The position numbers and the translations under genes were made by a program. From the NCBI RefSeq assembly GCF_040822065.1, contig NZ_CP162005.1, positions 1,612,001 through 1,676,000 on the forward strand: 64,000 nucleotides of DNA, read 5' to 3'. Under the pieces are notes generated by a model that worked only from the letters and a program-made list of their open reading frames with translations, was not told where the DNA came from and ran no database searches. Positions within the stretch are counted from its first letter, which is position 1; the number at the start of each line of letters is the position of its first letter. Below, in pieces: positions 1-64,000 of the stretch. This DNA is from Pedobacter sp. WC2423. GTDB lineage: Bacteria; Bacteroidota; Bacteroidia; Sphingobacteriales; Sphingobacteriaceae.

Positions 1-268
1 TATTGATGAAAATTCAAATATAGCAACGATAGATGTGACAGGTCATATCAGTGAGTCGTTCACTGATATGGAAGGGATGAACAATTACCTTGCAGAGGTA
101 ACCGGACAGGAATCTGATGAAGAGATGGATTATTATTTTGATTACCAGGGACGGTATGAGCTTAGCCTTGGAGTACAACATCATATAGATAAAGCAGAAT
201 TAACCATTTCCGGTTATTGCCCAGGGTATAAGAAACTAACTGTTTATCACTTAAAGTTACAGCCATGA
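1..268 (+). CDS. 3' end of an unidentified protein, cut by the left window edge
   Basis: The frame is open from the first bases of the window to the stop, so this is the C-terminal 88 or so residues of a longer protein; the GTG at 35 is not a believable start. The visible part is acidic (residues spelling ESDEEMDYYFDYQ) and then turns to beta-like segments ending LTVYHLKLQP. I do not recognise the family. Its stop overlaps the ATG of the next gene by 4 bases (ATGA), so it is co-transcribed and probably translationally coupled with the PAAR-like protein. By position it could be a T6SS adaptor, chaperone or structural partner, but that is inference from context only. Confidence 0.6.
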   Translation, partial: IDENSNIATIDVTGHISESFTDMEGMNNYLAEVTGQESDEEMDYYFDYQGRYELSLGVQHHIDKAELTISGYCPGYKKLTVYHLKLQP

Positions 269-678
269 GTAGAAAATATGTTATTGATGGTGCCTGTGTA
301 ATATGTTCGCTGGGAACCGCTAAGGGCAAAATAAAAGTCACTTCTCAGCATAAAGTATTTATACAGGGGAAGTTAAAAGTGACCGATGAAGATAAAACGT
401 TAGTACCTAATTTTGGTTCCTGCAAGCGTTCCCCGAACCAGCCCGCATGTGTTCCGGCTTTACAAAAGTGGCAGCAGACCAGTAAAAAAGTGGTAATGGG
501 CAGCAAGAAGTTCGTGATGGATAACTCTACTGTTAAATGCAGTAATGGCGGTCTCATCATTATTGATGATGATCTGCAGCGGGCCTCACCGGGCGGTGCT
601 GATCCGGAAAAAATAAGCCAGCTCTCTGCTGCAATGCCAATGGTACCTTATCAATCAACCAATATATCAGGAAACTAG
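265..678 (+). CDS. DUF4280 PAAR-like protein, putative T6SS spike tip
   Basis: A 137-residue protein with the features of DUF4280: an N-terminal Y-V-I-D-G-A-C-V-I-C-S segment, a glycine- and threonine-rich beta region with repeated short strands, a conserved GSCKRSPNQPAC stretch (about residues 51-62) and a late NSTVKCSNGG segment. In Bacteroidota, DUF4280 proteins take the place of PAAR proteins and are thought to cap the VgrG spike of subtype iii type VI secretion systems and to carry cargo effectors. The four or five cysteines could bind metal or form a stabilised tip; that is inference. It lies 2 bases upstream of a lipase-like gene, the usual spike-effector order. No tube, sheath or VgrG gene is visible in this window. 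Confidence 0.8.
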   Translation: MSRKYVIDGACVICSLGTAKGKIKVTSQHKVFIQGKLKVTDEDKTLVPNFGSCKRSPNQPACVPALQKWQQTSKKVVMGSKKFVMDNSTVKCSNGGLIIIDDDLQRASPGGADPEKISQLSAAMPMVPYQSTNISGN

Positions 679-680
679 TT

Positions 681-2330
681 ATGGGTAAGCAGAAAACTAT
701 AGAAAAGAAACCGCAGCCGGCAATTAAGGTGAAACCCAAATTAAAAGAACCATTTCCAGCCGCTGTAGTTGACAATACATTTGTATACCGTCCACAGCGG
801 AGTCTGGTAGCGACCGGGGGAATGAAACTAAAGCTTAAAAGCGGCCATCCGGAATTTAAAGGGTATATAATTTTTATAAATGGCTTCTGGGGCGATCCGG
901 TAAAAAACACCGGTGCAGTGGCCTGGAACAGCTTAATGGATAAAGTTCCTGAGCGCGGTGATTCCTATAGCCTTAGAGGTGCTGAAAATACCAATGAAAA
1001 AGATCTTACGGATGATGACGACAGGTATACACCCGAAGAATATAAAAAAGATACAGCTAACCCACATAAGGCCCGGATTAAGGAATCTATTAAGAACGGG
1101 CTCTTTCCGGCAAGGGCAATATATATGTATTTCCATGCTACTAAATTCCAACGTTATGTGAAATACTGGAATGTGAAAGAGAATAAATATCAATTCACCA
1201 CAAAGTATGCTGAATATTTTGACGCCAAAGATAACATACACTATTTTAACGGGTCTCATGGCTTGCAGTCAGATCCCGGACACCGGATGCAGCATGGTTA
1301 TAAACAGGGTCTCACCTGGGCAAAACTGAATCTGAAATATATGGAAAAACCTAGTTATGATACTTTCCTTCCTTATATGCCTGGTTTAGCATCACCAGAA
1401 TATAATCCAATTACGATTGTAATGCATAGCCAGGGAAATGCACTTGGGGTTGGTGTAGCAAAGGGGATCTTAGCGCATTTACAGACACTCAAATGGGATA
1501 AAGCTGCGATAAATATGGTTTACTTAGCCCTTCATCAGAATAAGGGTTTCACCACAGATGAGTACAACGACTATAAGAAGAAAAAACTGGATATGCTTGC
1601 CAATAGGCATATGAAAGCAAAATTAGCCGAGTTTTTTGAACGAAATAAGCTTTATATCGCAAAAGGTATTGACGAATATGCGGGTGAAAGGATCGTTGGC
1701 TGGAATAAACTTAAATCAAGAGGAGTACAATTTACTTTTTCAAATGACCGTTCAGACGTAGTGAGCCGTCTGGGTGATATTCACGGTATTGCCAATGCCT
1801 GTAATAGTGATGGAGATGATATGCATTTTACCCCTTTTGAAGTTACCCCCTCTTCTTACCGGATCTTTTCCAAACATATCTTAAATAAGATATTGACGTA
1901 CGATAATGAAGGTACAGGAGTAAATGTGGCTGTTAAACAAAAGAAAACTGTTATTTATACGGATCTTGTGGCTGACTTTTCGAAAGTGTACCATGCCTAT
2001 AAAGCGAAACAGGCAGATATTGAAGCTGGTCGTGATAAGGCCTTTTACACCTATACTTCTACCGGCAGTACCATGGGAATTGCTGTAACGAGTACTGTTT
2101 ATACAATACGGCGTTATGAAGATGCAGTTGTCACTGCATATACAAAGTTATTTGATGCAGAACTTGCTGCACACTCCGGCCCTGTAGCATGGGGATTGGA
2201 TACCAGGGTATTAGACTGGGCGCCCGGCAAAAGTGTCTTCGATATGATCAAGGAGAAAGGTGCTGGTGTCTTTTATCGCAAGGCAAATAAGAATGCAAAA
2301 CTATTGATTAACCCTGCACAAATCCATTAA
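681..2330 (+). CDS. Lipase-like alpha/beta-hydrolase, putative T6SS cargo effector
   Basis: A 549-residue protein without signal peptide or membrane segment. Around residues 60-70 there is a strand followed by FINGFWGD, which resembles the strand and oxyanion region of an alpha/beta-hydrolase. The nucleophile elbow is ITIVMHSQGN, a GxSxG variant (HxSxG) with Ser at residue 250. Candidate acids Asp356 or Asp359 (FSNDRSDVVS) and candidate bases His368 (DIHG) or the DMHF histidine follow in the order expected for a Ser-Asp-His triad. The N-terminus is lysine- and proline-rich. Position directly behind a PAAR-like gene suggests a membrane-lipid-attacking effector loaded on the T6SS spike; no immunity gene is obvious downstream, where 195 empty bases and then an opposing gene follow. 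Confidence 0.65.
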   Translation: MGKQKTIEKKPQPAIKVKPKLKEPFPAAVVDNTFVYRPQRSLVATGGMKLKLKSGHPEFKGYIIFINGFWGDPVKNTGAVAWNSLMDKVPERGDSYSLRGAENTNEKDLTDDDDRYTPEEYKKDTANPHKARIKESIKNGLFPARAIYMYFHATKFQRYVKYWNVKENKYQFTTKYAEYFDAKDNIHYFNGSHGLQSDPGHRMQHGYKQGLTWAKLNLKYMEKPSYDTFLPYMPGLASPEYNPITIVMHSQGNALGVGVAKGILAHLQTLKWDKAAINMVYLALHQNKGFTTDEYNDYKKKKLDMLANRHMKAKLAEFFERNKLYIAKGIDEYAGERIVGWNKLKSRGVQFTFSNDRSDVVSRLGDIHGIANACNSDGDDMHFTPFEVTPSSYRIFSKHILNKILTYDNEGTGVNVAVKQKKTVIYTDLVADFSKVYHAYKAKQADIEAGRDKAFYTYTSTGSTMGIAVTSTVYTIRRYEDAVVTAYTKLFDAELAAHSGPVAWGLDTRVLDWAPGKSVFDMIKEKGAGVFYRKANKNAKLLINPAQIH

Positions 2331-2525
2331 ACTAAAGGAGATCATATTATTAGAATAAAAAAAACGGTTTTTATAGTATAAACCCGTGCTATTGTAAAGA
2401 AAGTGCATATTTGCACCCTCTTCGTAAATATGCTCTCATTTCTGTTGTAATGATATTCATACCTTAAGCCCTAAACTCAGCTGTGTAACGAAAACACCAC
2501 TCAATTTTACACCCATGTTCCTGCT

Positions 2526-4250
2526 TTAATGAGAGTCTCTGGTTACTGTTGAACCTGAGCCGCCTACTAAAAAGTCCAGATCAGCACCTTTGTCTGCCTG
2601 CTGAACATGTTTGATATATAAGTTTACATAGCCACGTGTTGCAGCAGGAACTGGCTGTACCCAATTGTTTCGCCTGAGGGCTAATGCTTCATCACTCACT
2701 TCAAGGTGGATACGTTTATTGGCTACATCCAGCTCAATCATATCTCCGTTTTCTACAAGAGCTAGATTTCCACCAATAGCAGACTCTGGCGATACATGCA
2801 GTACAACTGTACCATATGCCGTACCACTCATCCTGCCATCCGATATCCTTACCATATCTGTTATGCCTTTGTCAAGCAGCTTTTTCGGTAAAGTCATATT
2901 ACCTACCTCAGGCATACCCGGATAGCCAACCGGACCAACCGTTTTCAAGACCATTACACAAGTTTCATCGATATCCAAATCAGGGTCATCTACTCTCGCA
3001 TGGTAATCCTCAATGTCTTTAAACACTACTGCCCTACCTCGATGCTGCATCAAACCGGGCGTAGCTGCAGATGGCTTTATAACCGCTCCGTTAACTGCAA
3101 GATTACCTTTTAGTACAGTAATTCCGGCTTCTGGAATGATTGGATGCTCAAATTCATAAATAACCTCCTTATTATAATTTATTCCTGTATGAGCAATATT
3201 CCCGGCATGCGTTTTCCCGCTTACCGTAATGGTATCCATTTTTAAAACAGATTGCATTTGTTTTAAAACAGCAGGTACACCACCAGCATAGTAAAAATCC
3301 TCCATCAAAAATTTCCCTGAAGGCATAAGATTTACAAGAAGAGGCATTTTACTGCCAATATCATCAAAATCATCTAAGTTTAGCGTTACCCCCATACGCC
3401 CTGCAATAGCGGTGAGGTGAATAATAAAGTTTGAGGAACCTCCTACCGCAGCATTTACCTTAATTGCATTTTCAAAAGCATCCCGTGTTAATATTTTAGA
3501 AATTTTCAAGTCTTCTTTAACCATTTCAACTATTCTCCTTCCGGATAGCTGAGCAAGCCTTTTCCGCCGGGAATCAACGGCAGGTATAGCCGCACCACCG
3601 GAAAGGCTCATACCTAAAGCTTCTACCATGCAAGCCATAGTGGAAGCCGTTCCCATTGTCATACAGTGGCCCGGACTACGGGACATACAACTTTCTACTT
3701 CTGCATATTCATCATAAGTAATTTCGCCTTTCTTTAATTCCTCTGTCAGCTTCCATACACTTGTTCCTGAGCCTATATCATGTCCGTGATATTTTCCGTT
3801 TAACATGGGTCCGCCAGGAACCACAATCGTTGGCAGATCTACACTTGCCGCTCCCATCAGTGTAGAAGGCGTAGTTTTATCGCAGCCAGTAAGTAGTACT
3901 ACACCATCAATAGGGTTGCCTCTTATTGATTCCTCTGCATCCATACTGGCGAGATTACGGAACAACATGGCGGTGGGTTTCATGAGCGTTTCTCCCAATG
4001 ACATGATGGGGAATTCCAGCGGAAAGCCGCCAGCCTCTAATACCCCGCGACGAACACTTTCGGCAATATCACGCAGGTGGGCATTGCAAGGTGTAAGTTC
4101 AGACCATGTATTACAAATACCTATTACCGGTCTGCCGTCAAACATATCTTCGGGCATGCCCTGGTTTTTCATCCAACTGCGATAGATGAGGCCCATTTTA
4201 TCTTTTTTCCCAAACCAGGTCGAACTTCTATAGGGTTTCGTGTCTAGCAT
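2526..4250 (-). CDS. IlvD/Edd-family sugar-acid dehydratase (arabonate/xylonate type)
   Basis: A 574-residue member of the IlvD/Edd family of iron-sulfur dehydratases. The three candidate cluster cysteines lie in ICNTWSELTPCNAH, LLTGCDKTTPS and SPGHCMTMGTAS. The N-terminal YRSSTWFGKKDKMGLIYRSWMKNQG and the C-terminal GADLDFLVGGSGSTVTRDSH resemble pentonate dehydratases more than branched-chain-amino-acid dihydroxy-acid dehydratase. The expected reaction is dehydration of a sugar acid such as L-arabonate, L-fuconate or D-xylonate to a 2-keto-3-deoxy acid. Its start lies 3 bases after the stop of a fumarylacetoacetase-family relic, the enzyme that often acts next in this pathway. An AraC regulator and a SusC/SusD pair follow upstream, which suggests uptake and catabolism of an aldonate- or uronate-containing glycan. 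The exact substrate cannot be read from sequence. Confidence 0.85.
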   Translation of the reverse strand: MLDTKPYRSSTWFGKKDKMGLIYRSWMKNQGMPEDMFDGRPVIGICNTWSELTPCNAHLRDIAESVRRGVLEAGGFPLEFPIMSLGETLMKPTAMLFRNLASMDAEESIRGNPIDGVVLLTGCDKTTPSTLMGAASVDLPTIVVPGGPMLNGKYHGHDIGSGTSVWKLTEELKKGEITYDEYAEVESCMSRSPGHCMTMGTASTMACMVEALGMSLSGGAAIPAVDSRRKRLAQLSGRRIVEMVKEDLKISKILTRDAFENAIKVNAAVGGSSNFIIHLTAIAGRMGVTLNLDDFDDIGSKMPLLVNLMPSGKFLMEDFYYAGGVPAVLKQMQSVLKMDTITVSGKTHAGNIAHTGINYNKEVIYEFEHPIIPEAGITVLKGNLAVNGAVIKPSAATPGLMQHRGRAVVFKDIEDYHARVDDPDLDIDETCVMVLKTVGPVGYPGMPEVGNMTLPKKLLDKGITDMVRISDGRMSGTAYGTVVLHVSPESAIGGNLALVENGDMIELDVANKRIHLEVSDEALALRRNNWVQPVPAATRGYVNLYIKHVQQADKGADLDFLVGGSGSTVTRDSH

Positions 4251-4253
4251 ATA

Positions 4254-4352
4254 CTATGTGACTTTATTAATAAGTGAACCGATCTCTGAAATGGTTATTT
4301 TTACAATGTCTCCGCTTTGTAAAGTGAAATCATCGGCGGGGATTATAAATTC
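4254..4352 (-). pseudogene. C-terminal relic of a fumarylacetoacetate hydrolase (FAH) family protein
   Basis: Reading the minus strand gives 32 codons and a stop, immediately preceded by an in-frame TGA, with no start codon. The peptide contains IIPADDFTLQSGDIVKI followed by SEIGSLINKV, which matches the usual FAH C-terminus (a P...F-L-Q-x-GD-x-V-x-I-x-I...IG-L-x-N-x-V pattern). The stop sits 3 bases before the dehydratase ATG, the spacing of a functional operon. The remaining roughly 250 residues are missing: the sequence upstream is unrelated A+T-rich DNA running into the 3' end of the AraC gene. A deletion between AraC and FAH is the simplest explanation. Confidence 0.7.
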
Positions 4353-4540
4353 TCATAATTATTTGGTTTAGTTTTTTTGGACCGAAAATCAGGTTTGAAC
4401 TTATTTTAGTATCCAGGCGGTAAAATCGAAAGGCAAATAAGTCCTTTTAGCGCACATTTAAAGCATGATGTTAATATAATACAATAAAATGCTTCAATAC
4501 TAAAATTACTGGTTTACATTGCCTGATTTGAGGAAGATTG

Positions 4541-5428
4541 TTAAGTAATTTTTTTCTCCTCAGTTTTAAGATAATTGTTTCTGTAGTCCATTGGATTTTT
4601 TTTCGTAAGCGTTTTAAATTGATGATAGAAGTGAGAAATATGGTTATAGCCACAGGCATAGCCTACCTCAGTTATATTAAATTCCTCTTCTAATAACAAT
4701 CTGCATGCATTTCCAATTCTCACTTCCATTAAAAACTGGATATATGTTTTCTTCGTTTTGGATTTAAAATACCTGCAAAAAGAGTGCTTTCCCATGTTAA
4801 TTAATGCAGCCACATCTTCTAGCCCTACTTTTTTATGGTAATTATTAAACGTATATTCGAATATCGTGTTGATGCGGTTCTGATCGATGCTATTCACTTC
4901 CGGGTTAAAGCCGTTGGATGATATAATTTCATATTCTTTCGAAACAGCTATTATTTCTAAAGCGGATAATAAATTGATCAATTTACGGGCAGGCGATTCG
5001 TTGAGCATTTCCTCCGCTATTTTGCCAACCTTTCTTCTGGTTACTCCTTTTAACCGCAACCCCAGCTTGCTAGTGTTCAGCATTTTAACAATCGGGCTAA
5101 TTTCAGGGAGATTTAAAAATGCATCGCCCCAGATGTTAGTTTGAAAAAGAATCACGATTGTTTCTCCAACTTTTTCGGTATCGTTTTCCAGATATTTTTG
5201 TTCACACCGGAAAGTATGTGGCAGGTTTGATCCAAATAAAAATACATCACCATTTTTAAAAGGACCAACATGGTCGCCTATCAGACAGGTACCGTAGGTC
5301 CTTTTAACAACCAATAACTCGCACTCGGGGTGATAATGCCAGGCACTTAATATCGCATGCCCTATATCCTTACGGATATTAAAGGAATGCTCCGGGTTCG
5401 GAGTAGCCTTTTTCAACGTAGCTTTCAT
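4541..5428 (-). CDS. AraC-family transcriptional regulator of the sugar-acid locus
   Basis: A 295-residue protein with an N-terminal cupin-like ligand domain (WHYHPECELLVVKR, then a second strand set with NGDVFLFGSNLPHTF) and a C-terminal pair of helix-turn-helix motifs (KVGLEDVAALINMGKHSFCRYFKSKTKK and EVGYACGYNHISHFYHQFKTLTKKNPMDYR), the standard AraC/XylS layout. It is divergent from the SusC gene and lies upstream of the dehydratase on the same strand, so it probably responds to the sugar or sugar acid and controls both sides. The C-terminal end lies close to the deletion that removed the FAH gene but appears intact. Confidence 0.9.
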   Translation of the reverse strand: MKATLKKATPNPEHSFNIRKDIGHAILSAWHYHPECELLVVKRTYGTCLIGDHVGPFKNGDVFLFGSNLPHTFRCEQKYLENDTEKVGETIVILFQTNIWGDAFLNLPEISPIVKMLNTSKLGLRLKGVTRRKVGKIAEEMLNESPARKLINLLSALEIIAVSKEYEIISSNGFNPEVNSIDQNRINTIFEYTFNNYHKKVGLEDVAALINMGKHSFCRYFKSKTKKTYIQFLMEVRIGNACRLLLEEEFNITEVGYACGYNHISHFYHQFKTLTKKNPMDYRNNYLKTEEKKIT

Positions 5429-5674
5429 GTTTATACTTGGTTAATTACAAACATCAAATTAGAAATTATGTACGATATAATATCCATCTATAACAACAGA
5501 AAGAAATATCTATGTTAATATGTTACAATTTTTTGCTGTAATACTGAAATTGATTTTCATTAAAGTTCTCTTTATTTGATTGAGTAACATAACTGTTGCG
5601 AAATGACAGCACCGCCTCTTCTGCGGTTATTTAAGCTGTTTATTAAAAAAAACAATGCTAACCAAATAACAATC

Positions 5675-8600
5675 ATGAAAAAAAAATTACTTCCACTAGT
5701 ATTTATTTGTACTGTGTTAACGGTATTCATTCTTTTCGAGTCCGCGAGCGCATCAACTGGTGGGCTAACAACCATAATATTGAGCAAATCTTTAACAACA
5801 AAAAAGTTAAAATCAGCCTCGACAGGAATTACAGGTAAAGTTACCGATGAACAGGGAGTCGGTCTACCCGGCGTTAGCGTTGTTGAAAAGGGAACTCAAA
5901 ATGCTGCTATAACCAATTCATCTGGCAGTTATACGATAAATGTTGCAAATGCCAATGCGGTGCTGGTGTTCACATCCATTGGCTATAATCCCGTAGAAAT
6001 AAAGGTAAACACAAAAACCGTTGTTAATGTTTCTATGGTGCCGGTTACAAATGCTTTGAATGAGGTTATCGTAACTGCCCTCGGTATAAAGAGGGAGGCC
6101 AAAAGCCTGGGGTACTCGGCTCAGAAAGCCGACGTCCAGGCATTACAAACTAACCGCACGACTAACCTTGCCAATTCGCTTGAGGGCCAAATCTCCGGAT
6201 TGGACGTTTCTCCACCCGCCGCAGGGCCTGGTGGAAGTACAAAGATTCGTTTGCGTGGACAATCTTCTTTCACCGCAGACAATTCGCCGCTAATCGTAAT
6301 CAATGGCTTGCCAATGTCGCAGGGTGCGAGCAGTAATAATGGTTATACACAAAATGTCGACCAGGGAGATAATTTGCAAGGTATCAATCAGGATGACATC
6401 GAATCGATGACTGTTCTAAAAGGATCTACCGCTGCAGCGTTGTATGGGTCACGTGCAGTTAACGGTGCAATAATTATTACGACAAAGTCAGGATCCAAAA
6501 ACAGTGGAATAGGTATTGAGTTCAACTCTAATTTTACTTTAAACCAAGCGCTCGATTATACAGATTTTCAATATGAGTACGGGCAAGGTGAAAATAATAT
6601 TCGTCCTTCATCACAAGGAACTGCGCAGAGTTCTGGTGCCTGGAGTTTTGGTGTGCCATTTGATAATGTACCAACGTATCAATTCGACGGAGTTCAACGC
6701 CCCTATGCGCCTGTTAAAGACCGGATAAGTACGTTCTTCAGACTTGCATCATCGTGGAGTAATACAGTTGCACTTTCTGGCGGTAATGATAAAGGAAGTT
6801 TTCGGGTATCTCTTTCTAATCAGGACGCTCAAGGCATAATACCAAACAACGATTTTCATAAAAAGATTTTTAACGTTGGCATTAACTATAAACTTACCGA
6901 TAAATTATCTGCACAATTTTACGTCAACTATGATCACCAATTTAATAATAATCCGCCTCTTGTAGGTGTACAGGGAAATGCAATTCCTACATCGATTTAC
7001 AGGTTGGCTAATTCCATCTCTTTTGATGTACTTAAGGCAGGCGCAACGGATGCCAACGGAAATGAAACACCAACTTCGAGGTTTGCTACCGTTACCAACC
7101 CCTACTGGATATTAGCGCACCAATTTCAAAGACAAACAAAAGATCATTTGTTAGGTACTGCTGTGGTACGCTATCAGTTTTTCGATTGGCTATATTTTCA
7201 GGGCAGGGCAAATATGGACCTTTTGCAATCTACCTATGAATCGAACACTCCAACTGGTACGCTGGCTGTATCTGCAGCACCAGCAGGGCTGTTCAACGGT
7301 AGCTATGGGATTAGTACAGCAAGTACACGCCAAAATAATTTTGACTTCTTGGTGGGTGGCGGGCATAAGTGGAAAGATTTTTCATTTAATGCAACGGCAG
7401 GTGGTAATAACTTTCCATTAACTTCCTCTACATTTAATGAAGCGGTAACAAACTTTTACATCAGAGGTTTATATACGATCGGAAACGGTGTTACGGCAAA
7501 TTCGAGTTACAACCTGACTAAACAAACAGTAAATTCATTGTATGGTACTGCAGAATTGTCCTACAAAAATTTATTCTACCTGAATCTTACCGGCCGTACA
7601 GATTGGTATTCGGTACTGGCCAGAGATATAGATCACTATTTCTATCCCTCAATTAGCGGAAGTTTCGTTTTTTCGGAATTACTTCCAAAAGCAAAATGGT
7701 TAAATTTTGGAAAGATCAGAGTTGCTGTTGCAGAAACCGGAAGCGCACAGGGAGTTGGAAGCTACAATGCATTAACATTTGCGCTTGCTCAAAATTCGTT
7801 CAATGGGCTTCCCTTAGGAAGTATAAACGGGACATCTTCACCAAACACCCAAATTAAGCCTTTTGGTGTAAATGAAAAAGAAATAGGTATCGAGTTACAC
7901 CTGTTCAACAACAGAGTGAATCTGGACTTAGCTGCTTACGATAAAAAAACGACTAATCAAGCCGTTCCAATAAGCCTGTCTGCAGCAAGCGGATACAGCA
8001 CCACATTAGTTAACTTAGGTGGTCTGGACAATAAAGGATTAGAATTTAACCTGGAACTAATACCTGTTCAAAATAACAAATTTACCTGGAAAACCGCTTT
8101 TAATTCTGCTTTCAACTCTTCAAAAGTATTGTCATTAGCTAACAACCAATCACAACTTGTAGTGGGCAGTCCTGAGTTTTTTGGGTCTATTGTCGACGTG
8201 GTAGGTTTACCCCTTAACCAAATTGTAGGTTCAACTTACAAGCGGGATGCTTCCGGAAATATCGTATTATCGGGAGGCAAACCCGTAGCAAGTGATAAAC
8301 CAGTTAATTTTGGTAGTGGCCTTCCTACAGCAACAGGGGGCTGGCTAAATACGTTGAACTACAAAGGCTTTACCTTTATTGCCCATATTGATTATAAAGC
8401 AGGTGGTAAAGTACTCTCGAGCACAAGTTTAAACTTATTAAGAGAAGGTTTATCAAAAGAGTCTTTACCTGGCCGTGTGGGTGGAGTAATTTTTCCTGGC
8501 GTAAACGCTACTGACGGATTACCAAACACCACCGCTGTAAATGCAGAAGATTTTTACGCAAATTATCGTTCAACGAATATCTTGGATCCATTTATTTATA

Positions 8601-8845
8601 GCTCGGGCTTTATTAAATTAAGAAACCTTTCGCTAGGATACGACTTGTCTAAATTTATCAATAAAAAATATGTGAAAAGCTTAGTGCTTTCTGCGGTATG
8701 TCATAATGTATTGATCATTAAGAAATATACGCCCAACATTGATCCTGAAGCAATAGCTTCAAGCGGAGATAACCTAACAGGTTATGAGCAAGCATCACTA
8801 CCAACCACACGTACATTCGGATTTAACTTAAACGTAAGATTCTAA
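5675..8845 (+). CDS. SusC/RagA-family TonB-linked outer membrane transporter
   Basis: The protein begins best at the ATG at 5675, which starts a typical signal peptide (MKKKLLPLVFICTVLTVFIL); the longer frame from 5603 would bury it. The mature part has a carboxypeptidase-regulatory-like beta-sandwich (ITGKVTDEQGVGLPGVSVVEKG, about residues 50-130), a TonB plug with SLEGQISGLDV and the SusC landmark AALYGSRAVNGAIIITTKSG, and a long beta-barrel ending in Phe (LNVRF), as outer-membrane barrels do. Length of 1056 residues is normal. With the SusD partner it takes up an oligosaccharide through the outer membrane using TonB energy. Its divergent AraC neighbour and the nearby dehydratase suggest a pentonate- or uronate-containing substrate, which is inference. 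Confidence 0.93.
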   Translation: MKKKLLPLVFICTVLTVFILFESASASTGGLTTIILSKSLTTKKLKSASTGITGKVTDEQGVGLPGVSVVEKGTQNAAITNSSGSYTINVANANAVLVFTSIGYNPVEIKVNTKTVVNVSMVPVTNALNEVIVTALGIKREAKSLGYSAQKADVQALQTNRTTNLANSLEGQISGLDVSPPAAGPGGSTKIRLRGQSSFTADNSPLIVINGLPMSQGASSNNGYTQNVDQGDNLQGINQDDIESMTVLKGSTAAALYGSRAVNGAIIITTKSGSKNSGIGIEFNSNFTLNQALDYTDFQYEYGQGENNIRPSSQGTAQSSGAWSFGVPFDNVPTYQFDGVQRPYAPVKDRISTFFRLASSWSNTVALSGGNDKGSFRVSLSNQDAQGIIPNNDFHKKIFNVGINYKLTDKLSAQFYVNYDHQFNNNPPLVGVQGNAIPTSIYRLANSISFDVLKAGATDANGNETPTSRFATVTNPYWILAHQFQRQTKDHLLGTAVVRYQFFDWLYFQGRANMDLLQSTYESNTPTGTLAVSAAPAGLFNGSYGISTASTRQNNFDFLVGGGHKWKDFSFNATAGGNNFPLTSSTFNEAVTNFYIRGLYTIGNGVTANSSYNLTKQTVNSLYGTAELSYKNLFYLNLTGRTDWYSVLARDIDHYFYPSISGSFVFSELLPKAKWLNFGKIRVAVAETGSAQGVGSYNALTFALAQNSFNGLPLGSINGTSSPNTQIKPFGVNEKEIGIELHLFNNRVNLDLAAYDKKTTNQAVPISLSAASGYSTTLVNLGGLDNKGLEFNLELIPVQNNKFTWKTAFNSAFNSSKVLSLANNQSQLVVGSPEFFGSIVDVVGLPLNQIVGSTYKRDASGNIVLSGGKPVASDKPVNFGSGLPTATGGWLNTLNYKGFTFIAHIDYKAGGKVLSSTSLNLLREGLSKESLPGRVGGVIFPGVNATDGLPNTTAVNAEDFYANYRSTNILDPFIYSSGFIKLRNLSLGYDLSKFINKKYVKSLVLSAVCHNVLIIKKYTPNIDPEAIASSGDNLTGYEQASLPTTRTFGFNLNVRF

Positions 8846-8858
8846 CGCTATATACCAT

Positions 8859-10406
8859 ATGAAAAATTTAATCAGAATTATAATCATCGCAATCTGGGTC
8901 CCAGTAATTTCCAGTTGCAATAAAGGGTTTGATCAATTGAATATTAATCCAAATAACCCAACAGAACTCGACGCCTCATTCTTGTTTACGAGTGCACAAT
9001 TTGGAACGCATGGAGCAACGATGGAAACCGAGCCAACAATTGTACAGCAATTTGTAAATCCGTTTTCGGGAATCACCTCGGCATTTAATTTTAATCAGCT
9101 GAATCAAACCTATACTTCGCAAAATTGGAATGCTGAATATACGGGAACAAATAGTGGCGCAACAAGCTCTTCAGGCCCTGTTCAATTGCTGGTCCAAATA
9201 TTAAGCCAGCTCAAGGGCAATGCAGCAAGAACAAATTTATATAACGAAGCCAGAATCTGGAAAGCCTACCAGTTTATGATGCTGGTAGACAGTTACGGAA
9301 ACGTGCCATATAGTGAAGCCGGACAAGCCTATTTATCAAATGTGCTTACTCCTAAATACGATAATCAGGCAATGATTTACACCGACCTGATTAACGAAGT
9401 TACTGCGGCAACGGCAGCTTTAGATCCAACAAAGGATATAGTAAAGGCCGATGTGTTTTACGGTGGCAATATCGCCCAATGGAAAAGATTGGGTTATTCC
9501 TTATTACTTCGGTTAGGTATGAGATATAGTAAATTTGAACCTGCAAAAGCGCAAGCTATTGTGCAAGCTGCCGTAGCTGGTGGTGTAATGACATCAAATG
9601 CCGACAATTGTTATCTGAAATACAATACAACTTACGTGAATCCCGTGAGCCAGACTATTACTGCGATAGCGAATACTTATTATTTAGCGGCTCCCTTTGT
9701 AGATCAACTAAAAAATAGTGGTGATCCGCGATTGAAGTTTATATCCGGCAAATATGCAAATCCGTTATCGGCACCTACAAGTGTACCAGATACCATATCT
9801 GCAAATCAGTTCGGACTTCCTATAGGCTATAGCAATGCTACTTTACCAACTGCCCCGGGATTTAGAGGTAGTAATGGCTCAGGTTTTAATTATTCCCAGG
9901 TTAATTATAGTGTTTTCGGTAGTTTAACCGCTCCGCAATTTTTCATCACTCATGCTCAAACGCAATTACTGCTGGCAGAGGCCGCTTTTAGAGGCTGGAT
10001 AAATGGTAGCACACCTGATGTTTATTATGCTAATGGTATACGTGCGGCAATGGATCAATGGACAACCTATAACCCATCAGCCATCATTCCTTTAGCTACG
10101 CAAAATGCATTTATTAATAATCCCGTTAATGCTTACACAACGGCAAATGCACTAAACCTTATTAATACTCAATATTGGGTGGCATCCTGGGGCAATGGTA
10201 CCGAGGCATTTGCTAACTTCAGGAGGAGCGGTTTCCCAGCCTTATCGCCCAATACCATGCCAGGACAAAATATAACTGGTGGTTTTGTTCGCCGGTTTGT
10301 TTATCCAACGCTTGAGCTTTCTGCAAATTCAACGAATTACCAGGCAGCGGTTGCAGACAATGGCGGGCCAGATAATATGGACACACGCGTTTTTTGGGAT
10401 AAATAG
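8859..10406 (+). CDS. SusD/RagB-family outer membrane lipoprotein
   Basis: A 515-residue lipoprotein with a lipobox at VISSC (residue about 20) after a short hydrophobic signal, then an alpha-helical TPR-like body typical of SusD: FDQLNINPNNPTELD at the N-terminus, QFMMLVDSYGNVPYSEAG, KRLGYSLLLRLGMRYSK and ITHAQTQLLLAEAAFRGW. It begins 13 bases after the SusC stop and forms the usual SusC-SusD pair, in which SusD is the lid and glycan-binding component on the cell surface. No glycoside hydrolase follows in the operon; a strong terminator lies about 50 bases downstream, so the transcription unit is only these two genes. Confidence 0.92.
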   Translation: MKNLIRIIIIAIWVPVISSCNKGFDQLNINPNNPTELDASFLFTSAQFGTHGATMETEPTIVQQFVNPFSGITSAFNFNQLNQTYTSQNWNAEYTGTNSGATSSSGPVQLLVQILSQLKGNAARTNLYNEARIWKAYQFMMLVDSYGNVPYSEAGQAYLSNVLTPKYDNQAMIYTDLINEVTAATAALDPTKDIVKADVFYGGNIAQWKRLGYSLLLRLGMRYSKFEPAKAQAIVQAAVAGGVMTSNADNCYLKYNTTYVNPVSQTITAIANTYYLAAPFVDQLKNSGDPRLKFISGKYANPLSAPTSVPDTISANQFGLPIGYSNATLPTAPGFRGSNGSGFNYSQVNYSVFGSLTAPQFFITHAQTQLLLAEAAFRGWINGSTPDVYYANGIRAAMDQWTTYNPSAIIPLATQNAFINNPVNAYTTANALNLINTQYWVASWGNGTEAFANFRRSGFPALSPNTMPGQNITGGFVRRFVYPTLELSANSTNYQAAVADNGGPDNMDTRVFWDK

Positions 10407-10458
10407 AAAAATCCTCAATAGCACTCAGAATTTGCTTTTTTTTATAAGCTAACTTTCG

Positions 10459-10500
10459 AAATCGATCCTGTAAAACAAGTTTTACAGGATCGATTTTTTT
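10459..10500 (+). terminator. Rho-independent terminator after the SusC/SusD operon
   Basis: A perfect 18-base stem (10459-10476 with 10479-10496) closes a minimal loop and is followed by a run of T. It ends the SusC/SusD transcript. Confidence 0.9.
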
Positions 10501-10558
10501 AGATGTTTATTGTATTTTTTTGACACGAGATTGGGAGTTGCGGCAAAACTGACCCGGA

Positions 10559-11515
10559 TTAGTCAATTCGCAAAATTCGCTTCCAGTCCGAACCATCAAA
10601 CTCCATTACATCCTTGGGCCCTATGGACCACATGATCCCGTCAGCTGCGCTCAGGTGATAACAAGTGCGTGGAATGTCATCCCCGAAATCAACAGGATTA
10701 AGCTTGCCATCCTCCAGCCGATAGACGAAACTGGTAGAAGACACGTACAACTGTCCGTCGAAAACCTCCATACCCCAGAGGTCTTCTTCAGTGCTTTCAT
10801 GCTTTATTATTTCCCATTGATCATCGCGTCCCCGTAGTAAGGTCCCAAGCTGACCGCAGGCATAGACAAAACCGTCCGGTGCGCAGCGAACTTTGTAGAG
10901 CGCCAGCTCGGTCGGACTGTTTTGTTGAGCGAACAGGGAACCGTCGTACTTCCAGATTTCGCCTTCCCAGCCGACCGTATAAATTTCCTGCTCGCTGAAC
11001 CCATCGACAGATTCGAAGCTCGTGTCTGTGATCGGCGTATCACCGACCTGAGCGCTCTGGTCAATGCATCTCCACTGATCCTCGCCGTCACGAACATAAG
11101 CCTGCCGACAGGTTCCTACAGCATAAGCTCTACCTTTCGCGATACCGCGTATTTCACGAAGAGGGCCGCGTTTTCCTGGGTCTACTCCACAGCTTGCGAT
11201 GGACGCTTCTTCCTTTACAACGCCACCGCCACTGGCCTCTACCGATCCATCGGTGCCTAGCGCCAGGTAACGTTCGGCCGGCACATGGCAGACCGTTCCC
11301 GAACAGGCAAGCCATGGCACTGTCCCGGCGTACCAGGTTCCACAATCCAGACAGTACAATATAGAACCTGTGTAACCTTCGCTGATAGAGATGTCGTTCG
11401 TGGTAATCAAATAGCTGAGGTCTGAGTAGCGAACGGTTCCAGTACCAATGCTGAGCCCGCTGAAATGTGGATCTCTAGTATCCATGTTGCGCTCCATATG
11501 TGTGTAAGTTAACAA
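10559..11515 (-). CDS. Beta-propeller-like protein of unknown function, G+C-rich
   Basis: A protein of up to 318 residues; the start may instead be the Met at residue 7 or 11 (11497 or 11485). It has no signal peptide. From about residue 120 onward it shows repeated short beta units of the form IYTVGWEGEIWKYDGS, VYACGQLGTLLRGRDDQWEII, LYVSSTSFVYRLEDGKL and IMWSIGPKDVMEFDGSDWKRI, the pattern of a YCF48/Kelch-like propeller. The middle has a cysteine group (CLDCGTW, CSGTVC). In three 60-base lines I counted, G+C was 94 of 180 (52%), far above the flanks, which suggests horizontal transfer, perhaps from a proteobacterium. It stands alone between a terminator and A+T-rich DNA. Function is unknown; a binding or immunity-like role would be speculation. 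Confidence 0.7.
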   Translation of the reverse strand: MLTYTHMERNMDTRDPHFSGLSIGTGTVRYSDLSYLITTNDISISEGYTGSILYCLDCGTWYAGTVPWLACSGTVCHVPAERYLALGTDGSVEASGGGVVKEEASIASCGVDPGKRGPLREIRGIAKGRAYAVGTCRQAYVRDGEDQWRCIDQSAQVGDTPITDTSFESVDGFSEQEIYTVGWEGEIWKYDGSLFAQQNSPTELALYKVRCAPDGFVYACGQLGTLLRGRDDQWEIIKHESTEEDLWGMEVFDGQLYVSSTSFVYRLEDGKLNPVDFGDDIPRTCYHLSAADGIMWSIGPKDVMEFDGSDWKRILRID

Positions 11516-11944
11516 TGATGTTACTCCTGAATATTATCTTTTTAATCGTCATAATTTATTGGTTTTAGCTAGAAATCAAACTCTAAAAATATGCAAATAT
11601 TACCTATACACGCAATTTTTACTTAAATTATTAATACAAATTACATTTATCATCATTTGAAGAAATGTCTATAAAAAACAAAAGTTAAATTTTCTGGTTT
11701 CTCTGTAAATTCCTTACTCTTTTTCATTCATATATTAACGTAATTGCAGTTAAAAACGTACAGATTAAATGGTGAGCGATTTGGTGAGTAACTAATCTCT
11801 CCACATTGCTCACCACCCATTTACAACGACCATAACCCTGCTGAACGGTGTCTCTGTTGAAAAGAAAGTTAACACTTATCTAAAATTTAGAATGAATTTA
11901 GTTGACGATTTAAACATCGCTGGATTTACTATAAAAATTAGAAC
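11516..11944. other. A+T-rich gap with integrase-arm-like repeats
   Basis: There is no convincing gene. At 11771-11777 GGTGAGC, at 11783-11789 GGTGAGT and at 11808-11814 the inverse GCTCACC form a cluster of short direct and inverted repeats like the arm-type sites of tyrosine recombinases. A very similar pair with the same 11-base spacing lies at 33139-33156 beside tRNA-Lys and an integrase relic. A frame of about 49 codons from 11796 overlaps the ORF6N start by 4 bases but has no recognisable content. Confidence 0.45.
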
Positions 11945-12490
11945 ATGAGCGAAAATATTAACGGTATGCCGATGCCTGATGAAATCATAATGAATCAGAT
12001 TTATTTTATACGTGGTCATAAGGTAATGTTAGATACAGATTTAGCCGCGCTTTATGAAGTGGAAACTAAGCAACTTAAAAGACAGGTAAGACGAAATTCC
12101 GAACGTTTTCCAGAAGATTTTATGTTTGAATTAACTCAGGATGAATACATTAATTCAAGGTGCCAAATTGGCACCTTGAAACAGGGAGAAAATATTAAGT
12201 ACTCTCCAATGGTATTTACGGAACAGGGTGTTGCTATGCTATCTAGTGTATTAAGCAGTAGTAGTGCAATAAAAGTAAACATACAGATCATTCGTATATT
12301 CACTCGAATTCGCCAAGTCCTAGCTGATCATACAGAAATCAGATTGGATGTTGAGAAAATCAAGAATAAACTCGATAATCAAGATAAGAATATGGAAATC
12401 GTGTTTCGCTATCTTGATGAGCTAATAGATAAACAGGAAAACCCTAATCCTCCCAGAACACGAATCGGTTTCAAACCAGACGACCTCTAA
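11945..12490 (+). CDS. ORF6N-domain protein (phage antirepressor-like)
   Basis: A 181-residue protein. Residues about 10-100 carry the ORF6N DNA-binding domain (IYFIRGHKVMLDTDLAALYEVETKQLKRQVRRN, then RFPEDFMFELT and YSPMVFTEQGVAMLSSVL), followed by a charged helical tail (residues 115-165) likely to be a coiled coil. ORF6N proteins come from phages and mobile elements and are thought to act as antirepressors or DNA-binding regulators. The gene stands alone beside repeat motifs that resemble integrase arm sites, so it is probably a leftover of a decayed mobile element. Its own reading frame is intact. Confidence 0.88.
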   Translation: MSENINGMPMPDEIIMNQIYFIRGHKVMLDTDLAALYEVETKQLKRQVRRNSERFPEDFMFELTQDEYINSRCQIGTLKQGENIKYSPMVFTEQGVAMLSSVLSSSSAIKVNIQIIRIFTRIRQVLADHTEIRLDVEKIKNKLDNQDKNMEIVFRYLDELIDKQENPNPPRTRIGFKPDDL

Positions 12491-12802
12491 TTGAATTATC
12501 TATTTAATCAGCGGGATAGTCCAGATCAATTATTATGTTTTATATTCTATTCAGAACCATTTCTTTGTCATGTACAAATCTGAGAAATCAAAAAAAATTA
12601 ATAGCCGGATTAAACACAGGAATAACTCCGGGATAATTTACAACGACTATCAGTTAATATAAGATAACTATTATTACCACTAAGTGTATAAATTTAAATG
12701 TTTATTATTAACATAAAACAATATGAAACTGTAAGCTAAAAAACATAACATACTTGATGTAATGTTTCTGAAAAATAATAAATCAACCTACCAAATTAAA
12801 CT
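12491..12802. other. Intergenic stretch without visible gene
   Basis: A very A+T-rich gap between the ORF6N gene and the DUF6055-like lipoprotein gene. I see no open frame with recognisable content, no hairpin followed by T, and no clear promoter consensus. It presumably holds the promoter of the downstream gene. Confidence 0.5.
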
Positions 12803-14161
12803 ATGAAAAGAAAATTAGAAATGATGATTATCGTACTTGCGGTAATGATTGCCTCCTGTAAAAAAGAGGCTGCAAATGTAAAAGACGCTGCAAATGAAAA
12901 ACCAGCAATGATGGGAGCCAATTTAGCATTGGCAGCAGAGAAAACCATTTATATTCCAAATGAATGGCAAGGTATAGACCTGAATAATGACAATTCTGAA
13001 TGGAGTAATGCAAGAATGGCTACTTCAGCCAATATTGTTATATTTTGGGATAAAGGCTTTACCACCAATCCCTCTCAAGCTCCAAACGCAAGTTTGCGTT
13101 TCAACAAAGCAGATATACTGCTGAAAGCAGAGCAGATTTACAAGAGCTACCGGGATACCTTAAAATTTACGGGACAGACCTCAAACCTGGACACAAAAAA
13201 GTTGATGATTTTAGTGAAATACTCCACAGATTGGTTAGCCCAGGGTGCCGGATTTGACAACGTCGTTGGCGCACTATGGGTCTCACCTGCCGCAATAAAT
13301 ATAAATTCTGTGCTTGCACATGAGTTGGGACATACCTTTCAATATCAGGTTCATTGCGATGGAGCTTATGGCTACAGGGACCAAAATTATGTGGGTTCTT
13401 TCTGGGAACAATGCGCCCAATATATGTCACGTCAGCTCTATCCTGCAGGATCGTTAGATGATATAAAATTCTTTTATGACAACTGCTATAAGAATTTTTC
13501 AAATGAAGAAATACGATATCAGTCCTTTCATCTTCAGGAATATTGGAAGCTGAAATATGGGAAAGACTTTCTTGGCCGTTTATGGCGTTCGGCCACCAGC
13601 GCTGAGCATCCACTGCAAACCTACAAACGCATCACCAACAGCAGCCAGTCAGTGCTCAATAATGAAATCCTCGATTATGCAAGACGTTGCGTAAATTGGG
13701 ATCTTCCTAATGGACAATACGTAAGAGCAGCTGCACAAAGCCAGAATGCTACATTTAAAACACTACTGAATTATAACCCGGCCGATCAATATTATACGGT
13801 TGACCAGGCGAATGCGCCCGAATGTTATGGTTTTAATGTTATTGAACTGAATGTCCCTGCAGCCAGTACTGCAACAGTAAACTTTAGTGGCATCAACAAT
13901 GGGACGTTTGTTAATCTACAGGGATGGAGATATGGATTTGTAAGTGTGAACAGCAGTGGAATACCAACTTACAGTACCATAGGAGCAGATGCTCAGGGAT
14001 CACTTTTATTTACCAAACCAGCTAATACAAGTCGTGTATGGCTTGTTGTTTCCGGAGCTCCTCAAACACATTTTAACCATGAATGGGGAATGACAGCAAG
14101 TCAAATACCTAAATTCCCTTACAAAGTAAAATTCACAAATACCCAGCCTAAATCTTTATAA
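12803..14161 (+). CDS. Gluzincin-like metallopeptidase lipoprotein (DUF6055-like)
   Basis: A 452-residue lipoprotein with lipobox IASC at about residue 19. The N-terminal half is a putative zinc peptidase domain: HELGH (VLAHELGHTFQYQVH, about residues 171-185) gives two zinc ligands and the general base, and SFWEQCAQYMSRQLYP about 30 residues later offers the third, glutamate ligand in gluzincin style. The region before it (IYIPNEWQGIDLN, ANIVIFWDKGF) looks like DUF6055 proteins. The C-terminal 130 residues (ASTATVNFSGINNGTFVNLQGWRYGFVSVN) look like a beta-sandwich. It is probably anchored at the cell surface or in the periplasm and monocistronic. Family name is from memory and uncertain; the HExxH motif is seen directly. 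Confidence 0.7.
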   Translation: MKRKLEMMIIVLAVMIASCKKEAANVKDAANEKPAMMGANLALAAEKTIYIPNEWQGIDLNNDNSEWSNARMATSANIVIFWDKGFTTNPSQAPNASLRFNKADILLKAEQIYKSYRDTLKFTGQTSNLDTKKLMILVKYSTDWLAQGAGFDNVVGALWVSPAAININSVLAHELGHTFQYQVHCDGAYGYRDQNYVGSFWEQCAQYMSRQLYPAGSLDDIKFFYDNCYKNFSNEEIRYQSFHLQEYWKLKYGKDFLGRLWRSATSAEHPLQTYKRITNSSQSVLNNEILDYARRCVNWDLPNGQYVRAAAQSQNATFKTLLNYNPADQYYTVDQANAPECYGFNVIELNVPAASTATVNFSGINNGTFVNLQGWRYGFVSVNSSGIPTYSTIGADAQGSLLFTKPANTSRVWLVVSGAPQTHFNHEWGMTASQIPKFPYKVKFTNTQPKSL

Positions 14162-14275
14162 GCTATAAACACCAGCACCTGCAAAAAAGCCATCTTCATG
14201 TCGTTGCAGAACGATATAAAGATGGCTTTGCCTCTGACACAGCAGACAGTATTTAACAAATCAGAATTTCTTCTG

Positions 14276-16990
14276 CTATCGAACTGGTAGGTGAACGGTA
14301 AAAACCGATCCTTTGTTCCGCTCGCTTTCCACAGCAATCTGTCCCCCATGTCTTGATACAATGTTATGGACCAAAAACAGTCCGATCCCAAAACCGCTGT
14401 AATATTTTTCATTCTGGCCTTCTACTCTGAAAAAGCGTTCAAAGACTTTTTCCTGATCTTTTTTCTCAATCCCTATACCGTAATCTTTAATGGAAACCAG
14501 CACTTCATCCCCGGCAAGAGCAACAGCAATATCCACTACATTACTGGAAGGCGAATACTTAATAGCATTAGCTATCAGATTGATCATCACCTGGCTGATA
14601 CGATCCCGATCTGCAATGATTTCGATCCCGGCTTCAGCATCCAAATGGAAAAAATACTGTTGATGGCTTAAGCGAAAATCTTCGACTACTTCAGTAACCA
14701 AAGCATCAATAAAAAAACGCTCCTTTTTCAAATCCATCCTACCTGCATCAATCCGGCTCAGATCAAGCATATCACCAATAAGCCCAGTCAATTGTAACAA
14801 GAGCACATCGATCCGTGAAAGAGAGGAATTCAGCTTACCTAAAAACGCTGTACTGGTCTCGCGCGCAAGTAACCTCAACAGCAATTGTACGTGCCCCTTG
14901 ATTGAGGTTACCGGGGTTTTGAGTTCATGGCTAAGCATACTTACAAAGTCGCTTTTGCGCTGCTCTTCCTCTTTCAGCGCCTGGATATTGGTCGTTGAAC
15001 CTACCCACATTGTAATATCTCCGTGCTCATCCAAAATTGGCGAAGCTACATTAAGATGCCAGATATACGCTCCGCTTGTATTTTTGAAACGCATCTCAGA
15101 AATATGAGGAACTCCATTCTGAGAGGCTACCGCAAGTCCATTCTGGAAAGCTTGAATCTCGTCAGGGTGCATCATCTGGTGATAGCCAAAATCCCGAAGA
15201 TCTTCAAAACCCATTCCTGCAAAATCCAGCCACTGCTTATTAAAAAACGTGACCTCTCCATTTGGCAATGCATTGGAAATTTTCGCAGGTACTAAATCGG
15301 CCAGTCTTCTGAAATGCTGCTCACTCTTCTCTACTAATTTTCTGGAATTCACCTGTTCGGTCACATCTACTGCTACGACCAGGATATCTGAAACAGCACC
15401 ATCTAAACCAGCCACAGGTTGGTAGACCACGTTAAAGAATATTTCCTTTAGTTCCCCGGCATGCTCCAGCATAGCCATGATTTCATTGGCATAAAAAGCT
15501 TCTCCAGAAGTATATACCTGATCAAGTATCCCCAGAAAAGGTTGTCCATGAAGTTCGGGCAGTGCTACAGAAAGTGGAAGTCCCAGAATGTTCCTGGTTT
15601 TCCCCCATACCTGCAAAATCTTTTCATTTGCCGTTTCCACTACAAACTCCCTTCCCTGAAGTACCCCGATTGCAACCGGCGCTTCCTGTATCAGGAACTT
15701 AAAACGTGCTTCGCTCTTGACGAGCTTATTATTTGAAATAGAAAGCTGATCATTTGCTGTGGCCAGTTCCTCCACATATTTTTCTAATAATCTTTTGGAG
15801 AGCACTCTGTCAGTAATTTCAAAGGACATCACAAGCACACCAGTCCTGTTTCCATCCAGATCCGAAAGCGGCTGGTAGGTGTAATCGACATAAGTTTCGC
15901 GTAATGTCCCGTCAGCCATAGTAAAAAGCACCGGGCTTTCTTTCACATCAATCACCTCGCCTGTTTCCATTACCTGCCGCAGCTGTCCGGCAAAGGGCTG
16001 ATCTGCAAGGTCAGGCAATATCTGTAGAAATGGCCTCCCCACTACTTCTGCTCTGGATTTTTTCCAGTATCCCAGATTGGTATCGTTAATCATCTCTACA
16101 ATAAGATCCTGTCCGCGGATTACCACTACTGAAGCAGGCAGCATATTCAATATCTGTCCGAGATTGTCTGTGGCCTGATCAGACTTCAGTCTGCTTTGAA
16201 GGGTATGAGTTACCTCAATTGAAAAATTAAAAACTCCGTCCACCTTCCCTTCCAGGTTAAATCTTGGCACATAGGTAAAGGTAAAGTACCGGTCAGTGGT
16301 AGGTCCGTTCTCAGTTTCGGAAATTGGTACCAGCTGTTCGTGGAATTCCACAGGCTTACCGGTACGGTATACTTCCTTTAATACTGCGGGGATTTCTGAC
16401 TCCACCAGTTCTGGCAGCGCCTCAAAAAACCGCCGGCCCAGAAGTTCTCTCCCTGGTAACATTTGCTGATACTTCGTATTCACCAATTCAATCACCAGTT
16501 CTTCTCCAGAAAGCACAGCTATTCCAGCAGGTGCCTGACTGATAGATTCGTATAAATGGTCCCGCTCCTGCTCAGCGGCCTCACGGGCAGCAGAAACCCT
16601 GGCCCTTTCATCCACCTGGGCGGTATTTTCCAGTACCCAGACTGCAATCTTTGTGACCAAAGCCTTTTCATCCAGTACCGGGGCATAAACAAAAGTTACA
16701 TAAACTTGTTCCTCTTTGCCATTACGTATCAGCATAAGACTGACTTCATCTGCATAATAGGATTCTCCGTTAGCAACTACACGCAACAGGGCATCCTCGT
16801 AATACGCTCTTACCTCCGCAAAACTCTCCCAGTACAACTTTCCAAGGATAGCCTCTTTTTCTTTCCCGGCAATTGCAAGAAATTTATCATTGACCATTTC
16901 TGCCTCAAGGCTGTGTGCATTCAAGATACAGATTCCAATTGGGGCACTCTCTATTAAGGTTTTCAGCAGCGGACTATCGGTTAAATTCAT
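14276..16990 (-). CDS. Soluble multi-PAS sensor histidine kinase
   Basis: A 904-residue kinase without membrane segments. It has five consecutive PAS-type modules at about residues 8-130, 150-270, 285-405, 430-550 and 560-680. The second, third and fourth share the phrase VELVNTKYQQ / VEMINDTNLGYW / VETANEKILQVWGK followed by GR-x-F or GLPL and a LPEL segment, so they look like internal duplications. HisKA follows with the phospho-acceptor in MLSHELKTPVTS (His688), then an HATPase domain with N-box NLIANAIKYSPSS, G1 DYGIGI and G2 GFGIGLFLVHNIVSRHGG. It should sense a cytoplasmic signal (redox, gas or small ligand) and pass phosphate to an unknown response regulator; none is encoded nearby, so it is an orphan. 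Confidence 0.92.
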   Translation of the reverse strand: MNLTDSPLLKTLIESAPIGICILNAHSLEAEMVNDKFLAIAGKEKEAILGKLYWESFAEVRAYYEDALLRVVANGESYYADEVSLMLIRNGKEEQVYVTFVYAPVLDEKALVTKIAVWVLENTAQVDERARVSAAREAAEQERDHLYESISQAPAGIAVLSGEELVIELVNTKYQQMLPGRELLGRRFFEALPELVESEIPAVLKEVYRTGKPVEFHEQLVPISETENGPTTDRYFTFTYVPRFNLEGKVDGVFNFSIEVTHTLQSRLKSDQATDNLGQILNMLPASVVVIRGQDLIVEMINDTNLGYWKKSRAEVVGRPFLQILPDLADQPFAGQLRQVMETGEVIDVKESPVLFTMADGTLRETYVDYTYQPLSDLDGNRTGVLVMSFEITDRVLSKRLLEKYVEELATANDQLSISNNKLVKSEARFKFLIQEAPVAIGVLQGREFVVETANEKILQVWGKTRNILGLPLSVALPELHGQPFLGILDQVYTSGEAFYANEIMAMLEHAGELKEIFFNVVYQPVAGLDGAVSDILVVAVDVTEQVNSRKLVEKSEQHFRRLADLVPAKISNALPNGEVTFFNKQWLDFAGMGFEDLRDFGYHQMMHPDEIQAFQNGLAVASQNGVPHISEMRFKNTSGAYIWHLNVASPILDEHGDITMWVGSTTNIQALKEEEQRKSDFVSMLSHELKTPVTSIKGHVQLLLRLLARETSTAFLGKLNSSLSRIDVLLLQLTGLIGDMLDLSRIDAGRMDLKKERFFIDALVTEVVEDFRLSHQQYFFHLDAEAGIEIIADRDRISQVMINLIANAIKYSPSSNVVDIAVALAGDEVLVSIKDYGIGIEKKDQEKVFERFFRVEGQNEKYYSGFGIGLFLVHNIVSRHGGQIAVESERNKGSVFTVHLPVR

Positions 16991-17044
16991 TCGTTATAAA
17001 AAACACTAATTTAGGTTATGATAATTTACAATTCAAAATCTATG

Positions 17045-19933
17045 TTATTCCTTAACATTTTTGTCTACTTGCTTTTCTGCATTTTTAGCTTTCTTTTCCT
17101 GCACTCTTTTCTCATTACGCTGCTCTTCTCCAGATTTCTTTTGATCACGTTTCTCTTCCCGGATTACCTTGTTAATTTTCCTGTTATAAACCGCAGTTAA
17201 AATTCCCTGACCGGTCCTGCTGAAAAACTTTATTTTCGGCTTGTCACTTGTTCCTGTTACTGCAACCGGAATACCGATCCAGCCAGCAGGCGGCAGCCCT
17301 ACCTTGACCAGGATGTCCAGCAATCCATTAAAACTCGTAGTTCCACTGATAGAAGGTCTGAGTACAGAAACTTTAAATTTAAATTCATCAATATGGATCA
17401 GATTATCCTTGATATGTGTGACAATATTGACTCCTTTCATATCAGGATTATTAAAGGCGTCAGCCCCTGTATGATCACCGATCACTGAAAGCATTTTTAA
17501 ATTTTTCACTGCTACATCCCTTAGGTTCACTACACCTCCCCCTTCTAAAGAAGGATAGATTGGATTCATATTCTGATCGAAGTCGCCTTTTAATTTATAA
17601 TTCATCGACACGATTCCGCTTACATTCTTTGCAGAAGTAGCCATTTCCCGTACCATGTCAATTTCTTTGTAAGCTCTTTGTACATTAAAGTCCATTACTT
17701 TAAAGGCAACATCAAAATTGGCCGTTAAGGGCGATTCATCCTTATAACGGGCATTAATATTCATCTTGCTTCCTATAAGGCCTAATGAGGTATTCTTCAA
17801 AAATATCTGACCTTTCTGTACAGCAGCCTTTCCCTGAAGCTGGTTAATCTCCAACCCTTTAAAACCTACTTTTTTTGCATTGACTTCTAAAGAAACATCC
17901 AGATTTTTTGGAACGATCACCACACCGCTACTTTTAGGGTTTTCGGCTTTCGCGTATTCAACTTCCAAAGATTTATGATCATTTTCACTATTTTTCAGTG
18001 CCATAAATTCATCGACCAGGATGTAATTGGAATTTGATGCAAAGTTTCCTTGAAGAGTTCCTTTACGCCCGATAAAATAATTGATAGTATTTAACAGATA
18101 ACCATTCAATGAAAAATCTGATTTTCCATAAGCAGCGTAAAATTTCCTAAACCACATTTTTTCATTCTCAAACTCGAAGCTACCTTCTTTGATATAAAAT
18201 GTCTTTGGCAGATAGGCAGTATTCGCTTTGATATTTTTCAGTACCAGCGTACCTTTATTATCAAGTTTGTTGTACTGACCAGTGGTCGCATAACTTTGTC
18301 TTCCATTCAAAGAAAGGTCTGCTGTGATTAATCCACTAACATCAAATCCTTTTCTTGCAAACACCTGATAGATTCTTCCAACGTTCAATACTCCTTTAGC
18401 ACGAACTTTGTAAAGGAGGTCTTCGAAATTCTGTAAGTCAGCATCGATAAATACCGGATTTCCTTCAAAATCAAATTTGAATGGAGAAATTTTCACTCCA
18501 AGGCTGCTAAGGGTCCCATCTGTATTTTTGATATCAGCTTTAAGATTGATATGCTTTATTGGGTTTGGATAAGCTGTTGTTTTTAACCAGCCGTCTTTTA
18601 GGTTAAGAGATCCGTTGGTTTTAGGAAATAGCTTTTTATCCATGCTGAAGATACCATTTGCTTTAATGTCGGCATTCACAAGACCTCTGATTTCAAGATC
18701 TTTTAAACCCAGCGCCTCGTCCAGTGTCTGGAGATTAACTGCACCTTTCATATTCGCATTTACATTCATTTCGCTCAATCCCCTGGTTTTGACAACTGCC
18801 CGGAAATTGCTTTTCTGTCCAAGGTCGAAACTTAGTTTTTTAAGATCCAATCCCAGTTTTTCAGGGTCTAATGAAGGTAAATCTATATTCAGATCAACAT
18901 TAAAATTGTTCATAGGCACCGGTGCCTTTGTACTGGAAATGACACCATCTTTAACCAGCAGACGCGCTGTAAAATCAGGTTTCAGGTTCCTGGGTTCACT
19001 AAACTGACCTTTCAAGCTGAAAAACAGATCGCTGTTTCCCTCTAATTTGATATCCTGCGCCCATTCCAGATATTGTGGTGGCAGCACAGAAATCATATCA
19101 CGAATAGTGGTTTTTTCTGAAGCAGCTTTGATATCAAGGTCATATCCATCCTTAAGAATACTCAGGAAGCCAGTAAATTTTAATGGAAGATCATTGATTC
19201 TGAGTTCATTTTTTCTAAGTACAAAAGTCAACGCATCCGTATTAATTCTTGTGATCAAGTCGGCACGCAGGGATTTTTGCCTCGCATAATAGATTCTGTT
19301 AAGGCTAAAATCAAGCTGATTAATCGTAAGATCAGTTTTGAGATCAAAAATATCCTCACTCAATCCACCTTTTCCTATATAATTAAGCCCTTTTGCATCC
19401 ACTAATATTTTAGCTGCATGGTCGTTATATTTAATATGCCAGTTCTTAAATTTGATGAGCTCCAGTTTAATGGACGTACCTTTTTCAGTAGTATCTTTTG
19501 GACTTTTAGAGGGACTGGAAACATAGACGTTATAATTGGCCTGCCCTTTACTATTGACATAAACATTTGCATAAGCATCGTTAACATAAATTTCATCAAT
19601 CTTCACTTCACCATCAAAAATCAGATTTTTCAAATTGATTCCTGCTGCAACCTCTTTTGCTGAAAGTAAAGTATCCTGCTGAAAAGGTTTTGATCCTTGA
19701 AGTAATAAGTCATCTACAGATACCGTAAGAGAAGGAAAATGCCGAAAAAAAGTAAGATGCACCTTTTTGTAATCAAGTTTCCCAGCCAGGTGCTTATTAG
19801 CAAATATTTTTACTTGCTCAGAAATTGTCCCAGGGAACAATAACGGAATAATAAACATCAGAAATAATATGGATGCTACAAAAATCCCAACCCATTTTAA
19901 AATTTTCAAAACTAGTTTTTTACTCCTCTCCAT
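17045..19933 (-). CDS. AsmA-like inner-membrane-anchored protein
   Basis: A 962-residue protein with one N-terminal membrane segment (about residues 10-33, KWVGIFVASILFLMFIIPLLF) and a long periplasmic body of repeated beta strands. The N-terminal AsmA signature (VHLTFFRHFPSLTVSVDDLLLQG) and the C-terminal AsmA-like region (VSGIVSMNYKLKGDF, GIPVAVTGTSDKPKIKFFSRTG) are visible. The last 40 residues are strongly charged (K, R, E, Q). AsmA proteins are related to bridge-like lipid-transfer proteins and influence outer-membrane lipid balance. It lies 54 bases downstream of nothing on its own strand and is probably monocistronic. Length is typical of the Bacteroidota members. Confidence 0.85.
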   Translation of the reverse strand: MERSKKLVLKILKWVGIFVASILFLMFIIPLLFPGTISEQVKIFANKHLAGKLDYKKVHLTFFRHFPSLTVSVDDLLLQGSKPFQQDTLLSAKEVAAGINLKNLIFDGEVKIDEIYVNDAYANVYVNSKGQANYNVYVSSPSKSPKDTTEKGTSIKLELIKFKNWHIKYNDHAAKILVDAKGLNYIGKGGLSEDIFDLKTDLTINQLDFSLNRIYYARQKSLRADLITRINTDALTFVLRKNELRINDLPLKFTGFLSILKDGYDLDIKAASEKTTIRDMISVLPPQYLEWAQDIKLEGNSDLFFSLKGQFSEPRNLKPDFTARLLVKDGVISSTKAPVPMNNFNVDLNIDLPSLDPEKLGLDLKKLSFDLGQKSNFRAVVKTRGLSEMNVNANMKGAVNLQTLDEALGLKDLEIRGLVNADIKANGIFSMDKKLFPKTNGSLNLKDGWLKTTAYPNPIKHINLKADIKNTDGTLSSLGVKISPFKFDFEGNPVFIDADLQNFEDLLYKVRAKGVLNVGRIYQVFARKGFDVSGLITADLSLNGRQSYATTGQYNKLDNKGTLVLKNIKANTAYLPKTFYIKEGSFEFENEKMWFRKFYAAYGKSDFSLNGYLLNTINYFIGRKGTLQGNFASNSNYILVDEFMALKNSENDHKSLEVEYAKAENPKSSGVVIVPKNLDVSLEVNAKKVGFKGLEINQLQGKAAVQKGQIFLKNTSLGLIGSKMNINARYKDESPLTANFDVAFKVMDFNVQRAYKEIDMVREMATSAKNVSGIVSMNYKLKGDFDQNMNPIYPSLEGGGVVNLRDVAVKNLKMLSVIGDHTGADAFNNPDMKGVNIVTHIKDNLIHIDEFKFKVSVLRPSISGTTSFNGLLDILVKVGLPPAGWIGIPVAVTGTSDKPKIKFFSRTGQGILTAVYNRKINKVIREEKRDQKKSGEEQRNEKRVQEKKAKNAEKQVDKNVKE

Positions 19934-20172
19934 ACATTTATAATCATGATGCCCTGAATACTGTTTCAGTTATTCACAACACTAAAACTACATTTCTGGC
20001 TTAAAGTTTTAGCAGATGGCAATTATTCCGAAATTGCGATTCAAAAATGATCTCTTTCAAAACGTTAGCTTGACTTTATATTCTGTAAGCTCATTCCTGC
20101 TCTTAAATCAGTATTTATAAATACTATAAAACCGCAATAAATAGTCCATATTTACAGCCTATAATTAAATAT

Positions 20173-22392
20173 ATGTCTGGTTTTCAAGTTAATTTAACTA
20201 ATTGTGATATTGAACCTATTCATATACCAGGACAGATACAATCGCACGGTTTTATGATTGTCATCGATACGGAGATGATCATTCAATTTCACAGTAATAA
20301 TATCAGTAATTTCATCCCTCAGGTTTCTGATTTATTAATTGGTAAATCAATTGATTATTTAGAGAATTTACCTGATCAGGCTTATCAAGCTAATTTTATC
20401 AGACAACTGATTACTTCCGGAAAAACTAACAAAGGATTTGAAAGGATTAATCCAGTTCCAATAACAATTTCTGGAATTCAATATTATTTAATTATTTCCT
20501 TAAGTGACGGACTATATATTTTGGAATTCGAATTATCGGCGTCAAGTTTCCAATTAGATGTCCAGGGCCTGATGGGTAACACTATCGCTGAAATTCTTAC
20601 CTATAATAAATTGGAGGATTTATTAGAAAACACTGCTATTCAAGTAAAACAAATCATAGATTTTGATAGAGTAATGGTCTATCGGTTTGCAAAAGATGGT
20701 CACGGTGAAGTGGTAGCTGAATCTAAAAATCCGGATTTATCACCATGGCTTGGTTTACATTATCCAGCATCCGACATACCCCGGCAAGCACGTGAGTTAT
20801 ATAAATTGAACTTAACCAGATTGATAGCGGATGTTGATTCAATACCTGCCAGAATTACTAAAGCAAAAAATAATCCACAAGATCTGGATCTGACTTATAG
20901 TCAATTAAGAGCGGTATCCCCTATCCATATTCAGTACTTAAAAAACATGGGGGTTGCTTCCAGCTTCAGTATTTCCCTGAAATTTAAAGATGAATTATGG
21001 GGATTAATCGCTTGTCATAATTATACTCCACGATTTATTGATTTTAAATCAAGGGAATATGCCAAATTGATCGGCCAGATAACCTCATCCGCACTTGAAT
21101 TCAGACAGAATGAAGAAACGCTGAGAAACGAGAATGAATTTAGCCACAGCCTGGAAAAAATCATTAAACAGTTGATGGGATCCGAAAGCATAGAAAAAGC
21201 ACTGACTTCAGAAGAAACTACATTATTAGATATAGTCAAATGTGATGGTGCTGTGCTTGTACACGATAAAAAGATATATAAATTAGGGATTACGCCTAAT
21301 GATCAACAATTACTGGATTTAATATTCTGGATAAATGATCAGGGAAAAGATACTTTATACCAGACAGATAACCTTTCTGCTGTCTATTCCGAAGCATTTG
21401 CATATCAAGATAGTGCAAGTGGGTTATTAATATCAGTGCTTTCCAGAGAACTGGGAGATTATCTGATTTGGTTCAGAGCTGAACAGATTCAAAACTTGAG
21501 ATGGGCAGGAAATCCTGATAAACCAGCAACTATTCATGATAATGGATTGCTTAACATTTCTCCCCGAAATTCATTTGCTATATGGACGGAAACTATAGCT
21601 GGTTTTTCAGAAACCTGGTCTGTAGATGATATTAAGTCCGTTATCAAATTGAAAGAGGAAGTGAACTATGGGCTAAACCACAAAGCGGGAACTGCACGTA
21701 TAATGAATGAAAGGCTTAAATTAGCCTACCAGGAGCTGGAAAGTTTTAGTTATACCATTTCCCATGATCTGAAGAATCCTATTGCCTCAATTAAAAGTTA
21801 TGCTCAGCTGCTGATTAGAGATCAAAACATTTTGGAACGCGGTCAGCAAATGTTGCACAGAATAGCTGACAGGGCAGATCAAATGAATTTAATGATTAAT
21901 GCAGTTCTTGATTATTCGCGTATTGGGAGTACAGCGATGCTCTTCCAACCTATTAAGACAGAAAGCTTAATCATTGAAATTGTTAACGATCTTTCTCTGA
22001 TCTATGCTGCTGAAAACCTGGAAATTACGATCGGGGAAGTTCCAGATCTGCGAGGTGACCCCATTATGGTTTTACAAGTATTTTCTAACCTGATTAGTAA
22101 TGCCGTGAAATATTCGCAACATTCTATTGCACCCAAAGTACATATATCAGGTGAATTAATTGGAGACAAAATCCATTACCATATTGTAGATAATGGTATC
22201 GGAATTGCCCAAAATAACTTATTGAACATATTTGAATTGTTTAACAGAATGGACAATGTTAAAGATATTGAGGGTTCAGGTGTTGGTTTAGCAATTGTTA
22301 AGCGAATTATGGAAAAACATGAGGGCACAATAGTTGCCGAAAGTGAATTAGGAGTTGGGTCAACTTTTCGTTTAACGTTCAATCATAGCTAG
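20173..22392 (+). CDS. bphP: Bacteriophytochrome-type photosensory histidine kinase
   Basis: A 739-residue protein in PAS-GAF-PHY-HisKA-HATPase order. Cys11, in LTNCDIEPIHIPGQIQSHG, is at the place of the biliverdin-attaching cysteine of bacteriophytochromes. The GAF domain has the chromophore-pocket motif YPASDIPRQARELY and the later SPIHIQYLKNMGVASS and LWGLIACHNY. The PHY tongue carries PRNSF (PRxSF motif). The kinase has YTISHDLKNPIAS (His531), N-box NLISNAVKYSQ and G2 GSGVGLAIVKRIMEKHEG. It should respond to red and far-red light and phosphorylate an unknown regulator. No heme oxygenase for biliverdin supply and no response regulator are encoded next to it. The gene symbol follows the family; orthology to a named gene is not shown. 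Confidence 0.93.
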   Translation: MSGFQVNLTNCDIEPIHIPGQIQSHGFMIVIDTEMIIQFHSNNISNFIPQVSDLLIGKSIDYLENLPDQAYQANFIRQLITSGKTNKGFERINPVPITISGIQYYLIISLSDGLYILEFELSASSFQLDVQGLMGNTIAEILTYNKLEDLLENTAIQVKQIIDFDRVMVYRFAKDGHGEVVAESKNPDLSPWLGLHYPASDIPRQARELYKLNLTRLIADVDSIPARITKAKNNPQDLDLTYSQLRAVSPIHIQYLKNMGVASSFSISLKFKDELWGLIACHNYTPRFIDFKSREYAKLIGQITSSALEFRQNEETLRNENEFSHSLEKIIKQLMGSESIEKALTSEETTLLDIVKCDGAVLVHDKKIYKLGITPNDQQLLDLIFWINDQGKDTLYQTDNLSAVYSEAFAYQDSASGLLISVLSRELGDYLIWFRAEQIQNLRWAGNPDKPATIHDNGLLNISPRNSFAIWTETIAGFSETWSVDDIKSVIKLKEEVNYGLNHKAGTARIMNERLKLAYQELESFSYTISHDLKNPIASIKSYAQLLIRDQNILERGQQMLHRIADRADQMNLMINAVLDYSRIGSTAMLFQPIKTESLIIEIVNDLSLIYAAENLEITIGEVPDLRGDPIMVLQVFSNLISNAVKYSQHSIAPKVHISGELIGDKIHYHIVDNGIGIAQNNLLNIFELFNRMDNVKDIEGSGVGLAIVKRIMEKHEGTIVAESELGVGSTFRLTFNHS

Positions 22393-22694
22393 TCTTAGTT
22401 ATGATTGAAAAGACATAGGAGCGTTGAAAAATATCAGGTCATAGCTCATACAATCAGCTAAGTTCAAACCATTCACCCGGCCCAGCAAACACCAACCTGA
22501 TATCCAAAGTTTTCAACTAATGATCAAAACGTTCAATTGGATTTGGTGTTTCAATATATATCGGCTATACCATTCTGGCTTAACCGTATAAATACCTGTT
22601 ATAAGGGTATAAATACCCTTTTGATTTAGCTATATACCTCCTTAAAATATCCAGGTAAAAGTATTTAATTTAATCAATCTAAATTTCAATCCAT
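22393..22694 (+). promoter_or_regulatory. Upstream region of the CxxCH lipoprotein gene with spaced direct repeats
   Basis: There is no gene here. The 11-base word GTATAAATACC occurs at 22586-22596 and again at 22607-22617, exactly 21 bases apart (two helical turns). The second copy is embedded in a perfect inverted repeat AAGGGTAT-AA-ATACCCTT at 22603-22620. The group ends 74 bases before the lipoprotein ATG. This is a good operator candidate for a regulator that binds one DNA face as a dimer; the regulator is unknown. Confidence 0.5.
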
Positions 22695-24101
22695 ATGAAA
22701 AGAACAATTAACCTCTCCACCAACCTGATTGTACTGTTTGTAATCGCCCTGATTGCCTGCAGTTGCAATGATCAGGGCAAATCAAAAGATGGCAAGCTAA
22801 AAGCTGGTCAGGCTTTAGTAAGTAATGGCGCCTTTTTAAATTACAGAGATTCTGTACCTTCCAAAGAACAATACAATAATCCCCTGTTTGTGCTGAGTCA
22901 CGATTATCCGACAACAGTTAAACCTATTGTTAATCCTTCCTGGCAACAGGCGTTAAAAGGGCAGCCAATCTCTGAGGCCAATGTTTTTGCTTATATGGAT
23001 TCCCTTAAAAGTTATGTTGCGCCAAATATAATACCCTTTTTTACTGATAATAAAAAATGGACATCAGCTAAATATGGCTGGTTCAACGAGCCGTGGCTTG
23101 GAATAGACAGGGAGGCCATACTAGGTGCTTATCTGGGAAATGGAAACCCGAAAAACATGTTCAGTACACTTAAAGAGGATGAAAGCGGATACGCTCTTGT
23201 ACTCTATGATGCTACAGCTGCCTATACAGTCGGACAAATCTGGGGTAAGACCGGGCAAAAAGTTAATTTACTGAATGACGCAGCTCAGTTTAAAGAAGGA
23301 AGTGTTATTGTAAAGTTTGCTTTTTCAAATATCAATTATCCGCAGTGGTCTGTCATGAAAGATGCACAAACCTTTAGTGTTTATGATACCATCCCTACAA
23401 GTGAAAACCCGAAAAAAGGGTATCAGATGCGTAAGGTTAGCTTCTTTCAAATGGATGTTATTGTTAAAGATAGCAAGACATCTCCTAAAACGGGCTGGGT
23501 GTATTCTACTTTCGTATACGACAAAGATGCTAAAGGGTCATTCTGGGAAAAGATGGTGCCACTAGGTGCCATGTGGGGCGACGACCCAAATGTAAACAGT
23601 CCTGTTGCCCCTCCTTATCCTAAATTAGCCGAAACAATAATCAATCCTAAAGCACCATTCTACAGTAAAGAGACATTAGGCTGGGGAGGCAGACTCAGCG
23701 GCCCGAATGATGGAGCAGTTGCACAAAAAGCGGTAGATTTGACTACAGGTAAAGTATATAAAAACCTGCCTTTGTCTTCTTGTATGAGTTGTCATAGTCC
23801 TGCACAGGATACTTTTGTATCATTCGTATTGCCAGGGCCTTTCCCTAAAAGCACTGACACTGCAACTTATGTTTATACACCGGGAAGTGCCAAATGGAAA
23901 TTGTGGTTCAGAAATAATGCTGGCAATGTACCTTTTGATAAAGGACAGGTAGCTATGGATTATGATATGGTAATGGCCATGAAAGCAGTTGGTAATTATG
24001 AAGCCGCAAATCCATCACCGAAAAACAAACTGTTAAAAGATAATTTTGAGGCGATCCGCAATTACAGAAGGCATAATACTTCGAGCAGGTTCTGGCATTA
24101 A
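22695..24101 (+). CDS. Putative c-type-cytochrome-like lipoprotein, CxxCH motif
   Basis: A 468-residue protein with a lipoprotein signal (hydrophobic segment ending LIACSC at residues 20-24). Near residue 365 it has CMSCH, a single CxxCH heme-attachment motif, inside LPLSSCMSCHSPAQDTF. A late methionine (several in DYDMVMAMKAVG) could be the sixth ligand. The long N-terminal 350 residues have mixed strands and resemble no family I can name with certainty. It is likely exported and anchored, with heme attached in the periplasm by a cytochrome c maturation system not seen here. It has its own upstream repeat operator and a terminator downstream, so it is monocistronic. Its neighbour is a bacteriophytochrome gene 302 bases away; a functional tie is unproven. 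Confidence 0.65.
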   Translation: MKRTINLSTNLIVLFVIALIACSCNDQGKSKDGKLKAGQALVSNGAFLNYRDSVPSKEQYNNPLFVLSHDYPTTVKPIVNPSWQQALKGQPISEANVFAYMDSLKSYVAPNIIPFFTDNKKWTSAKYGWFNEPWLGIDREAILGAYLGNGNPKNMFSTLKEDESGYALVLYDATAAYTVGQIWGKTGQKVNLLNDAAQFKEGSVIVKFAFSNINYPQWSVMKDAQTFSVYDTIPTSENPKKGYQMRKVSFFQMDVIVKDSKTSPKTGWVYSTFVYDKDAKGSFWEKMVPLGAMWGDDPNVNSPVAPPYPKLAETIINPKAPFYSKETLGWGGRLSGPNDGAVAQKAVDLTTGKVYKNLPLSSCMSCHSPAQDTFVSFVLPGPFPKSTDTATYVYTPGSAKWKLWFRNNAGNVPFDKGQVAMDYDMVMAMKAVGNYEAANPSPKNKLLKDNFEAIRNYRRHNTSSRFWH

Positions 24102-24114
24102 AATAATAGAATTT

Positions 24115-24146
24115 ATTTATCCCGGCCGTGTCAGGCCGGGATAAAT
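24115..24146. terminator. Bidirectional terminator between convergent genes
   Basis: A perfect 13-base stem (24115-24127 with 24134-24146), G+C-rich in its inner half and A/T at its ends, sits between the lipoprotein gene on the plus strand and the acetyltransferase gene on the minus strand. Confidence 0.85.
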
Positions 24147-24149
24147 GTA

Positions 24150-24659
24150 TTATAGCTGCAAAGCATATATCACTTCATCTTCAGATATACCATCTGGCCA
24201 GGTTACTTTTTTCCTATTGGAATATTTAAAACCGAACCGTTGATTTGCAGCTTTGGAAATTTCATTGCCTGCTCTATGGGAAACAGTAATTGAGCTGCAT
24301 TTTTTTTCTCTTGCCCAGTCAATTCGTACCTGATAAAATAACCTGGCCAATCCCCTGCCGCGATGTGCCGGCTTAATGAAAGAGGAAAATAAAATTGCTG
24401 ATGTTGCGTCTTCTTTATCGATAGCCACACCAGTCAAACCGATGATTGAATCCGTATCATATAAGGCAAATATGGCGCGCTTATCATTTTCTAATAAAGC
24501 GATCCAGTCATCTTGGCTATAGATAACTTCTTTCGCGTAACTGCTACCAAACATTTCAGGGTTAGTTTGTAATGCTTCCAGTCTGATTGATTGATATGCT
24601 GCCCATTTAGAAGGCAGCAAACGTTGCAAGGAGTAATTATCTTCTGTGTTACTTTTCAT
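24150..24659 (-). CDS. GNAT-family N-acetyltransferase
   Basis: The start at 24659 (MKSNTEDNYSLQRLLPSKWAAY) is preferred; the frame extends 12 codons further to 24695 but those residues add nothing to the fold. The protein shows the GNAT core: ALLENDKRAIFALYD..IIGLTGV (strands 2-4), FIKPAHRGRGLARLFYQV (motif A with the R/Q-x-x-G-x-G/A acetyl-CoA loop) and AGNEISKAANQRFGFKYSNRK (motif B). It would acetylate a small molecule or a protein N-terminus from acetyl-CoA; the substrate is unknown. It follows a SnoaL-like gene on the same strand by 76 bases and may share its transcript. Confidence 0.87.
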   Translation of the reverse strand: MKSNTEDNYSLQRLLPSKWAAYQSIRLEALQTNPEMFGSSYAKEVIYSQDDWIALLENDKRAIFALYDTDSIIGLTGVAIDKEDATSAILFSSFIKPAHRGRGLARLFYQVRIDWAREKKCSSITVSHRAGNEISKAANQRFGFKYSNRKKVTWPDGISEDEVIYALQL

Positions 24660-24735
24660 TGTTAAATATTTGCAGGCTATGATCACCTGAAGCATTATAA
24701 AAAAAAATTGTGATAATTAATCCCTGCATTTTACT

Positions 24736-25224
24736 TTATTTATGATCATAGCTCATCTCACGCTTTATCTGCCATTTCCCATTTTTGTTTTCCCAGATTT
24801 CGGTAAACTTTGCAGTAGCTTCTAACTCTTCCTTTCCGTTAACAGTGCCATAAAATTTGTGAATCCCTACAGCTAATGCACCGAAATTGCCTAAACGATA
24901 AACTTGCAGGCTTCCTTTAACCAGCTCACGTCTTGAAGAATGTACAGCGTCTGTGAAATTCCTTTTAAAAGCAGCTAAATTATGTGCATAGTCTGACAAG
25001 CCTCCCCTATCATCATAAAATTCAAGATCAGAAGAAAAGAAATTCATAAAAGCGTTCAGATCGCGTTTATTATAAGCGGAAAACATGTTACTATCTAATC
25101 CGGATACGATTTGATAAAGCGGATCTGTATGCTGAATTCCCTTATTTTGAGGTTGCGCAACTGCTGATAAGGTAGCTATGGCGGTCAATGTGATCAGCAC
25201 AGTGTGTTTATATAAAGATTTCAT
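24736..25224 (-). CDS. Exported SnoaL/NTF2-like protein (DUF4440 type)
   Basis: A 162-residue protein with a signal peptide (LITLTAIATLSAVAQ, cleavage likely near residue 23) and no lipobox cysteine. The body has the cone-shaped NTF2 pattern: helix VSGLDSNMFSAYNKRDLNAFMNFFSSDLEFYDDRGG, then strands LQVYRLGNFGALAVGIHKFYG and a last pair ELEATAKFTEIWENKNGKWQIKREMSYDH typical of DUF4440/SnoaL-like members. Such proteins bind or isomerise small hydrophobic ligands, but many have no known activity. It follows the NmrA-like gene on the same strand by 62 bases. Confidence 0.82.
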   Translation of the reverse strand: MKSLYKHTVLITLTAIATLSAVAQPQNKGIQHTDPLYQIVSGLDSNMFSAYNKRDLNAFMNFFSSDLEFYDDRGGLSDYAHNLAAFKRNFTDAVHSSRRELVKGSLQVYRLGNFGALAVGIHKFYGTVNGKEELEATAKFTEIWENKNGKWQIKREMSYDHK

Positions 25225-25286
25225 ATCATTTTATTGATTGGACAATCTTCATCAGCAAAAGTTACACTGATTCCACGAGTTAATCG

Positions 25287-26177
25287 CTAATAATCAAACT
25301 CTGCTTTATGTTTTTTAATAAAGTCAATCCATTTCACAGGTTGTTTTCCTGTAATTTCAAAGAAGTTGTCAAACGTATCATCAGCACCAGGAATCGTCCC
25401 TGCTGCATAACGTTTCCAATGGTTATATACACAATCCATATAAGCCATCTCAGCGCCCGAATCCTTCATTTGCTGCAGGAAGATTTCAGGAGAAAGTGGT
25501 TCATAACGGAAAGGTTTACCGATAACTGAAGTCATCAGTCCAGCCATTTCATTAAAAGTTATTGCATCGTAACCTAATCTATAAGTTTGTCCGCCATGTA
25601 CTTCCGGATTGGCTAAAGCCAGAGCAGCAACTTGTGCTACATCATCTACATCTACCCAACTCAGCCGCGCCCCCTCAACAAAAGCATGAATTATACCATT
25701 TTCAATTGTTCTTTTACCTCCATAACTCAATACGTTCTGCATAAAAGTTTCCGGACGTAAATGTGTATAAGAAAACCCAGACCACTCAATATACCTTTCT
25801 ATCAATTGATGCCAGGCCCAATGTGCAACAGTGGTATCGTCACGACCACAGGCGCCCAGATGTACAACATGCTGTACGCCAGATTTTTTAGCATTATCTA
25901 ACAAAGCCTTGCTTTGACGTAACATATCAACGGTATAACCAGTAACTATCAAAACGCGATCGATATCTTTAAGCGCAGACAGATGTGTACTCTCGTCATC
26001 AAAATCAAGAATAACTGTAGCAATTCCTTTAGCTGTAAACGGAGCCGCCTTCTCTGGAGAGCGTACTGCAGCTACCAGCTCTATTTCTTTATTTGATAAA
26101 AGAAAGTCCATTGTTTTACTACCTACCTGTCCGGTTGCTCCAGTGATTAATATTTTAGGGATTATCGTATTTAGCAT
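25287..26177 (-). CDS. NmrA-like NAD(P)-binding atypical SDR
   Basis: The start at 26177 (MLNTIIPKILITGATGQVGS) is preferred over 26234, because the Rossmann strand begins within ten residues as in the family. The protein has 296 residues with the atypical-SDR nucleotide motif TGATGQVG, then VAAVRSPEKAAPF (NADP-type basic residue) and LSWVDVDDVAQVAALAL near the middle. NmrA-type proteins (also called SDR_a5, e.g. quinone oxidoreductase 2 or azoreductase-like) either reduce quinones or sense the NADP(H) state. It lies 106 bases downstream of a Crp/Fnr gene on the same strand, which probably controls it. Confidence 0.88.
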   Translation of the reverse strand: MLNTIIPKILITGATGQVGSKTMDFLLSNKEIELVAAVRSPEKAAPFTAKGIATVILDFDDESTHLSALKDIDRVLIVTGYTVDMLRQSKALLDNAKKSGVQHVVHLGACGRDDTTVAHWAWHQLIERYIEWSGFSYTHLRPETFMQNVLSYGGKRTIENGIIHAFVEGARLSWVDVDDVAQVAALALANPEVHGGQTYRLGYDAITFNEMAGLMTSVIGKPFRYEPLSPEIFLQQMKDSGAEMAYMDCVYNHWKRYAAGTIPGADDTFDNFFEITGKQPVKWIDFIKKHKAEFDY

Positions 26178-26283
26178 GAGAAATTTTATAAGATTAAACG
26201 ATCTGCATGCAAAGGTAACTTGCCGTGATGCCATAAACAGTTGACCTAAAACAAGAAATTGACTTGATCTATATCAATCCTGG

Positions 26284-26871
26284 TTATTTGCGCAGCGTAA
26301 TCTTCTTCTTAATGCGGCTTAAGGTTTCCGGAGTGATCCCCAGGTAAGAGGCAATCAGGTTTTGAGGGATTCTTTGAATGATTTGCGGGCTGTATTCCAT
26401 CAGCCGGACATATTTTTCTTCAGCAGCATCTGTGACAGAACTGATTAATCTTCGCTCTTTTGTAATCAGGCTATTCTGAAAAAGGAGACGAAAATACCGG
26501 TCCATGACCGGAACTTTTAAAGTCATTTCTTCAAAATCTGCAAGCGTGATTATCAAAAGTTCGGAATTTTCTATAGCATCTATGCTGAAAACAGCTTTTT
26601 CACCTGAGAAGAAGCTGCTCATATCTGAGGTCCACCACCCCTCCCATGAAAACATATTCATATGCTCATCTCCTTTTTCGTCAACATTGTAAGATCTGAG
26701 CAGACCTTTTACTACAAATGACATGTACTTACATATTTCTCCTTCCTGCAGCAAATACTGTTTTTTCCGAAGCTTTTTGACGGTGAAAAATTCTTTGATA
26801 GTAATTTTCTCACTTTCGGTTAGTGATACCTTGGCCAGAATATGAGAAAAGAAAACATCAAACATATACAA
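26284..26871 (-). CDS. Crp/Fnr-family transcriptional regulator
   Basis: A 195-residue protein with an N-terminal cyclic-nucleotide-binding-like beta roll (YLLQEGEICKYMSFVVKGLLRSYNVDEKGDEH, about residues 38-70) and a short C-terminal helix-turn-helix (QRIPQNLIASYLGITPETLSRIKKKI). It lacks the arginine and glutamate phosphate cassette of true cAMP binders and also the cysteines of FNR, so its ligand is unknown, as is usual for this large Bacteroidota group. It is the first gene of a same-strand run with the NmrA-like SDR, SnoaL-like and GNAT genes and may respond to redox or a small molecule. Confidence 0.88.
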   Translation of the reverse strand: MYMFDVFFSHILAKVSLTESEKITIKEFFTVKKLRKKQYLLQEGEICKYMSFVVKGLLRSYNVDEKGDEHMNMFSWEGWWTSDMSSFFSGEKAVFSIDAIENSELLIITLADFEEMTLKVPVMDRYFRLLFQNSLITKERRLISSVTDAAEEKYVRLMEYSPQIIQRIPQNLIASYLGITPETLSRIKKKITLRK

Positions 26872-26958
26872 ATATAAGTGTTAATATCAAGAAGCTGCAT
26901 TTTCAGACAGCTTCCTGATACATTACGATATATGTGTTAATTTGATCTGAATTTTATA

Positions 26959-27708
26959 TTATAAAGGATATAATACAGCAGTCGCCTGTTTATCTTTCGC
27001 TGATAAAACAGTAGCCCCGCTTCCACATTGTCCGCCATTCATTAATGATAGCGCATCAGTTCCACCAACTCCTGGTACATCAATCGAAGTAGATTGGTTA
27101 GTATGCTTAATAGAAATGGTATGTCCGAATTCATGTGCAATAGTTCTTTGACGTTGTGCAAAAGAATTATTTTTGATCAGTTGCTGATTAATCCAAACAG
27201 TATTCCCTGCTTTACCGTCAGAGGTAGACAGGTAAGCTTGTCCGCAGGTACTACCTCCGATCGTATTGTCAACTTTTATCAAAATATCATAATTATTATC
27301 TGTTACAATGACGAATTTAATTTTTGAATTAGGCACTGTATTCCACTGCTGAATTGCTCCATTAATTTCAGCAGCCATGCTTGTGATAGAAGCATCCACT
27401 TTAACACGGATATTAGAACTATTGGTTACCAGAAAACCATTGTAATACTGTTCTGTTTTTGGCTTTCCGTTATCATCAGGAATCTGCATATTTTTATCAA
27501 ATACGATATCACCGTCAACAATATACTGAGCTCCTTTTTCGACTATTTGTGCGTCTGTAAATCCAAGATTTTTGATGTATTCACGAACTTTATCTGTTTG
27601 CTTAGTACTCAAATCCCGATTTGAAGGAGTCTCATTTTTCTTTGAGCAGGAGGTAATTAAAATCGGAAATAGCGCAATTAATGCGATGTTTTTAAATAAG
27701 TTTTTCAT
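26959..27708 (-). CDS. M57-type (dual-action HEIGH) metallopeptidase lipoprotein
   Basis: A 249-residue lipoprotein (lipobox ITSC at residue about 21). The C-terminal domain has the metzincin-like zinc motif HEFGHTISIKH (H-E-x-x-H-x-x-S-x-x-H, with Ser where Gly is usual) and a later Met in DALSLMNGG that can be the Met-turn. This pattern and the size match Peptidase_M57 of Bacteroidota. The N-terminal part (residues 30-90, TDKVREYIKNLGFTDAQIVEKG) is helical and may act as a propeptide. Substrate is unknown; it probably acts on the cell surface or in the periplasm. The gene is monocistronic. Confidence 0.85.
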   Translation of the reverse strand: MKNLFKNIALIALFPILITSCSKKNETPSNRDLSTKQTDKVREYIKNLGFTDAQIVEKGAQYIVDGDIVFDKNMQIPDDNGKPKTEQYYNGFLVTNSSNIRVKVDASITSMAAEINGAIQQWNTVPNSKIKFVIVTDNNYDILIKVDNTIGGSTCGQAYLSTSDGKAGNTVWINQQLIKNNSFAQRQRTIAHEFGHTISIKHTNQSTSIDVPGVGGTDALSLMNGGQCGSGATVLSAKDKQATAVLYPL

Positions 27709-27948
27709 AGTTTAGGTTTTAGGTATATCGTAATGATTCTGCAATTTAACAATTACTATAGTAGTATAACAGAAAAAATACATTGTATTATTTTATATCT
27801 TTAAATCATTTCCGATAAGACATTTAAATAACCAGCGACCCCCTAATTTGTAAAATACCGTCTAAACGAAGAAATGGGTTATTTTGCGACTGACCAGATG
27901 ATGAAAAACAGCGTTGATATGGTAATTAATTTTCTAAACTAACTCTGG

Positions 27949-28785
27949 TCATCCTCCCTTTCTTATTTGCAGCATTCCTTTTCCAAAATGTCTTTTCATC
28001 ATTCTATTCAGGTGGCTGCTATCCGTAAACCCCAGCTCCCATGCAATTTCTTTTATCGGTGTGGTCGTATAAACTACACGGGATTCTGCAATTTTAAGCC
28101 TGGATTTCAATACATAATCCTGAAAACGCTCGCCTGAATTTCTCCTGAAATATTCACTAAAATAAGTGACCGAAATACCAAAATGCCCGGACAGATATTC
28201 CACAGTAATCTTATCCTTATTGATAATATGGAAATTGATAAAGCTTAAAAGATCTGCAAACCTGGAATCAGGTATTATTTTCCCATTTAAAATCCGTTTC
28301 TGAGCATTACGCGAAAGAATCTCCAGGATAGATACCAATGTAGTTCTGATAATGAAGGCAGAACAAATATCCTTCCGTTCATATTCATAAAGCACAGCAT
28401 CGAGCAATCTTTTAACTTGTATACTATCGCCTGGATCCTGAATAAGTTCACCGGGATGATGATGATGATTAGCCAGAATAAAATTCAAACGGCTAAACCA
28501 TGAGCTATAGTCAACCTGATCATTTGATAAAGGGACAAAATAACTGCTTGTAAAACGAACAAATAAAAAACGCGCAGGTTCTTCAATCACATACTTATAA
28601 CATTTTGCAGCAGGCAAAAGATGAATATCATTTCCATGAAACGGCAATTTAATACTGTTTACACTTTGCAAACCTTTTCCTTCTAGCACATAGACCAGTT
28701 CGAAAAAATTATTGGTCCTGCTCCTCTCCTGCCACTCTGAATAGCTGGCAATCTCTATAGCAAAGCTGTCATGTAAAAAATCCAT
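27949..28785 (-). CDS. AraC-family transcriptional regulator
   Basis: A 278-residue protein with an N-terminal cupin-like domain (FFELVYVLEGKGLQSVNS, NDIHLLPAAKCYKYVIEEPARFLFVRF) and a C-terminal AraC helix-turn-helix pair (ITVEYLSGHFGISVTYFSEYFRRNSGERFQDYV and IKEIAWELGFTDSSHLNRMMKRHFG). It is divergent from the AhpD-like gene with 123 bases between the starts, so it most likely controls that gene. The ligand is unknown. Confidence 0.9.
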   Translation of the reverse strand: MDFLHDSFAIEIASYSEWQERSRTNNFFELVYVLEGKGLQSVNSIKLPFHGNDIHLLPAAKCYKYVIEEPARFLFVRFTSSYFVPLSNDQVDYSSWFSRLNFILANHHHHPGELIQDPGDSIQVKRLLDAVLYEYERKDICSAFIIRTTLVSILEILSRNAQKRILNGKIIPDSRFADLLSFINFHIINKDKITVEYLSGHFGISVTYFSEYFRRNSGERFQDYVLKSRLKIAESRVVYTTTPIKEIAWELGFTDSSHLNRMMKRHFGKGMLQIRKGG

Positions 28786-28908
28786 GCTATAAAACTAGCT
28801 ATTCCTTTTACGTTTTAGAGAACTATCCAAGGATATTACTGTTTTTTCAACCTTATTTACCATTTCTCCAAAAGCCGCTATCCTACTTTTGCCGTATAAA
28901 AAGATCAC

Positions 28909-29325
28909 ATGAATTATCAGGAAATATCAAAAGAGACTATAAGTTATTTATATAAATCTCATCAAAGTATAAGGAAATCGGAAATAGACGTTCAGTTGAT
29001 TATTCTGGCAGAGTTATATGTATCCCAAATGAACGGCTGCGCATATTGTTGTAGTTTTCATTCGAATGAATTTCGCGAATCAGGTATGGCGCAAAATATT
29101 ATTGATCAGCTTCCAGGCTGGAAATATGCATCAGTTTTTGATCATAAACAGAAATTGGTTCTTCAGTGGGCTGAATCAATTACCAGGATGCAACCTGATC
29201 TGCAGGAGTTAAAAACGCAGCTGGGAGTTCATTTCAATGAAAAAGAGTTAGTAGACCTGACAGCCAGCATTTCACTAATGAATGCGTTGAACCGTCTTAG
29301 GATTACACTCGGAGACAAGCACTAA
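28909..29325 (+). CDS. AhpD-like carboxymuconolactone decarboxylase-family protein
   Basis: A 138-residue all-helical protein with the redox motif CAYCC (CxxC at about residues 44-47) followed by SFHSNEFRESG, matching the AhpD core C-x-x-C-x-x-H. It should act as a thiol-dependent peroxidase or disulfide reductase, possibly against organic peroxides. It is divergent from an AraC gene, a common pairing for alkylhydroperoxidase-like proteins. The extra Cys directly after the motif (CC) is unusual. Confidence 0.9.
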   Translation: MNYQEISKETISYLYKSHQSIRKSEIDVQLIILAELYVSQMNGCAYCCSFHSNEFRESGMAQNIIDQLPGWKYASVFDHKQKLVLQWAESITRMQPDLQELKTQLGVHFNEKELVDLTASISLMNALNRLRITLGDKH

Positions 29326-29406
29326 ATATTACAAATTTTAAATCAGAGAAAGCAGTAAAATTATTAATCAAGGCACCAGACCAGCGCCTTGATTAATATG
29401 CTTGGT

Positions 29407-30900
29407 TTATTCTCTTACCAGTACATCATGCGCTCCGCCTTCTACAATGCTCACAGAAGAAACTAAAGTAAGTTTAGCATCTTGTTTAAACTTCGCAATG
29501 GTTGTAAACCCGCAGCTGCACATGGTTGACTTAATTTTTCCAACAGTAACGTCTAAATTATCTTTTAAAGATCCGGCATAAGGAACATAACTATCTACAC
29601 CTTCTTCAAATTTTAATCCTGTAGAACCGCCCATATCATAACGCTCCCAGTTTCTGGCGCGATTAGAGCCTTCACCCCAGTATTCTTTCATGTAATTACC
29701 ACCAACTAATACTTTATGTGTAGGGCTTTCATCAAATCTTGCAAAATACCTTCCCATCATGATAAAATCAGCTCCCATCGCCAGTGCAATTGCCATATGG
29801 TAATCCTGAGCTATTCCACCATCCGAACAGATTGGAATGTAGATTCCTGTTTCTTCGAAATATTGATCTCTTGCTTCAGCGATTTCAATTAAAGCGGTTG
29901 CCTGTCCTCTGCCTATTCCTTTCGTTTCTCTGGTGATACAGATTGATCCACCTCCAACGCCAACTTTCACAAAGTCAGCTCCTGCTTCAACAAGATATAA
30001 AAATCCTTCTTTGTCAACCACATTTCCGGCTCCAACTTTAACGCGGTCACCATATTCTGCTTTAATATATTCCAATGTTGCTTTTTGCCATTCAGAATAT
30101 CCATCAGAGGAGTCAATACATAAAACGTCGACTCCGGCATTAACCAGTGCAGGAACTCTGTCTTTGTAATCCCTGGTGTTGATACCAGCGCCTACAATTA
30201 GTTTTTTAGTCTCATCAGATAGTTCTAAAGGATTGTCTTTATGGTTATCATAATCTTTTCTGAAAACAAAAAACTTGAAATTATTATCTTCATCAACTAC
30301 AGGCAGACTGTTTAGTTTATGTTCCCAAATGATGCTGTTGGCTTCGCTTAAAGTAATTCCGGCTTTTGCAGTAATGAGTTTGGAAAAAGGAGTCATAAAT
30401 TCTTTGACTTTCTTATCCATCAGATCTGTACCGATTCTATAATCTCTGCCGGTAACAATACCGATCAGCTTACCATTAGCAGTACCATTATCAGTTATAG
30501 CAATAGTAGAATGGCCGGTTTTCGTTTTTAAGGCAATCACATCCTTTAATGTATTTTCTGCGATCAGGTTAGCGGTGCTGATCACGAAACCAGATTTATG
30601 TTGTTTAACCTTTTCGATCATTTCTACCTGCTTCTGGATAGTTTGAGATCCGAAGACAAATGATAAGCCGCCATTTTTTGCTAATGCAATAGCCATCTGA
30701 TCATCAGAAACTGACTGCATAATAGCAGATACGAAAGGTATATTAAGTTCTATTGTTGATTTTTCGCCTTTCCGGTATTTAACCAGTGAGGTTTTTAAGG
30801 ATACATTATCAGGTACGCAATCAAAAGATGTTAGTCCTGGTATTAAGAGAAATTCACTGAAAGTTCTCGAGGTTTCTTTTAAGTATTTTGCCATTTGCAA
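29407..30900 (-). CDS. guaB: IMP dehydrogenase, atypical-loop type
   Basis: A 497-residue IMP dehydrogenase (IMP to XMP with NAD, the committed step of GMP synthesis). The TIM barrel is interrupted by a CBS pair (about residues 100-220, [17 protein letters not shown] and [12 protein letters not shown]). The active-site cysteine lies in [15 protein letters not shown], whereas common bacterial enzymes have GIGPGSICTTR; the following [10 protein letters not shown] also differs from the usual [33 protein letters not shown] provides the phosphate site, and the flap region is longer ([18 protein letters not shown]). Start at residue 1 or Met3 (30894) cannot be separated. Gene symbol by family; it may be a second paralogue rather than the main GuaB. 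Confidence 0.87.
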
Positions 30901-30973
30901 AGATAGACTCTTTAATGGAAAAAAACACAGAAATTTACGTTAGCATTTGTAATTAATCGGTTAAATTTGCGGA

Positions 30974-32887
30974 ATGAGTAACGGCGGGTCTTCTAATTCA
31001 ATTTTCGACAAGATATTATCATTTATAGCGTACACTAATCAGAGCATTTTTCTTACAGGAAAGGCCGGGACCGGAAAAACTACACTCCTGAAAAAAATAA
31101 AAGAAGAGAGTTCAAAAAAAATGGTAGTGGTTGCCCCTACTGGTGTTGCTGCAATGAATGCTAAAGGCACAACTATCAACTCTTTTTTCCAGTTACCTGC
31201 TGGCTCTTTTTTCCCTGGTGAAATTGGTTTGGAAGATTTACAACTGGGTATTACCTCTATTGAATCTATGGTCAATGATTTAAGCTACAATAGAGAAAAG
31301 ACAGCGTTGTTCAATGAACTGGAGTTATTAATCATCGATGAGATCTCTATGGTCCGTTGTGATTTGATGGATATGATTGACGCCATCCTCCGTTCAGTGA
31401 GAAAAAACAATATTCCTTTTGGAGGTGTGCAATTGTTGCTTATAGGTGATCTGTACCAGTTACCTCCAGTTACTAAAAGAGAAGAATGGGCATTTCTGAG
31501 CAGAGCTTATGCCTCCCCATATTTTTTCGAGGGATATGTGATCCGCAGAAATCCACTGCTACAAATAGAATTGACCACAGTATTTCGTCAAACGGAACCA
31601 GAATTCGTCAATATCCTAAATAGTATCAGAAATAATCAGATTACTGAGGCTGATCTGGCTTTATTAAATAAAAGATATGATCCGGATTTTCTTGCCACGG
31701 ATGAATTGAGCCCAATTATTATCACTTCACACAATGCAGAAGCCAATACCGTTAATAAAGCGAAATTAGATGAGCTTCCTGGTGAGGAGTATACTTTTGT
31801 GGCTGAGACCAGCGGCGAGTTTAGAGACGCAGGTTTACAGGCAGAACAAACGCTGAAATTAAAGGAAGGTGCGCAGATCATGTTCATTAAGAATGATACT
31901 GGAGACAATAGAAAGTTTTATAATGGAAAGATTGGAAAGATCAAGTCTGTTAAAGATGGAGAAATCTATATTTCCTTTCCTCATGAAGAAGATTTGCTGT
32001 TAGAGAAGACTTCGTGGCAATCTTTTGAATATAAGACAGATACTGAAGAAGTTATTGTACAGCAGCAGGTTGGTGAATTTTCTCAGTATCCGATTAAACT
32101 GGCGTGGGCAGTAACGATACATAAGAGTCAGGGGTTAACTTTTGACCATGCTATAATTGATGCAGGAAAATCATTTATAGCCGGCCAGGTGTATGTGGCT
32201 TTGAGTCGTGTGAGAACGCTTAATGGTTTGATTTTAAAATCTAAGATTAATACGGAAAGTTTAAGGTCAAATACAGAGGTAATTAATTATATGAAATCTG
32301 TGCAGGATGATGAACTGGATGATCTGCTGGTAAGTGGGCAACAGAAATTTATTCTTCAATTAGTACTGAACCACTTTTCATTAAATAAATTGTTGAGTGA
32401 GCTGGAAACAGTGACTTCCAGGCCGGAAATTGTCAGATCAAATATTCCTGAGTATACTGTATTGTTCTCTCAGCTGAGAAAATCGATTAAAAATTTGATT
32501 GTTTTAGCTGACCGTTTCCAGGTTCAGGTGATTAATCTGCATAAACAAACTGGTTTTAACGATTTGCCTGCATTACAGGAAAGAATTGAATCGGCAGCAA
32601 CGTATTTCACAAAGGAGATTAATTTACAGGTTTTAAATCCCGTGAATAAAAATATCAGAATTAAGCCAAAAAATAAGGTTCAACAGGAGCTGCAACATCT
32701 TTTTCAGAAGTACAGACCGGTAGTTGAGCATCGGATTTCTCTGTTGCAGCTAGCTCAGGGTTTACTAAAAGAACCAATTATGGTCGAAAACTATGTTTCC
32801 TGGATTAGTGAGCATCATGCAAGAGCTACTGCAAAGACAAAAACATCGCCTGGAAATCAGCAATCTACAACATTACAGTTATTTTAA
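30974..32887 (+). CDS. Pif1-like superfamily 1B helicase
   Basis: A 637-residue helicase. Walker A is FLTGKAGTGKTT (about residues 26-37), motif Ia VVAPTGVAAMNAKGTTINSFF, Walker B ELLIIDEISMV, motif III QLLLIGDLYQLPP, and the C-terminal motifs VTIHKSQGLTFD and GQVYVALSRV are present, the Pif1/RecD2 set. The last 150 residues are helical and resemble the HTH_40 helicase C-terminal domain. It should unwind DNA 5' to 3', acting in replication or repair. It is divergent from the IMP dehydrogenase gene by 73 bases and stands immediately upstream of tRNA-Lys. Confidence 0.92.
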   Translation: MSNGGSSNSIFDKILSFIAYTNQSIFLTGKAGTGKTTLLKKIKEESSKKMVVVAPTGVAAMNAKGTTINSFFQLPAGSFFPGEIGLEDLQLGITSIESMVNDLSYNREKTALFNELELLIIDEISMVRCDLMDMIDAILRSVRKNNIPFGGVQLLLIGDLYQLPPVTKREEWAFLSRAYASPYFFEGYVIRRNPLLQIELTTVFRQTEPEFVNILNSIRNNQITEADLALLNKRYDPDFLATDELSPIIITSHNAEANTVNKAKLDELPGEEYTFVAETSGEFRDAGLQAEQTLKLKEGAQIMFIKNDTGDNRKFYNGKIGKIKSVKDGEIYISFPHEEDLLLEKTSWQSFEYKTDTEEVIVQQQVGEFSQYPIKLAWAVTIHKSQGLTFDHAIIDAGKSFIAGQVYVALSRVRTLNGLILKSKINTESLRSNTEVINYMKSVQDDELDDLLVSGQQKFILQLVLNHFSLNKLLSELETVTSRPEIVRSNIPEYTVLFSQLRKSIKNLIVLADRFQVQVINLHKQTGFNDLPALQERIESAATYFTKEINLQVLNPVNKNIRIKPKNKVQQELQHLFQKYRPVVEHRISLLQLAQGLLKEPIMVENYVSWISEHHARATAKTKTSPGNQQSTTLQLF

Positions 32888-32962
32888 CGTCGCTTTTCTT
32901 ATAAAGTATAGTGTGTATTCATATTTATTTTCTATCTTCGCACCTCCTTAAACAAGGAGAAT

Positions 32963-33035
32963 GATTCCGTAGCTCAGCTGGTAGAGCATTACACTTTTAA
33001 TGTAGTGGTCCTGGGTTCGAATCCCAGCGGGATCA
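32963..33035 (+). tRNA. tRNA-Lys (TTT anticodon), intact copy
   Basis: A 73-base tRNA. The acceptor arms GATTCCG and CGGGATC pair throughout with one T-G wobble, the D-arm has AGCTCAGCTGGTAGAGC, the anticodon loop CTTTTAA gives TTT (lysine), and the T-arm CTGGG-TTCGAAT-CCCAG is fully paired. The discriminator is A and CCA is not encoded. A Bacteroidota-type promoter element TATCTTCG lies about 25 bases upstream. Confidence 0.97.
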
Positions 33036-33057
33036 CACCAAAGACTATCTAAATGTA

Positions 33058-33092
33058 TAAAACCCTGCAATCGCATGATTAGCAGGGTTTTT
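33058..33092 (+). terminator. Terminator of the tRNA-Lys transcript
   Basis: An 11-base stem AAAAACCCTGC / GCAGGGTTTTT at 33058-33068 and 33082-33092 lies 22 bases behind the tRNA. Confidence 0.85.
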
Positions 33093-33138
33093 GATTTTAA
33101 GGGTTATATCAAAATATGCAATAAATCGCATAAAAAAA

Positions 33139-33156
33139 GTGAGCAATTCGGTGAGT
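33139..33156 (+). repeat. Integrase-arm-like repeat beside tRNA-Lys
   Basis: GTGAGCAATTCGGTGAGT has two GTGAG cores 11 bases apart, the same form and spacing as the motif at 11772-11789 (16 of 18 bases equal). It sits between the tRNA-Lys 3' end and an integrase 5' relic, which is where arm-type binding sites of an integrated element would be. The role is inferred from position. Confidence 0.5.
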
Positions 33157-33283
33157 AGTTTTATAGAGTGGCATACTCAATAAAAACGATTTAAGTTACT
33201 GATTTACAGGAAGCTAAATCATTGAACAACTTGATATGATTAGACTGCAAGGGCTAACTTTGTTAACTTTAAATCAGTCAGTT

Positions 33284-33352
33284 ATGAAAACTAATTTCAG
33301 TATGTTCTTCTACTTAAAGAAACTAAAAAACTACCTTAAAGGTGCTGTATTA
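33284..33352 (+). pseudogene. 5' relic of a Bacteroidota tyrosine integrase gene
   Basis: The plus strand encodes MKTNFSMFFYLKK followed by LKNYLKGAVLI, which matches the start of the Bacteroidota integrase arm-binding domain (pattern MKTNF-x-x-x-FYLKK-x-K...G-x-x-P-I-YLRIT). After about 23 codons the similarity stops and the frame ends at 33386-33388. The 3' end of the opposing BASS transporter gene overlaps the relic, so the element was probably deleted with one break inside int. Position 250 bases behind the tRNA-Lys 3' end fits an integrase next to its attachment site. Confidence 0.6.
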
Positions 33353-34479
33353 ATAAGATCTTCTCTAATTGGTTTCCTGTGCCAATAGGAAGCAAGCAAA
33401 GAACCTGTGATATTCATTAAAGGACCAAATACAGCAGGAGCAAGTCCAACAGTAGCCATTTTGCCCATTTCTTTTGCTATGGCCGATGCTAGTCCACCGT
33501 TCTGCATCCCCACCTCAATAGCCATAGTTCTACAGTCACGTTCCTTCATTTTAAATAATCTCCCTGACCAATAACCTAAAATATATCCAATCAGATTATG
33601 AATCAATACTAACAATATTAATTTAAACCCTATATCCAATAAGCTGTTATGCCCTGCAGCTGTAATAATCATGATGATAAATGCAATGCCAGACATAGAT
33701 ATTAAAGGCATAATTTTTTCCAGCCACTGCTGCTTATTCCGAAATAGTCTATTAAATACCAAACCAAAAATAATTGGGACAATCACCATCCTGGCAATAT
33801 CGAACATCATATTTTCAACATTGATTTCAATAAATGCTCCCGCAAGCAGTTTCATTAGTAGCGGAGTTATTAATGGTGCCAATAATGTTGAAATTGCTGT
33901 GATCGTAACTGACAGGGCAAGATTGGCCTTTGCCAGATATGATATAACATTTGAAGCCATGCCGTTAGGAGAACAGCCAATTAAAACAATCCCAGCAGCA
34001 ATTTCAGGTTTAAACCCGCTTATATTAGCCAAGGTCACCCCAAGTAACGGCATGATTAAAAAATGACTAAAAACACCAATAAATACTCCTTTTGGCATTT
34101 TTAATACGTTTACAAAATCTTTAAGACTCATGGATGTCCCCATGCCAAACATAATGATTTGGATCAATGGAGTAATGAGCAATGCAAATTTAAAACCATT
34201 ATAGGAAATAAAATAGTCAGGATAACTTAGGGATGCCGTAACTGCTGCGAAGATCACAAATGTGAAACTAAAGCCTTTTAACAACTTAAAATTCCTAAAG
34301 CCAATGGCAAGTAATAAAAAGGCAACAATAATTTCTGGCGCTGCAGTCCGAAAACCAGAATTAAAGGAAATGATTATCGCAATAAATAACAAGGAAGCCG
34401 ACATACCCAAGATAATCCTGAAAATATTTGGTTTAAGGCTTTTACCTTCAATATGTTTACTGTTGCTGTATTTTTCCAT
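33331..34479 (-). CDS. BASS-family (bile acid:sodium symporter-like) transporter
   Basis: A 382-residue membrane protein with about nine or ten hydrophobic segments. The family motif GIVLIGCSPNGMASNVISYLAKANLALSVT, with its helix-breaking NGMAS, marks the substrate and sodium crossover region of BASS transporters, and the end has VGMQNGGLASAIAKEMGKMATVGLAPAVFGPLMNITGS. The substrate may be a bile acid, pantoate or another organic anion; it cannot be told from sequence. Its last codons overlap the integrase relic, so the C-terminal tail (about EDLINTAPLR) may have been newly formed by the deletion. It stands alone. Confidence 0.9.
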   Translation of the reverse strand: MEKYSNSKHIEGKSLKPNIFRIILGMSASLLFIAIIISFNSGFRTAAPEIIVAFLLLAIGFRNFKLLKGFSFTFVIFAAVTASLSYPDYFISYNGFKFALLITPLIQIIMFGMGTSMSLKDFVNVLKMPKGVFIGVFSHFLIMPLLGVTLANISGFKPEIAAGIVLIGCSPNGMASNVISYLAKANLALSVTITAISTLLAPLITPLLMKLLAGAFIEINVENMMFDIARMVIVPIIFGLVFNRLFRNKQQWLEKIMPLISMSGIAFIIMIITAAGHNSLLDIGFKLILLVLIHNLIGYILGYWSGRLFKMKERDCRTMAIEVGMQNGGLASAIAKEMGKMATVGLAPAVFGPLMNITGSLLASYWHRKPIREDLINTAPLR

Positions 34480-34803
34480 ATAAGAGACTCATTATCATTT
34501 ATTTCCATTTTATGTATCCTAAGTCTTTGCATTTCTGGCAGACTATATTATTGGATCAAAATAATTCTCAGATTATCTTTTTAAATACTTAACTCTTATT
34601 GATGTGTGTAAATTTAAAATACTTTTCACATCATAGATACAAACGAAATAAACGCAACAATGTTACTCTAAATATTATGCAACGTTGATGTTTTCATATT
34701 AATAAGGTCAGCTAATTATTATGAAAAATCATCCAATGAAAAATCATGATTTTATAGATGAGAAAACTTTAAGCTGGTCATTAGAAGTTGCCATCTCCAA
34801 TAA
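34480..34803. other. Intergenic stretch with no recognised feature
   Basis: This gap between the BASS gene start and the HD-protein stop is A+T-rich. A plus-strand frame starting at 34721 (MKNHPMKNHDFIDEKTL) looks locally protein-like for about 25 codons but then runs antisense through the HD gene; it could be a leftover 5' end, which I cannot assign. Confidence 0.4.
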
Positions 34804-35361
34804 TCAGATCAAAGTTTTCTGGATACTATCAAGTGCCTTATTAATTACATTCATTAATCGTTGCCTCAACCCCTCATCACCTTTATCCATCACACCTATT
34901 AATAACTTCTTTTTCATTAGATATTTTTTAGCATGCTTTTGATCAAATTTCAGAACCCAATCAATATTATCTGTAAGATCGCAATACTTAACAGTCTGCG
35001 CAGTAGGACTTATACTCACTAAACGTTCAGCTTCCCGCGCTTTTCGCTCCGGTTTACTCCAATCAGGATAAGCAGCAGCAGTAAAAACGTCAGTAAGCTC
35101 TTTTACACAAGTAGTTATCAAATCCGCATCTATAATTGTATAATCAAAGCTAATCAAAGCTCTGCGCAGCTCTTCTTCGCTAACCTCAGTATCTTCCAGC
35201 AGATCATGGCACAGGCCAATCTCATAACCAAAAGCAACAGCTGGTTTTGCCATTTCTGCTACGGCAATCAAGTGATCAACATATGGTTTCTTAGTACGCC
35301 TGATCAGTTGCCCACTATGCTTAACCCCCACCCAATCCGCTAATTTCTCAGCAGCTATCAT
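34804..35361 (-). CDS. HD-domain phosphohydrolase (RelA/SpoT-hydrolase-like)
   Basis: A 185-residue protein of the HD superfamily. It has PYVDHLIAVAEMAK (first His), then GLCHDLLEDTEVSEEELRRAL with the HD pair at about residues 53-54 and the following ED, and later VKYCDLTDNIDWVLKFD with the second Asp/Asn. This HD-x-x-ED arrangement is that of (p)ppGpp hydrolases and small alarmone hydrolases, so it may cleave a nucleotide alarmone or another phosphate ester. It is the last gene of a three-gene operon; its ATG overlaps the DUF1543 stop by 4 bases. Confidence 0.82.
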   Translation of the reverse strand: MIAAEKLADWVGVKHSGQLIRRTKKPYVDHLIAVAEMAKPAVAFGYEIGLCHDLLEDTEVSEEELRRALISFDYTIIDADLITTCVKELTDVFTAAAYPDWSKPERKAREAERLVSISPTAQTVKYCDLTDNIDWVLKFDQKHAKKYLMKKKLLIGVMDKGDEGLRQRLMNVINKALDSIQKTLI

Positions 35362-35936
35362 TTGATCTTATCAAGTTTAAAATAGCCCAAATGAATTTTG
35401 TCTTTTTCCTGCCCTGATGCCGGCGTAATCAAAATATAGTACTTGTCTTTAAACTCATCGGCCAGAATATCTTCTATTTTATAAATATCATCCACGTCTA
35501 CCCCATATTTTTCGTCAATATGTGATCCAGCGCCTTTAACCTTATTATTTTTAAAGAATACAGTTTTCTTGGCATCCTGAATCGCCTGTGTACGTTCCTC
35601 ATGAACACTCAGTACCGTATAATGTTGCTCTTCCAATATATCAGGCTGATAACCACCCAGATTAATAAAGAAAAGCTTCTTTGAGGAAATTAAAGGAGCC
35701 TCATTTTTTAAGACAACCTTAACCTGATACCCATCTACCAGGGTTACTTCTCGCCATCCATCTAAATGAATGGTCTGACCAGCCTCTGGCCAAAAAGAAC
35801 GAATTACTGGCACGAGCTCCTTTAAATTACGAGCAATACCAAAAAAGAAATCGTGCTGCTCTACATTTCTTTTCGGTGCTTTAGAGCCCAATAAAATCAT
35901 GAATAATTTAAGTTCTCCGGATATTTCTTCGTTCAT
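35358..35936 (-). CDS. DUF1543 protein
   Basis: A 192-residue soluble protein of DUF1543. The N-terminal FMILLGSKAPKRNVEQHDFFFGIARNLKELVP matches the family's L-L-G-x-x-x-x-R-x-x-E-x-H-D-x-F-F-G-I-A signature; further on come DGWREVTLVDGYQVKVV and INLGGYQPDILEEQHYTVLSV. No catalytic site is known for the family. It sits between a NAD_binding_9 protein (1 base apart) and an HD hydrolase (4-base overlap), so the three proteins probably work together. I cannot assign a function. Confidence 0.83.
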   Translation of the reverse strand: MNEEISGELKLFMILLGSKAPKRNVEQHDFFFGIARNLKELVPVIRSFWPEAGQTIHLDGWREVTLVDGYQVKVVLKNEAPLISSKKLFFINLGGYQPDILEEQHYTVLSVHEERTQAIQDAKKTVFFKNNKVKGAGSHIDEKYGVDVDDIYKIEDILADEFKDKYYILITPASGQEKDKIHLGYFKLDKIK

Positions 35937-35937
35937 T

Positions 35938-37638
35938 TTATAATATTAATTGTTTAATAATTGCAGCCGAAGCTGCCTCACTGAAATCCAGACCAGAATA
36001 ATCAGGATTATAGCCTCCAATATAGGGCACAGCCATGATATAAATACGATCATTAAGAGCTCCATAAGCGTCAACGATCTGAAAATTATCATTAATCGTA
36101 ATTCCTGAAACTTTCAAATAATAGTCATCATTTTGATCCTGCATCACCTCTTTACCATCAGCTAATGCTTTTTGGCCCTCTTGTGCTGACCGAAATCTGA
36201 GTTTAGCAGGACTAACAGTCTTGTCGTTTAGTAAACTTTTAAAAGGAAAATCTTCAAAAGCCATATGAGGCTGGCCGACACAATCTATATAAGTATTAAA
36301 ATATACGGAATGCTCCTCTCCTGACTCGTCAGTGTAATGATACGTAGCACCACCTTTATCCATAGCTTCAATTTCACTATCATCACCAACAGGAATAAGT
36401 TCAAGTATACCAGCCTGATACATCGCTAATATTTCTTCACTGGAACTTTGAGGAATATAAGCAATTACAATGGAAATCAGTGGTGTCAGAGATTTGTGCA
36501 AACGCATCATATCTTCTGCTGACAGGTACTTAGCAGGATAATTTAAAGCGAAACTTAATACACCCAGCATTTCCTTCCAATACACGGACTTTTTCCTCAA
36601 TATTGATTTTTCAGCTTCAGCATACTCAGCTTTGAGCAATTGAAAAGGGTTAAGCCGTTCTCTTAAATCCATCATTGCAGTAACGAACTCTTCCAGGCTC
36701 ATTTCTTTTATCTTTTCATAAAACTCTGGCTCCTTTTCTTTTATTGGCAGTTTGAAATCCTTTTCAAATATATAGTCTAATGATAAAAATCCATTATTTA
36801 AAGCGATATGTTCAGCAATCTCTTCTGCAGTTAACAGTGAATCATTAGCTAAATGAGAGTCTTCTAAATGGAATCTAACTGCAGGCAACATTCCGTTGCG
36901 TGTATGTAATACCAACTTAAAATTAGGGCTATGATCAAGTAATTGATAAAAAAGATGACCATTATTATCCTTATCAAAAGTTCCATTATGACGTGCAAGT
37001 GTTCTGATCGCATCAACAGCAGTTAAAGACGAACCTTTAATAGCAACAGGATGATCAAGTTTTAAGGCCAGTTTGGTTGGTGGATATGGTGAATCAAAAT
37101 AACCGGGAACTTTACCTTCATGTTTTTTTGGCCAGTTATGCCCTGTGCAAATGATAATCTGATCAAATTTGAATTGTTCTTTATCATTTATCTCTACTAC
37201 TACCATCTCCTGATCCGGATAATCGATAATATCTGTTACTATACTATTATAAAATATCTGATATTCTATGCCATTCTCACTTGCCATCTTTCGTAAAAGA
37301 TCAAACTGAGACGTTAAGTACTGACCGAAAAGCAGCCGGGGAAGAACTTTATATTCATTGAAACGTAAGGGATCAATATGAAATTTGTCAAGCGTATCTT
37401 TTGGAACAGATTTAATCCAGTCTGCAAGTGAAGTGACCAGCAATGGAATTTCATTACTTGATACATTAGTGATATGTTCATCTCCAGCACCTTCAACACT
37501 ATAGGGCATCCCCGATCCTAATTTGTTCTTCCGCTCAAATATATTAATTACTATATCTGTTCTACCCGATTCTATCAATCGTTTGAACATAAACAAACCA
37601 CTCGGGCCACCGCCGAGAATACCAATACGTTTTTCCAA
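35938..37638 (-). CDS. FAD/NAD(P)-binding protein (NAD_binding_9 type)
   Basis: A 566-residue protein with an N-terminal dinucleotide motif ILGGGPSGLFMFKRL (GxGxxG at residues 8-13), ERKNKLGSGMPYS shortly after, and VSSNEIPLL, matching the FAD-NAD(P)-binding family PF13454. A second nucleotide region is near IICTGHNWPKKHEG, and the C-terminus has GALNDRIYIMAVPYIGGYNPDYSGLDFS. Known members of PF13454 are flavin monooxygenase-like and act on small polar compounds, often unknown. First gene of the operon with DUF1543 and the HD hydrolase. No signal peptide, so it is cytoplasmic. Confidence 0.83.
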   Translation of the reverse strand: MEKRIGILGGGPSGLFMFKRLIESGRTDIVINIFERKNKLGSGMPYSVEGAGDEHITNVSSNEIPLLVTSLADWIKSVPKDTLDKFHIDPLRFNEYKVLPRLLFGQYLTSQFDLLRKMASENGIEYQIFYNSIVTDIIDYPDQEMVVVEINDKEQFKFDQIIICTGHNWPKKHEGKVPGYFDSPYPPTKLALKLDHPVAIKGSSLTAVDAIRTLARHNGTFDKDNNGHLFYQLLDHSPNFKLVLHTRNGMLPAVRFHLEDSHLANDSLLTAEEIAEHIALNNGFLSLDYIFEKDFKLPIKEKEPEFYEKIKEMSLEEFVTAMMDLRERLNPFQLLKAEYAEAEKSILRKKSVYWKEMLGVLSFALNYPAKYLSAEDMMRLHKSLTPLISIVIAYIPQSSSEEILAMYQAGILELIPVGDDSEIEAMDKGGATYHYTDESGEEHSVYFNTYIDCVGQPHMAFEDFPFKSLLNDKTVSPAKLRFRSAQEGQKALADGKEVMQDQNDDYYLKVSGITINDNFQIVDAYGALNDRIYIMAVPYIGGYNPDYSGLDFSEAASAAIIKQLIL

Positions 37639-37706
37639 TTTTTACAGGCTTAAATAAAGATTATAGCATCAACACCATTTGCCATTAAATGTTTTATCAG
37701 ACCCAA

Positions 37707-38804
37707 TTAAGAATTGTTAACCGGTAGCGCTATGTTAAAAATTGTACCCTTATTTTCTTTGCTTTCAAACGAAATTGTTCCGCCATGCCATTCCACAATT
37801 GTCTTGATAATTGACATCCCTAAACCTGTAGAATGTTCTCCATGAAGTCCGTTTCTTCTGGCTTCAGTAAATTTATCAAATAAAGTGTGATGATATTTTT
37901 CAGGTATACCTATGCCAGTGTCTGCGACAGATAGGATTACTTGATGCTGCTGTTGCTGTAAGTTAATCGTAATGGTTCCGCCGGCTGGAGTAAATTTCAG
38001 AGAATTTGAAATCAGGTTTTGAATTACCTGAAGGAATTTATCCAGGTCAATTTCTACAAATACAATTTGATGGTCACAATTGCTAACAAAGCTAACCCCA
38101 AGATCCATGGATTGATATTCCCTGACCATTTCAAATAGTTTTTCCGCAAGATCAACCCGGCGCTTTAACAAACCCGCGCCTGCGGATTCCAGAAATTCCT
38201 GATTTACGAAATCACGGATTAGCCTGGTACAGCTTTCGCTGATCATTTTTATCCTGTTGAGGTGACCTTGCAATGTATCATATTCCGAGCCCATATATTC
38301 TCTTTTAATCAAATCATAGAAGTTGCGGATTGTACCAATCGGCCCTGCCAGATCATGTGCAAGAATATTAAGAATAGAGTTCTTCTTATTTCCATGTTGA
38401 TGAAGGATCTCTATATTTTCCTTATATAATGTTATATCCTGTGCCAGTCCTGTAATTATAGTCCCGTTAAATTGTGCATTGATAAGCAGCGACCGCTCTT
38501 GCTGATCCAGTATAAATCTGCATTCAATTTCTTGCTTCGCACTGGTGCTGGCACATAAACCAGCTAATTTTTCCAGTAAATAGTTTTTGTCATCCGGGTG
38601 TACGGCTAACAACAAACCATTGGGATGAAGAGCTACTTTATTGATTCCAAAAAAGGTTTTGAAAGCAGGATTAAGATAACTAAACTTTGCTTTAGTATAA
38701 TCGTAAATAAAAAACAAATGACCGGAATTTTCCGATAATATAAGTAATCCGTTTGGTGCATCCATAGTGTTAGCAAAATGCTGTTCACCTATTGGTGGCT
38801 CCAC
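37707..38804 (-). CDS. PAS-domain sensor histidine kinase
   Basis: A 365-residue soluble kinase. One PAS domain (about residues 15-125, GHLFFIYDYTKAKFSYLNPAFKTFFG) precedes a HisKA domain with phospho-acceptor His150 in ILAHDLAGPIGTIRNF, a variant H-box with AGP where LKNP is usual. The HATPase has N-box NLISNSLKFTPAGG, G1 ADTGIGI and G2 STGLGMSIIKTIVEWHGG. No response regulator lies next to it. The gene is monocistronic. Confidence 0.9.
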   Translation of the reverse strand: MEPPIGEQHFANTMDAPNGLLILSENSGHLFFIYDYTKAKFSYLNPAFKTFFGINKVALHPNGLLLAVHPDDKNYLLEKLAGLCASTSAKQEIECRFILDQQERSLLINAQFNGTIITGLAQDITLYKENIEILHQHGNKKNSILNILAHDLAGPIGTIRNFYDLIKREYMGSEYDTLQGHLNRIKMISESCTRLIRDFVNQEFLESAGAGLLKRRVDLAEKLFEMVREYQSMDLGVSFVSNCDHQIVFVEIDLDKFLQVIQNLISNSLKFTPAGGTITINLQQQQHQVILSVADTGIGIPEKYHHTLFDKFTEARRNGLHGEHSTGLGMSIIKTIVEWHGGTISFESKENKGTIFNIALPVNNS

Positions 38805-38997
38805 ACAGCAAGGTTAAATAAATAATTTATTCTTTATTTAGCCTAACATATACCGTACTTTCTGGTTTCCAATATTTTCAAAACAGGTATAAATGTCACA
38901 ATCGGTTATTTATACGGGAGTGTAAACAGATTAATACCCTAGAAAAGATTTTATAAAACAAATCAATCATGTTTTGGATTATCCTGATAAAGAAAAC

Positions 38998-39056
38998 ATG
39001 TTTTGGAAAACGCCAAAAATGAACTCCGAAAAGCGTTTGGACGCGAACCAAAACAT
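38998..39056. repeat. Inverted repeat between two genes
   Basis: ATGTTTTGG at 38998-39006 pairs with CCAAAACAT at 39048-39056, and the inner AAACGC / GCGTTT (39008-39013, 39033-39038) extends the structure. It lies 9 bases past the stop of the gene ending at 39065 and may act in 3'-end formation. There is no T-run typical of a terminator in the minus direction, so its role is unclear. Confidence 0.4.
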
Positions 39057-39064
39057 AAAGCAGA

Positions 39065-39502
39065 TTATAAACTTACTTTTCTGAACATGACGGAGATAGC
39101 TTCACTATCTATCGCATTCATATCAACTAATTTCAAAGATTTCACCATTTTTGAAGTAGTGGTTTTATACTTCTGAAAATGTGGCGTTTTTAAATGAGAT
39201 TGGTATGCTTCCTTATTTGCATACATTTCCAGGATTCTTATTTTTGAAGCATCATCTTTTTGATACAATGGAAAAATAGCCAATACACCCGGTTCCAGCT
39301 TTAAAGACGCTCGTGCCTCTTCTTTCAAGATATCCTGATAAGCTTCTAAATGTTCAGGATAAATTTCAATCTCTGAAATACGAACGATTATATCTCTTTG
39401 CTGGGCAATTGAATTACTGTAAGTAAAAAGTACAAGGAGTACTGAAAATAAATAGCGTAATTTCAAAAGCGTAATTTTCAAACTGTAATGCCTGAGTTCC
39501 AT
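39065..39502 (-). CDS. Exported ABM-family quinol monooxygenase-like protein
   Basis: A 145-residue protein with a signal peptide (LLKLRYLFSVLLVLFTYSNSIAQ). The body is an antibiotic biosynthesis monooxygenase (ABM, YgiN-like) ferredoxin-like domain: DIIVRISEIEIYPEHLEAYQDILKEEARASLKLEPGVLAIFPL, then IRILEMYANKEAYQSHLKTPHFQKY with the characteristic H-x-x-T-P-H-F. Such enzymes oxidise quinols or aromatic compounds without cofactor. An exported form is uncommon in Proteobacteria but frequent in Bacteroidota. It stands alone. Confidence 0.85.
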   Translation of the reverse strand: MELRHYSLKITLLKLRYLFSVLLVLFTYSNSIAQQRDIIVRISEIEIYPEHLEAYQDILKEEARASLKLEPGVLAIFPLYQKDDASKIRILEMYANKEAYQSHLKTPHFQKYKTTTSKMVKSLKLVDMNAIDSEAISVMFRKVSL

Positions 39503-39611
39503 ATTTACTTGTTTATTTTAGAAGAATAAATAACTAGCCGCCGTAAAAACTTATCAATTACAAAGTTTCTGTATACATTGGTAAATGAATAAATTAATGC
39601 AATTTTCTCAC

Positions 39612-40046
39612 TTATAACATATAACTTCTATAAGATAACACTGCACCAACAATTAGAAAAAAACTAGCAACTGTGATGCCTATTGCAAAACCAGATTGAT
39701 CAGCTTCCAGCACATATTTCTTTCCTGGATCTCCCGGATCATAATATACTTTTGTTTTTTGTCCAAGTGCACCACCGGAAGTCTTGCCACGAACGAGATA
39801 AGATTTTTTGCCAACAGCAAATTTATAAATTCCCCAAATGGTTTCTTTTTTAAATGTAGTATTCCTTTCCGGCCTGCCCTCACTACTTTTATGAACCTCC
39901 TTTTCAAGATCTACTATAACCGCTGAAGTTATAAAGCCAAGTTGCTTTATTTTATTGTCATAATCTTTTGCTATAAAGCATATTATAAATGCTGCAATAC
40001 CGATTAAAAAAACCAGTGAAGAGGCGATAATTTTTGCTGATTTCAT
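39612..40046 (-). CDS. DUF3592 membrane protein
   Basis: A 144-residue protein with an N-terminal membrane segment (ASSLVFLIGIAAFIICFIA), a soluble strand-rich middle and a C-terminal membrane segment (IGITVASFFLIVGAVLSY). The DUF3592 landmarks are the TKVYYDPGDPGKKYVL motif near the end of the middle. Function is unknown; the middle is likely outside the cytoplasmic membrane. It lies 73 bases behind another membrane protein on the same strand. Confidence 0.8.
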   Translation of the reverse strand: MKSAKIIASSLVFLIGIAAFIICFIAKDYDNKIKQLGFITSAVIVDLEKEVHKSSEGRPERNTTFKKETIWGIYKFAVGKKSYLVRGKTSGGALGQKTKVYYDPGDPGKKYVLEADQSGFAIGITVASFFLIVGAVLSYRSYML

Positions 40047-40119
40047 AATAGAAACAGGTAAGATGGATAATTACTATATCTTCAATTTTATATGAAGCCT
40101 TTAACCATCTTTTAGTTAT

Positions 40120-40830
40120 TTATTTCCTTTTATGTTTGATTTTATACTTTGGGTCTATAATATCATATAGTTGCTTAGAATCCATTTCTTCTTTTCCGTT
40201 GGCGACAGTCATTATGGCTATATAAAGAAATTTCCCCCTTTTAATAAATGCCAAACTTGCCGGCAATTCTGCGTCATCTGCTTTGGAGACTATGTCATAA
40301 GGTTCATCATTATAATTTACAGAGAATGTTTTGAACTTATAATAATAGCAGTAAAAATTATCACTTTCCTGGATAAGTTTAATGAGATCCCCACTATGCT
40401 TAAATTCCACACTTGATACTAAAACTGATTTTCCACCTTTAAGCTTCATATCCATATTGGATCCCGGTATACCAGCATAAAATGCATTTAGAGAAACATG
40501 TGAGGATTCGTTTTTATAATTTATAACATTTTTCAAACTTTGATTACTTGTAAGAATAACTTTAAGGACAAACAAATTAAATTTTTTATTATAAACCAAG
40601 CTAGATGTTGTTTCTCTATTTCTATTGGTTGTCGTAGCAAGTAATTGCAACCTACTTTGCGCTTCTTTAGTAAATAAATTATAATGTTCTACTAAAGGAA
40701 CCTTTAATGACTGTGGCCAATCGTCGATCAATGTGTAAGTCATTGTTAAGAATATACCTGCAAGCCATGTAATAAGTATAATAGCCACAATTCTGTATTT
40801 CTGTTTTTTTGTAAGTGTAGATATTTTCAT
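40120..40830 (-). CDS. Uncharacterised membrane-anchored protein
   Basis: A 236-residue protein with one N-terminal membrane segment (about residues 12-32, IVAIILITWLAGIFLTMTYTLI) and a mixed periplasmic part rich in Lys and Ser, ending in basic KIKHKRK. Segments such as KNVINYKNESSHVSLNAFYAG and KFLYIAIMTVANGKEEMDSKQLYDII are well-formed but I recognise no family. It is upstream of the DUF3592 gene on the same strand and may be expressed with it. Confidence 0.6.
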   Translation of the reverse strand: MKISTLTKKQKYRIVAIILITWLAGIFLTMTYTLIDDWPQSLKVPLVEHYNLFTKEAQSRLQLLATTTNRNRETTSSLVYNKKFNLFVLKVILTSNQSLKNVINYKNESSHVSLNAFYAGIPGSNMDMKLKGGKSVLVSSVEFKHSGDLIKLIQESDNFYCYYYKFKTFSVNYNDEPYDIVSKADDAELPASLAFIKRGKFLYIAIMTVANGKEEMDSKQLYDIIDPKYKIKHKRK

Positions 40831-41455
40831 TTTTATTACTGTCTATTAAAGTTATAACCTATTGGTGTATTAGATACTTAAATTACCTATAGTGCAACAG
40901 GAGAAGTTTCTTATCATCTGAAGATTTTATCTTTTATTAAAAAAATATCTGTTTCCACCTTCCTCCTCAGTAATGTTCCATCATGATTAAATATTAATTG
41001 AGCCCCATTAGAACTAATCCATGTTACCTACAATTTCCTTATTCAAAGGTTTTTTTCCCTTGCAGCCTTGAACCAAAGCACATTTAATAATTGCTACTAG
41101 TTCGATTTTTTTCCATTCATATAAATATTTGTTAAGTTCATTGATGATAATCTTGTTGAGTAAATAATTGGGCACTAATACCTATGATGCCCTATAATAT
41201 CAAAAAAGAATCCCAAAAACGCATTTTCATATTGAAATAGTATAAGGTTCAATGTTAATGAATTAACCAAACAATATTAAAAGATAGCGGGGCAATCATA
41301 TTGTCCCGCTTCATATTTTTTCAGAAAAAAAATAAGTGATAAAAGAAGTGTCTAAAACATTTATTAAACCCAAAAAAAATATGTCTATAATTTATTGATG
41401 GACATTTATTGGAAAAAATCAGATAATCGGGGCAAAAAAAAATGCAGACAAATTC
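40831..41455. other. Long gene-free stretch containing an orphan terminator
   Basis: I find no convincing reading frame in these 625 bases; short frames near 41141 and 41183 end after 14 and 18 codons. The only clear element is the hairpin at 41286-41310. The stretch could hold a small RNA gene or a lost gene. Confidence 0.5.
41286..41321 (+). terminator. Orphan terminator hairpin
   Basis: An 11-base stem (41286-41296 with 41300-41310, one G-T pair) with a 3-base loop is followed by TCATATTTTTT. No plus-strand gene ends near it: the closest upstream plus-strand coding region is more than 8 kb away. Confidence 0.7.
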
Positions 41456-41761
41456 TTATTTAGGGCCGTTGTGGAAAAAACTATGGCCGGGAAATAATTT
41501 ATTAATAAGTTTCAAAATTTCCAAAATCTTATCTTCTGTAGTTTTTTGAAATTTAAAATAGCAACATCCTCCCTCTTTATAGACATAGCTATTTAACGCA
41601 TGATTGAAATAAATCGGAGATTCATAATCGTCTTTCATGCGTTTAATCATGTATTTAATTTTTCTTTCAGAAACTTCGAGCTTTATGGCAAGCTCCTTCA
41701 CTGGACCAGTGTTTTGACTGCAAATGAGATCATTTAATCTTTGATAGTGTAATAAGTTCAT
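41456..41761 (-). CDS. Small helix-turn-helix protein
   Basis: A 101-residue protein whose residues about 8-45 form a winged-helix HTH (RLNDLICSQNTGPVKELAIKLEVSERKIKYMIKRMK), followed by a short wing with SPIYFNHALNSYVY and a GGCCYFKF segment. It resembles the DNA-binding head of DeoR/HTH_11-type proteins without an effector domain. Similar mini-HTH proteins are frequent in Bacteroidota, but their targets are unknown. It is isolated by 280 bases from the next gene. Confidence 0.7.
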   Translation of the reverse strand: MNLLHYQRLNDLICSQNTGPVKELAIKLEVSERKIKYMIKRMKDDYESPIYFNHALNSYVYKEGGCCYFKFQKTTEDKILEILKLINKLFPGHSFFHNGPK

Positions 41762-42041
41762 AATGAGGCGTCTATTTGGTTTTGTTTAAATTTCAAACTT
41801 CCAATACCTACGCTATAAATCTTATGTGACAAAACATAATTAACCCTTGCAGATTTTTAAACTAAAAAAAGCGTAGGTTAATTGTTAAACCTAATCTAAT
41901 AATGAAATTTATAAAAAACAATATTATTTGATATTCAATCTCTTGAACATATTAAAGATAACTGCTCAACAAAAAAATCAATACACCGTTTCACCTTAGG
42001 CAATTTTATGTAAAAAGCTATCTTTATAACGTAATAGTACG

Positions 42042-42899
42042 ATGCAGAAAAAAAGCAAATATATTCCTGTGAACACACTGCCTTCCGGAACGAGGGAAGG
42101 AATAATTATTTTCAGAAATTTTTTTAATGGACTTCCCAATCCCAAAGAAGTCGGGCGACCACACCGTGACAACGGGCATTTATTTATCCTGCAGGAAAAA
42201 GGAACAACCCATATTGAAATTGACTTTGAAAAACATTGTATAGAAGAATCATCTATTATTTACATAAATCCTGATCAGATACATCATTTGATCGCTTTTG
42301 AAAATGCAACGATCAGCACCTGGATAATTACCAGTGAAAATCTGCAGCAGGAAAACCTTGAATTACTAGCTGCCCTCACCCCCGCCAGCATTTTACCTTT
42401 AAAAGCCGAGACACTCGCCATTATTTCAACAACCGCAGCGCTTTGCATACAATTCTCTGAAAGGAAACACGAAAAACTATTTAATTCCATTCTGAAAGAA
42501 AGTTGTAACACCTTAGTCACCTTAGTTGCTTCCCAGTATTTATCTGAAGCTAAAGCCACGGATCACCATTCCCGTTTCAAGGTGATTACCAAATCATTTA
42601 AATCTTCTTTAGAACATCATTTTACAAAGATAAAAAGTCCAAAGGTATATGCTCAGACGCTGAATATATCTACCCCCTATCTGAATGAATGTGTCAAAAC
42701 CACAACTGGACATTCCGTTTCTTATCATATACAACAACGCATCGTTCTGGAAGCCAAGCGCCTGCTTTACCATTCCAGTAAATCTATAAAAGAGATTGCA
42801 GGTGAACTCGGTTATAATGATTATTCTTATTTTACCCGGCTGTTTGTGAAAGGTACAGGAATGACTCCCTTAACTTTCAGAACTAAAAACCTCGGATAG
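42042..42899 (+). CDS. AraC-family regulator of the TetX-like monooxygenase
   Basis: A 285-residue protein with an N-terminal cupin (NGHLFILQEKGTTHIEIDFEKHCIEESSIIYINPDQIHHL) and a C-terminal AraC-type HTH pair, the second being KSIKEIAGELGYNDYSYFTRLFVKGTGMTPL. It begins in a 280-base free region and is followed 79 bases later by the TetX-like gene on the same strand, so it probably controls that gene, and perhaps itself. The ligand is unknown. Confidence 0.9.
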   Translation: MQKKSKYIPVNTLPSGTREGIIIFRNFFNGLPNPKEVGRPHRDNGHLFILQEKGTTHIEIDFEKHCIEESSIIYINPDQIHHLIAFENATISTWIITSENLQQENLELLAALTPASILPLKAETLAIISTTAALCIQFSERKHEKLFNSILKESCNTLVTLVASQYLSEAKATDHHSRFKVITKSFKSSLEHHFTKIKSPKVYAQTLNISTPYLNECVKTTTGHSVSYHIQQRIVLEAKRLLYHSSKSIKEIAGELGYNDYSYFTRLFVKGTGMTPLTFRTKNLG

Positions 42900-42978
42900 T
42901 CCTATACTCACTGCTTATCTGCATTGTTTCCGCCTGGCATAAGCTGCTCTTTTGTATCAAATTAAAAAAGATATAAAA

Positions 42979-44169
42979 ATGGAAACATGGAAAGCAATAA
43001 ATCTATTACAAAATAAAGAAATAGCAATCATAGGCGGTGGCCCGGGTGGCTTAACATTAGCCAGGCTTTTACAGCTCAAAGGGGTAAATGTGAAGGTTTA
43101 TGAAAGGGATTTTGGCAAAGAAGCACGCGTGCAAGGTGCAATCGTTGATTTACACTTTGACTCGGGCCTGAAAGTTATGGAAGCAGCAGATTTGATGGAT
43201 GCCTTCAAAGTGAATTACATGCCTGGTGCTGATAAGTTTCGCATGGTTGACAAGGATGCGAAAATACTCATGGACGAACATGATCAAAGTTCTGTTGCAG
43301 ATTTTGGCGATGAACATTTTAGACCAGAAATTGACCGGGGTGCGCTAAGAAATATTTTAATAGATGCTCTTCTGCCTGATACCGTTATTTGGGATAGTCA
43401 ATTTGTGAGCATGGAGCTGGTCAATGAGACCTGGAAACTGAAGTTTAAAAATGGTACAACAGCTAACGCGGATATAGTGATCGGAGCCGAAGGATACCGC
43501 TCAAAAATCCGTTCTTACCTAACAGACATTAAAGCAGTGTATTCAGGGGCAACTATTATCCAGGGTGAGATAGATTATCCTGAAAAAGTATGCCCTGAAA
43601 TTTATGCGTTGGTTGATAAAGCCAATCTTATGGCAATGGGTACCGGAAAAACTATTGCTGCGCAGCCAAGAGGTGATGGTGGCCTGACATTTTATGCTTC
43701 ATCTATTTATCCTGAAGACTGGATCAAAACCAGTGGAATTGATTTTAATGAAAGTGAGCAAGTATACGCTTACCTGATTAAATATTACGAAGGTTGGAAC
43801 CCCATATTTTTCACACTCTTTAAAGCATGTAAACATTTTGTTCCAAGGCCACTGAACTATTTCCCTTTAGACCAAAATTGGGATACAAAATCAAATCTCA
43901 CCCTTATTGGAGATGCAGCTCATTTGATGCCTCCATCTGGCGAAGGAGTTAATACAGCTATGCTGGATGCGCTTGATTTAAGTGAGTGCCTTACTGCTGG
44001 TGAATTTCAAAATATACAGGCTGCCATCGCAGCCTATGAAAAACAAATGCTGCAAAGAGCTGCTTTATTAGGTGAGGAGGCACTCGAAGACATCAAAAAT
44101 TTTGCATCCCCTTCTGATGAGTCGGTTAAAAAGCTCATCCAACAATTTAGCCAGCATGCAAATACGTAA
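42979..44169 (+). CDS. TetX-like FAD-dependent monooxygenase
   Basis: The start at 42979 (METWKAINLLQNKEIAIIGGG) is preferred; the frame opens 9 codons earlier at 42952. The protein of 396 residues resembles flavin monooxygenases of the Tet(X) group: NLLQNKEIAIIGGGPGGLTLARLLQLKG (FAD binding), YERDFGKEARVQG, RPEIDRGALRNIL, DTVIWD and GDAAHLMPPSGEGVNTAMLDAL (second FAD motif, one residue shorter than in Tet(X)). Tet(X) inactivates tetracyclines by hydroxylation with NADPH and O2; whether this one does so, or oxidises another phenolic compound, cannot be read from sequence. It follows an AraC regulator, fitting inducible expression. Confidence 0.87.
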   Translation: METWKAINLLQNKEIAIIGGGPGGLTLARLLQLKGVNVKVYERDFGKEARVQGAIVDLHFDSGLKVMEAADLMDAFKVNYMPGADKFRMVDKDAKILMDEHDQSSVADFGDEHFRPEIDRGALRNILIDALLPDTVIWDSQFVSMELVNETWKLKFKNGTTANADIVIGAEGYRSKIRSYLTDIKAVYSGATIIQGEIDYPEKVCPEIYALVDKANLMAMGTGKTIAAQPRGDGGLTFYASSIYPEDWIKTSGIDFNESEQVYAYLIKYYEGWNPIFFTLFKACKHFVPRPLNYFPLDQNWDTKSNLTLIGDAAHLMPPSGEGVNTAMLDALDLSECLTAGEFQNIQAAIAAYEKQMLQRAALLGEEALEDIKNFASPSDESVKKLIQQFSQHANT

Positions 44170-44263
44170 ATATTTCAAGAATTTCAGTTTATAATAAAAT
44201 GTAAAAACTTTCTTCGGGAGGAGTTGTAGTTATTACAATAAAGTTTAAACTCAAATAAATAGT

Positions 44264-44827
44264 ATGGGACAATTAAATAATAGAAACATTGCCGTTTTAT
44301 CAGAAAGCGGTTTTGAAGAAACAGAATTGACCAGTCCGGTTCAAAGATTAAAAGAAGAGGGTGCCATAGTTCATATCATTTCTTCCAAACCAGGAAGTAT
44401 TCAGGCGATGAAGGGTGATCAGGAATGGACTATTAAAGTTGATGTTGACAAAACGATAACCGAAGCTAATCCAGAAGACTATGACGGTCTATTAATTCCG
44501 GGTGGAGTATTAAATCCCGACGCGCTTAGAAAAAATGATCAGGCCGTTGAATTTGTGAAAGCATTTTTTAGTGCCGGAAAGCCTGTTGCTGCGATTTGTC
44601 ACGGTCCGCAGGTATTAATAACGGCCGGAGTTGTTAAAGGAAGAAAGATGACCTCAACAAAAACTATAAAGATTGATCTTATCAATGCTGGTGCACAATG
44701 GGATGATTTGGAAGTAGTGGTTGATGAAGGATTGGTAACTAGCAGAAGCCCGGATGATCTGCCGGCATTTAATGATAAAATGGTGGAAGAATTTGCCGAA
44801 GGTGTTCATCAGGAACAACATTCTTAA
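44264..44827 (+). CDS. DJ-1/PfpI-family protein
   Basis: A 187-residue protein of the DJ-1/PfpI superfamily. The nucleophile elbow AICHGPQVLITAG carries the conserved Cys (about residue 112) in the AxCHG motif, and GFEETELTSPVQRLKEEG with its Glu is the usual partner near the N-terminus. Length and order match PfpI-type general stress proteins and protease/deglycase-like enzymes. It is the last gene of a plus-strand run and ends in a terminator. It may be induced under the same stresses as the monooxygenase, 94 bases upstream, but that is inference. Confidence 0.92.
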   Translation: MGQLNNRNIAVLSESGFEETELTSPVQRLKEEGAIVHIISSKPGSIQAMKGDQEWTIKVDVDKTITEANPEDYDGLLIPGGVLNPDALRKNDQAVEFVKAFFSAGKPVAAICHGPQVLITAGVVKGRKMTSTKTIKIDLINAGAQWDDLEVVVDEGLVTSRSPDDLPAFNDKMVEEFAEGVHQEQHS

Positions 44828-44831
44828 CAAA

Positions 44832-44861
44832 AGTAAAGGGAGTTTTTAAGGCTCCCTTACT
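44832..44861. terminator. Terminator between convergent genes
   Basis: AGTAAAGGGAG (44832-44842) pairs with CTCCCTTACT (44852-44861) with one bulged A. It lies between the PfpI gene and the flavin-reductase gene stop and may serve both directions. Confidence 0.75.
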
Positions 44862-44872
44862 ATAATTTTAAA

Positions 44873-45511
44873 TTACCATTCAAATTGACGTGGTTCAATT
44901 CCTGGCTTAGCATAAGCTAAACGTCCAATAGGCTGCGGAAGAAAATAAGTATCCAATCCCGCAACGGTCATTGTTTTTGCTTTAATATGATCAACCGTTC
45001 CGTCTTCAGTTATCATGGTATCATCAGCTAATATCTGAACGATTTCTCCAATCAAGATAGTCGTACCATTTAATTCTACATCAATAACTTCCCTTAATTC
45101 CAAGCCGATACGAATAGTCGATTGCCCTACAAAAGGTGCTTTAAAACGATCTATATATAATTTCTGAAATCCACAGGTATCAAATTCAGATATACCTGCA
45201 GCATAAGAAGCACTGGTCTGATGCGCTTGCATATACCACTCTGGCAATACATTATTCAAGGTATACTGACCTGTAGATTTAATATTTGTAAGGGTGTCAT
45301 TATGTGCTCGTTCTGGTCTTATAACCAGCCCCAGAAGAGGTGGATCAGCACCAAGATGAAAGGCCGAGCTAATCACGCATAAATTGGTGATTCCTTCTTT
45401 GCTGATAGTTCCCAGCAGATTTAAAGATTTATAGCCAACTAAGCTATTGATCAGGCTTATTCTATATTGTTTCTCCAGTTGATAGATCTGGCTACTCGGA
45501 ATGCTTATCAT
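44873..45511 (-). CDS. Flavin reductase-like FMN-binding split-barrel protein
   Basis: A 212-residue protein of the flavin reductase (FMN-binding split-barrel) family: SLNLLGTISKEGITNLCVISSAFHLGADPPLLGLVIRP is the FMN site (first strand and following A-F-x-P-like loop), and GQYTLNNVLP and ISEFDTCGFQ are usual later landmarks. It may supply reduced flavin, or bind FMN as a sensor. It is the last gene of a four-gene operon and begins 1 base behind the SDR stop. In other Bacteroidota similar flavin reductases are found with light-induced carotenoid genes, which fits phytoene synthase two genes upstream. Confidence 0.85.
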   Translation of the reverse strand: MISIPSSQIYQLEKQYRISLINSLVGYKSLNLLGTISKEGITNLCVISSAFHLGADPPLLGLVIRPERAHNDTLTNIKSTGQYTLNNVLPEWYMQAHQTSASYAAGISEFDTCGFQKLYIDRFKAPFVGQSTIRIGLELREVIDVELNGTTILIGEIVQILADDTMITEDGTVDHIKAKTMTVAGLDTYFLPQPIGRLAYAKPGIEPRQFEW

Positions 45512-45512
45512 A

Positions 45513-46229
45513 TTAACTAGTTTTTAATTTCCCCAAACCGCCATCTATTCCAATTATCTGCCCGGTTATCCAACTGCTTTCCTCCGACAATAAAAAAGTA
45601 ATTAACTTGCCGATATCTTCTGGCTGCCCAATCTTTCCTAAAGGATGCCGCTTCGCGGAAGCTTCCCGCTTTTCTGAAGAACTTAAAAGATTTTGTGCCA
45701 ATGGAGTGTCAGTAAGCGATGGCGCTACCACATTAACCCGTATTTGCTGAGCAGCAAGTTCGGCAGCTAATGATACTGCAAGTCCTTCTACCCCAGCTTT
45801 TGCAGCAGAAATACTCGCATGATAAGGCATTCCTGTTTTAGCAGCCACAGAGCTAATCAAAACTACTGATGCAGCACCAGCATTTTTTAACTGTTTTAAA
45901 GACTGCTGAATCATACGTGCAGCACCCAAAACGTTAATCCGATAGTCATTTAAGAAATCGTCTTCAGTAAGCCTGTTGAAAGGTTTAAGATTAATACTTC
46001 CTACCGAATACACCAGACCGTGTAACTGTTCTGGTAAAAAACCAGCTATAGCATCAAGATTACCGGTCACATCAGCCTGCAGGTATTGAAAGTTAGCCGG
46101 CCAGTTTTCAGACGACGATCTTGAAATTACATATACATTTGCATTTTGCTGGTCAAGCTCGTTAACTACTGATAAACCAATTCCAGAACTACCACCAACC
46201 ACTAAAATATTTTTTTTCTGAAAACTCAT
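45513..46229 (-). CDS. Short-chain dehydrogenase/reductase without the usual YxxxK
   Basis: A 238-residue SDR. The cofactor motif is VVGGSSGIGLSVV and the catalytic Ser region VLISSVAAKTG is normal. The active-site helix reads PYHASISAAKAGVEGL: Lys is in its place, but the position four residues before it is Ile, and Tyr lies eight residues before Lys. A known SDR subgroup has HExIAAAK-like sequences, so this need not be dead. The C-terminus WITGQIIGIDGGLG is normal. It overlaps neither neighbour (7 bases from phytoene synthase, 1 base from flavin reductase). Confidence 0.87.
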   Translation of the reverse strand: MSFQKKNILVVGGSSGIGLSVVNELDQQNANVYVISRSSSENWPANFQYLQADVTGNLDAIAGFLPEQLHGLVYSVGSINLKPFNRLTEDDFLNDYRINVLGAARMIQQSLKQLKNAGAASVVLISSVAAKTGMPYHASISAAKAGVEGLAVSLAAELAAQQIRVNVVAPSLTDTPLAQNLLSSSEKREASAKRHPLGKIGQPEDIGKLITFLLSEESSWITGQIIGIDGGLGKLKTS

Positions 46230-46236
46230 AAGCTGT

Positions 46237-47073
46237 TTATATCGTATTGGTTTTGTAACGAATAATGGAGTCGAACATCAATCCGAACTTACGGGCATTG
46301 GAAATACGGATTCTTTCTGTCATTACTTTTTCAGCAGGGCAGTTTTTAATCTTATTAAATAACTTTTTATAATATACATAGGCGAGGTAAACTCCATTTC
46401 TGGCAGAAGAAGGTAATTGCCGGATTCCAGCCAGTGCCAATCTTAAATCTTCTTCTATATCATCTTCTATAACTGATTTTTCAAGATTAGAAAAAGTGGC
46501 TAAGTTTACATCTGGAAAATAATTACGGCTTAAGGTATAGTAGTCAGCATTTACATCTCTCAGGAAATTTATCTTTTGAAATGCTGCACCTAATTTCATT
46601 GCCGAACTCTTCAGTTTTTCATATTCTGTTTTATCTCCTTCGGTAAAAACCTGTAAACACATTAAGCCTACCACCTGAGCGGAGCCCAGAATATACTGAT
46701 CATACTTTTCTGGCGTATAATATTCTTGCTTAAGGTCCATTTCCATGCTTTGAATAAATAATTCTATAAGCTGCTTTTCAATATGATATTTGTTCACAAC
46801 TTGCTGGAAAGAATTCAGTACCGGGTTCAGGCTGATTCCATCTTCAATAGCCTCAAAGCAATCTCTTTTAAATTTTGACAATAAAATACCTTTGTCGTAG
46901 GCATGGAAGCTATCTACAATCTCATCAGCTAACCGTACAAAACCATAAATGGAATAAATAGGCTGACGGATCTTTTCATCTAAAAAATAAATACCTAAGG
47001 AGAAACTTGTACTATACCGTTTAGTCATCATTTTACTAAACTCGGCCGATAAATTATCAAATATTTCTTTCAT
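46237..47073 (-). CDS. crtB: Phytoene/squalene synthase family protein
   Basis: A 278-residue prenyl synthase. The first Asp-rich motif lies in GFVRLADEIVDSFH (D-x-x-x-D) and the second in NFLRDVNADYY (D-x-x-x-D). The N-terminal RYSTSFSLGIYFLDEKIRQPIYSIYGF is the usual family start. It should condense two geranylgeranyl diphosphates to phytoene, the first step of carotenoid synthesis. No phytoene desaturase (crtI) or cyclase is present in the window, so the rest of the pathway must be elsewhere. It is the second gene in a MarR-crtB-SDR-flavin reductase operon. The symbol follows the family. Confidence 0.88.
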   Translation of the reverse strand: MKEIFDNLSAEFSKMMTKRYSTSFSLGIYFLDEKIRQPIYSIYGFVRLADEIVDSFHAYDKGILLSKFKRDCFEAIEDGISLNPVLNSFQQVVNKYHIEKQLIELFIQSMEMDLKQEYYTPEKYDQYILGSAQVVGLMCLQVFTEGDKTEYEKLKSSAMKLGAAFQKINFLRDVNADYYTLSRNYFPDVNLATFSNLEKSVIEDDIEEDLRLALAGIRQLPSSARNGVYLAYVYYKKLFNKIKNCPAEKVMTERIRISNARKFGLMFDSIIRYKTNTI

Positions 47074-47079
47074 AGTTTA

Positions 47080-47694
47080 TTAGGAAATTGTTCTCGCTTT
47101 CGATTCATGAAAACTTTCAAGCTTAGTCAGTAACCTGATCAGGTCCATTTTTTCCAGATATGAAAGTGGTTCAGTTACATCCCTTGATGCTTTTTTTATA
47201 TTTTGCATACTCTCATTCAGCATTTGAGTTCCTTTTGAAGTAATGTGAATCATTCTGTTTCTTTTATCACTGTCCAATGCTGACTGCTCAACTAATCCAT
47301 TGCTAATTAATCTGTTCACGATTTGCATTCCTGCAGATTTCTCATGAATATTTAGTTTGATAAGAGCCGTTTTAGTCATACTCCCAAAGGAAACCAGGCT
47401 GATTAAATAAATAAATTCATCAGGGGTAGAAAAAGATGTATTTGCTATTGCAGCTTTCGCATTTAGTTTTGCGTACCTGTAAAGATGTACCAGCGAAGTG
47501 TTAATCACACTATCAGGGGAACGACCATTTGTCTTTCCCTCCCACTCCGGCTCCGGAAAAGGTGGAGAAGATTTTTTATAATGTTCATTCATCCATTGTG
47601 CAAACAAGTACCCGTCCTGACTTTTATGATCAGATTCCTGTTCATAAATCTTAATCAAGCCTATTACCTCACTTATTAAATCGTAATACATCAT
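47080..47694 (-). CDS. MarR-family regulator heading the crtB operon
   Basis: The start at 47694 (MMYYDLISEVIGL, or 47691) is preferred. The frame runs to 47820 but those 42 codons cover the repeats that look like the promoter and operator. The 204-residue protein has a winged-helix domain (TPDEFIYLISLVSFGSMTKTALIKLNIHEKSAGMQIVNRLISNGLVEQSALDSDKRNRMIHITSKG) in standard MarR form, with the D-x-x-x-R wing. It probably binds the repeats upstream of its own gene and controls the operon. The gap to crtB is 6 bases. Confidence 0.85.
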   Translation of the reverse strand: MMYYDLISEVIGLIKIYEQESDHKSQDGYLFAQWMNEHYKKSSPPFPEPEWEGKTNGRSPDSVINTSLVHLYRYAKLNAKAAIANTSFSTPDEFIYLISLVSFGSMTKTALIKLNIHEKSAGMQIVNRLISNGLVEQSALDSDKRNRMIHITSKGTQMLNESMQNIKKASRDVTEPLSYLEKMDLIRLLTKLESFHESKARTIS

Positions 47695-47704
47695 TCCAAT
47701 AAAT

Positions 47705-47787
47705 TTAGTACAATTATAAACTATTAAGTACAATAACGTACTAATTGTTTGCTTTAATTTATAAATAAATCCAATTTTAGTACATAA
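47705..47787 (-). promoter_or_regulatory. Operator cluster upstream of the MarR/crtB operon
   Basis: The core word TAGTAC or its complement GTACTA recurs: TTAGTACAATT at 47705-47715, AGTAC-N6-GTACT as an inverted repeat at 47727-47742, and TTAGTACATAA at 47777-47787. All lie 11 to 93 bases before the MarR start. A palindrome flanked by two half-sites fits binding by a dimeric MarR protein that controls itself. Binding is inferred. Confidence 0.55.
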
Positions 47788-47948
47788 ATATACTATTTGA
47801 ATGACTTGACCCGCTATCATAAAATTATTCTGGCTGAGTAAAAAAGGCCAGGCTATAATCCCCTCAAGTACAATTCTGTAATAACTTCTTTTGGAGAAAG
47901 CATTTTATATTCATCGCAAAAGACAAGCGAGAGTGATCAGCTGACCAT

Positions 47949-48431
47949 TCATCTGTTTGCATTAGGATAGATAATATTTTGCGAAACCTGCACCAGGTAA
48001 TTATATGCATTCTGGTCGTCCTTAAAACATTGCTCCAGCAACTGAGCAGATTGCTCGACGCCTAAAGCGATTGCCATTTGCTGCAAAGAAGTATAGCCCT
48101 GAATTTTTCGTTGAAAAATCAGTTGGGAACTGTGCAGGAGAGAAATATCTTTTTGCAACGAAGGAACTTTTCCTTTAACTACATCCTTAAGGTGCTCAAA
48201 AAAGTACTGGTCAAGGGCTGAAATAATTCCAGTCTTTTTCACTTTTTGTATTTCAAAACACAGTTGCAGACGCTCAATATGCAAGCGCTGGTCAGAAGAA
48301 TCTGGTGAAAGTGCTATACGCAATTCATCTGTCAATGCCGCTGCTGAAAGTTTTTCCAAACAAAGCATGTACTTCTTTTCTGCAACAAGCATTTCACTTA
48401 ATTTCTCTGAGTAAATATTTTCAAGCATCAT
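47949..48431 (-). CDS. DUF892 (YciE/YciF) ferritin-like protein
   Basis: A 160-residue four-helix protein. ENIYSEKLSEMLVAEKKYMLCLEKLSAAA is the usual first helix of DUF892 (stress-associated YciE/YciF family), with Glu residues placed for a diiron site; E-R-L-Q-L-C-F-E follows in the second helix and GYTSLQQMAIALGVEQSAQLLEQCFKDDQNAYNYL forms helices three and four. It is linked to stress and iron, but its activity is unknown. Start at Met1 or Met2. It stands 255 bases from the MarR start. Confidence 0.82.
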   Translation of the reverse strand: MMLENIYSEKLSEMLVAEKKYMLCLEKLSAAALTDELRIALSPDSSDQRLHIERLQLCFEIQKVKKTGIISALDQYFFEHLKDVVKGKVPSLQKDISLLHSSQLIFQRKIQGYTSLQQMAIALGVEQSAQLLEQCFKDDQNAYNYLVQVSQNIIYPNANR

Positions 48432-48736
48432 TTATTAGCTTATATTTTTGGTTAGAACACCTTTTTAAGAAAAATGTTTGTATCCAATACTGCATACTGC
48501 TGCGAGCTCTCCCCCACTTGGTTGCTCCAGAAGAATATTAACGAAATACAAGGTCCTGTTTGGATACCATTCCTGAATTGTAAATCTTTTGAGTGATGAA
48601 ACATAACAATAAATTTTGAGGAATAATCAGCTATTTGATTTACAACTTCTTAATTCAAAATAAATTAAAACCATACAGGATAGTCTTTGTTCTAAGTCAC
48701 AATCCATACACTGGTTAACTATTAAATCCTGAGCTA
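48432..48736. other. Divergent intergenic region with no recognised element
   Basis: The gap lies between divergent genes (DUF892 on minus, small membrane protein on plus) and should hold both promoters. No repeat, hairpin with T-run or open frame of note was seen. Confidence 0.4.
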
Positions 48737-49180
48737 ATGAGCAAATTCAAAAACCTGATTGCAGGCCTCGCTGGAGCGGCTGCACTCAATATTTTACACG
48801 AAAGTCTGAAGAAAAAAGGATCGGATATGCCCAGAGTAGATCTGCTTGGAGAGGAAGCACTTCAAAAAACGATTAATTATTTTGGTGGCAATATTGATCA
48901 TGATAAAACCTTGTATGAGGCAACTCTCGCTGGTGACATTATAGGAAACACTATATACTACAGCTTAATAGGTATTGGAAATGCAAAATACCTTTGGCCT
49001 AAAGTTGCTATGATGGGTCTGAGCGCGGGAATAGGAGCTATAACTTTACCAAAACCTATGGGGTTAGATCAGGAACCGGTAGCTAAAAATGACCAGGTTA
49101 AAATACTTACGGTTGGATATTATCTGGCTGGTGCTGTGGTTACTGGCCTGGTATTAAACATGCTTAAAAATAAAGGATGA
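48737..49180 (+). CDS. Small glycine/alanine-rich membrane protein
   Basis: A 147-residue protein with four hydrophobic stretches (LIAGLAGAAALNIL, DIIGNTIYYSLIGIG, VAMMGLSAGIGAITLP, LTVGYYLAGAVVTGLVLNML) separated by charged loops, e.g. DHDKTLYEATLAGD. I recognise no named family. It is 4 bases overlapped by a 49-residue membrane peptide gene and the two are co-transcribed. Confidence 0.7.
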   Translation: MSKFKNLIAGLAGAAALNILHESLKKKGSDMPRVDLLGEEALQKTINYFGGNIDHDKTLYEATLAGDIIGNTIYYSLIGIGNAKYLWPKVAMMGLSAGIGAITLPKPMGLDQEPVAKNDQVKILTVGYYLAGAVVTGLVLNMLKNKG

Positions 49181-49326
49181 GAAAAAGAATCTTTCAGGTA
49201 TGTCTTACAATCGCATTTATCTTATTAATCATAATCGCCGTTAAATTTATAAAAAGCAGTAATCAGGGTACACCAAATCAAGAACAAAAAGGTAATCCAT
49301 TAAAACAACCTGTATCTCCAAAATAA
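49177..49326 (+). CDS. 49-residue single-span membrane peptide
   Basis: A short gene whose ATG overlaps the preceding stop (ATGA). The product starts MRKRIFQVCLTIAFILLIII, one strong membrane segment behind a basic start, so the N-terminus is inside, followed by a hydrophilic tail rich in Asn, Gln and Pro. Translational coupling and a terminator directly behind it support a real gene. Function unknown. Confidence 0.6.
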   Translation: MRKRIFQVCLTIAFILLIIIAVKFIKSSNQGTPNQEQKGNPLKQPVSPK

Positions 49327-49410
49327 AATGCCCAAAATATCAAGTTACAATGCCCCCCAAAAAGTCAGAAACTATTTGGGGGGCATTTTAAGTTACTTTT
49401 TGGGCATTTT
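49325..49410. terminator. Nested double hairpin between convergent genes
   Basis: The inner stem is perfect over 13 bases (49349-49361 with 49375-49387), and an outer perfect 13-base stem encloses it (49325-49337 with 49398-49410). Both contain GCCC/GGGC cores and T-rich ends, so it should stop transcription from both sides. Confidence 0.85.
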
Positions 49411-49411
49411 A

Positions 49412-50113
49412 TTAGGAGTTACTTTCAACATCTTTCTCTAAAACTTGAATTAGTGCCTCTGCTACAGGCCCTGCAGACAATGGATTCTGCCCTGTAATGA
49501 GTAGCCCATCAATTTCCACATGAGCGAGAAAAGGAAGCAGAGCAGATTTAAAATCAGCTCCAAGTTCAATAAGTTTGTCCTCTAGTTTGTATGGAACATG
49601 AGCTGATCTTCCTACCAGCTTTTCTTCGGTATTGGTAAAACCTGTTAGCTTTTTACCAGCTAATAATCCGGGTGAAAGTTCTGCTGCCTTAATCAAAGCC
49701 GCCGGACCATGACAAACCGCAGCTACTGGTTTGGCCAGATCAAAAAACTCAAGAATTAATTTCGCACTCAAATCATCATCAGCCAAATCCCAGATTGGAC
49801 CATGACCACCAGGAAAAAAAACTGCATCAAAATCAGCAGCAGATAATCCGACCAGTGTATGTGTATGCGAAAACGCTCTTTGGGCAAATTCATCATCCAC
49901 AAACCTGCGGTTAGCACCAGTAATATGCTCAGTCAGCTCACTCATAGTATCTACAGGTGGTTTTCCACCCAATGGACTTGCTAAAGTGACCTGGTATCCC
50001 CGATCAATAAATTCATAATAAGGATCTGTAAATTCTCCAAGCCATACACCGGTTTTACTATCAGTATTTTCCATTTGCTGATGGGAAGTAAGGATCATTA
50101 GTATTCGCTTCAT
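49412..50113 (-). CDS. DJ-1/PfpI-family protein, Hsp31-like
   Basis: A 233-residue member of the DJ-1/PfpI superfamily in the longer Hsp31-like form. AVCHGPAALIKA carries the nucleophilic Cys, FFPGGHGPIWDL the oxyanion loop, and an N-terminal LTSHQQMENTDSKTGVWLGEFTDPYYEF with its Glu is the typical lid start. The family includes deglycases/glyoxalase III and chaperones; which one applies is unknown. It is followed at its 5' side by a DUF3606 gene on the same strand 23 bases away, so they are probably one unit. Confidence 0.92.
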   Translation of the reverse strand: MKRILMILTSHQQMENTDSKTGVWLGEFTDPYYEFIDRGYQVTLASPLGGKPPVDTMSELTEHITGANRRFVDDEFAQRAFSHTHTLVGLSAADFDAVFFPGGHGPIWDLADDDLSAKLILEFFDLAKPVAAVCHGPAALIKAAELSPGLLAGKKLTGFTNTEEKLVGRSAHVPYKLEDKLIELGADFKSALLPFLAHVEIDGLLITGQNPLSAGPVAEALIQVLEKDVESNS

Positions 50114-50136
50114 AATATATTAATTAAATCATCTTA

Positions 50137-50316
50137 TTATTTAAGTTTTTTAAGAAGCTTTTCTACTTCACTTGCTGACGTTCCAGCCGATTTAACAGCT
50201 TGCTTCAATTGACCTGGTGTAACCTCAAATTTTTTAGACCAATATTCAACTTCATAATTTTCTTTTACATTAATTTTGTCTCTATCAGGACTTGCTGTTT
50301 TCTGTTTGTCATCCAT
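50137..50316 (-). CDS. DUF3606 small protein
   Basis: A 59-residue gene. The peptide has DRDKINVKENYEVEYWSKKF, the DUF3606 hallmark (D-R-x-x-I-N-V-x-x-x-Y-E-V-x-Y-W), and then VTPGQLKQAVKSAGTSASEVEKLLKKL. It is a small basic protein common in Proteobacteria and Bacteroidota, often linked to stress or plasmids, with no known activity. It is 23 bases upstream of the Hsp31-like gene on the same strand. Confidence 0.87.
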   Translation of the reverse strand: MDDKQKTASPDRDKINVKENYEVEYWSKKFEVTPGQLKQAVKSAGTSASEVEKLLKKLK

Positions 50317-50479
50317 TGTGTCAAGTTTTTTTAGCTATAACATCGTTATTTTAAAGTTGTTTTTTAAACTATTTGAAATTCCTTTTGCAACTTATCAATC
50401 AATTCTTGTTTATTTGCACCCAAATTGGTACAATTGATGCTTATTTGAGCGGAACTGAATATTTTTAATCCATAAACAT

Positions 50480-50938
50480 ATGTTAGTAATCAATAATTTC
50501 GAAGAGTATAAATCTTATTTGGGCAAAGAATTAGGCCTTTCTGAATGGCATACAATTAATCAGGAACAGATTAATAAATTCGCTGATGCAACACTTGATC
50601 ATCAATGGATACATGTAGATCAGGAAAAAGCTAAAATTAACGGGCCATTTAAGGCAACGATTGCACATGGATATTTAACGATATCATTAATCCCATATCT
50701 ATGGAAGCAGATTGCAGATGTTCGCAATATAAAAATGGAAATTAACTACGGTATAGAACGTTTTAAATTTGGACAGGCTGTGATTGTGGATAGTGAAGTC
50801 CAACTAAAGGCTAAGCTTATTTCTATAGCAGACTTGAAAGGGATTACTAAAGTTGTCATCAAGGCTACTCTCATGATTAAAGGTCAGGCAAAACCAGCAT
50901 ACACTGGAGATGTTATTTTCTTATACCATTTTGTGTAA
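50480..50938 (+). CDS. MaoC-like (R)-hydratase family protein
   Basis: A 152-residue hotdog-fold protein of the MaoC dehydratase family: WHTINQEQINKFADATLDHQWIHVDQEKAK has the catalytic Asp (DATLDHQ) and His (QWIH) of (R)-specific enoyl-CoA hydratases, then FKATIAHGYLTISLIP. It may hydrate enoyl-CoA in fatty-acid degradation. It is alone, 164 bases from the divergent DUF3606 gene. Confidence 0.92.
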   Translation: MLVINNFEEYKSYLGKELGLSEWHTINQEQINKFADATLDHQWIHVDQEKAKINGPFKATIAHGYLTISLIPYLWKQIADVRNIKMEINYGIERFKFGQAVIVDSEVQLKAKLISIADLKGITKVVIKATLMIKGQAKPAYTGDVIFLYHFV

Positions 50939-51089
50939 TTTGAGTATAAATCATCTGATCATTGAAATGAGCATCTTTAATTCTTCCTAAATATCGAGAT
51001 AAGCGTTTGTTTTTTAATACCGCAAGAATCGGGTTTGGCAGGATTTTACATTCAGATAAATTTGGCTATACTATATAAATAGCTATTTT

Positions 51090-51794
51090 ATGCATCAATT
51101 AAGCGAACCTTCAATTCTTTATTTCGGCACACCAGTAGTGTTGATCACAACCTCTAACCTGGACGGCACATTTAACATCGCACCCATTTCATCTATTTTC
51201 TGGCTTGGCTGGCGGGCCATAATCGGTATTTCAAACTTATCGAAAACAACTGAAAATATCCGTCGGACTGGCCAATGCGTTTTAAACCTTCCTTCTATTC
51301 ATCAGGCCGCTGCTGTTAATCGCTTAGCCTTAACTACAGGTACTTTTCCAGTTCCAACGGGCAAAGCTCAAAAAGGATACACCTATCAGGCTGAGAAATT
51401 TGATCTTGCTGATCTTACGCCTATCCAGTCCGAAACAGTTAATTCTCCGAGAGTTGCAGAATGCCCGGTACAAATGGAGGCTGTCATGGAGAATCTGCAC
51501 GGAATTGCGGAGGATGATGAACAACAACGTGGACGCCTGGTGACTATTGAACTACGCATTCTACGTGTTTATCTTGATGAATCGATTATTATGGATGGTA
51601 ATCCTAATCGGGTTGACCCGGATAAATGGCGGCCACTGATCATGAGCTTTCAACAATTTTATGGTCTCGGTGAACAGGTACATACTTCTAAGCTATCATC
51701 CATAGCTGAGCATTTATATCTTAGTCCTGATGTTGAACGGGCAAAAAAATTCACGAAAGCAATCAGACTGACTATTGTCCGTACCAGACTATAG
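51090..51794 (+). CDS. Flavin reductase-family FMN-binding protein
   Basis: A 234-residue protein of the flavin-reductase split-barrel family: YFGTPVVLITTSNLDGTFNIAPISSIFWLGWRAIIGIS is the FMN site, followed by GQCVLNLPS. It is more distant from the other flavin reductase at 44873-45511 and belongs to a longer subgroup with an extended middle (LTTGTFPVPTGKAQKGYTYQAEKFDLADLTP). Its electron partner is unknown. Confidence 0.85.
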   Translation: MHQLSEPSILYFGTPVVLITTSNLDGTFNIAPISSIFWLGWRAIIGISNLSKTTENIRRTGQCVLNLPSIHQAAAVNRLALTTGTFPVPTGKAQKGYTYQAEKFDLADLTPIQSETVNSPRVAECPVQMEAVMENLHGIAEDDEQQRGRLVTIELRILRVYLDESIIMDGNPNRVDPDKWRPLIMSFQQFYGLGEQVHTSKLSSIAEHLYLSPDVERAKKFTKAIRLTIVRTRL

Positions 51795-51808
51795 TCAGTC
51801 TGGTACGG
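51779..51808. terminator. Hairpin at the end of the flavin reductase gene
   Basis: A perfect 12-base stem (51779-51790 with 51797-51808) overlaps the stop codon and lies before the convergent carbonic anhydrase gene. T-run is weak, so bidirectional termination is probable but not certain. Confidence 0.65.
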
Positions 51809-51829
51809 TTATGCTGATGCAAAATAGTA

Positions 51830-52453
51830 CTAATCAAAAAACTCTACTTTTCCATTGTCTACATCATAAACAGCTCCTATGAGCTTAATATCCTTTTGCA
51901 GCTCTAAATCCACTACAATCTGACTCTCTTTTCTGATCCGTTCTATAGTTAATTGTACATTTAGTTTAGTGACATTATTTACAAATAAAGAGTTTGAGCC
52001 ATTTCTCTCTGCCTGCGTACTTTTCTCGCTTTCTATTGCCGGAAGTACTTTTTCGAGTAATCCAGTAAGGTTTCCCATTTTCACATTGTTGCAGGCTCCA
52101 ACAATAGCACCACATTTAGTATGTCCAAGCACCAGTATTATTTTAGTACCTACCACCTTAGTGGCGAATTCCATACTGCCCAGAATATCTTCATTCAGAA
52201 TATTGCCTGCAATCCGAATACTGAAGATATCACCAAGTCCCTGATCGAAAATCAATTCTGCGGATGTACGGCTGTCCATACAACTTAAAATAGTGGCAAA
52301 AGGAAACTGTCCTGCAGAAGTGTCATTGACTTGTTGCAAAAGATTTCGGTTTGCTTTTAAATTATTTACAAACCTCTGATTTCCTTCTTTTAAAATTTCC
52401 AATGCAAGATCAGGTGTTAAACTACTTTGGGTTTCTTTTGAATGTGTACGCAT
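51830..52453 (-). CDS. Beta-class carbonic anhydrase
   Basis: A 207-residue beta-carbonic anhydrase (CO2 + H2O to bicarbonate). The zinc ligands are Cys and Asp in LSCMDSRT and His and Cys in LGHTKCGA. The first ligand set is CxDSR, the canonical form, and FSIRIAGNIL is the usual following strand. Length matches short bacterial members. It stands on its own between two terminator-like and free stretches. Confidence 0.94.
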   Translation of the reverse strand: MRTHSKETQSSLTPDLALEILKEGNQRFVNNLKANRNLLQQVNDTSAGQFPFATILSCMDSRTSAELIFDQGLGDIFSIRIAGNILNEDILGSMEFATKVVGTKIILVLGHTKCGAIVGACNNVKMGNLTGLLEKVLPAIESEKSTQAERNGSNSLFVNNVTKLNVQLTIERIRKESQIVVDLELQKDIKLIGAVYDVDNGKVEFFD

Positions 52454-52604
52454 AATTAATCTTTTTAAAAAATCAGAATATCATAAATCAAGCCACAAGC
52501 AATTGTAGAAAAAATTTATTTGTAGCTTGTTCTCCATCAAAAGCAAATGCATTCAGCATAAACCATGCTATGGAGAAAGTTCTTCTTGCCTGGTGAGTTT
52601 TTTT

Positions 52605-53369
52605 TTAGAAAAGTGGTCTCCCGAGCATTGCATTATATAATAACAGAGAGACCAGCACAAAGTAGAGCAGTGCAAAAATCAGGACAGGACGGCTATTCTT
52701 TATACCGCTGAGTATTACAAACAGAGGCAAAATCTGCAATGCATGCATTCCGATGAAGTGTGCAATGCGTAAGTCGCCAGCAATCCGGCTCCAGTTTAAT
52801 ATAGGTAAACCAGGCCCGCCGTCAGGTACGCCAACAGTGTGGGAGAGCCTTGAAGCCATTATGCCTCCCTCAAGCGCAAAAATACACGAAAAAATGATTC
52901 CCAGCCGGATTGCCCAAAGCAAAGCGGGACTCAGATCTTGCGCTTTTACTTTAAAAAATATGAATCCGACATATAATGCAAATAACGTTTGCGCAACTAT
53001 TACAACACCCATCATACTAAAAACGACTGCATTATAGGGACTTGAAATATTATAATGAGACATCTGGCCTCTGGCTGCCTGCGAAGTGATTGCAATCATT
53101 TCAAAGCTCATCGCGAAGACTGTAAAATTGGCAAAACGGCGTCCTAATAATTTAAACGGCAGAAATTGCAAATAAAGCGGCCATGTGAAGCAATATATGG
53201 CAAGAGATAAAGCAAATTTACCAGGTTTGAGCCACAGATTGACACCTGAAAGTTGCCTGTGGTCAAACTGAGAAAGCATAACCAACAGTAAAAATAAAGC
53301 CAGATATCCCAGGGAAAAGTAATATAAAATGGGGCTTATAGCCTTGATCTTGTTCAATAGCATTTTCAT
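52605..53369 (-). CDS. Polytopic membrane protein paired with ABA4-like protein
   Basis: A 254-residue protein with about seven membrane segments, e.g. LGYLALFLLLVMLSQF, LALSLAIYCFTWPLYL, VVFSMMGVVIVAQTLFALYVGFIFF, LLWAIRLGIIFSCIFALEGGIM and LIFALLYFVLVSLLLYNAML. I know no named function. Its ATG overlaps the stop of the ABA4-like gene by 4 bases, and the two are translationally coupled. Confidence 0.7.
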   Translation of the reverse strand: MKMLLNKIKAISPILYYFSLGYLALFLLLVMLSQFDHRQLSGVNLWLKPGKFALSLAIYCFTWPLYLQFLPFKLLGRRFANFTVFAMSFEMIAITSQAARGQMSHYNISSPYNAVVFSMMGVVIVAQTLFALYVGFIFFKVKAQDLSPALLWAIRLGIIFSCIFALEGGIMASRLSHTVGVPDGGPGLPILNWSRIAGDLRIAHFIGMHALQILPLFVILSGIKNSRPVLIFALLYFVLVSLLLYNAMLGRPLF

Positions 53370-53782
53370 ATGGAAGCTTTAATTTTTCGTATCATCTGAT
53401 ACAGTAAATAACCACAGGGACCAAACATAAAAGTGAGCACCAGGCAAGGAATCACCAGTACATGCGAAATGGATTCTTTATGAGCAGATTGAAGAATGTA
53501 AAAACCAACTAAAAGATCAAAAGCAAGGTAATGTATCCAACCTGCCAGCAGCAATTGATCGTTATTGAAAAGCGTTCTTACTTCGGCAATCGACCCAAAA
53601 CCTGCTCCTTGAACACTAAAAAATCCGGTAATGTATATACAATAAATGGCAGAAAGAACCAGTGGAATGACTCGATAGCGAACTAGCAATTGTGTCATCT
53701 TCCAAAGGGGAAAGAAAATTAACAAAAACCATTGCAGAGCGGCAATTGCCCCGACGACTGAAAAAATATTTGAGGGATTCAT
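53366..53782 (-). CDS. ABA4-like (DUF4281) membrane protein
   Basis: A 138-residue protein with four hydrophobic segments. FNNDQLLLAGWIHYLAFDLLVGFYI is the ABA4/DUF4281 signature, including the conserved W-x-H-Y-x-x-F-D. In plants ABA4 takes part in neoxanthin formation from violaxanthin. A bacterial counterpart might act on a carotenoid or polar lipid, but no function is shown. It precedes a polytopic membrane protein gene by a 4-base overlap and lies 6.6 kb from the crtB gene. Confidence 0.82.
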   Translation of the reverse strand: MNPSNIFSVVGAIAALQWFLLIFFPLWKMTQLLVRYRVIPLVLSAIYCIYITGFFSVQGAGFGSIAEVRTLFNNDQLLLAGWIHYLAFDLLVGFYILQSAHKESISHVLVIPCLVLTFMFGPCGYLLYQMIRKIKASI

Positions 53783-53891
53783 TTGAGTTGTGATTTGAGT
53801 TTGTTTAAACTGAACACCACAAAAGTGAGGGTAATCTCTTTTTTATAAAATGATATGGAGTTAAAAAACGTAACGAGCTTATTAACCTATG

Positions 53892-54470
53892 TTAACGCCG
53901 GCTGGCTAATTTTGCCCGGATCCTGCTTAAGCTTTGCGGTTGGATCCCAAGATAAGAGGCAATAAGGTGTTGAGGAAGTCTGTTTAAAATCTGAGGTTTA
54001 TCTTCAATTAATTCCAGATAGCGGTCTTCTGCAGACTGGAACATTAAATTTCGCTTGCTTTTAACTGCATCCACAAAGAGTTTTTCTGCGATTAGCCGCC
54101 CAAACTTTTCGAAACGCTGGCTATGGTTATATAAACTCTGCATATCTGCATAATTTAAAACAAATAACTCGCAGTCTTCTAAAGCTTGTATATAGTCAGG
54201 AGATGGTACCTGCAAGAGAAAACTTTCATAATCACCAAGCCAATCACCCTCAAATGAAAATCCTATGGTACAATCCCCTTTTTCACTTCTTGAAAAATAC
54301 CTCAATCCGCCTTTCTGAACAATAACCATCCCCTTGCACACCTTCCCCGCTTCAAGAAAAAAGTCATACTTTTTTAAATTCAATGGTTTAAGCCGCTGCA
54401 TGAACAAGAAAAGTTCCTCATCATTGAAATCTACCAAAGCACGTAGAGATTGTGTTATAATTTCGTACAT
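53892..54470 (-). CDS. Crp/Fnr-family transcriptional regulator
   Basis: The start at 54470 (MYEIITQSLRALVDF) is preferred over the frame opening at 54509. The protein has 192 residues with a cNMP-binding-like roll (DFFLEAGKVCKGMVIVQKGGLRYFSRSEKGD) and a C-terminal HTH (LNRLPQHLIASYLGIQPQSLSRIRAKL). It is the second small Crp/Fnr of the window and similar in form to that at 26284-26871. Ligand unknown; the target may be the ABA4-like pair downstream on its strand. Confidence 0.88.
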   Translation of the reverse strand: MYEIITQSLRALVDFNDEELFLFMQRLKPLNLKKYDFFLEAGKVCKGMVIVQKGGLRYFSRSEKGDCTIGFSFEGDWLGDYESFLLQVPSPDYIQALEDCELFVLNYADMQSLYNHSQRFEKFGRLIAEKLFVDAVKSKRNLMFQSAEDRYLELIEDKPQILNRLPQHLIASYLGIQPQSLSRIRAKLASRR

Positions 54471-54540
54471 ATAATGTTCAGTTGGGACCACCCTGTTTAG
54501 CGTAACCAAATATATAGGAAATTACAGTTATTTTAACGCC

Positions 54541-54869
54541 GTTTACAGATTTGAGTTTATCGGGATACGAAATATAGCAATCAGAGCCCCTTTAGGAACC
54601 TATACAGGCTGGAGTCTTCGGAAAAAAGGTTATGGAGAAGGCGATTTAGCTTCTCTAAATGGCATGTTTATCCCTTTTAAACTGACCAGGTCAGAGCGTC
54701 TTGCGGCGGGAGATCCAAGATTGTCCCTGGAAGAACATTATACCAGCAATACCGGATATATTGAGGCTGTAAAGAAAGCTGGTGAGGAACTCCTTAAAGC
54801 AGTTTTTTGCTTCAGGAGGATATGGTATCAGAAATTGAAAATGCAAAAAGAAACTATCCTGTAAAATAA
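54541..54869 (+). pseudogene. C-terminal fragment of an alpha/beta-hydrolase domain protein (Abhydrolase_10 type)
   Basis: The plus strand reads APLGTYTGWSLRKKGYGEGD, then FIPFKLTRSERLAAGDPR and SLEEHYTSNTGYIEAVKKAG, the C-terminal landmarks of the PF20091 family (TYTGWNLR, FIPFARTR-x-ER, GDPR-x-SLEERY). At the poly-T near 54802-54807 the frame shifts: the other frame continues LQEDMVSEIENAKRNYPVK to a TAA at 54867-54869, as the family does. The N-terminal 400 or more residues are missing. Homology is clear but the fragment has no start. Confidence 0.75.
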
Positions 54870-54917
54870 TAATATGTGGATTTAATCCGGTCAGACCTGA
54901 CATCTGACCGGATCAAA

Positions 54918-55796
54918 TTACTTCTTGATAGCTGTATTAGGCTTATAAGCTGAATACCATTTACCTAATGCTGTCAGGTTACCATTCGCATCAACCAGCG
55001 CAGAAGACCAGAGCCTTGAACTGGTTGGTGAACCTGAAAACCAGCTGTAACGCTGTACATAATCCAGTGCTTCAAGCTTAGGTAATAATCTTTGCATAAA
55101 GGCCAGAACCATTTCAGGTGTATATGGATTCTGAGCCATAGTAGTCGCATTATTTGCAGCAGTGGCAAATTCAGTGATCCAGATCGGTTTTTTATATTTA
55201 TCATGCAGATCCTGCAAAACTTTGACAAAAGCTACATCATCAGTGCCTACATACATATGTACACAGATAAAATCAACGCGCTTATTTTGTGCAATTGCCT
55301 GATCCATAAAATCATACATCCATTGCCTGGTTGGCCATGCGGTTGCCGGGCTACCTAAAGGCAGGCCTATGGACTCTAATTCAGGCCATGCAGCAAGGGC
55401 GTCCTGTACAGATAGGTTTGACTGGTCGCCTAAATCGGGCTCGTTAAATCCCAGGATATATTTCGCTTTCCCCTGCACTCCAAGCTGTTTTGCATAAGCA
55501 ATATTGGTATCACTGACATTTGATCTGCCCCAGAACATGGGCACGAATTCGCAGTTTTGCGGAGCATTCTGCATTGGAAGATCTGTCCCCCAGGTATAGT
55601 ACCAGTGGCTTTGCAGATTAATTACATTTCCCCACCACGTGCCATTTTTATTATTCACATTGAAATCAGCTCCTTTTTTACCGGCAACTACAGCGGTATT
55701 ATCCGGAATATCGGGCGATGAATTGTTATGCTTACTACATCCTGCTGCTACTGCACAAAAGAATAAAAGCCCTATCTTTAATATCCTGACCATCAT
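54918..55796 (-). CDS. GH128-like glycoside hydrolase lipoprotein
   Basis: A 292-residue lipoprotein (lipobox VAAGC at about residue 20). The TIM-barrel part resembles Glyco_hydro_cc/GH128: WWGNVINLQSHWYYTWGTD, FVPMFWG, KYILGFNEPD (first catalytic Glu candidate), FICVHMYVG and PIWITEFAT (second catalytic Glu candidate). GH128 enzymes hydrolyse beta-1,3-glucan, so it may act on fungal or algal glucan at the cell surface. It begins 5 bases after the adenosine deaminase gene and is co-transcribed. Confidence 0.83.
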   Translation of the reverse strand: MMVRILKIGLLFFCAVAAGCSKHNNSSPDIPDNTAVVAGKKGADFNVNNKNGTWWGNVINLQSHWYYTWGTDLPMQNAPQNCEFVPMFWGRSNVSDTNIAYAKQLGVQGKAKYILGFNEPDLGDQSNLSVQDALAAWPELESIGLPLGSPATAWPTRQWMYDFMDQAIAQNKRVDFICVHMYVGTDDVAFVKVLQDLHDKYKKPIWITEFATAANNATTMAQNPYTPEMVLAFMQRLLPKLEALDYVQRYSWFSGSPTSSRLWSSALVDANGNLTALGKWYSAYKPNTAIKK

Positions 55797-55801
55797 TGAA
55801 A

Positions 55802-57247
55802 TTAATGATTAATATTTCTCGCTTTTGGTGTATTTAAAATGAGTTTTTCAAATGTTATAAAATCCTTGTCCAGCTTAGTAAGTAATTGCTTCTTCACTGA
55901 CGCTTCCTTGATAAAAGAATAATTTATACTGTTATAAACGATTTTTTTGATATCATCATAAGTAAACTCCGGGTATCTGCTGGCCAGCAATACATATTGA
56001 TCAGTCAAATTCGTTCTGAGTACGCCTGCATCATCCGAACTGATGACAATAGGAACATTGAATTCTTTATAAAGAGATACCGGGTGACGGTCACCTTTCA
56101 CTTTCAGAATAAATTCGTTACTGAACAGGTTTATTTCTACGGCTATCCCCTTTTCTTTCATGTAGTTCATTAAAGCATAGCTATTTGCTTCATATGGCAT
56201 ATCTACTCCATGCCCGATACGCGAAGCACCTGCATCATAAACAGCCGAGCCAATATGCCAGGTTAATTCTTCAGGCTTAACCAGGCCAAGCGTAAGTTCA
56301 CCTGCATGCAGCGTATATTTAACTGAAGGATATTTTTTATGGCAGTATTTGAACATCTGCATATGTAACCAGTAGTCACGCATAGCTACCTCATTATTTT
56401 CTGGAGAAAGGATGTTTACACCAACTATAAGCGGGTTTTTACTGGCTGCCTCAAAAGCTAACAACAAGCGTTTGAAAACTTCGCTGGCTTCCAGAATCCT
56501 TACGGTATAAGTCTGGTAACGCATAATAAATGAATCATCATCGATATGCAGAGAATTATGCAATTTGTTAATTGTATTTACACTGAAGTTATCTGCACAG
56601 GAAACAATATTTTTTTCCATCAGCTTATTATAAAGTGTATCCAATAGTGCCTGCGTGTGCAGTTCATCTTTTTGCTGAAGTACAGTGTGAAATTTCGGAT
56701 CGAACTGTGAGCTCAATTCATCTATACGGGCACACTTAATAGAGCTAAGCATTGTTTCTATATAACCAACATGTTCTTTGACTGCCCTATTTTTTATTTC
56801 CAGCAATCCGGAATCAATATCTTTTTCACTTGCAATATCAAAACCCGGAAATGTTTCAAAGAATTGCTTATCAGAAGGAATACTAACATTATTATAGTCT
56901 TTAACAGACCACTTCTTTAAAAGCCTGAATTTATATTCGTCTAATTGCCGGTCTTTTGCGAGCGCGCTGAATCTGACCCAGTCTTTGTCATTTGATGGCT
57001 TATTTTCAGCTATTTCAAGGGTTTCCTTTTGTATGAAATAATCTTTTTTAACAACATAATGAATAAAGCTCTCTGCATAAACTGAGCCGCTGTAATGATG
57101 ATGAAGATCGCCTCCCTTTGGCATTTGTGAAAAGAAAGCTGTTAGCTTAGCCGGGTTGTTTCTGATTTTTTCCAGGTAGTTACTGATCGATTGGGCATGG
57201 GCATGATATAAAAAAAAAGCAAAAAACAGAGTCAGATATTTTCTCAT
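55802..57247 (-). CDS. Exported adenosine deaminase-family protein
   Basis: A 481-residue protein with a signal peptide (MRKYLTLFFAFFLYHAHAQ). The zinc/active-site motifs of the adenosine deaminase superfamily are present: GGDLHHHYSGS (metal His pair), TLHAGELT (His and Glu), RIGHGVD (His) and VISSDDAGV (metal Asp). Length exceeds ordinary bacterial ADA (about 340) and matches the secreted ADGF-like type. It probably deaminates extracellular or periplasmic adenosine to inosine for purine uptake. It is followed by the GH128-like gene. Confidence 0.9.
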   Translation of the reverse strand: MRKYLTLFFAFFLYHAHAQSISNYLEKIRNNPAKLTAFFSQMPKGGDLHHHYSGSVYAESFIHYVVKKDYFIQKETLEIAENKPSNDKDWVRFSALAKDRQLDEYKFRLLKKWSVKDYNNVSIPSDKQFFETFPGFDIASEKDIDSGLLEIKNRAVKEHVGYIETMLSSIKCARIDELSSQFDPKFHTVLQQKDELHTQALLDTLYNKLMEKNIVSCADNFSVNTINKLHNSLHIDDDSFIMRYQTYTVRILEASEVFKRLLLAFEAASKNPLIVGVNILSPENNEVAMRDYWLHMQMFKYCHKKYPSVKYTLHAGELTLGLVKPEELTWHIGSAVYDAGASRIGHGVDMPYEANSYALMNYMKEKGIAVEINLFSNEFILKVKGDRHPVSLYKEFNVPIVISSDDAGVLRTNLTDQYVLLASRYPEFTYDDIKKIVYNSINYSFIKEASVKKQLLTKLDKDFITFEKLILNTPKARNINH

Positions 57248-57411
57248 TAACCAGATTGGATTGTTAGCAGATAAAAAAATTAATACCCAAACATACTATA
57301 GATATTTCAGAATATATGTATTAGTCATCTGTAAACGGACCTTATTTATTTAAATTATTGTACAGATATAATTTATTTTTCTATATTCTCCCCTCCTTAA
57401 TCCAGGAGAAT

Positions 57412-57484
57412 GATTCCGTAGCTCAGCTGGTAGAGCATTACACTTTTAATGTAGTGGTCCTGGTTTCGAATCCCAGCGGGATCA
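57412..57484 (+). tRNA. tRNA-Lys (TTT), second copy with a broken T-stem pair
   Basis: A 73-base sequence equal to the tRNA at 32963-33035 except for one substitution, G to T at T-stem position 53. It disrupts the highly conserved G53-C61 pair (T-arm CTGGT-TTCGAAT-CCCAG). The upstream region is also alike for about 35 bases, so the copy includes a promoter. No strong terminator follows. It could be a functional variant or a decaying copy. Confidence 0.85.
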
Positions 57485-57904
57485 CGAAAGACTCACTAAA
57501 GTGGGGCTTTTGTATTTAAAAGGCTTTTTTTTTATAAAAACTATTCAATTTTAGTCATTATGGACCATACAAATCGATTACCTATTCCTGGTCGTAAATT
57601 AGGTAACCAATTCGCAGAAAAAAAGGCCTTGAGGTAGATTTTAAAGGGGAAAGTGAGATAATGAAGAAACACCGCACATTAACTGAAAAAATATCGGAAA
57701 AGTGTTATCAATATTATTTACTGCAGATGATAGATTAAAAAACCTGGTGCCTTCACATAATAGTTGACCCTATGCGTTGATTACTTATATTTAAAATGAA
57801 GCTTTAAATTGACATGTTGAACAAAGTAAATTGACTTGCTAAACAAAACAGCCGCTTTCGGATCAGCCGACATTTGTCTTATAATCATTTAATAAAAAGA
57901 CAAA
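57485..57904 (+). promoter_or_regulatory. Gene-poor stretch with a tandem direct repeat before the SDR gene
   Basis: No gene is convincing; a 25-codon frame at 57560 is not recognised. At 57805-57826 and 57827-57848 lies a tandem 22-base repeat (18 of 22 bases equal), both copies starting TAAATTGAC. It ends 57 bases before the SDR start. Direct repeats two helical turns long are the form of AraC-type operators, and an AraC gene follows the SDR gene. Binding is inferred. Confidence 0.55.
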
Positions 57905-58918
57905 ATGGAAAAGAATAATTATCATGGCGCATTACAACATCCTGTAGGGTCAGGATTCAACGCCAAATCGACAGCAACTGAAGTAATTAAAGGTATTGAC
58001 CTGACAGGAAAGATCGCCATTGTAACTGGTGGGAACGCAGGCATTGGCTTGGAAACGACCAAGGTACTCGCGGCTGCAGGCGCAACAGTTATCGTACCAG
58101 CCCGGGACATAGAAAAAGCAAAAAAAAACCTTAAGAAAGTTCCGAATGTAGAAATAATGGCAATGGATCTGGCGCGGCCTGAAACTGTTGATGCATTTGC
58201 AGAAAGATTCCTTGCATCGAACCGGCCACTGCATCTGCTGATCAATAATGCCGGTATCATGTGGGTGCCCTTACAAAGAGATGGCCGTGGTTTCGAATCA
58301 CAACTGGCCACCAATTATCTGGGACAATATCAGCTGGTATCAAGATTGTGGCCTGCCCTTAAGCAAGCAGACGGCGCAAGAGTAGTTAATGTATCTTCAT
58401 ATGGACACCAGATGGCACCATTTAATTTCGACGATCCCAATTTTGAACATCGGGAATATCAGACACTTTTAGCCTACGGACAGTCCAAAACCGCCAGCAA
58501 CCTGTTCGCTCTTGAGCTGGACAACCGCGCAAAATCATTTAAAGTGAGGGCTTATTCCTTACATCCCGGATCAATAGCTGGTACGGAACTGGCCAGAGAT
58601 GCGGATATGGAGCTGTTTAAGCAAATGGGCTTCTTTGATGAGAACGGTAACATGCGCCCGGAAATCCAAGTCGGCCTGAAAACCATTCCGCAAGGTGCCG
58701 CTACCACCATATGGTGCGCTACAAGTCCAATGCTTAATGACATTGGCGGGGTGTATTGTGAAGACGGGGACATCGCGGATCTTGACGTTGGTAACTTCGG
58801 AAAAGACAATGGCCTTGGAACGCGGGGTGTACAGCCATACGCTCTGGATGAAACAAATGCTAAAAAGCTTTGGGACTTAACGGAGGAAATGGTAGGAATA
58901 AAATTTGATGTTAAATAA
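57905..58918 (+). CDS. Short-chain dehydrogenase (retinol-dehydrogenase-like)
   Basis: A 337-residue classical/extended SDR. The cofactor motif is VTGGNAGIGLET, the NAG motif LLINNAGIM, the catalytic Ser VVNVSSYGHQM and the catalytic YGQSK (YxxxK). The N-terminal 28 residues (NNYHGALQHPVGSGFNAKSTATEV) precede the Rossmann fold. It should oxidise or reduce an alcohol or carbonyl with NAD(P). It is controlled probably by the AraC gene 200 bases downstream through the tandem repeat upstream. Confidence 0.92.
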   Translation: MEKNNYHGALQHPVGSGFNAKSTATEVIKGIDLTGKIAIVTGGNAGIGLETTKVLAAAGATVIVPARDIEKAKKNLKKVPNVEIMAMDLARPETVDAFAERFLASNRPLHLLINNAGIMWVPLQRDGRGFESQLATNYLGQYQLVSRLWPALKQADGARVVNVSSYGHQMAPFNFDDPNFEHREYQTLLAYGQSKTASNLFALELDNRAKSFKVRAYSLHPGSIAGTELARDADMELFKQMGFFDENGNMRPEIQVGLKTIPQGAATTIWCATSPMLNDIGGVYCEDGDIADLDVGNFGKDNGLGTRGVQPYALDETNAKKLWDLTEEMVGIKFDVK

Positions 58919-58933
58919 AACGGAATAGACGAC

Positions 58934-59088
58934 ATGAAAAATTTAAAAGGAAATTCATGGTTATTACCGGTAGTGATAGTTGAGGCGGCTATGCAACAAC
59001 AAGGGAACAGAAGAAAAAGGTGCCGAATTGATGATTCGGCATTTATTATGGGTTCAGAATATTTATTGACGGTGGACAGTCGATTTGA
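58934..59088 (+). pseudogene. Remnant of a second SDR gene with internal deletion
   Basis: Three SDR landmarks appear in order within 155 bases but in two frames: MKNLKG at 58934, then, in the next frame, MVITGSDS from 58957 and GGYATTREQKKK interrupted by a stop, and later FIDGGQSI, the usual SDR C-terminal D-G-G. The middle 200 residues are missing. A 58-codon frame through the same DNA (58934-59110) has no recognised content. Short matches, so moderate confidence. Confidence 0.45.
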
Positions 59089-59120
59089 AGAAATCCGTCT
59101 CAATAATTAACTTTATAAAA

Positions 59121-59936
59121 ATGGAATATATAGCCAGGTATTTAACAAAAGAGATCAAGCTTTCCTCCTACGAAGACAAGCTTTTCAAATCAGACCTGAT
59201 GTTTGACGATCACATGCTCGTCTGGTTCATTTCCGGCGAAACAAAGATCATCCAGTGGGATACCACCTTTAATTTCAGAACCGGTGATATTTTTCTGATT
59301 CCAAGAAACCAGTTGGCAACGATTATCAACTATCCTAAAAATGGACTTCCCCATAAAACCGTTGTCATGCATTTATCGCTTGACCGATTGAGGAAGTTCT
59401 ATGAAAATATCGATGTCAGGAAGAGATCGCAACCCGATCAAAAAATCTACACGTTCAACGATCACCCCTTATTGGAAAGCTGCCTCGCTTCGCTTATCCC
59501 TTATTTTGATATAGACGGTCAGTTTCCCGAGGACCTCGCTTCATTAAAAATAACAGAGGCCATCAGTATATTGCGGATGATCGATCCGGGCGTCGACAGC
59601 GTTTTGGCCAATTTCGATCTGCCCGGTAAAATTGACCTGGTCAGTTTTATGCAGCGGAACTTTATGTTTAACATGTCACTGGAAAAATTGGGCTACCTCA
59701 CTGGCCGGAGTCTATCGACCTTTAACAGGGACTTCAAAAAACTATTTAATACCACACCACAGAAATGGCTTACAGACAAAAGATTGGAACTCGCGCATTA
59801 TCAGTTGCTCGAAAAAAGGAAAAAACCTAAAGAGGTTTATCTTGAAGTAGGCTTTGAAGATCTGTCCCACTTTTCGTTTTCTTTCAAAAAGAAATACGGC
59901 ATGTCTCCAGTTCAACTGATCTCGGCCTTACAATGA
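59121..59936 (+). CDS. AraC-family transcriptional regulator
   Basis: The start at 59121 (MEYIARYLTKEIKLSS) is preferred; a TTG at 59085 opens the frame but lies in the SDR relic. The protein has 271 residues, an N-terminal effector domain (DHMLVWFISGETKIIQWDTTFNFRTGDIFLIP) and a C-terminal AraC HTH pair (MSLEKLGYLTGRSLSTFNRDFKKLFNTTPQKWLTDK and PKEVYLEVGFEDLSHFSFSFKKKYGMSP). It is the probable regulator of the SDR gene at 57905. Confidence 0.9.
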   Translation: MEYIARYLTKEIKLSSYEDKLFKSDLMFDDHMLVWFISGETKIIQWDTTFNFRTGDIFLIPRNQLATIINYPKNGLPHKTVVMHLSLDRLRKFYENIDVRKRSQPDQKIYTFNDHPLLESCLASLIPYFDIDGQFPEDLASLKITEAISILRMIDPGVDSVLANFDLPGKIDLVSFMQRNFMFNMSLEKLGYLTGRSLSTFNRDFKKLFNTTPQKWLTDKRLELAHYQLLEKRKKPKEVYLEVGFEDLSHFSFSFKKKYGMSPVQLISALQ

Positions 59937-60033
59937 CATACATTTACGTATCAATAATTAACAGGGTGTTAAAGGAATTGTCCCAATCTATTTAAGATCG
60001 CCGTTGACGGAAAACGTGCGTAATTTTTTTATC

Positions 60034-61323
60034 TCATCTGCCATCTTCAAATATTTTAGTAATACTTCTGCTAAACCGGGCGAGTAATGAACTCTCCCTG
60101 GTGATGATTTTTGCCTCTGCCAACATTCCACTTTTTAGCACAATTTTCCGGGAAGCATCTTTATTTTCAAAATCTTTAAAATCTACTTTCGCAATAAAAA
60201 CACTGTCTTTTAAAGCGACCTCTGATAGATAATTTACCTCGCCATGAATCATCCCAAATTCTTCAAAAGGATAACTCTGAAGTTTAATGAGCACTTTTTG
60301 TCCCAGTTTAATTTTACCCATGCTGTATTGTGGAATAGCTACTTCACCAAAAAATCTGGCGTTTACAGGATTTATGAAAAATAGTTCATCATTTACATTC
60401 ACATTCTGATTCTCCTGAATAATACCTGAGAAACCAACGATACCATCCACCGGCGCTGAAAGTACATAATGCATTAACCAGCTTTCTGTTTCAGTAATAA
60501 TCCCATTTAGCGCCTGAATAAAATTTAATCGCTGTTCCATAATGGTGTTATCGAGATCCAGAAGCTCCTTTTGTTTCGCCAGATAAGCGGTATTATTATT
60601 TGACAGGGAGGTCTCGTTCTGAAGAAGTGGATATTTACTGGACAGGTATTTGTTCTCCTGCTCTTTAAATTCATTATTGGAAATTACCCCTTTTTTCCTG
60701 AGGATAATATAGGCTTTATACTGTAACTCGGCATTTTCTATTTGTTTTTCCTGGATCTTCTTCTGCTGATTAATGTTATCCGTTAACTTTCTGAGTTCAT
60801 TTAAATCTTTCTCCAAAAAAATCTTCTGTTTGGAATAATGACCACCTTTTATTGCTTTATTAAATTGCAGATAAGATTGATAGAAAACTTCATATGCAGA
60901 TTGCAATTCGCCAAGATTAAGTTTATCAGATTCAAAGTTATTAACAAAAGTCGATGATGGGGCTATCGTGCGGAGCTGTTTGAGTTTCTTTAAAAGCCGG
61001 ATAACGTCAGTATGATCCGCTGTACTCTCCAGATAAGCAACAGGCTGTCCTTGCTTAACAAACTGATTTTCAGTCACCAGTATCCGAACCAGTTTACCTC
61101 TTTGTTTCGATAAAATCCGCTTGGGAGAATTTAAAGAATTTACTTTTAATGATGTATTGACTATATCAGGATACTTAATAAATGCAGACATCAACACAAT
61201 CCCTGCAATAACAGTAAAAATAATCATTGTTCCACTGCGTACTATCCAGGAAGGAACGGAGGTAATAATTTCCTCGATTTCATCACTGTTCTGCCTGTTA
61301 AATGGCGATAAATTCTCAGGCAT
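60034..61323 (-). CDS. HlyD-family membrane fusion protein of a peptide exporter
   Basis: A 429-residue protein with one N-terminal membrane segment (about residues 31-52, SGTMIIFTVIAGIVLMSAFI), a biotinyl-like strand pair (RILVTENQFVKQGQPVAYLES), a long alpha-helical hairpin with coiled coil (about residues 150-250) and a C-terminal beta barrel (APVDGIVGFSGIIQENQNVNVNDELFFINP). It links the inner-membrane exporter to an outer-membrane channel. It starts 2 bases after the ABC-transporter stop and belongs to the same transcript. No TolC homologue is visible here. Confidence 0.92.
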   Translation of the reverse strand: MPENLSPFNRQNSDEIEEIITSVPSWIVRSGTMIIFTVIAGIVLMSAFIKYPDIVNTSLKVNSLNSPKRILSKQRGKLVRILVTENQFVKQGQPVAYLESTADHTDVIRLLKKLKQLRTIAPSSTFVNNFESDKLNLGELQSAYEVFYQSYLQFNKAIKGGHYSKQKIFLEKDLNELRKLTDNINQQKKIQEKQIENAELQYKAYIILRKKGVISNNEFKEQENKYLSSKYPLLQNETSLSNNNTAYLAKQKELLDLDNTIMEQRLNFIQALNGIITETESWLMHYVLSAPVDGIVGFSGIIQENQNVNVNDELFFINPVNARFFGEVAIPQYSMGKIKLGQKVLIKLQSYPFEEFGMIHGEVNYLSEVALKDSVFIAKVDFKDFENKDASRKIVLKSGMLAEAKIITRESSLLARFSRSITKIFEDGR

Positions 61324-61325
61324 AC

Positions 61326-63518
61326 TTAAGCTCCTAATTCTAATTGATTCCTAACCAGTTTATGGTACTCTCCCTTCAGTGCTATCAATTCCTCATGAGA
61401 TCCATTTTCTATGATTACTCCTTTATCGAGTACGATGATATTACCAGCATTTCTAACTGTACTTAAGCGGTGCGCAACCACCACTACAGTCCTGCCTTTG
61501 AGAAACTCTTCGAGGTTATTCATAATAATAGACTCATTATTCGCATCCAATGCATTTGTAGCCTCATCGAAGAAAATATATTCCGGGTCTTTATATACTG
61601 CTCTGGCAATGAGTATCCGCTGTTTTTGTCCCTGGCTCAAGCCATTTCCTTCTGCCCCTATTTTTGTATGGATTCCAGCTGGAAGACTTTCTATGAGGTC
61701 AGAAATATTTGCAACTTTTACTGCATGAGACAGCTTTTCAAAAACCGGTGACTCATCTCCCACCGCAATGTTATTCGCAATAGTATCTGAAAAAATGTAA
61801 CCATCCTGCATCACTATGCCGCATTTACTTCTCCAGTATTGATGGCTAATCAGCTCTAAATTGCCAGAACCAATAGTAATTTCGCCTTTCTGGGGTTTAT
61901 AGAACCGAAGCAAAAGCTTCAGGATAGTTGTCTTTCCGCTACCACTCATTCCTACAATCGCGGTAGTTTTACCTTCAGGGATATGAAAGTTAATATTTTT
62001 CAGGACTGCATCGTTTCCGGCACCAGGATAAGTAAAAGACAATTGTGAAATGGAAATCCCCTTATCTTTAGGGAGCGCATGTATCACCTTTTTATCTGCC
62101 GGTTCTTCATCTTCCATCTTATGTATCTCATTTAGACGTTCCAAACTGATTTTGGCATCCTGAAGCTGTTGAACAAAACCTATCAATTGTTCAATAGGAC
62201 TATTGAGCTGGCCAATAATATATTGAATTGCCATCATAGTTCCTAATGTCTGATATCCCTCTATGACTGATTTCGCAACCAGAAAGGTAATAATGATATT
62301 TTTACCCTCATTGATAAAAAAAGCACCGGCCTGCTGATATTGTCCCAGAGAAAGACTCCTTACACTGAACCGAAAAATACCCGCCTGTAAACGTTCCCAT
62401 TCCCACCTTTTTAGTTTTTCAGAATTGTTCAGTTTTATTTCCTGCATACCTGCTATAAGCTGTACAACAACACTCTGGTTTTGTGCAGACAGATCAAATC
62501 TCTTAGTATCAAGCTGCCTTCTTTTTTTGAGAAAAACACAGATCCAAAGCACATAAAGTATACTGCTTATTAAAAAGACAATAAAAACTTCACTGTTAAA
62601 ATAAGCTAGTACAATTCCAAACACCAACAGGTTAAACAATGAAAAAATAGTATTCAAGGTTGATCCGGTAAGAAAATTTTCTATTCTTTTCTGATCATCC
62701 ATCCGCTGCATAATATCACCTGTCATCTTTGTATCAAAGAAACTCACTGGCAATTTCATTAGCTTTATCAGGAAATCGGTTAAAATAGAGATGTTTGTCC
62801 TCGTACTGATATGCAACAATATCCAGGCCCGGATAAAATCAACACTCAGCCGTCCTATAAATAACATGATTTGTGCAATCAGAATGACATAGACAAAATT
62901 AAGATTACGGGTATTAATCCCAATGTCCACCACAGATTGAGTTAGAAAAGGTATGATCAACTGAAGGATACTTCCAACACCAAGTCCAAGTAATAACTGA
63001 AAAATGAGTTTCTTGTATTTTCCTAAATAACCGAATAAATACGTCAGACTAATTGAGTCACTCTTTTCACCTTCTCTTTCATAGAAATCAGGTGTAGGTT
63101 CAAGAATTAAAGCAACTCCCTCAGTTTCATCTTTCCCAAAAATACTGACCCAATTGGTTAGAAATTCTGATTTATCATACGTGATCAGTCCCCTTGCCGG
63201 ATCTGCGACATAAAATTTATCCTTTTTGATTTTATAAACAACTACAAAGTGATTTTGCTGCCAGTGTACGATCACAGGCAGATCAATATTTTCCAGCTGC
63301 CTGCATGTAAGTGTAGCCCCCAGACTCCGAAAGCCTAATTTCTCCGCCGCCTCACTAATACCAAGCATAGACACTCCCTCTCTGTTGATCCCTGAAATAT
63401 CACGAAGCATCTGTAACCTGAAATTTTTCCCATAATGTTTAGCTACCATCCGCAGACACGTAGGTCCACAGTCCATCTGATCAGGTTGTGTATAAAGGGT
63501 AAATTTTCTTAAAGACAT
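61326..63518 (-). CDS. C39 peptidase-containing ABC transporter (bacteriocin exporter)
   Basis: A 730-residue protein with an N-terminal C39 cysteine peptidase: Cys17 in QMDCGPTC, His90 in HWQQNHFVVVYK and Asp106 in VADPARG form the triad. Then follow six membrane segments (about residues 160-440) and an ABC ATPase with Walker A GMSGSGKTT, signature LSQGQKQRI and Walker B YIFFDEATNALD. Such transporters cleave double-glycine leader peptides and export the rest. With HlyD directly behind and a dehydratase-like fragment in front it belongs to a RiPP (lanthipeptide-like) locus. The peptide precursor is not visible in the window. Confidence 0.93.
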   Translation of the reverse strand: MSLRKFTLYTQPDQMDCGPTCLRMVAKHYGKNFRLQMLRDISGINREGVSMLGISEAAEKLGFRSLGATLTCRQLENIDLPVIVHWQQNHFVVVYKIKKDKFYVADPARGLITYDKSEFLTNWVSIFGKDETEGVALILEPTPDFYEREGEKSDSISLTYLFGYLGKYKKLIFQLLLGLGVGSILQLIIPFLTQSVVDIGINTRNLNFVYVILIAQIMLFIGRLSVDFIRAWILLHISTRTNISILTDFLIKLMKLPVSFFDTKMTGDIMQRMDDQKRIENFLTGSTLNTIFSLFNLLVFGIVLAYFNSEVFIVFLISSILYVLWICVFLKKRRQLDTKRFDLSAQNQSVVVQLIAGMQEIKLNNSEKLKRWEWERLQAGIFRFSVRSLSLGQYQQAGAFFINEGKNIIITFLVAKSVIEGYQTLGTMMAIQYIIGQLNSPIEQLIGFVQQLQDAKISLERLNEIHKMEDEEPADKKVIHALPKDKGISISQLSFTYPGAGNDAVLKNINFHIPEGKTTAIVGMSGSGKTTILKLLLRFYKPQKGEITIGSGNLELISHQYWRSKCGIVMQDGYIFSDTIANNIAVGDESPVFEKLSHAVKVANISDLIESLPAGIHTKIGAEGNGLSQGQKQRILIARAVYKDPEYIFFDEATNALDANNESIIMNNLEEFLKGRTVVVVAHRLSTVRNAGNIIVLDKGVIIENGSHEELIALKGEYHKLVRNQLELGA

Positions 63519-63582
63519 TTAATTTTAAAAATCAAAACATTAAAAACAACTATGAACATTAGCAAAGTATTTATCAGTGGAA

Positions 63583-64000
63583 CTAGCTTTTCCTTTTGGT
63601 TTTTTCCCGGTAATATAAAATAAGAAGATCATAGGTGATACACTCCTGTACATTCTGTGATGAATCGTATATCCTGTTGCAAAACATATGAATGTAACTG
63701 TCAATATTGATTTTGCATTTCATTAAAGACCTGTTATCTAAGGCTGTAACCGAACGATGCCATTTCTTCATCTCAATGTTTAACTTTTTTAACTTTGGAT
63801 CACTTATCTCTCTTTTCAAATAGCAATCAATCTGGGCCGCATGCTGTTTATAAAATATAGAAGCACTTTTATTGTAGGATTTCCGGCTTTTGATTTTCAG
63901 TACATACAAATAGTAATCCCGGCAGGTCGTGAGCACTTTTACCCGTTCTTCTATACTCAACTTAAAAATATCAAAAAGGAAATCAATCCCCAGAACAGCA
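63583..64000 (-). CDS. 3' end of a lanthipeptide dehydratase C-terminal (SpaB_C) domain protein
   Basis: The frame runs without stop to the right edge, so the gene is cut; a TTG at 63960 is not its true start. The visible 138 residues read AVLGIDFLFDIFKLSIEERV and end SYIHMFCNRIYDSSQNVQEC then YDLLILYYR. This is the pattern of the thiopeptide/SpaB_C domain, which ends as a helical hairpin with S-x-x-H-M-x-x-N-R and Y-x-x-x-Y-Y-x. It is found as the C-terminal domain of LanB dehydratases or as a separate protein. It catalyses or assists dehydration (glutamate elimination) of Ser/Thr in RiPP precursors. 64 bases upstream of the exporter. Confidence 0.65.
   Translation of the reverse strand, partial: AVLGIDFLFDIFKLSIEERVKVLTTCRDYYLYVLKIKSRKSYNKSASIFYKQHAAQIDCYLKREISDPKLKKLNIEMKKWHRSVTALDNRSLMKCKINIDSYIHMFCNRIYDSSQNVQECITYDLLILYYREKTKRKS

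Follow-up and report, generated by a model that had tools for sequence, protein, structure and literature searches.

During lanthipeptide maturation, LanB glutamylates Ser/Thr residues in a Glu-tRNA-dependent manner and then eliminates the glutamate, LanC carries out the thioether ring closure with Cys, and a C39 exporter cleaves after a GG motif and exports the product with an HlyD protein. Class I leaders of the LxLxKx5L/GG/C39 type were described from Bacteroidetes by Walker et al. 2020 (PMC7268733, accessible text), and class I examples from Chryseobacterium and Runella have been expressed (PMC9993889, accessible text); seen against these two papers, an earlier sequence-only reading of the DNA analysed here, in which Bacteroidota class I lanthipeptides were called poorly known, is in part outdated. 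Standalone elimination-domain proteins (PF14028) encoded beside a full-length LanB are nearly exclusive to class I clusters, and the extra elimination-domain proteins of lanthipeptide clusters are still without a settled function (PMC7268733).

The DNA analysed (the window) is a 64,000-nucleotide stretch of Pedobacter sp. WC2423, and a compact class I lanthipeptide gene set runs on its minus strand from window position 60034 to about 72449. Positions beyond the window are given in the coordinates of locus L006 (window position = L006 position + 60000), and all genes there lie on the same strand as those in the window. Judged from its gene content, the locus amounts to a complete class I lanthipeptide cluster, and its type is the Bacteroidota LxLxKx5L/GG/C39 class I type that is already in print. 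As far as the accessible text of Walker et al. 2020 (PMC7268733) allows comparison, it shares with the clusters described there LanB, LanC, a GG leader (here of the form LxIxKx5I) and a C39 exporter, and its LanC scores best against the LanM model, as is reported there for some Bacteroidetes class I LanCs. It differs from them by the addition of a GT2 glycosyltransferase and a SpaB_C-like partner protein, and by a leader that stays under the curated cut-off of NCBIfam NF038153 lant_leader_L1a (14.8 bits vs 22).

The first genes lie in the window, where the coordinates of the sequence-only reading are correct. The HlyD-family membrane fusion protein (429 aa, 60034..61323, minus strand; PF13437 E 5.1e-13; TIGR01843 E 1.1e-34, under the model cut-off) stands, as had been claimed, beside a C39-peptidase ABC exporter (730 aa, 61326..63518, minus strand) with peptidase (PF03412 E 1.8e-35), membrane (PF00664) and ATPase (PF00005) domains, a composition that, with its Cys, His and Asp, places it among C39-type exporters. 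Residues C17, H90 and D106, which we take to be the catalytic residues of the peptidase already credited to it, sit in the expected motifs, and the protein matches 4ry2 ("ABC-type bacteriocin transporter") over its full length (E 2.5e-104). The cut minus-strand ORF at the window edge (63583-63999, 138 aa), proposed to be a SpaB_C domain, does match PF14028 (E 5.6e-10, 40.2 bits vs a cut-off of 24.4), and the suggested comparison of the whole cut-gene protein with TIGR03891 also gave a match (E 1.2e-43). This gene encodes a LanB dehydratase of 1032 aa (63583-66681, L006:3583-6681, minus strand; C-terminal end in the window at 63583..64000), whose main part lies past 64000 as foreseen; it carries both the glutamylation domain of the LanB N-terminus (PF04738 E 5.2e-87) and the elimination domain (PF14028 E 2.9e-47), and its matches in the PDB include MadB (E 1.4e-45) and NisB (E 1e-23). 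The elimination-domain motifs FIRY, ERYG and HMxxNR, presumably catalytic, are all there and are common to the 13 LanB C-termini compared.

Further along the same strand follow a 326-aa protein (L006:6725-7705) that reaches no family cut-off and for which the other 144 genus genomes gave no match, and a CarboxypepD_reg-like protein (287 aa, L006:7757-8620; PF13715 E 3.9e-9). The precursor LanA (60 aa, L006:8718-8900; terminator-like hairpin at L006:8709-8685) has, after GG, a 32-residue core that contains 8 Ser/Thr and 5 Cys, i.e., the Ser/Thr/Cys-rich precursor that had been expected past 64000. Between LanA and LanC are placed the SpaB_C-like partner (292 aa, L006:8985-9863) and the GT2 glycosyltransferase (352 aa, L006:9878-10936; PF10111, PF00535 and PF02709 above cut-offs), with intergenic gaps of 23 bp (LanC-GT2), 14 bp (GT2-partner) and 84 bp (partner-LanA). 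LanC (407 aa, L006:10960-12183; PF05147 E 6.9e-48), which had been suggested as something to look for, carries CYG and CHG motifs with C261, C310 and H311 present, which we assume to be its zinc ligands, and the run closes with an HTH_11 protein (75 aa, L006:12222-12449; PF08279 26.1 bits vs a cut-off of 25). The SpaB_C match, the dehydratase and the precursor are thus all present, and the interpretation of the window edge as a peptide maturation and export system is supported. The unusual part of the cluster, the GT2/SpaB_C-like pair, lies outside what the window showed.

The partner's own sequence stays under the PF14028 cut-off (12.9 bits vs 24.4, E 0.12) and is recognized by its family profile (E 1.1e-32); seven of 32 partner relatives match PF14028 at E 0.01. 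L059 was left out of this profile since its partner-like match belongs to a split LanB, of which it forms the elimination portion; Pfam confirmed the LanB N-terminal protein encoded apart from it. A fold model of a relative (locus L082; pLDDT 86.8) matches 12 SpaB_C-fold entries at Z 15.8-18.8, the next entry being at Z 7.7, and it is this comparison of a relative that points to a SpaB_C fold for the partner. A comparison of the family profile with LanB C-termini is suggestive only (probability 44, E 2.3e-4; controls 0.4 and 0.07). The closest solved folds are the thiopeptide pyridine synthases TbtD and PbtD (Z 17.7-18.8), from which the family differs by an identity of 10-13% and by its pairing with a glycosyltransferase gene; the title of the TbtD structure entry states that it was solved with a leader-peptide fragment. 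With the standalone PF14028 proteins of PMC7268733 the partner has in common a SpaB_C fold, a separate gene and the presence of a full LanB, whereas its family lacks LanB's invariant motifs, is tied to GT2 and has LanB in only 7/34 paired loci. Among its 32 members, Arg is never found at the position of the FIRY Arg, neither HMxxNR nor ERYG occurs (0/32 each), and the aligned His position holds His in 21. Judged by these residues, the partner would not qualify as a glutamate eliminase, the invariant Arg and HMxxNR of LanB elimination domains being missing. In one genome (G127), a partner domain (PF14028 38.5 bits vs 24.4) is fused with Glyco_transf_11 and Glyco_transf_7C.

The glycosyltransferase has the motifs of the GT2/GT-A enzymes, DADN (DxD-type) and YGFED ([W/Y]GxED), and DADN as well as the Y, G and D of YGFED are invariant across 42 relatives. 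A model of a relative adopts a GT-A fold, with polypeptide GalNAc-transferases among the best matches. The closest solved relatives by sequence are chondroitin synthase and beta-1,4-galactosyltransferase, i.e., glycan-acting enzymes, as are most top fold matches. No SunS or other known glycocin enzyme stands among the fold matches listed, which excludes nothing.

Profile searches in 145 genomes of the genus found the partner (counted at E 5.5e-14 or better) and the full-length GT2 in one and the same set of 13 genomes. A random draw of the same 13 would have a probability of 8.7e-19 if genome kinship is ignored, and a chance neighbourhood of the two genes was set aside on this co-occurrence. 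In 10 of the 13 the genes are adjacent, in GT2-partner order; in G127 a gap of 53 bp separates the fused partner gene from the GT2 gene that follows it, and in G128 and G137 the two are 3.8 and 4.9 kb apart. One further genome (G015) has a partner-like match (E 1.7e-11) and no GT2. A GT2-led survey of 59 named loci placed the partner next to GT2 in 34 and elsewhere in the locus in nine, while 16 had none (25/59 thus without an adjacent partner); these 16 are mostly weaker GT2 matches and hence an imperfect control. C39 or HlyD genes accompany 26/34 paired loci, 8/9 same-locus cases and 1/16 partnerless loci. LanB was found by profile search with the pair in 7/34 named loci (ca. 9 kb on each side), including L085 with a split LanB confirmed by Pfam, and in 4/13 within the genus. 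Neither gene was detected outside the genome of the present cluster in a phylum-wide draw of 395 genomes (cut-offs of E 1e-10 and 1e-40), therefore the GT2/partner module is rare; a contig scan across genomes with LanB alone as query found no relative. We found no description of the pair in the literature searched, to which subscription papers contributed little.

Candidate precursors carry a Tyr directly after GG in 18 of the 27 paired loci that have a candidate, this cluster among them, and in none of 14 loci without a partner. Where the remaining paired loci with LanB have a candidate, GG is followed by other residues (Glu in L082 and L088, Asp and Gly in L095). The count omits eight loci that duplicate records of named loci, includes the doubtful GG candidate of L076, and its filter did not pass that of L058 (first residue Gly). 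On a quick GT2 tree (44 rows; L106 and L083 unlabelled, L095 and L136 not in the tree), LanB co-location needs five changes, at least three of them forced by starred branches, compared with a mean of 6.7 for shuffled labels (20/500 as low as five). A single joining of the pair and LanB was rejected on these five changes, be they gains or losses. The GT2 of this cluster has its closest neighbours in LanB-free loci of Pedobacter and Parapedobacter, but that group is not set off by a starred branch, and several rows are long-branched.

Based on the gene set, the motifs, the folds of relatives, the pairing and the one fusion, all observed by sequence, we consider it probable that GT2 and the SpaB_C-like partner form a two-component peptide-glycosylation module. 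Given the pair, the class I machinery around it and the pairing and fusion elsewhere, the predicted product is probably a class I lanthipeptide that carries a sugar. LanB would glutamylate Ser/Thr of the precursor from Glu-tRNA and eliminate the glutamate, LanC would join Cys into thioether rings, GT2 would be the catalyst that puts a sugar on the precursor, and the C39 exporter would cut behind GG and export the product together with HlyD. We infer that the sugar goes onto the peptide and that the cluster yields its product, and likewise the role of the partner which, by analogy of fold, would be peptide binding: most likely it holds leader or core for GT2 and does not eliminate glutamate. 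A bolder form, that the partner eliminates the GT2-attached sugar as another route to dehydro-residues, is unlikely.

LanA, LanB, LanC, the C39 exporter and HlyD would be enough for a lanthipeptide, and none of the four further LanB loci in this genome has the pair; both points fit an ordinary Bacteroidota class I cluster with GT2 and the 292-aa protein as passengers or as makers of a peptide-unrelated glycan. We regard this as rather doubtful, since the pair sits inside the run between LanC and LanA (gaps of 14-84 bp) and recurs with LanB in other contexts, and C39 or HlyD occurs with it in 26/34 loci vs 1/16 for partnerless GT2 relatives. The 292-aa protein might instead eliminate glutamate as a further domain of that kind, or work on dehydrated residues in the manner of a pyridine synthase, both of which have been suggested in print for additional elimination-domain proteins encoded next to a full-length LanB. 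This appears quite improbable: TbtD and PbtD are its best fold matches and PMC7268733 considers that such proteins of class I clusters may carry out another modification, but the FIRY Arg, HMxxNR and ERYG are missing throughout the family, no dehydratase was seen to feed the partner within ca. 9 kb on each side in the paired loci other than the 7/34 with LanB, and the partner is tied to GT2, once adjoining it while fused to glycosyltransferase domains. An extra LanB eliminase was set aside because the invariant motifs are missing and LanB accompanies so few of the pairs. Returning to the glycosylation module, a wider reading is plausible, and we put it forward tentatively: the SpaB_C fold, which is familiar from elimination and [4+2] chemistry, may have been reused in Bacteroidota as a standing peptide-glycosyltransferase partner, in a two-component system that glycosylates several kinds of GG-leader peptides. 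Its link with the class I machinery would have seen at least three gains or losses, with glycosylated class I lanthipeptides as the outcome. The kinds meant are Cys-rich peptides beside VKOR-thioredoxin proteins, large Gly/Tyr-rich proteins and lanthipeptides.

Cacaoidin is a glycosylated lanthipeptide. In the accessible account it is called class V, unlike the class I cluster here, and a SpaB_C-like partner is not mentioned. NAI-112 (PMC12328550, accessible text) and the product predicted here would both be sugar-bearing lanthipeptides, yet NAI-112 is of another class, treated under LanKC/LanL enzymes, its glycosyltransferase AplG acts on Trp, and that text mentions no SpaB_C-like partner. 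Bacillota glycocins, in the accessible part of PMC9576775, resemble LanB-free relatives such as L073 and L074 in uniting a GG-leader Cys-rich peptide, a C39 exporter and a glycosyltransferase in one locus; the relatives differ in keeping the SpaB_C-like partner gene, and the present cluster also in having LanB and LanC. S-glycosyltransferase (GlyS) domains of Bacteroidota have been found by genome mining, the accessible text naming no isolated glycosylated peptide (PMC10352776). The GT2 pairing and the glycosyltransferase fusion give the partner subfamily a testable job. If our interpretation is true, a sugar is predicted on a class I lanthipeptide, and a GT2 gene beside a SpaB_C-like gene would be a marker for glycosylated ribosomal peptides in Bacteroidota.

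The right edge of the window (G000:C1:1612001-1676000, in a one-contig genome of 5,978,383 bases) cuts a gene that the sequence-only reading had taken for a SpaB_C protein, and this was borne out by a PF14028 match (E 5.6e-10), the cut gene being the end of a 1032-aa LanB matched by both PF04738 and PF14028 in Pfam. Domain matches equally upheld the C39 exporter and HlyD described there, and the proposed lanthipeptide locus could be confirmed and extended, as LanB, LanC and a GG precursor were all found beyond the edge. The whole cluster lies on the minus strand, with intergenic gaps of 2 to 97 bp, and its transcription order begins with a 75-aa HTH_11 protein, a 407-aa LanC, a 352-aa GT2 glycosyltransferase, a 292-aa SpaB_C-like protein (hereafter the partner) and a 60-aa precursor followed by a terminator-like hairpin. 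After the hairpin come a 287-aa CarboxypepD_reg-like protein, a 326-aa protein that belongs to no known family, LanB, the 730-aa C39 exporter and finally the 429-aa HlyD; the leftward neighbour in the window is a plus-strand gene ending at 59936. Near the precursor, terminator-like matches exceeded those in shuffles (3 vs 0.5) and promoter-like matches did not (3 vs a mean of 2.5).

LanB aligned to MadB (E 1.4e-45) and NisB (E 1e-23) in the PDB and carries the three motifs common to 13 LanB C-termini from these genomes, while LanC aligned to NisC (E 4.4e-13) and has the motifs WCYGD and LCHG. The best NCBIfam model for LanC was LanM, at a score far under that model's cut-off, which fits the LanM-like LanCs that the available part of PMC7268733 describes for some Bacteroidetes class I clusters. 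The precursor leader (LxIxKx5I, ending in GG) falls under the NCBIfam leader cut-off (14.8 vs 22 bits), is close to the LxLxKx5L/GG leaders accompanying C39 exporters in the same portion of that paper, and precedes a core of 32 residues with eight Ser/Thr and five Cys. This is virtually certainly a class I lanthipeptide cluster and, as such, of a kind already known; what is unusual is the GT2 and partner within it.

The same genome holds five LanB loci in total. One is a second lanthipeptide cluster (L009:4432-12711, C1 about 5587431-5595710) in which five similar precursors stand in tandem, accompanied by LanC, LanB, a C39 exporter and a short HlyD of 172 aa. Among the three others (L071:4736-13418, L070:6308-11247 and L069:9213-12618), one carries two LanC-like genes and three precursors, another carries two precursors, and in the remaining one a GG precursor is possible and the locus search gave no LanC match. 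Two further C39-exporter and HlyD pairs (L008:10125-13646 and L010:8475-12973) have no LanB seen nearby, the latter adjoining a GG-leader protein of 264 aa.

For the partner family, a model was built of a P. cryoconitis relative (L082, a locus that also has LanB and LanC; pLDDT 86.8, pTM 0.87). The 21 best Foldseek matches of this model were the pyridine synthases TbtD and PbtD, aza-cyclase variants, TsrL and LanB dehydratases, the 22nd being unrelated (E 0.11), and in the VIA-align comparison 12 entries of SpaB_C fold reached Z 15.8-18.8, the next entry 7.7. In a profile alignment, none of the 32 family members has Arg at the position of the LanB FIRY Arg, 21 of 32 keep a His seven residues past it, and HMxxNR or ERYG occurs in none of the 32.

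Single-sequence searches placed the partner in 8 of 145 genus genomes (own included) and, counting the own genome and two repeats, in 7 of 301 genomes of the family draw. Outside the own genome, a GT2 relative stands beside it in 10 of 11 loci, in one of these (L060) separated by a 115-aa ORF; in the eleventh (L059) the partner-like match represents the elimination part of a LanB that is split. In the reverse direction, a GT2 alignment retrieved 59 named loci. The partner adjoins GT2 in 34 of them, with gaps of -100 to 400 bp and with contig ends truncating two of the partners; it lies elsewhere in the locus in nine and was not found in 16. By profile searches, the same 13 of 145 genus genomes contain both partner genes (E at most 5.5e-14) and full-length GT2 (E at most 2.7e-92), which are neighbours in the order GT2-partner in ten; in G127, GT2 follows a fused partner gene by 53 bp, and in G128 and G137 distances of 3.8 and 4.9 kb separate the two. 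This pairing is not as neat in two genomes: in G015 a partner-like match (E 1.7e-11) stands without GT2, and in G021 a GT2 remnant with three stop codons (G021:C1:4418833-4419312) stands without such a partner. Among the weaker partner matches, many fall in 920-1016 aa frames listed as LanB-like. Across the phylum draw of 395 genomes, GT2 and partner were found in the own genome only. We consider it very likely that GT2 and partner function jointly.

The GT2 model, from the same L082 locus (pLDDT 93.5), has the fold of a GT-A enzyme. Its best 50 fold matches (Z 16.4-19.0) include heparosan synthase, chondroitin polymerase, polypeptide GalNAc-transferases and TarS, and by sequence it is closest in the PDB to chondroitin synthase 3 and a beta-1,4-galactosyltransferase; fold and sequence alone thus do not indicate a peptide acceptor. 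The fused protein of G127, a single case, is 814 aa long and carries the partner domain (PF14028 over the curated cut-off, 38.5 vs 24.4 bits) N-terminally, then Glyco_transf_11 and Glyco_transf_7C, and further glycosyltransferase genes were confirmed in all four loci tested for such neighbours (L054, L056, L057, L060). A C39 or HlyD gene is present in 26 of 34 paired loci, some of them shortened by contig ends, in 8 of 9 loci with the partner elsewhere and in 1 of 16 partnerless loci, these being mostly weaker GT2 matches. Six tested proteins of 520-546 aa from loci with GT2 and partner (L054, 3889-5454; L057, L060, L062, L063, L114) combine VKOR with a C39-like part, five of them with thioredoxin too, and some LanB-free loci (L073, L074, L079, L080) have GG-leader, Cys-rich precursors. 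Tyr comes first after GG in 18 of the 27 paired loci that have a candidate precursor (own included; L082, L088 and L095 have another residue) and in 0 of 14 loci without a partner (Fisher p 2.9e-5, kinship ignored). We postulate that GT2 and partner glycosylate the peptide, a reading we moderately favor. In Pedobacter and Sphingobacterium, large Gly/Tyr-rich GG-leader proteins (242-281 aa) also adjoin GT2 and partner (L104, L107, L108, L110, L113, L081, L091, L112), a NSWEELW...YVPP stretch recurring in several.

Walker et al. 2020 (PMC7268733) described class I clusters in which a further elimination-domain protein accompanies a full LanB; they suggested another modification for this protein and found its kind almost confined to class I clusters. 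The partner family differs in being tied to GT2, in lacking LanB's invariant motifs and in standing mostly in loci where no LanB was found. From the available portions of other papers, S-glycosyltransferase (GlyS) domains and glycosyltransferases, and no LanB, are reported for Bacteroidales clusters (PMC10352776); recognition elements are fused to PF00535 glycosyltransferases (PMC12710340), their peptide-binding fold differing from the partner's although the role is comparable; and accounts are given of class I products of this phylum and, variously, of glycocins or glycosylated lanthipeptides of others (PMC9576775, PMC9993889, PMC12328550). The available portions of these papers mention neither the GT2 and partner pair nor a glycosylated class I lanthipeptide of Bacteroidota.

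A LanB profile detected LanB in seven of the 34 paired named loci (L082, L085, L088, L095, L099, L100 and L106, in the last some distance off on the opposite strand) and in 4 of 13 genus loci with the pair (own, L053, L055, L136), L053 and L082 being one record. LanC-like genes occur in 8 of the 34 and in 3 of the 13 by profile, a fourth (L136) by Pfam. In this last locus (L136:8813-16834, genome G120), LanB is split into separate Lant_dehydr_N and Lant_dehydr_C genes, and these, a LanC-like protein of 625 aa and a C39 exporter are neighbours of GT2 and partner. On a quick GT2 tree of 44 rows, the own GT2 is nearest LanB-free loci of P. duraquae, P. jejuensis and Parapedobacter, with no starred branch. 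LanB co-location needs five changes on this tree, at least three forced by starred branches, and shuffled labels gave a mean of 6.7 (20 of 500 as low as five). These changes may be gains or losses, and they suggest that the pair and the lanthipeptide machinery have probably joined or parted more than once.
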